A stretch of 12,261 bases of DNA from Sphingomonadaceae bacterium (GTDB lineage Bacteria; Pseudomonadota; Alphaproteobacteria; Sphingomonadales; Sphingomonadaceae), in NCBI GenBank assembly GCA_019245455.1, contig JAFARM010000178.1, forward strand, positions 1-12,261, given 5' to 3'. Below the pieces are notes generated by a model, which saw nothing but the letters and a program-made list of their open reading frames with translations, was not told the origin of the DNA and searched no databases. Positions 1-12,261 of this stretch are shown in pieces. A program made the position numbers and the translations under genes. The first letter of the stretch is position 1. Each line of letters begins with the position of its first letter.

Positions 1-19
1 AGGGTCGCTCCGTTCATAT

Positions 20-24
20 GGAGG
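20..24 (+). promoter_or_regulatory. Ribosome binding site deciding the antiporter GTG start
   Basis: GGAGG lies 4 nt before the GTG at 29. The nearby ATG at 18 is in another frame, so this site is the main support for a GTG start. Confidence 0.55.
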
Positions 25-28
25 CGCA

Positions 29-1219
29 GTGGCCGGCTTTTCCATCGCGAATATCGGTTTCGTCCTGCTGACCGCGTCGCTGGTGGCGATCGTGTCGCGG
101 CGTCTGCGCCTGCCTTACAGCATCGGGCTCGTCCTCGCGGGAATAGGGCTTGCGCGGTTGCCGGTCGGGGTCGAGCTGCCGCTGACGCGCGACCTGATCT
201 TCAGCGTCTTCCTGCCGCCGCTGATCTTCGAGGCGGCGCTGCAGCTCGGATGGCCGGCCTTCCGCCGCGAGCTGCCGCTGACCCTCGTCCTCGCTTTCGT
301 CGGCGTCGGCGTCGCGGCGGTCGTCGTCGCTGCCGGGATGCACGCGCTGCTCGGCTGGAGCTGGCTCGGCGCTGCCTTCTTCGGCGTGCTGATCGCTGCG
401 ACCGATCCCGTCTCGGTCATCGCCGCGTTCAAGGAAATGGATGCCGAGCCGCGCCTGCAGATGGTGGTTGAGGCCGAAAGCCTGCTCAACGACGGCGTTG
501 CCGCGGTTGCCTTCATCCTGTTGCTCGGGCTTGCGGGCGGCGGGTCGCCGAGCCCGGTGGACGCGCTCGGCACCTTCGCCTGGACGGTCGCAGGCGGCAT
601 CGGCATCGGCGTGGGCATCGCGGCGGCGCTGCTGGCGCTGACCGGGAGGACGCAGGACCACCTCGTCGAGCTGACGCTGACCACCGTCGTCGCCTGGGGC
701 AGTTTCCTGACCGCCGATCACCTCCACGCCTCGGGCGTGTTCGCGACGCTCGCCGCCGGGCTGATGGTCGGCAACGTCGGGTGGAAGGGCGCGATCTCCA
801 AAGAGGGGCGGCCGCACGTCGTCGGCTTCTGGGAATATGCCGCCTTCCTGGCGAACTCGTGCCTGTTCCTGCTGATCGGCAACCACGAGGCGCATCAGCC
901 GATCGCCCTGCTGGCGGGCGAGGTGGGGCTGGCGGTGGCGCTGACGCTCGCGGGCCGCGCGGTCGCGGTCTATCCGCTGGCGGCGCTGTTTCGTTGGTCG
1001 AGCCTGCGGCTGCCGGGCACGTACCAGCACGTCCTCGTCTGGGGCGGCTTGCGCGGCGCGATCGGCTTGGCGCTGGCGCTGGCGGTGCCGGCGAGCGTGC
1101 CCGAGCGGCAGGCGATCGTCGTTCTGACCTTCGGCGTGGTGGCGTTCTCGATCTTCGTCCAGGGGCTGACGATGCCGCCGCTGCTGAAGCGGTGGGGACT
1201 GACGGGGGCGGGGGGCTGA
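29..1219 (+). CDS. CPA1-family cation:proton antiporter (NhaP/NHE type)
   Basis: A 396-residue, almost wholly hydrophobic inner-membrane protein with about 11-12 predicted transmembrane segments. It should exchange cytoplasmic Na+ or K+ for external protons in pH and salt homeostasis. Seen in the sequence: ATDPVSV (Thr125-Asp126-Pro127), ESLLNDG (Glu150 to Asp155) and WGGLRGAIG (from Trp338). In CPA1 exchangers the first two carry the ion-binding acidic residues and the third a conserved Arg. The protein ends shortly after the last membrane helix, so it lacks the long cytoplasmic regulatory tail of some NhaP and NHE proteins. I chose the GTG start because GGAGG lies 4 nt upstream; the frame stays open to the window edge, so an earlier start cannot be excluded. 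The gene converges on topA, with a palindromic repeat between them. Ion specificity cannot be read from sequence, so no gene symbol is given. Confidence 0.9.
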   Translation: MAGFSIANIGFVLLTASLVAIVSRRLRLPYSIGLVLAGIGLARLPVGVELPLTRDLIFSVFLPPLIFEAALQLGWPAFRRELPLTLVLAFVGVGVAAVVVAAGMHALLGWSWLGAAFFGVLIAATDPVSVIAAFKEMDAEPRLQMVVEAESLLNDGVAAVAFILLLGLAGGGSPSPVDALGTFAWTVAGGIGIGVGIAAALLALTGRTQDHLVELTLTTVVAWGSFLTADHLHASGVFATLAAGLMVGNVGWKGAISKEGRPHVVGFWEYAAFLANSCLFLLIGNHEAHQPIALLAGEVGLAVALTLAGRAVAVYPLAALFRWSSLRLPGTYQHVLVWGGLRGAIGLALALAVPASVPERQAIVVLTFGVVAFSIFVQGLTMPPLLKRWGLTGAGG

Positions 1220-1235
1220 CCCAACCCAACCTGTC

Positions 1236-1346
1236 GTCATCCCCGCGAACGCGGGGACCCATCTCCTGCCGTCCGGTGCGTGGCGACCGGGCGGGTCGTA
1301 TCTCGGCGAACCTAAGGAGATGGGTCCCCGCTTTCGCGGGGATGAC
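1236..1346. repeat. Palindromic intergenic repeat, copy 1 (GTCATCCCCGCG family)
   Basis: An imperfect palindrome of 111 bp. The left arm starts GTCATCCCCGCGAACGCGGG; the right arm is its reverse complement over about 32 nt, with one visible mismatch (C against A) in the Ser/Arg-like core. The middle, about 45 nt, is not symmetrical. The element fills most of the gap between two convergent genes, so the transcript from either side would fold into a long GC-rich stem. That could end or protect both mRNAs, but no run of T follows on either strand, so this is not a textbook intrinsic terminator. A second, shorter copy lies at 11655-11728. Confidence 0.8.
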
Positions 1347-1359
1347 ACGGTAGGTGGGG

Positions 1360-4008
1360 CTACGACGCCTTAACGCTGACCTTCGGTTTTGCCGTCTTCT
1401 TGGCCGGCGCCCTCGCTGAGGCGGATTGTGCCGCCGCCCGCGCCGCGGGCTTCGCCTTGGGGGATGCCTTGGCAGGCACGGCGGACTTCTTCGCGGTCGG
1501 CTTGCGCGCCTTGCCCTTCGTCGGCATCGCCGCCCGCGCGTCGATCAGCGCCGCCGCCGCCTCGACCGACAGGGTCATGCCGTCCTCGCCCTTGGGTACG
1601 TTGGCGTTGGTCGTGCCGTCGGTCAGGTAGGGACCGAAGCGCCCCTCCATCAGCCTGATCGCCGCGCCGCTGACCGGGTGGGGCCCGATCTCGCGCAGCG
1701 GCGTCGGCGCGTTCCGCGCGCGCCCCGGGTTGGCGGCGGCCTCGGCGAGCTTGACCACGGCCGAGTTCATGCCGGTCTCGAACACCTCCGCGCTCGACGC
1801 CAGCCGTGCATACTTGCCGGCGTGGGCGAGGTAGGGGCCATAGCGGCCGATGCTGGCGGTGATCGGCTGACCCGTCTCCGGGTGGTTGCCGATGGTCCGC
1901 GGCAGGCTGAGCAGCTTGAGCGCGGTCTCCAGGTCAGCAGGGCCGGCGACGATCATGTCCTTGGGAATCGACGCGCGCGGCGGCTTGTCGTCCTTGCCGC
2001 CGTCCTCGCCGAGCTGGACATAGGTGCCGAACCGGCCCGATCGCAGGCTGACCGGCTGCCCGGTGACCGGATCGTCGCCGAGCACCACCGGCCCGGTCGA
2101 TTCCTTCAACTCGCCGCCCTCGCCGAACTGGCGGGTATAGCGGCACGCGGGATAGTTTGAGCAGCTGACGAACGCGCCGAACTTGCCGGTCTTGAGGCCG
2201 AGCCGCCCGGTGCCGCACGTCGGGCACAGCCGGGGGTCGGAGCCGTCGGCCTTGGGCGGGAACAGGAACGGCGCGAGGAATTCGTCGAGGGCGACCGTCA
2301 CGTCGGACGGGCGGATATCGAGCACTTCCTTCGTCTTCGGCTGAAAGTCCGCCCAGAAATCCTTGAGAACGTTCAGATAGTCGATGTCTCCGGCCGACAC
2401 CTCGTCGAGCTGCGTCTCGAGCTCGGCGGTGAAGTCGTAGCTGACGTACTTCTCGAAATAGCGTTCGAGGAAGGCCGTCACCAGCCGCCCCTTCTCCTCG
2501 GCGAAGAAGCGGTTCTTCTCCATCCGCACATAGCTGCGGTCGCGCAGCGTCTGCAGGATCGAGGCGTAGGTCGACGGGCGGCCGATGCCGAGCTCCTCGA
2601 GCCGCTTGACCAGCGACGCCTCCGAATAGCGCGGCGGCGGCTCGGTCGCGTGGCGGTCGGCGCGCGCGGCGGTGACGGTCGGGTGCTCGCCCTGCGTCAG
2701 GCGCGGCAGGCGGCGGCTGTCGTCGGCGTCCTCGCCGTCGGCGGGGGCCTCGTCGCGGTCCTCGGTATAGACGGCGAGGAAGCCGGGGTGGAGCACGACC
2801 TGGCCGGTGGCGCGGAGCGTCGCCTTCTCGCTCGTGATGTCGACGCTGGTGCGTTCCAACTTGGCAGAAGCCATTTGCGAGGCGATCGTCCGCTTCCAGA
2901 TCAGCGCGTAGAGCTTCGCCTCGTCGCCGCTGCCCGACGGACGGCGGGCGAGGTCGGTCGGGCGGATCGCCTCGTGCGCCTCCTGCGCGTTCTTGGCCTT
3001 GGTCGCATAGTGGCGCGGGGCCTTGGGCAGGACGTGCTCGCCGGCACCATAATCCTCGGCGATGACGGCGCGGGCGGCGGTGATCGCTTCGGCCGCGACC
3101 TGGACCCCGTCGGTCCGCATATAGGTGATCTGCCCCGCCTCGTAGAGCGACTGCGCCACGCGCATCGTGTGGCTGGCGGTGAAGCCCAGCTTGCGCGCTG
3201 CCTCCTGCTGCAGCGTCGAGGTGGTGAAGGGGGGATAGGGGTTGCGCGTGACGGGCTTCGTTTCGACCGCGCTGACGGTGAAGCGCTCCGCCTCGACATC
3301 GGCGCGGGCCTGCTGCGCGGTGACGACGTCGGCGAGGTCGAAGCGGTCGAGCTTGCGCCCCTGCCAATGCGTCAGGCGGGCGGTGAACGACTGCCCGCCG
3401 ACGGTCGCCAGCGTCGCCTCGACCGTCCAGTAATCGCGCGACACGAACGTCTCGATCTCACGCTCGCGGTCGACGACGATGCGCAGCGCGACCGACTGGA
3501 CGCGCCCCGCTGACTTGGCACCGGGCAGCTTGCGCCACAGGACCGGCGACAGGTTGAAGCCCACCAGATAGTCGAGCGCCCGCCGCGCCCGGTAGGCGTC
3601 GATCAGCGGCTGGTCGAGGTCGCGCGGCCGCTCCATCGCGCTGAGGATCGCGGGCTTGGTGATCTCGTTGAAGGTCACGCGCGTCGCCCCGCCCTTGGGC
3701 AGCAGGCCCTTCCGCGACCGCATCCATTCGAGCAGGTGCCAGCTGATCGCCTCGCCCTCGCGGTCGGGGTCGGTCGCCAGGATGACGCGGTCGGCGTGCT
3801 TGACCTCGTCGGCGATGGCTTTCAATTGCCGTGCCTTATCGCCGTACAGCTCCCACTGCATGGCGAAGTCGTGCTCCGGGTCGACCGAGCCGTCGCGCGG
3901 CGGCAGGTCGCGGACATGGCCATAGCTCGCCAGCACGACGTAGTTGCTGCCGAGGTACTTGTTGATCGTCTTGGCCTTGGCCGGCGATTCGACGATGACG
4001 ACTTCCAT
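1360..4008 (-). CDS. topA: DNA topoisomerase I (type IA)
   Basis: Relaxes negatively supercoiled DNA by cutting and resealing one strand through a 5'-phosphotyrosine link. The 882-residue protein opens with the TOPRIM motif MEVVIVESPAKAKTI and carries DPDREGEA. The catalytic tyrosine is Tyr296 in ITYMRTDG. A C4 zinc ribbon follows (Cys595, Cys598, Cys616, Cys622), then three Gly/Tyr-rich C-terminal repeats (cores SGRFGTYV, IGRYGPYL, EGRFGPYL). The last 55 residues or so (about 828-882) are rich in Lys, Ala and Pro and probably disordered. I chose the ATG at 4008 because GGAG lies 6 nt upstream and the protein then begins exactly at the conserved N terminus; an ATG 21 nt earlier would add MAPVETR. 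The gene is last in the minus-strand block, 85 bp after the RHH gene. That gap holds the 8-bp palindrome TACGCGTA (4046-4053) but no convincing promoter. Confidence 0.97.
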   Translation of the reverse strand: MEVVIVESPAKAKTINKYLGSNYVVLASYGHVRDLPPRDGSVDPEHDFAMQWELYGDKARQLKAIADEVKHADRVILATDPDREGEAISWHLLEWMRSRKGLLPKGGATRVTFNEITKPAILSAMERPRDLDQPLIDAYRARRALDYLVGFNLSPVLWRKLPGAKSAGRVQSVALRIVVDREREIETFVSRDYWTVEATLATVGGQSFTARLTHWQGRKLDRFDLADVVTAQQARADVEAERFTVSAVETKPVTRNPYPPFTTSTLQQEAARKLGFTASHTMRVAQSLYEAGQITYMRTDGVQVAAEAITAARAVIAEDYGAGEHVLPKAPRHYATKAKNAQEAHEAIRPTDLARRPSGSGDEAKLYALIWKRTIASQMASAKLERTSVDITSEKATLRATGQVVLHPGFLAVYTEDRDEAPADGEDADDSRRLPRLTQGEHPTVTAARADRHATEPPPRYSEASLVKRLEELGIGRPSTYASILQTLRDRSYVRMEKNRFFAEEKGRLVTAFLERYFEKYVSYDFTAELETQLDEVSAGDIDYLNVLKDFWADFQPKTKEVLDIRPSDVTVALDEFLAPFLFPPKADGSDPRLCPTCGTGRLGLKTGKFGAFVSCSNYPACRYTRQFGEGGELKESTGPVVLGDDPVTGQPVSLRSGRFGTYVQLGEDGGKDDKPPRASIPKDMIVAGPADLETALKLLSLPRTIGNHPETGQPITASIGRYGPYLAHAGKYARLASSAEVFETGMNSAVVKLAEAAANPGRARNAPTPLREIGPHPVSGAAIRLMEGRFGPYLTDGTTNANVPKGEDGMTLSVEAAAALIDARAAMPTKGKARKPTAKKSAVPAKASPKAKPAARAAAQSASARAPAKKTAKPKVSVKAS

Positions 4009-4014
4009 GCGCGT

Positions 4015-4021
4015 CTCCACC
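4015..4021 (-). promoter_or_regulatory. Ribosome binding site deciding the topA start
   Basis: On the minus strand GGTGGAG is followed by 6 nt and then the ATG at 4008. This favours that start over the in-frame ATG at 4029. Confidence 0.6.
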
Positions 4022-4093
4022 GGGGCCAACGAAGCGCGCGGCCCCTACGCGTAATATGGGGTGGGGTGCAAGGGGGTCGGAGTTGGGCACGCG

Positions 4094-4696
4094 TCACATC
4101 AGATATATGGCATCGTCTCGGTTGAATTGCTCAACTATCAATGAAGCCTCGATGGGATGCTCTCCCTTCGCGAGCAGCCTGTCGAACAAGCGCGCGTCGA
4201 AACGCTCGCACAGGAAAGCGTAGCGGCAGACACTTATCAGCTTGGAACGATCCCACCGCGAAGCGTTTGACCGAGCATCGAAGAGGCGTTCCAGTTCGTA
4301 AAATGAAGGAATCGCGCTATTTCCGATCCAGCGATCATCTAAGAATGTGATTGCTTCACTCATCATCTCCTCTGTTACCGCGAAATCATTCTTGAATGGC
4401 TGATGCCATGGCGCACCGCTGTGGAACCAAGGGTATAGATTTCGCTCCCACGCATAGACATAGCCGTCATCGATGAGCCGCGATGTTCCTTCAGTAGCCG
4501 CTGCCGTGAGAATATCGAACTTCATCGACAAGAATTCGAAACTTCCGCCTGTCGCATTCAGTCCGACTTGGGCCAATCGACGGATTGCTTCCGCCCGTGA
4601 CGGGAGATCGCTTTGTTCCCCTCGCCACTCGTCTACCGAAGCCACAAACTCAGGTTCAACCCGCATCTCGAACCGAATTGATTTCTCATTGCCCAT
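4094..4696 (-). CDS. Ribbon-helix-helix domain protein with unknown C-terminal domain
   Basis: A 200-residue protein of unknown function. Residues about 7-46 (IRFEMRVEPEFVASVDEW, then LPSRAEAIRRLAQVGL) look like an Arc/MetJ-type ribbon-helix-helix: a short strand, an amphipathic helix, and the typical SRAEAIRRL second helix. Such domains dimerise and bind palindromic DNA. Residues about 50-200 are mixed helical, rich in Trp, Phe and Arg, and match nothing I recognise. The start is strong: GGAGG sits 6 nt upstream of the ATG. GC content is clearly lower than the neighbours; a 60-base sample at 4381-4440 counts to 50% against 77% for 5401-5460 in dprA. The gene lies 57 bp after dprA and 85 bp before topA on the same strand. 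No toxin gene is adjacent, so a toxin-antitoxin role is not supported. The reading frame is intact. It is probably a transferred DNA-binding regulator; its function is not known to me. Confidence 0.8.
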   Translation of the reverse strand: MGNEKSIRFEMRVEPEFVASVDEWRGEQSDLPSRAEAIRRLAQVGLNATGGSFEFLSMKFDILTAAATEGTSRLIDDGYVYAWERNLYPWFHSGAPWHQPFKNDFAVTEEMMSEAITFLDDRWIGNSAIPSFYELERLFDARSNASRWDRSKLISVCRYAFLCERFDARLFDRLLAKGEHPIEASLIVEQFNRDDAIYLM

Positions 4697-4702
4697 ACCG
4701 AG

Positions 4703-4707
4703 CCTCC
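4703..4707 (-). promoter_or_regulatory. Strong ribosome binding site of the RHH gene
   Basis: GGAGG on the minus strand, 6 nt before the ATG at 4696. It is the best Shine-Dalgarno match in the window and suggests the inserted gene is translated independently of dprA. Confidence 0.6.
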
Positions 4708-4721
4708 GTACATTCAGCCGC

Positions 4722-4750
4722 TATGCACGGCGGGTATGACGTAAGATCAA
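4722..4750 (-). promoter_or_regulatory. Possible promoter of the RHH gene
   Basis: On the minus strand TTGATC (4750-4745) is separated by 17 nt from TGCATA (4727-4722). The -35-like box is fair and the -10-like box is poor. It lies in the dprA-RHH gap and overlaps the palindrome at 4744-4755. Confidence 0.2.
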
Positions 4751-4755
4751 GATCT
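4744..4755. promoter_or_regulatory. Short palindrome, candidate RHH operator
   Basis: AGATC and GATCT are separated by two bases, making a 12-bp inverted repeat. It overlaps the dprA stop codon and the possible -35 box of the RHH gene. RHH repressors often bind short palindromes at their own promoters, so autoregulation is a reasonable inference. A 10-base match could also be chance. Confidence 0.25.
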
Positions 4756-5869
4756 AACTGGCAGAGACCCGTCCGCCCGCATGGCGCACGATGCGGCCGG
4801 AGAGTTCGAGGTCGAGGAGGGCCGCTGCCACCGTCGCGCTGGGGCAGTTGGTCTGGCGGACGAGTTCATCGATGGCGACGGGGACGGGGGACAGCAGCGC
4901 CTCGACCGCGCTGCGGGTGGCGTCGTCGACATCGGCGTCGGGGGCCGGCTCCCACATCAGATCAGGCGACAGCAGGCGGCCGCCGACGTCGCCCGATACC
5001 GTGCGCAAAGCTTCGATCACGTCGGCGGCGGACTGGATCAGCGTCGCGCCCTCGCGGATCAGCTGGTTGCAGCCCTGCGCGCGCGGGTCGAGCGGCGAGC
5101 CGGGGACGGCCATGACCTCGCGCCCCGCCTCGGCGGCGATGCGCGCGGTGATCAGACTGCCCGACTTCAGCGCGCCCTCGACAACGACGGTGCCGGCGCA
5201 CAGGCCGGCGATGATGCGGTTGCGGCGGGGAAAGTGCCGCGCCTGCGGCTGGGTGCCGAACGCCGCCTCGGCGACGAGCAGCCCGTCCGCGCCGATGCGG
5301 GCCTGCAGCTCGGCGTTCTCGGGCGGGTAGACGACGTCGATGCCGCCGGCAACGACGCCGATCGTCCCGCCCGCCAGAGCCCCCCAGTGCGCCGCCGCGT
5401 CGATGCCGCGGGCGAGGCCGGAGACGACGACCAGCTCGGCGTCGGCGAGTGCGGTCGCCAGCTCGCGGGCGAAGCGCACCGCCGCCGCGCTGGCGTTGCG
5501 CGCGCCGACCATGGCGACGGCCGGCCGGTCGAGCAGGCGGAGGTCGCCCTTGACTGCGAGCGCGGGCGGCGCGGTCTCGGTCTGCGCCAGCAGGAACGGG
5601 TAGTCGGGATCGCCGAGGAAGACGAAGCGCGCGCCGAAGCGGGCGACCGCGGCGAGTTCTGCGGCCACCGCCGCTTCCGGCGCGATCCGTGCCGTGCCGC
5701 CGCCGCGCTGTGCCAGGTCGGGCAGCGCCGCTAGCGCGCGGCTCGCCGAGCCGAAGCGGCGGAGCAGCTGGCGATAGGTGACCGGCCCGACGTTGTCGCT
5801 GCGGATCAGGCGCAGGCGGGCGAAGTCGTCGTCCGGCGCGGGATTGAGGACGCGCACGGCGGCGGTCAT
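4754..5869 (-). CDS. dprA: DNA-processing protein DprA (DprA/Smf family)
   Basis: Cytoplasmic protein that binds incoming single-stranded DNA and loads RecA during natural transformation; it is widely conserved even in species not known to be competent. The 371-residue protein has a helix-hairpin-helix-like N terminus (RSDNVGPVTYRQLLRRFG, residues 23-40) and a Rossmann-type core. The core shows AMVGARNAS (119-127), VVSGLARGIDAAAHWGAL (148-165), GVVAGGIDVVYPPEN (171-185), FPRRNRIIAGL (213-223), EGALKSGSLITAR (231-243) and AVPGSPLDPRAQGCNQLI (254-271). A C-terminal winged-helix segment (about 315-371) matches the usual DprA layout. The start ATG overlaps the plsY stop as ATGA, so translation is probably coupled. 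The frame stays open further upstream, but that stretch is antisense-style shadow inside plsY. The stop codon sits in the palindrome before the RHH gene. Confidence 0.95.
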   Translation of the reverse strand: MTAAVRVLNPAPDDDFARLRLIRSDNVGPVTYRQLLRRFGSASRALAALPDLAQRGGGTARIAPEAAVAAELAAVARFGARFVFLGDPDYPFLLAQTETAPPALAVKGDLRLLDRPAVAMVGARNASAAAVRFARELATALADAELVVVSGLARGIDAAAHWGALAGGTIGVVAGGIDVVYPPENAELQARIGADGLLVAEAAFGTQPQARHFPRRNRIIAGLCAGTVVVEGALKSGSLITARIAAEAGREVMAVPGSPLDPRAQGCNQLIREGATLIQSAADVIEALRTVSGDVGGRLLSPDLMWEPAPDADVDDATRSAVEALLSPVPVAIDELVRQTNCPSATVAAALLDLELSGRIVRHAGGRVSAS

Positions 5870-6555
5870 CGCGACCCCTCGTGGGGATCGAGCGCGGGGC
5901 CGCCGTTGTGGCCGAGCGGCGAAGGCGCGGCGTCGGCCGAGGTGGCCGACGTGGTCTTCGCCCCGATCCGGCGCTCCGTGCCGGCGCGCAGGCGGCGAAT
6001 GTTGTCGCTGTGCTTCAGGACCAACAGCGCCGCCATCGCCCACGCGGCGAGCGTCCAGGCGAGGTCTAGCGGCACCGCCGTCCGCCCGACCGTGAACAGC
6101 ACCGCGCTCGCCAGCGCTGCCGCCATGCCGCCGACCGACGAGTAGCGTGTCCCCAGCGCTGCCAACAGCCACACCGCGAGCGCGACGACGCCCGCGGGCC
6201 ACCAGCCGGCAAGGCTGACGCCGAGCATCGTCGCCACGCCCTTGCCGCCGCGGAAGCCCAGCCACAGCGGGAACAGGTGCCCGCCGAAGGCGGCGAAGCC
6301 GGCGATGGCGGCGACGTGTTCGCTGCCCATGGCGTAGCGCGCGAGGAGCACCGCCGCCGCACCCTTGGCCCCGTCGAGCACCAATGTCGCCGCCGCGAGT
6401 CCCTTGCGCCCGGTGCGGAGAACGTTCGTCGCGCCGATGTTGCCCGAGCCGATGCGGCGCAGGTCGCCCGCCCCGAAGGCGCGGGTCAACAGCAGGCCAA
6501 AGGGGATGCTGCCGAGGAGGTAGCCGATCAGGGCGAACAGGACGGCGGGCGACAT
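5866..6555 (-). CDS. plsY: Acyl-phosphate:glycerol-3-phosphate acyltransferase PlsY
   Basis: Inner-membrane enzyme that transfers an acyl group from acyl-phosphate to glycerol-3-phosphate, giving lysophosphatidic acid, the first step of phospholipid synthesis in most bacteria. The 229-residue protein shows the three family motifs: GSIPFG (15-20), GSGNIGATNVLRTG (36-49) and GGHLFPLWLGFRGGKGVAT (91-109). It has hydrophobic segments near 2-24, 52-75, 82-100, 112-136 and 142-180. The region KHSDNIRRLRAGTERRIG (181-198) is the usual cytoplasmic end. About 31 further residues form a polar tail with the short motif LGHNGGPAL (214-222), beyond the normal family length of about 200. It is first in the minus-strand block and overlaps dprA by 4 nt. 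No clear ribosome binding site precedes the ATG. Confidence 0.96.
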   Translation of the reverse strand: MSPAVLFALIGYLLGSIPFGLLLTRAFGAGDLRRIGSGNIGATNVLRTGRKGLAAATLVLDGAKGAAAVLLARYAMGSEHVAAIAGFAAFGGHLFPLWLGFRGGKGVATMLGVSLAGWWPAGVVALAVWLLAALGTRYSSVGGMAAALASAVLFTVGRTAVPLDLAWTLAAWAMAALLVLKHSDNIRRLRAGTERRIGAKTTSATSADAAPSPLGHNGGPALDPHEGSR

Positions 6556-6634
6556 TGGCGGGTGTTAGCGGGTTCGGGGGAAAGCGTCACCCGCGATCAC
6601 GTCCGGAACGACCGAGTTCCAGCCGGATCGCTTC

Positions 6635-6784
6635 AGCTCCTCCCCGGGACGGGGAGGGGGACCGCGCGGCTTCTTCAGCCGCGTGGTGGAGGGGCCGGCC
6701 TCCGCGTGCTGGCTGGGCGTCACGCGGCGAGCGACCCCTCCGTCACGCCTGCGGCGCGCCACCTCCCCGTTCCGGGGAGGAACT
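6635..6784. repeat. 150-bp palindromic element with 26-nt inverted arms
   Basis: The left arm (6635-6660, CTCCCCGGGACGGGGAG core) and the right arm (6759-6784, CTCCCCGTTCCGGGGAG core) are reverse complements at 23 of 26 positions. Each arm is itself a small hairpin. The inner part continues the symmetry: TGGAGGGG near 6685-6695 faces CCCCTCC near 6735-6741. It resembles the CTCCCC/GGGGAG repeats I associate with sphingomonads and relatives. It has no transposase gene, and I see no clear target-site duplication. It fills most of the divergent gap between plsY and nadE. Of the rest, 6556-6634 (plsY side) and 6785-6823 (nadE side) show no convincing promoter boxes. Confidence 0.75.
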
Positions 6785-6823
6785 CCGCGTGACGCCGCTG
6801 CTCCCTTCGCCTACATCGCCGTC

Positions 6824-8473
6824 ATGGCCGACGCGCTGACCATCGCCCTCCAACAGTCGAATGCTTCGGTCGGCGACCTGCGGGCGAACGCCGACGCCAT
6901 GCTGCGAGCGCGGGCGGCGGCCGATGCCGACCTCGTCGTCACGCCCGAGCTGTCGCTGATCGGCTATCCGCCCGAGGACCTCGTGCTGAAGCCGGCTGCG
7001 GTCGCTGCCTGCGCCGCCGAGCTCGATCGGCTGGCGCGGGCGACCGCCGATGGCGGGCCGGGGCTGCTGGTCGGCGTGCCGCTGGCGGAAGGCGGCAAGC
7101 TGTACAACGCCATGGTATTGCTCGACGGTGGCCGTGTCGCCGGCATCACGCGCAAGCACGACCTGCCGAACTACGGGACGTTCGACGAAAAGCGCGTGTT
7201 CGCCTCGGCACCGCTGCCCGGCCCACTGACATTCCGCGACGTGCGCCTTGGCGTGCCGATCTGGGAGGACATATGGACGCCCGAGGTCGCCGAGTGCCTC
7301 GACGAAACGGGAGCGGAAATCCTGATCGTCCCGAACGGCAGCCCATTCGAAGTCGGCAAGGGCGACCGCCGCCTGTCGCAGTCGGTCAGCCGGGTGGTCG
7401 AGACCGGGCTGCCGCTCGCGTTTCTCAATCGCGTCGGTGGCCAGGACGAGCTGGTGTTCGACGGCGCGAGCTTCGTGCTCAACGCCGACCGGACGATGGC
7501 GTGGCAGCTGCCCGATTGGGACGAGGCGCTGGCGACGACCCGCTGGGCGCGCGGCAGCGCGGGCTGGCGCTGCTCGCCGGGCACGGTCGCCACGCTCGAT
7601 GGCGATCCGGGCGACATCTACCACGCCATGATCGTCGGGCTGCGCGACTATGTGAACCGCAACCGCTTTCCGGGCGTCGTCCTGGGTCTGTCGGGCGGGA
7701 TCGACAGCGCGCTTTCCGCCGCCGTCGCCGTCGATGCGCTGGGCGCCGACAGGGTATGGTGCGTGATGCTGCCGTCACGCTTCACCGCCGCCGCAAGCCT
7801 GGAGGACGCCGCCGAGTGCGCCCGCCTGCTCGGCTGCCGCCTCGACACGGTGCCGATCGCGCCGGCGATGGCGGCGTTCGATGCGATGTTGCGGCCGGTG
7901 TTCGACGGACGCGCCCCTGACCTTGCCGAGGAGAATATCCAGTCGCGTATTCGCGGGCTGACGCTGATGGCGCTGTCGAACAAGTTCGGGCCAATGCTGC
8001 TGACCACCGGCAACAAAAGCGAGATGTCGACTGGGTATGCGACAATCTACGGCGACATGGCCGGCGGATTCTCGGTGCTGAAGGACGTCTACAAGACGAC
8101 CGTGTTCCGCCTGTCGCAGTGGCGCAACGCCAATGTGCCGCGCCTCGGGCTCGGGCCGAAGGGGCCGGTGATGCCGCAGCGCGTGATCGACAAGCCGCCG
8201 ACCGCCGAACTTCGCGACAACCAGCGCGACGACGACAGCCTGCCGCCCTACGACCTGCTCGACGCCATCCTCGCCGGGCTGATCGAGGACGAGGCGTCGG
8301 CCAGCGACCTCGCCGCCCGCGGCTTCGACGCCGCCACCGTGGCGCGGGTCGAGCGCCTGCTCTACGTCGCCGAATACAAGCGGCGCCAGGCCCCGCCGGG
8401 GGTCAAGATCGGCCGGCGGAACTTCGGCCGCGACCGGCGCTATCCCATCACCAATGCGTTCCGGACAGGATGA
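6824..8473 (+). CDS. nadE: NAD+ synthetase, glutamine-dependent type, with altered glutaminase site
   Basis: Catalyses the last step of NAD+ synthesis: ATP-dependent amidation of nicotinic acid adenine dinucleotide. The 549-residue, two-domain protein has an N-terminal nitrilase-like glutaminase domain (about 5-250) and a C-terminal synthetase domain. In the first, Glu42 (TPELSLIGYPPEDL) and Lys111 (RKHDLPNYGTFDEKRVF) of the catalytic triad are present. The expected Cys in the V-P-I-C-E-D-I-W motif is Trp147 (codon TGG at 7262-7264), so glutamine hydrolysis should be lost or badly impaired if this is real. The synthetase domain is intact: P-loop LGLSGGIDSA (288-297), LTTGNKSEMSTGY (393-405) and KRRQAPPGVKI (519-529). 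I chose the ATG at 6824 because the family starts there; the open frame back to 6683 runs through the repeat. No clear ribosome binding site is seen. The stop overlaps the next gene's ATG. Confidence 0.95.
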   Translation: MADALTIALQQSNASVGDLRANADAMLRARAAADADLVVTPELSLIGYPPEDLVLKPAAVAACAAELDRLARATADGGPGLLVGVPLAEGGKLYNAMVLLDGGRVAGITRKHDLPNYGTFDEKRVFASAPLPGPLTFRDVRLGVPIWEDIWTPEVAECLDETGAEILIVPNGSPFEVGKGDRRLSQSVSRVVETGLPLAFLNRVGGQDELVFDGASFVLNADRTMAWQLPDWDEALATTRWARGSAGWRCSPGTVATLDGDPGDIYHAMIVGLRDYVNRNRFPGVVLGLSGGIDSALSAAVAVDALGADRVWCVMLPSRFTAAASLEDAAECARLLGCRLDTVPIAPAMAAFDAMLRPVFDGRAPDLAEENIQSRIRGLTLMALSNKFGPMLLTTGNKSEMSTGYATIYGDMAGGFSVLKDVYKTTVFRLSQWRNANVPRLGLGPKGPVMPQRVIDKPPTAELRDNQRDDDSLPPYDLLDAILAGLIEDEASASDLAARGFDAATVARVERLLYVAEYKRRQAPPGVKIGRRNFGRDRRYPITNAFRTG

Positions 8474-8913
8474 TCTCTCACCGCCTTCTGCGGGCCGACG
8501 AGACTGACCGCGCCGCCGATCTCCACCGCCGCGCCGGCGCGCTGATCCCCGGCTACGATACCTCGCGCCACACCCCGGCCGAGTTCGCCGCGCTCTACCG
8601 GGATCGGGTCATTCGCGCCGGGCCGATCTGGGGTGCCTACGACGGCCCGGCGATGGTCGGCTTCGTCGCCCTGCTGCCGGGTTGGATCGACCACCTCTAC
8701 GTCGAGCCGGCGCGCCACGGCGAGGGGATCGGGAGCGGCCTCCTTCGCCTGGCGCAGCGCGAGCAGGATGATCTGCAACTCCATACCTTCCAGGCCAATG
8801 TCCGCGCCCGCGCTCTGTATGAGCAGCACGGCTTCGTTCTGGCGGAACTGACTGACGGCTCGCGCAACGAGGAGCAGATGCCTGACGTCCGCTATTACTG
8901 GCGCCGAGGATGA
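8470..8913 (+). CDS. GNAT-family N-acetyltransferase
   Basis: A 147-residue protein of the Gcn5-related acetyltransferase fold, which moves an acetyl group from acetyl-CoA to an amine. Seen: WIDHLYVEPARHGEGIGSGL (72-91), in which Arg82-His-Gly-Glu-Gly-Ile-Gly88 fits the pyrophosphate-binding (Q/R)xxGx(G/A) motif A, and ANVRARALYEQHGFV (109-123), the usual motif B end. The N-terminal part (residues 1-50) is the variable, substrate-facing region. The substrate is unknown. The ATG overlaps the nadE stop (ATGA) and the TGA overlaps the gltX ATG (ATGA), so this gene is wedged between two housekeeping genes and probably made in step with them. The upstream extension of the open frame lies inside nadE and is rejected. 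Confidence 0.9.
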   Translation: MISHRLLRADETDRAADLHRRAGALIPGYDTSRHTPAEFAALYRDRVIRAGPIWGAYDGPAMVGFVALLPGWIDHLYVEPARHGEGIGSGLLRLAQREQDDLQLHTFQANVRARALYEQHGFVLAELTDGSRNEEQMPDVRYYWRRG

Positions 8914-10235
8914 CCATCACCCGCTTCGCCCCCTCGCCGACGGGGCGGCTGCACGCCGGAAACATCAGGACCGCGCTGGTCAACTGGCTGTTCGCGCGGA
9001 AGGCGGGCGGGCGATTTGTGTTGCGGCTCGACGATACCGACGCGGTGCGGTCAAGCGAAGCGGCGGCGGAGGCGATCCGCGACGATCTCGCCTGGCTCGG
9101 CCTGACGCCCGATACCGAGGTGCGGCAGTCGGACCGCTTTGCGCTGTACGCGGCGGCGCTGGCGCGGCTGGCGGCGAGCGGGCGGACCTACCGCGCCTAT
9201 GAGACGCCCGAGCAGCTCGACCTCAAGCGGCGCGTGCAGGCGGCGCAGGGGCTGCCGCCGGTGTACGACCGCGCCGCGCTGGCGCTGACCGAGGCGGATC
9301 ATGCGCGGTTCGCCGCGGAAGGGGTCAGGCCGCACTGGCGGTTCAAGCTCGACACCCACGCCGCTGTCGCGTGGCACGATCTCGTCCGCGGCGACAGCCA
9401 TATCGATCCGGCTTCGCTGTCCGACCCGGTCGTCCGCCGCGCCGACGGGACGTGGCTGTATATGCTGCCCTCGGTCGTCGACGACATCGACCTTGGCGTC
9501 ACCGCCATCGTCCGGGGCGAGGACCATGTCACCAACTCGGGCGTGCAACTGCAGATGTTCGCCGCGCTGGGGGCGACGCCGCCGGCACTCGCTCACCTGC
9601 CGCTGCTGATCGGTGTCGATGCGGCGCTGTCCAAGCGGATCGGGTCGGAGGGCATCGACGCCTGGCGCGACGCCGGGATCGAGCCGGCAGCGGTGCGCGC
9701 CTTCCTCGCCTGCCTGGGGACCTCGCAGCCCGTCGAGCCGGCGGACGACGCGGCGCTGATCGCCGGCTTCGACCTGAACGCCTTCGGCCGGGCGGCGGTG
9801 CGGTTCGACCCCGCCGAGTTGGCAGCCGTGAGCGCGAAGCTTGTCCACGCGCTGCCCTATACCGCCGTCGCCGAACGTTTGCCGGACGGCATGGGCGAGG
9901 CGGCGTGGCTGGCCGTGCGCGGCAACTGCGCGACGGTCGCGGAGGCGGGCGAGTGGTGGCGGGCGATCTCGGGGCCCGTTGCCGCTCCCGCCGATCCCGC
10001 CGATGCAGGATTCCTCGCCGCCGCGCGCGACGCGCTTGCGACTGCGCCGTGGAGCGATACCATCTGGGCGGACTGGACGGCGGCGGTGAAGGCGATCAGC
10101 GGGCGCAAGGGCCGCGCCCTGTTCCTGCCGCTTCGGCGGGCGTTGACCGGCCGTGACCATGGCCCGGAGATGGCGACGCTGCTGCCGTTGATCGGCCGCG
10201 AGGCGGCGCTCGCGCGATTGGCACCGGCGACCTGA
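8910..10235 (+). CDS. gltX: Glutamate--tRNA ligase (GluRS)
   Basis: Class I aminoacyl-tRNA synthetase joining glutamate to tRNA. The 441-residue protein begins at once with TRFAPSPTGRLHAGNIRTAL (4-23), where HAGN stands for the HIGH signature, followed by LRLDDTD (38-44). RGEDHVTNS (202-210) and ALSKRIG (239-245) are the acceptor-binding and KMSKS-type motifs. About 190 residues of helical anticodon-binding domain follow, so this is a full GluRS and not the shorter GluQ-RS (about 300 residues). The length is on the short side for GluRS (often 465-480) but matches an alphaproteobacterial form that often coexists with a second copy; whether it charges tRNA-Glu, tRNA-Gln or both cannot be told here. 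The start overlaps the GNAT stop by 4 nt. Confidence 0.96.
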   Translation: MTITRFAPSPTGRLHAGNIRTALVNWLFARKAGGRFVLRLDDTDAVRSSEAAAEAIRDDLAWLGLTPDTEVRQSDRFALYAAALARLAASGRTYRAYETPEQLDLKRRVQAAQGLPPVYDRAALALTEADHARFAAEGVRPHWRFKLDTHAAVAWHDLVRGDSHIDPASLSDPVVRRADGTWLYMLPSVVDDIDLGVTAIVRGEDHVTNSGVQLQMFAALGATPPALAHLPLLIGVDAALSKRIGSEGIDAWRDAGIEPAAVRAFLACLGTSQPVEPADDAALIAGFDLNAFGRAAVRFDPAELAAVSAKLVHALPYTAVAERLPDGMGEAAWLAVRGNCATVAEAGEWWRAISGPVAAPADPADAGFLAAARDALATAPWSDTIWADWTAAVKAISGRKGRALFLPLRRALTGRDHGPEMATLLPLIGREAALARLAPAT

Positions 10236-10285
10236 ACCCTGCGGGCTGGCGGCGATGGCTGCCGGCGACTATATCTCGGTGGCGC

Positions 10286-10292
10286 AAGGGAG
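10286..10292 (+). promoter_or_regulatory. Ribosome binding site favouring a GTG start at 10300
   Basis: AAGGGAG, then 7 nt, then GTG. No comparable site precedes the in-frame ATG at 10255, so this decides the start of the small membrane protein. Confidence 0.5.
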
Positions 10293-10299
10293 ATGCCGG

Positions 10300-10668
10300 G
10301 TGGCCACCGAAACCTCGTTCCTGACCGACGTGCCGCGCTCGCGGCTCGTCATCGGCAGCCTGGCCGTGCTGATGACGGTCGTGGTCATGACCGGCTTCCT
10401 GCTCGAATCGCGCTGGGGTTATTCGCCGCGCGAGCCGAAGATCATCTACTTCAAGAGCTGGCGCGCCGACCGCAGCGATGCCGAGGTGGCGGCCGACAAT
10501 GCCGCCGATGTCGCGCGGGCGCGGGCCGAGGCGGCGGCGTCGCGCGCCTATATCGCAACGCTCCAGGGCGGCGCGCGAAATGCGGCGCAGGCGCAGTATG
10601 ATGCGTATCTGGCGGCCCAGCCCAAGGCGTTGCAGCCGCCGGGGTTCGTGCCGCCCAAGGCGAAGTGA
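10300..10668 (+). CDS. Small single-pass membrane protein of unknown function
   Basis: I do not recognise this 122-residue protein. It has a short polar N terminus, one transmembrane helix at about residues 16-35 (LVIGSLAVLMTVVVMTGFLL), then a short aromatic stretch (RWGYSPREPKIIYFKSW). An Ala/Arg/Asp-rich helical segment follows (about 57-100), likely a soluble helix, ending in a Pro-rich tail (QPPGFVPPKAK). The Arg residues just before the helix suggest the N terminus stays inside and the C-terminal part faces the periplasm. The GTG at 10300 is preferred for its ribosome binding site; an ATG at 10255 would add 15 residues. The stop overlaps the ribD start (GTGA), which argues that it is a real, translated gene coupled to riboflavin synthesis. 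The gap from gltX is 64 bp. Confidence 0.75.
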   Translation: MATETSFLTDVPRSRLVIGSLAVLMTVVVMTGFLLESRWGYSPREPKIIYFKSWRADRSDAEVAADNAADVARARAEAAASRAYIATLQGGARNAAQAQYDAYLAAQPKALQPPGFVPPKAK

Positions 10669-11696
10669 GCGACGACTCCCGTTGGATCGGCGCGGCGCTG
10701 GCGCTGGCCGAGCGCGGCATCGGCCGGACGGCGCCCAATCCGAGCGTCGGCTGTGTGATCGTGGGGGCAGGCCGCGTCGTCGGGCGCGGCTGGACGCAGC
10801 CGGGCGGGCGGCCGCACGCCGAGGCAATGGCGCTGGCAGCGGCCGGGGAGGCCGCGCGCGGCGCGACGGCGTTCGTCACGCTCGAACCGTGCGCGCACGT
10901 CTCGCCGCGCGGGCCGGCGTGCGCCGACCTGCTTGTCGCCGCCGGTGTCGCCCGCGTCGTCGCCTGCGGCACCGATCCCGATCCGCGAACGGCGGGGCAG
11001 GGGTTTGCGCGGCTTCGGACCGCCGGGATCGACGTTGTGGAGGGCGTCCGGCGGGCGGAGGCGGAGCGGTTGAACGCGGGCTTCCTCGCGCGCCGGCACC
11101 ACGGACGGCCACACGTCACACTCAAGCTGGCACTGTCGCTCGACGGGTCGATCGCGCTCGCTGACGGGCGTAGCCGCTGGATCACGGGCGAGCGGGCACG
11201 CGCGCACGCGCATCTCGAACGCGCTTGGGCGGACGTGATCGTCGTCGGGGGAGGGACCCTGCTCGCCGACGATCCCACGCTCGATGTTCGGCTGCCGGGA
11301 CTGGAGGAGCGCGCTCCGCGGCGGGCGGTGCTCAGCACGTCGCTTGCCGCTATCCCGCCGGGCGCGCGCATCGGCGAGGCGCGACTGCTCCGCGACATCG
11401 CCGAACTGGACGCCGACCCGTCGGTGCTGAGGGTGCTCGTCGAGGGCGGGGCGGGAGTGGCGACGACGCTGCTTGCCGCCGACCGCGTCGACCGGCTGCT
11501 GGTGTACCGCGCGCCGATCCTGCTCGGTGGGCGGCGGGGCATCGGTGACCTCGGGCTTGCCGACCTCGCCGAGGCGCACGGGCGGTGGCGGCGGGTCGAC
11601 GCGCTCGAGCTGGGGCCGGACGGCGTCGAGCTGTTCGAGCGCCAACGCTCCATCTGTCATCCCCGCGAAAGCGGAAGCCCATCTCCTGCGGCTTGA
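10665..11696 (+). CDS. ribD: Bifunctional riboflavin biosynthesis deaminase/reductase RibD
   Basis: Carries out two consecutive steps of riboflavin synthesis: deamination of the diaminopyrimidine intermediate, then NADPH-dependent reduction of its ribosyl chain. The 343-residue protein has an N-terminal deaminase domain with NPSVGC (25-30), the zinc and catalytic HAE (51-53) and TLEPCAHVSPRGPAC (72-86). The zinc ligands are probably His51, Cys76 and Cys86; the Cys-Cys loop is one residue longer than the common PCSHxGRTPPC form. The reductase domain follows: LKLALSLDGSIA (153-164), SRWITG (170-175), GGGTLLADDPTLDVR (195-209), LVEGGAGVATTLL (258-270) and YRAPILLGG (281-289). Translation starts at a GTG overlapping the preceding stop. 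The last 13 residues (331-343) and the stop codon are encoded by a palindromic repeat. Confidence 0.95.
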   Translation: MSDDSRWIGAALALAERGIGRTAPNPSVGCVIVGAGRVVGRGWTQPGGRPHAEAMALAAAGEAARGATAFVTLEPCAHVSPRGPACADLLVAAGVARVVACGTDPDPRTAGQGFARLRTAGIDVVEGVRRAEAERLNAGFLARRHHGRPHVTLKLALSLDGSIALADGRSRWITGERARAHAHLERAWADVIVVGGGTLLADDPTLDVRLPGLEERAPRRAVLSTSLAAIPPGARIGEARLLRDIAELDADPSVLRVLVEGGAGVATTLLAADRVDRLLVYRAPILLGGRRGIGDLGLADLAEAHGRWRRVDALELGPDGVELFERQRSICHPRESGSPSPAA

Positions 11697-11728
11697 GGCG
11701 ATGGGTCCCCGCTTTCGCCGGGATGACA
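11655..11728. repeat. Palindromic repeat, copy 2, overlapping the ribD 3' end
   Basis: A 74-bp imperfect palindrome beginning TGTCATCCCCGCGAAAGCGG and ending in its near reverse complement, of the same family as 1236-1346 but with almost no central loop. Its first 42 bases encode the ribD tail and stop. It ends 17 bp before the ribE ATG, so the transcript between the two genes would carry a long stem. The remaining 17 bp hold AGAAGG (11729-11734), a weak ribosome binding site 11 nt from the ribE start. Confidence 0.8.
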
Positions 11729-11745
11729 AGAAGGTATAGAGAGCC

Positions 11746-12261
11746 ATGTTCACCGGCATCATCACCGATATCGGCACCGTCGTCGCGGTGGAGCAGCGCG
11801 CCGACCTGCGCGTCACCATCGCGACCGCCTACGACACGGCGGGCATCGTCCTCGGTGCGTCGATCGCCTGTTCGGGCGTCTGCCTGACGGTGGTCGAGAC
11901 CGGGTCGCAGACCTTCGCCGTCGACGTGTCGAACGAGACGCTGCGCCACAGTGCCGCGGCGCAGTGGACGGTCGGCGCACGCTTGAACCTGGAACGCGCG
12001 CTGAAGGTCGGCGACGAGCTCGGCGGCCACATCGTCACCGGCCACGTCGATGCCGTGGGTACCGTCGCCGAGATCGTGCGCGAGGGCGGGTCGCGGCGGC
12101 TGACGATCCACGCTCCGGCGTCGGTGGCACCGTTCATCGCCGCCAAAGGTTCGGTCGGCCTGTCGGGCGTGTCGCTGACGGTCAACGAGGTGGCTGCGTG
12201 GGGCGAGGGCGGCGTCGCCTTCACCGTCAACATCATCCCGCACACCGCCGCGCAGACGAGC
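11746..12261 (+). CDS. ribE: Riboflavin synthase alpha chain, 3' end cut by the window
   Basis: Converts two molecules of 6,7-dimethyl-8-ribityllumazine to riboflavin plus a diaminopyrimidine. The frame is open from the ATG to the window edge, giving 172 residues; a complete protein is usually about 200, so around 30 are missing. Seen: the N-terminal MFTGIITDIGTV, the first lumazine-binding repeat with IACSGVCLTVVE (40-51), LNLERALKVGDELGGHIVTG (80-99), HVDAVG (100-105), and the second repeat with VGLSGVSLTVNEV (137-149) and NIIPHTAAQTS at the cut end. The two internal repeats of about 97 residues are typical of the alpha subunit. It follows ribD by 49 bp, most of which is the palindromic repeat. 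The symbol ribC is used for the same gene in some species. Confidence 0.95.
   Translation, partial: MFTGIITDIGTVVAVEQRADLRVTIATAYDTAGIVLGASIACSGVCLTVVETGSQTFAVDVSNETLRHSAAAQWTVGARLNLERALKVGDELGGHIVTGHVDAVGTVAEIVREGGSRRLTIHAPASVAPFIAAKGSVGLSGVSLTVNEVAAWGEGGVAFTVNIIPHTAAQTS

Follow-up and report, generated by a model that had tools for sequence, protein, structure and literature searches.

The glutaminase activity of two-domain NAD+ synthetases (NadE) depends on a Cys-Glu-Lys triad, described for the human and M. tuberculosis enzymes as Cys175/176, Glu45/52 and Lys114/121 in passages of PMC6946656, in keeping with the chemistry assumed in the original prediction, namely that the cysteine is needed to release ammonia from glutamine. 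Passages of PMC6946656 and PMC3376133 state that two-domain enzymes also accept free ammonia, the cellular level of which is typically low according to the latter; PMC10037102 cites a Salmonella NAD synthetase mutant whose growth is poor when ammonium is below 1 mM, as well as viable Rhodobacter mutants in adgA (NAD synthetase), named for their ammonia-dependent growth. A search of the open-access literature found no paper on a NadE without the catalytic Cys.

The window analysed here is one whole contig of 12,261 bases, belonging to a metagenome-type assembly of 2.65 Mb in 430 contigs with an estimated completeness of 95.2%. Its nadE gene (Table 1) encodes a protein that matches the NCBIfam profile NF010588/PRK13981 over residues 2-548 of 549 with 770 bits, against a cut-off of 479, and in which the fused nitrilase-like and synthetase domains (PF00795 and PF02540) are both found. 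In the synthetase domain the SGGxDS motif of the ATP site is kept, S290, G291, G292, D294 and S295 being among the columns that are invariant in 30 sequences. The triad, instead, is incomplete: Glu42 and Lys111 are retained, as had been predicted, and the nucleophile codon, which is in frame within the 549-residue reading frame, is indeed TGG, one base away from a Cys codon; residue 147 aligns with the Cys of the ICED motif in the NadE structures 4f4h, 5kha and 3n05. Nor does the protein correspond to the single-domain, ammonia-dependent type of NadE, which has no glutaminase domain, since here this domain is present at full length. Judged from its sequence, it is a member of the PRK13981 family by descent which, as written, should not be an active glutaminase.

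Table 1. Position of the nadE gene, its domains and its glutaminase triad in the window.
Feature	Position	Strand	Residues or details	Basis
nadE, two-domain NAD+ synthetase, PRK13981 type	6824..8473	+	549 aa; ATG at 6824, stop codon ending at 8473	ORF and domain/profile matches
Nitrilase-like glutaminase part	6824..7588	+	1-255 by the split used in the analysis; PF00795 match 16-239	
NAD synthetase domain	7622..8392	+	267-523	PF02540
Glu42, triad member, present	6947..6949	+		Sequence/alignment
Lys111, triad member, present	7154..7156	+		Sequence/alignment
Trp147 (TGG) where the nucleophile Cys is expected	7262..7264	+		Alignments

In the comparison with relatives proposed in the original prediction, Cys occupies the nucleophile column in 261 of the 262 other NadE sequences examined (named and unnamed collections being pooled, with some genomes possibly counted twice), all congeners included, and Trp147 is therefore not chance variation at a loosely constrained column. 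Cys is present in all 143 other sequences from the order and the closest hits, which together with the sequence under study form an alignment of 144, four of them partial, and in 118 of 119 NadE places across the phylum, the one exception being Gly; these 119 places derive from a search of 150 genomes (29 returned as loci and 90 fetched), the gene under study, long-type enzymes, weak hits, places short of the column and matches beyond those listed being set aside. The four full-length nadE genes of the same genus, at 84-88% identity, have a TGC or TGT codon within VPICEDIW or VPVCEDIW, and a fifth congener gene, although partial, has Cys also; a loss of the Cys throughout the clade was thus rejected. 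The nearest named relatives of the protein, a Sphingomonadales MAG and Sandarakinorhabdus oryzae, are both 79% identical to it, which points to a sphingomonad as the host. When the motif was searched with the TGG codon, matches were obtained in 5 of 396 genomes of the order and 5 of 385 of the class, the genome under study being counted in each; none of the four other matches in the order and four others in the class translates as NadE, so that no other Trp form was found in these genomes. With a Cys codon in place of TGG, the motif matches 176 of the 396 order genomes (places not checked individually); more than half of the genomes thus escape it, and these might include a further Trp form.

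Other unusual copies were encountered among the relatives. Two of them lie on viral contigs and both have Cys, a phage-borne copy being among the readings rejected, and the single Ala at the Lys111 column belongs to a broken gene (L139) that is out of frame at that point. In a single-contig genome with 86% estimated completeness, NadE is split over two frames with an internal TGA (G012:C1:71518-73157), and either a broken gene or a sequence error may be the cause. Many genomes of the same family (f1) as the one under study lack a strong match to the 549-residue NadE, their weak matches lying in reading frames some 680-870 residues long; the family thus seems to alternate between two types of NadE.

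The sole Gly among the 262 sequences belongs to a degraded relative (L318:4119-5528, minus strand) from a genome of the class, G512, which carries another NadE-like gene. With 334 bits this relative stays below the PRK13981 cut-off of 479, and it has also lost the Trp adjacent in the motif, the motif of the ATP site and its C-terminus; its open frame of 469 residues, in which both active sites are degraded, adjoins a gltX-like frame, and it is possibly a pseudoenzyme or a late relic. The absence of the nucleophile is what it has in common with the gene under study, in which the other elements are all kept and for which no such companion was found.

A decay of the glutaminase domain is, on balance, not supported. 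In the 144-sequence alignment Trp147 is the only place where this protein departs from a residue that all the other sequences share; of 26 glutaminase columns without variation in the other sequences (two divergent rows being set aside), 25 are conserved in it. With column 147 removed, the terminal branch of this protein in a tree of 31 sequences measures 0.1185 for the glutaminase and 0.0808 for the synthetase domain, a ratio of 1.47 compared to 1.62 for the whole tree; apart from that column, the rate of evolution of the glutaminase domain is thus not exceptional. In a leave-one-out score of glutaminase minus synthetase the protein ranks 71st of 138, yet above all six of its nearest relatives. 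Of its private changes with respect to six close relatives, six fall in the glutaminase and one in the synthetase domain, the corresponding numbers for five of the six relatives being 16 and 17 (Fisher p 0.08, or 0.13 if Trp147 is left out and 0.20 if the sixth relative, G017, is added), and residue 139 is Asp where 134 of the 142 relatives having a residue at that column have Gly. This lean and Asp139 are a weak hint, too weak for a long-standing loss.

As to the quality of the sequence, each of seven other full-length relatives (L142, L080, L118, L140, L059, L023 and L085) likewise has just one private change at a column that is invariant elsewhere; at least two of them are named isolates (L080 and L085) and at least one is a MAG (L059). 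A single change of this kind in a gene thus belongs to the background, and here it fell on the nucleophile. In GltX, encoded on the same contig, no private change is found at columns invariant in 30 sequences, which argues that the contig is not visibly error-rich. A mis-joined contig was considered and rejected, the gene order topA-dprA-plsY-nadE-gltX being the same in two other genomes (G003 and G001).

Some features of the surrounding DNA were also recorded. Upstream of nadE (6635-6781, plus strand) lies a dispersed, partly palindromic repeat of about 150 bases, for which 80 matches are listed in the genome, this copy included, many of them arising from one site matched on both strands; by DNA search, the best of the other long copies are 82-91% identical. 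A shorter repeat, CCCGCNTTCGCGGGNATGAC, forms two inverted pairs with at most one mismatch (1236-1255, 1327-1346, 11656-11675 and 11708-11727; none is expected by shuffling) and is found in exact copies in 8 of the loci fetched from other genomes. Between nadE and gltX a GNAT acetyltransferase is encoded (8470-8913, plus strand), a match to which was found only in G002 when the neighbourhoods of 11 relatives, not all of them long, were searched; two frames of 200 and 137 residues (4094-4696, minus strand, and 10255-10668, plus strand) have no Pfam match.

In the AlphaFold model of the Trp form the fold is kept (mean pLDDT 88.3, pTM 0.90, the block 141-150 reaching 95), its best fold matches being the solved NadE structures 4f4h, 5kha and 3n05; residue 147 opens a short helix (147-151) that comes after the strand 140-143. 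A shifted Cys filling the site, which had been named as an outcome that would overturn the prediction, was not encountered: Cys158, 11 residues downstream, was rejected as a replacement nucleophile since it is common to congeners that also carry Cys147.

No second NadE was found in the assembly, the two weak PF02540 matches being GMP synthase and QueC, and NadE seems to be its sole NAD synthetase; NadA is present, and a member of the PncB/NAMPT family was found neither here nor in five congeners, several of which are incomplete. With a single NadE and no bypass of the PncB/NAMPT type found, a real loss of the glutaminase should be costly; on the other hand, the use of free ammonia by two-domain enzymes and the existence of ammonium-dependent mutants suggest that the cell could live, at a price, if Trp147 were real.

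Four explanations of Trp147 were weighed, and the weights expressed in the following are judgements, not computed values. The likeliest, to which we give about an even chance, is that NadE is a normal glutamine-dependent enzyme and that the consensus base is wrong, through sequencing, assembly or strain mixing. The codon is private to this assembly, which is fragmented, and the rest of both domains is intact; that the base is wrong we infer. The organism would then possess a normal enzyme, whose Cys-Glu-Lys triad would hydrolyse glutamine and whose ammonia would be channelled to the synthetase domain for the amidation of NaAD to NAD+. A real and very recent point mutation, or a strain polymorphism, is a serious contender whose chances we put somewhat short of even: the glutaminase would be dead, glutamine would no longer feed the synthetase domain and NAD+ would come from free ammonia only, while the mutation would be too young for the rest of the domain to have changed. 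The open frame and the integrity of every other feature of nadE are consistent with such a mutation, as are the lack of an excess of odd residues in GltX and the lean of the private changes towards the glutaminase domain, which mild relaxation would give; moreover, the single changes in at least two named isolates indicate that changes of this kind can be real, and, besides the acceptance of free ammonia by two-domain enzymes and the viability of the adgA mutants, structure-entry titles show that crystals of the C176A mutant from M. tuberculosis were obtained with ATP and NaAD as ligands. What speaks against a recent mutation is its occurrence in one assembly only, together with the cost expected where no bypass is found and free ammonia is typically low.

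A long-established ammonia-only NadE, in which the nitrilase domain would be kept for structure or subunit assembly and Trp would fill the glutamine pocket, could draw on the high confidence with which the Trp-form fold is predicted, on Asp139 and on the six private changes out of seven in the glutaminase domain; it is nonetheless improbable, given that all invariant glutaminase columns but one are kept, the rest of the triad included, that the domain has not evolved faster, that the congeners have Cys and that no other Trp form was found in the order and class genomes. Hardly credible is the reading of this nadE as a spare gene in decay, the functional NadE being encoded in sequence that the assembly lacks: the incomplete assembly, and the degraded relative beside another NadE-like gene in G512, are in its favour, but the synthetase domain and motifs are intact here, unlike in that relative, and no second copy was found in the assembly. 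Of the two sides of the original prediction, the alternative of an error or a recent mutation fits the data better, and an evolved dependence on free ammonia less well, because the Trp occurs in a single, fragmented assembly, is the sole deviation among the invariant columns and is accompanied by no clear decay of the domain. At the level of sequence, Trp147 is best regarded as a lone single-base deviation in an enzyme that is standard in all other respects, and an evolved trait is not supported.

If the wrong base is the explanation, the case matters only as a caution: one base of a draft assembly can make an important activity look lost. A real Trp147 should abolish the hydrolysis of glutamine and leave the synthetase domain to work with free ammonia; a two-domain NadE could then persist in nature without its glutaminase, tying the supply of NAD+ to free ammonia, and would offer a natural test of the roles of the nitrilase domain besides glutamine hydrolysis. 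That a free-living sphingomonad naturally maintains a glutaminase-dead two-domain NadE, with the whole nitrilase domain kept and NAD+ made from free ammonia alone, is a possibility entertained here with more doubt than confidence; were it true, Asp139 and the lean of the private changes would be the first signs of relaxation, and the enzyme would be a natural equivalent of the C176A mutant made in the laboratory.

Compared with known systems, the protein shares with the enzymes of Burkholderia thailandensis (4f4h) and Acinetobacter baumannii (5kha), and with PRK13981/NF010588, its length, both domains, Glu42, Lys111 and the synthetase motifs, the identity in fold alignments being 46-47% and 41% to the two structures, respectively; it differs from these structures in having Trp in place of the nucleophile Cys. 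The M. tuberculosis C176A enzyme (3seq, 3sez, 3szg and 3sdb, by their entry titles) is likewise an otherwise intact two-domain NadE without its nucleophile, but it carries a laboratory Ala in a NadE of the longer type, whereas the Trp found here is either natural or erroneous. The Rhodobacter adgA mutants, compared here by their growth as given in PMC10037102, illustrate the physiology that would be expected if Trp147 were real.
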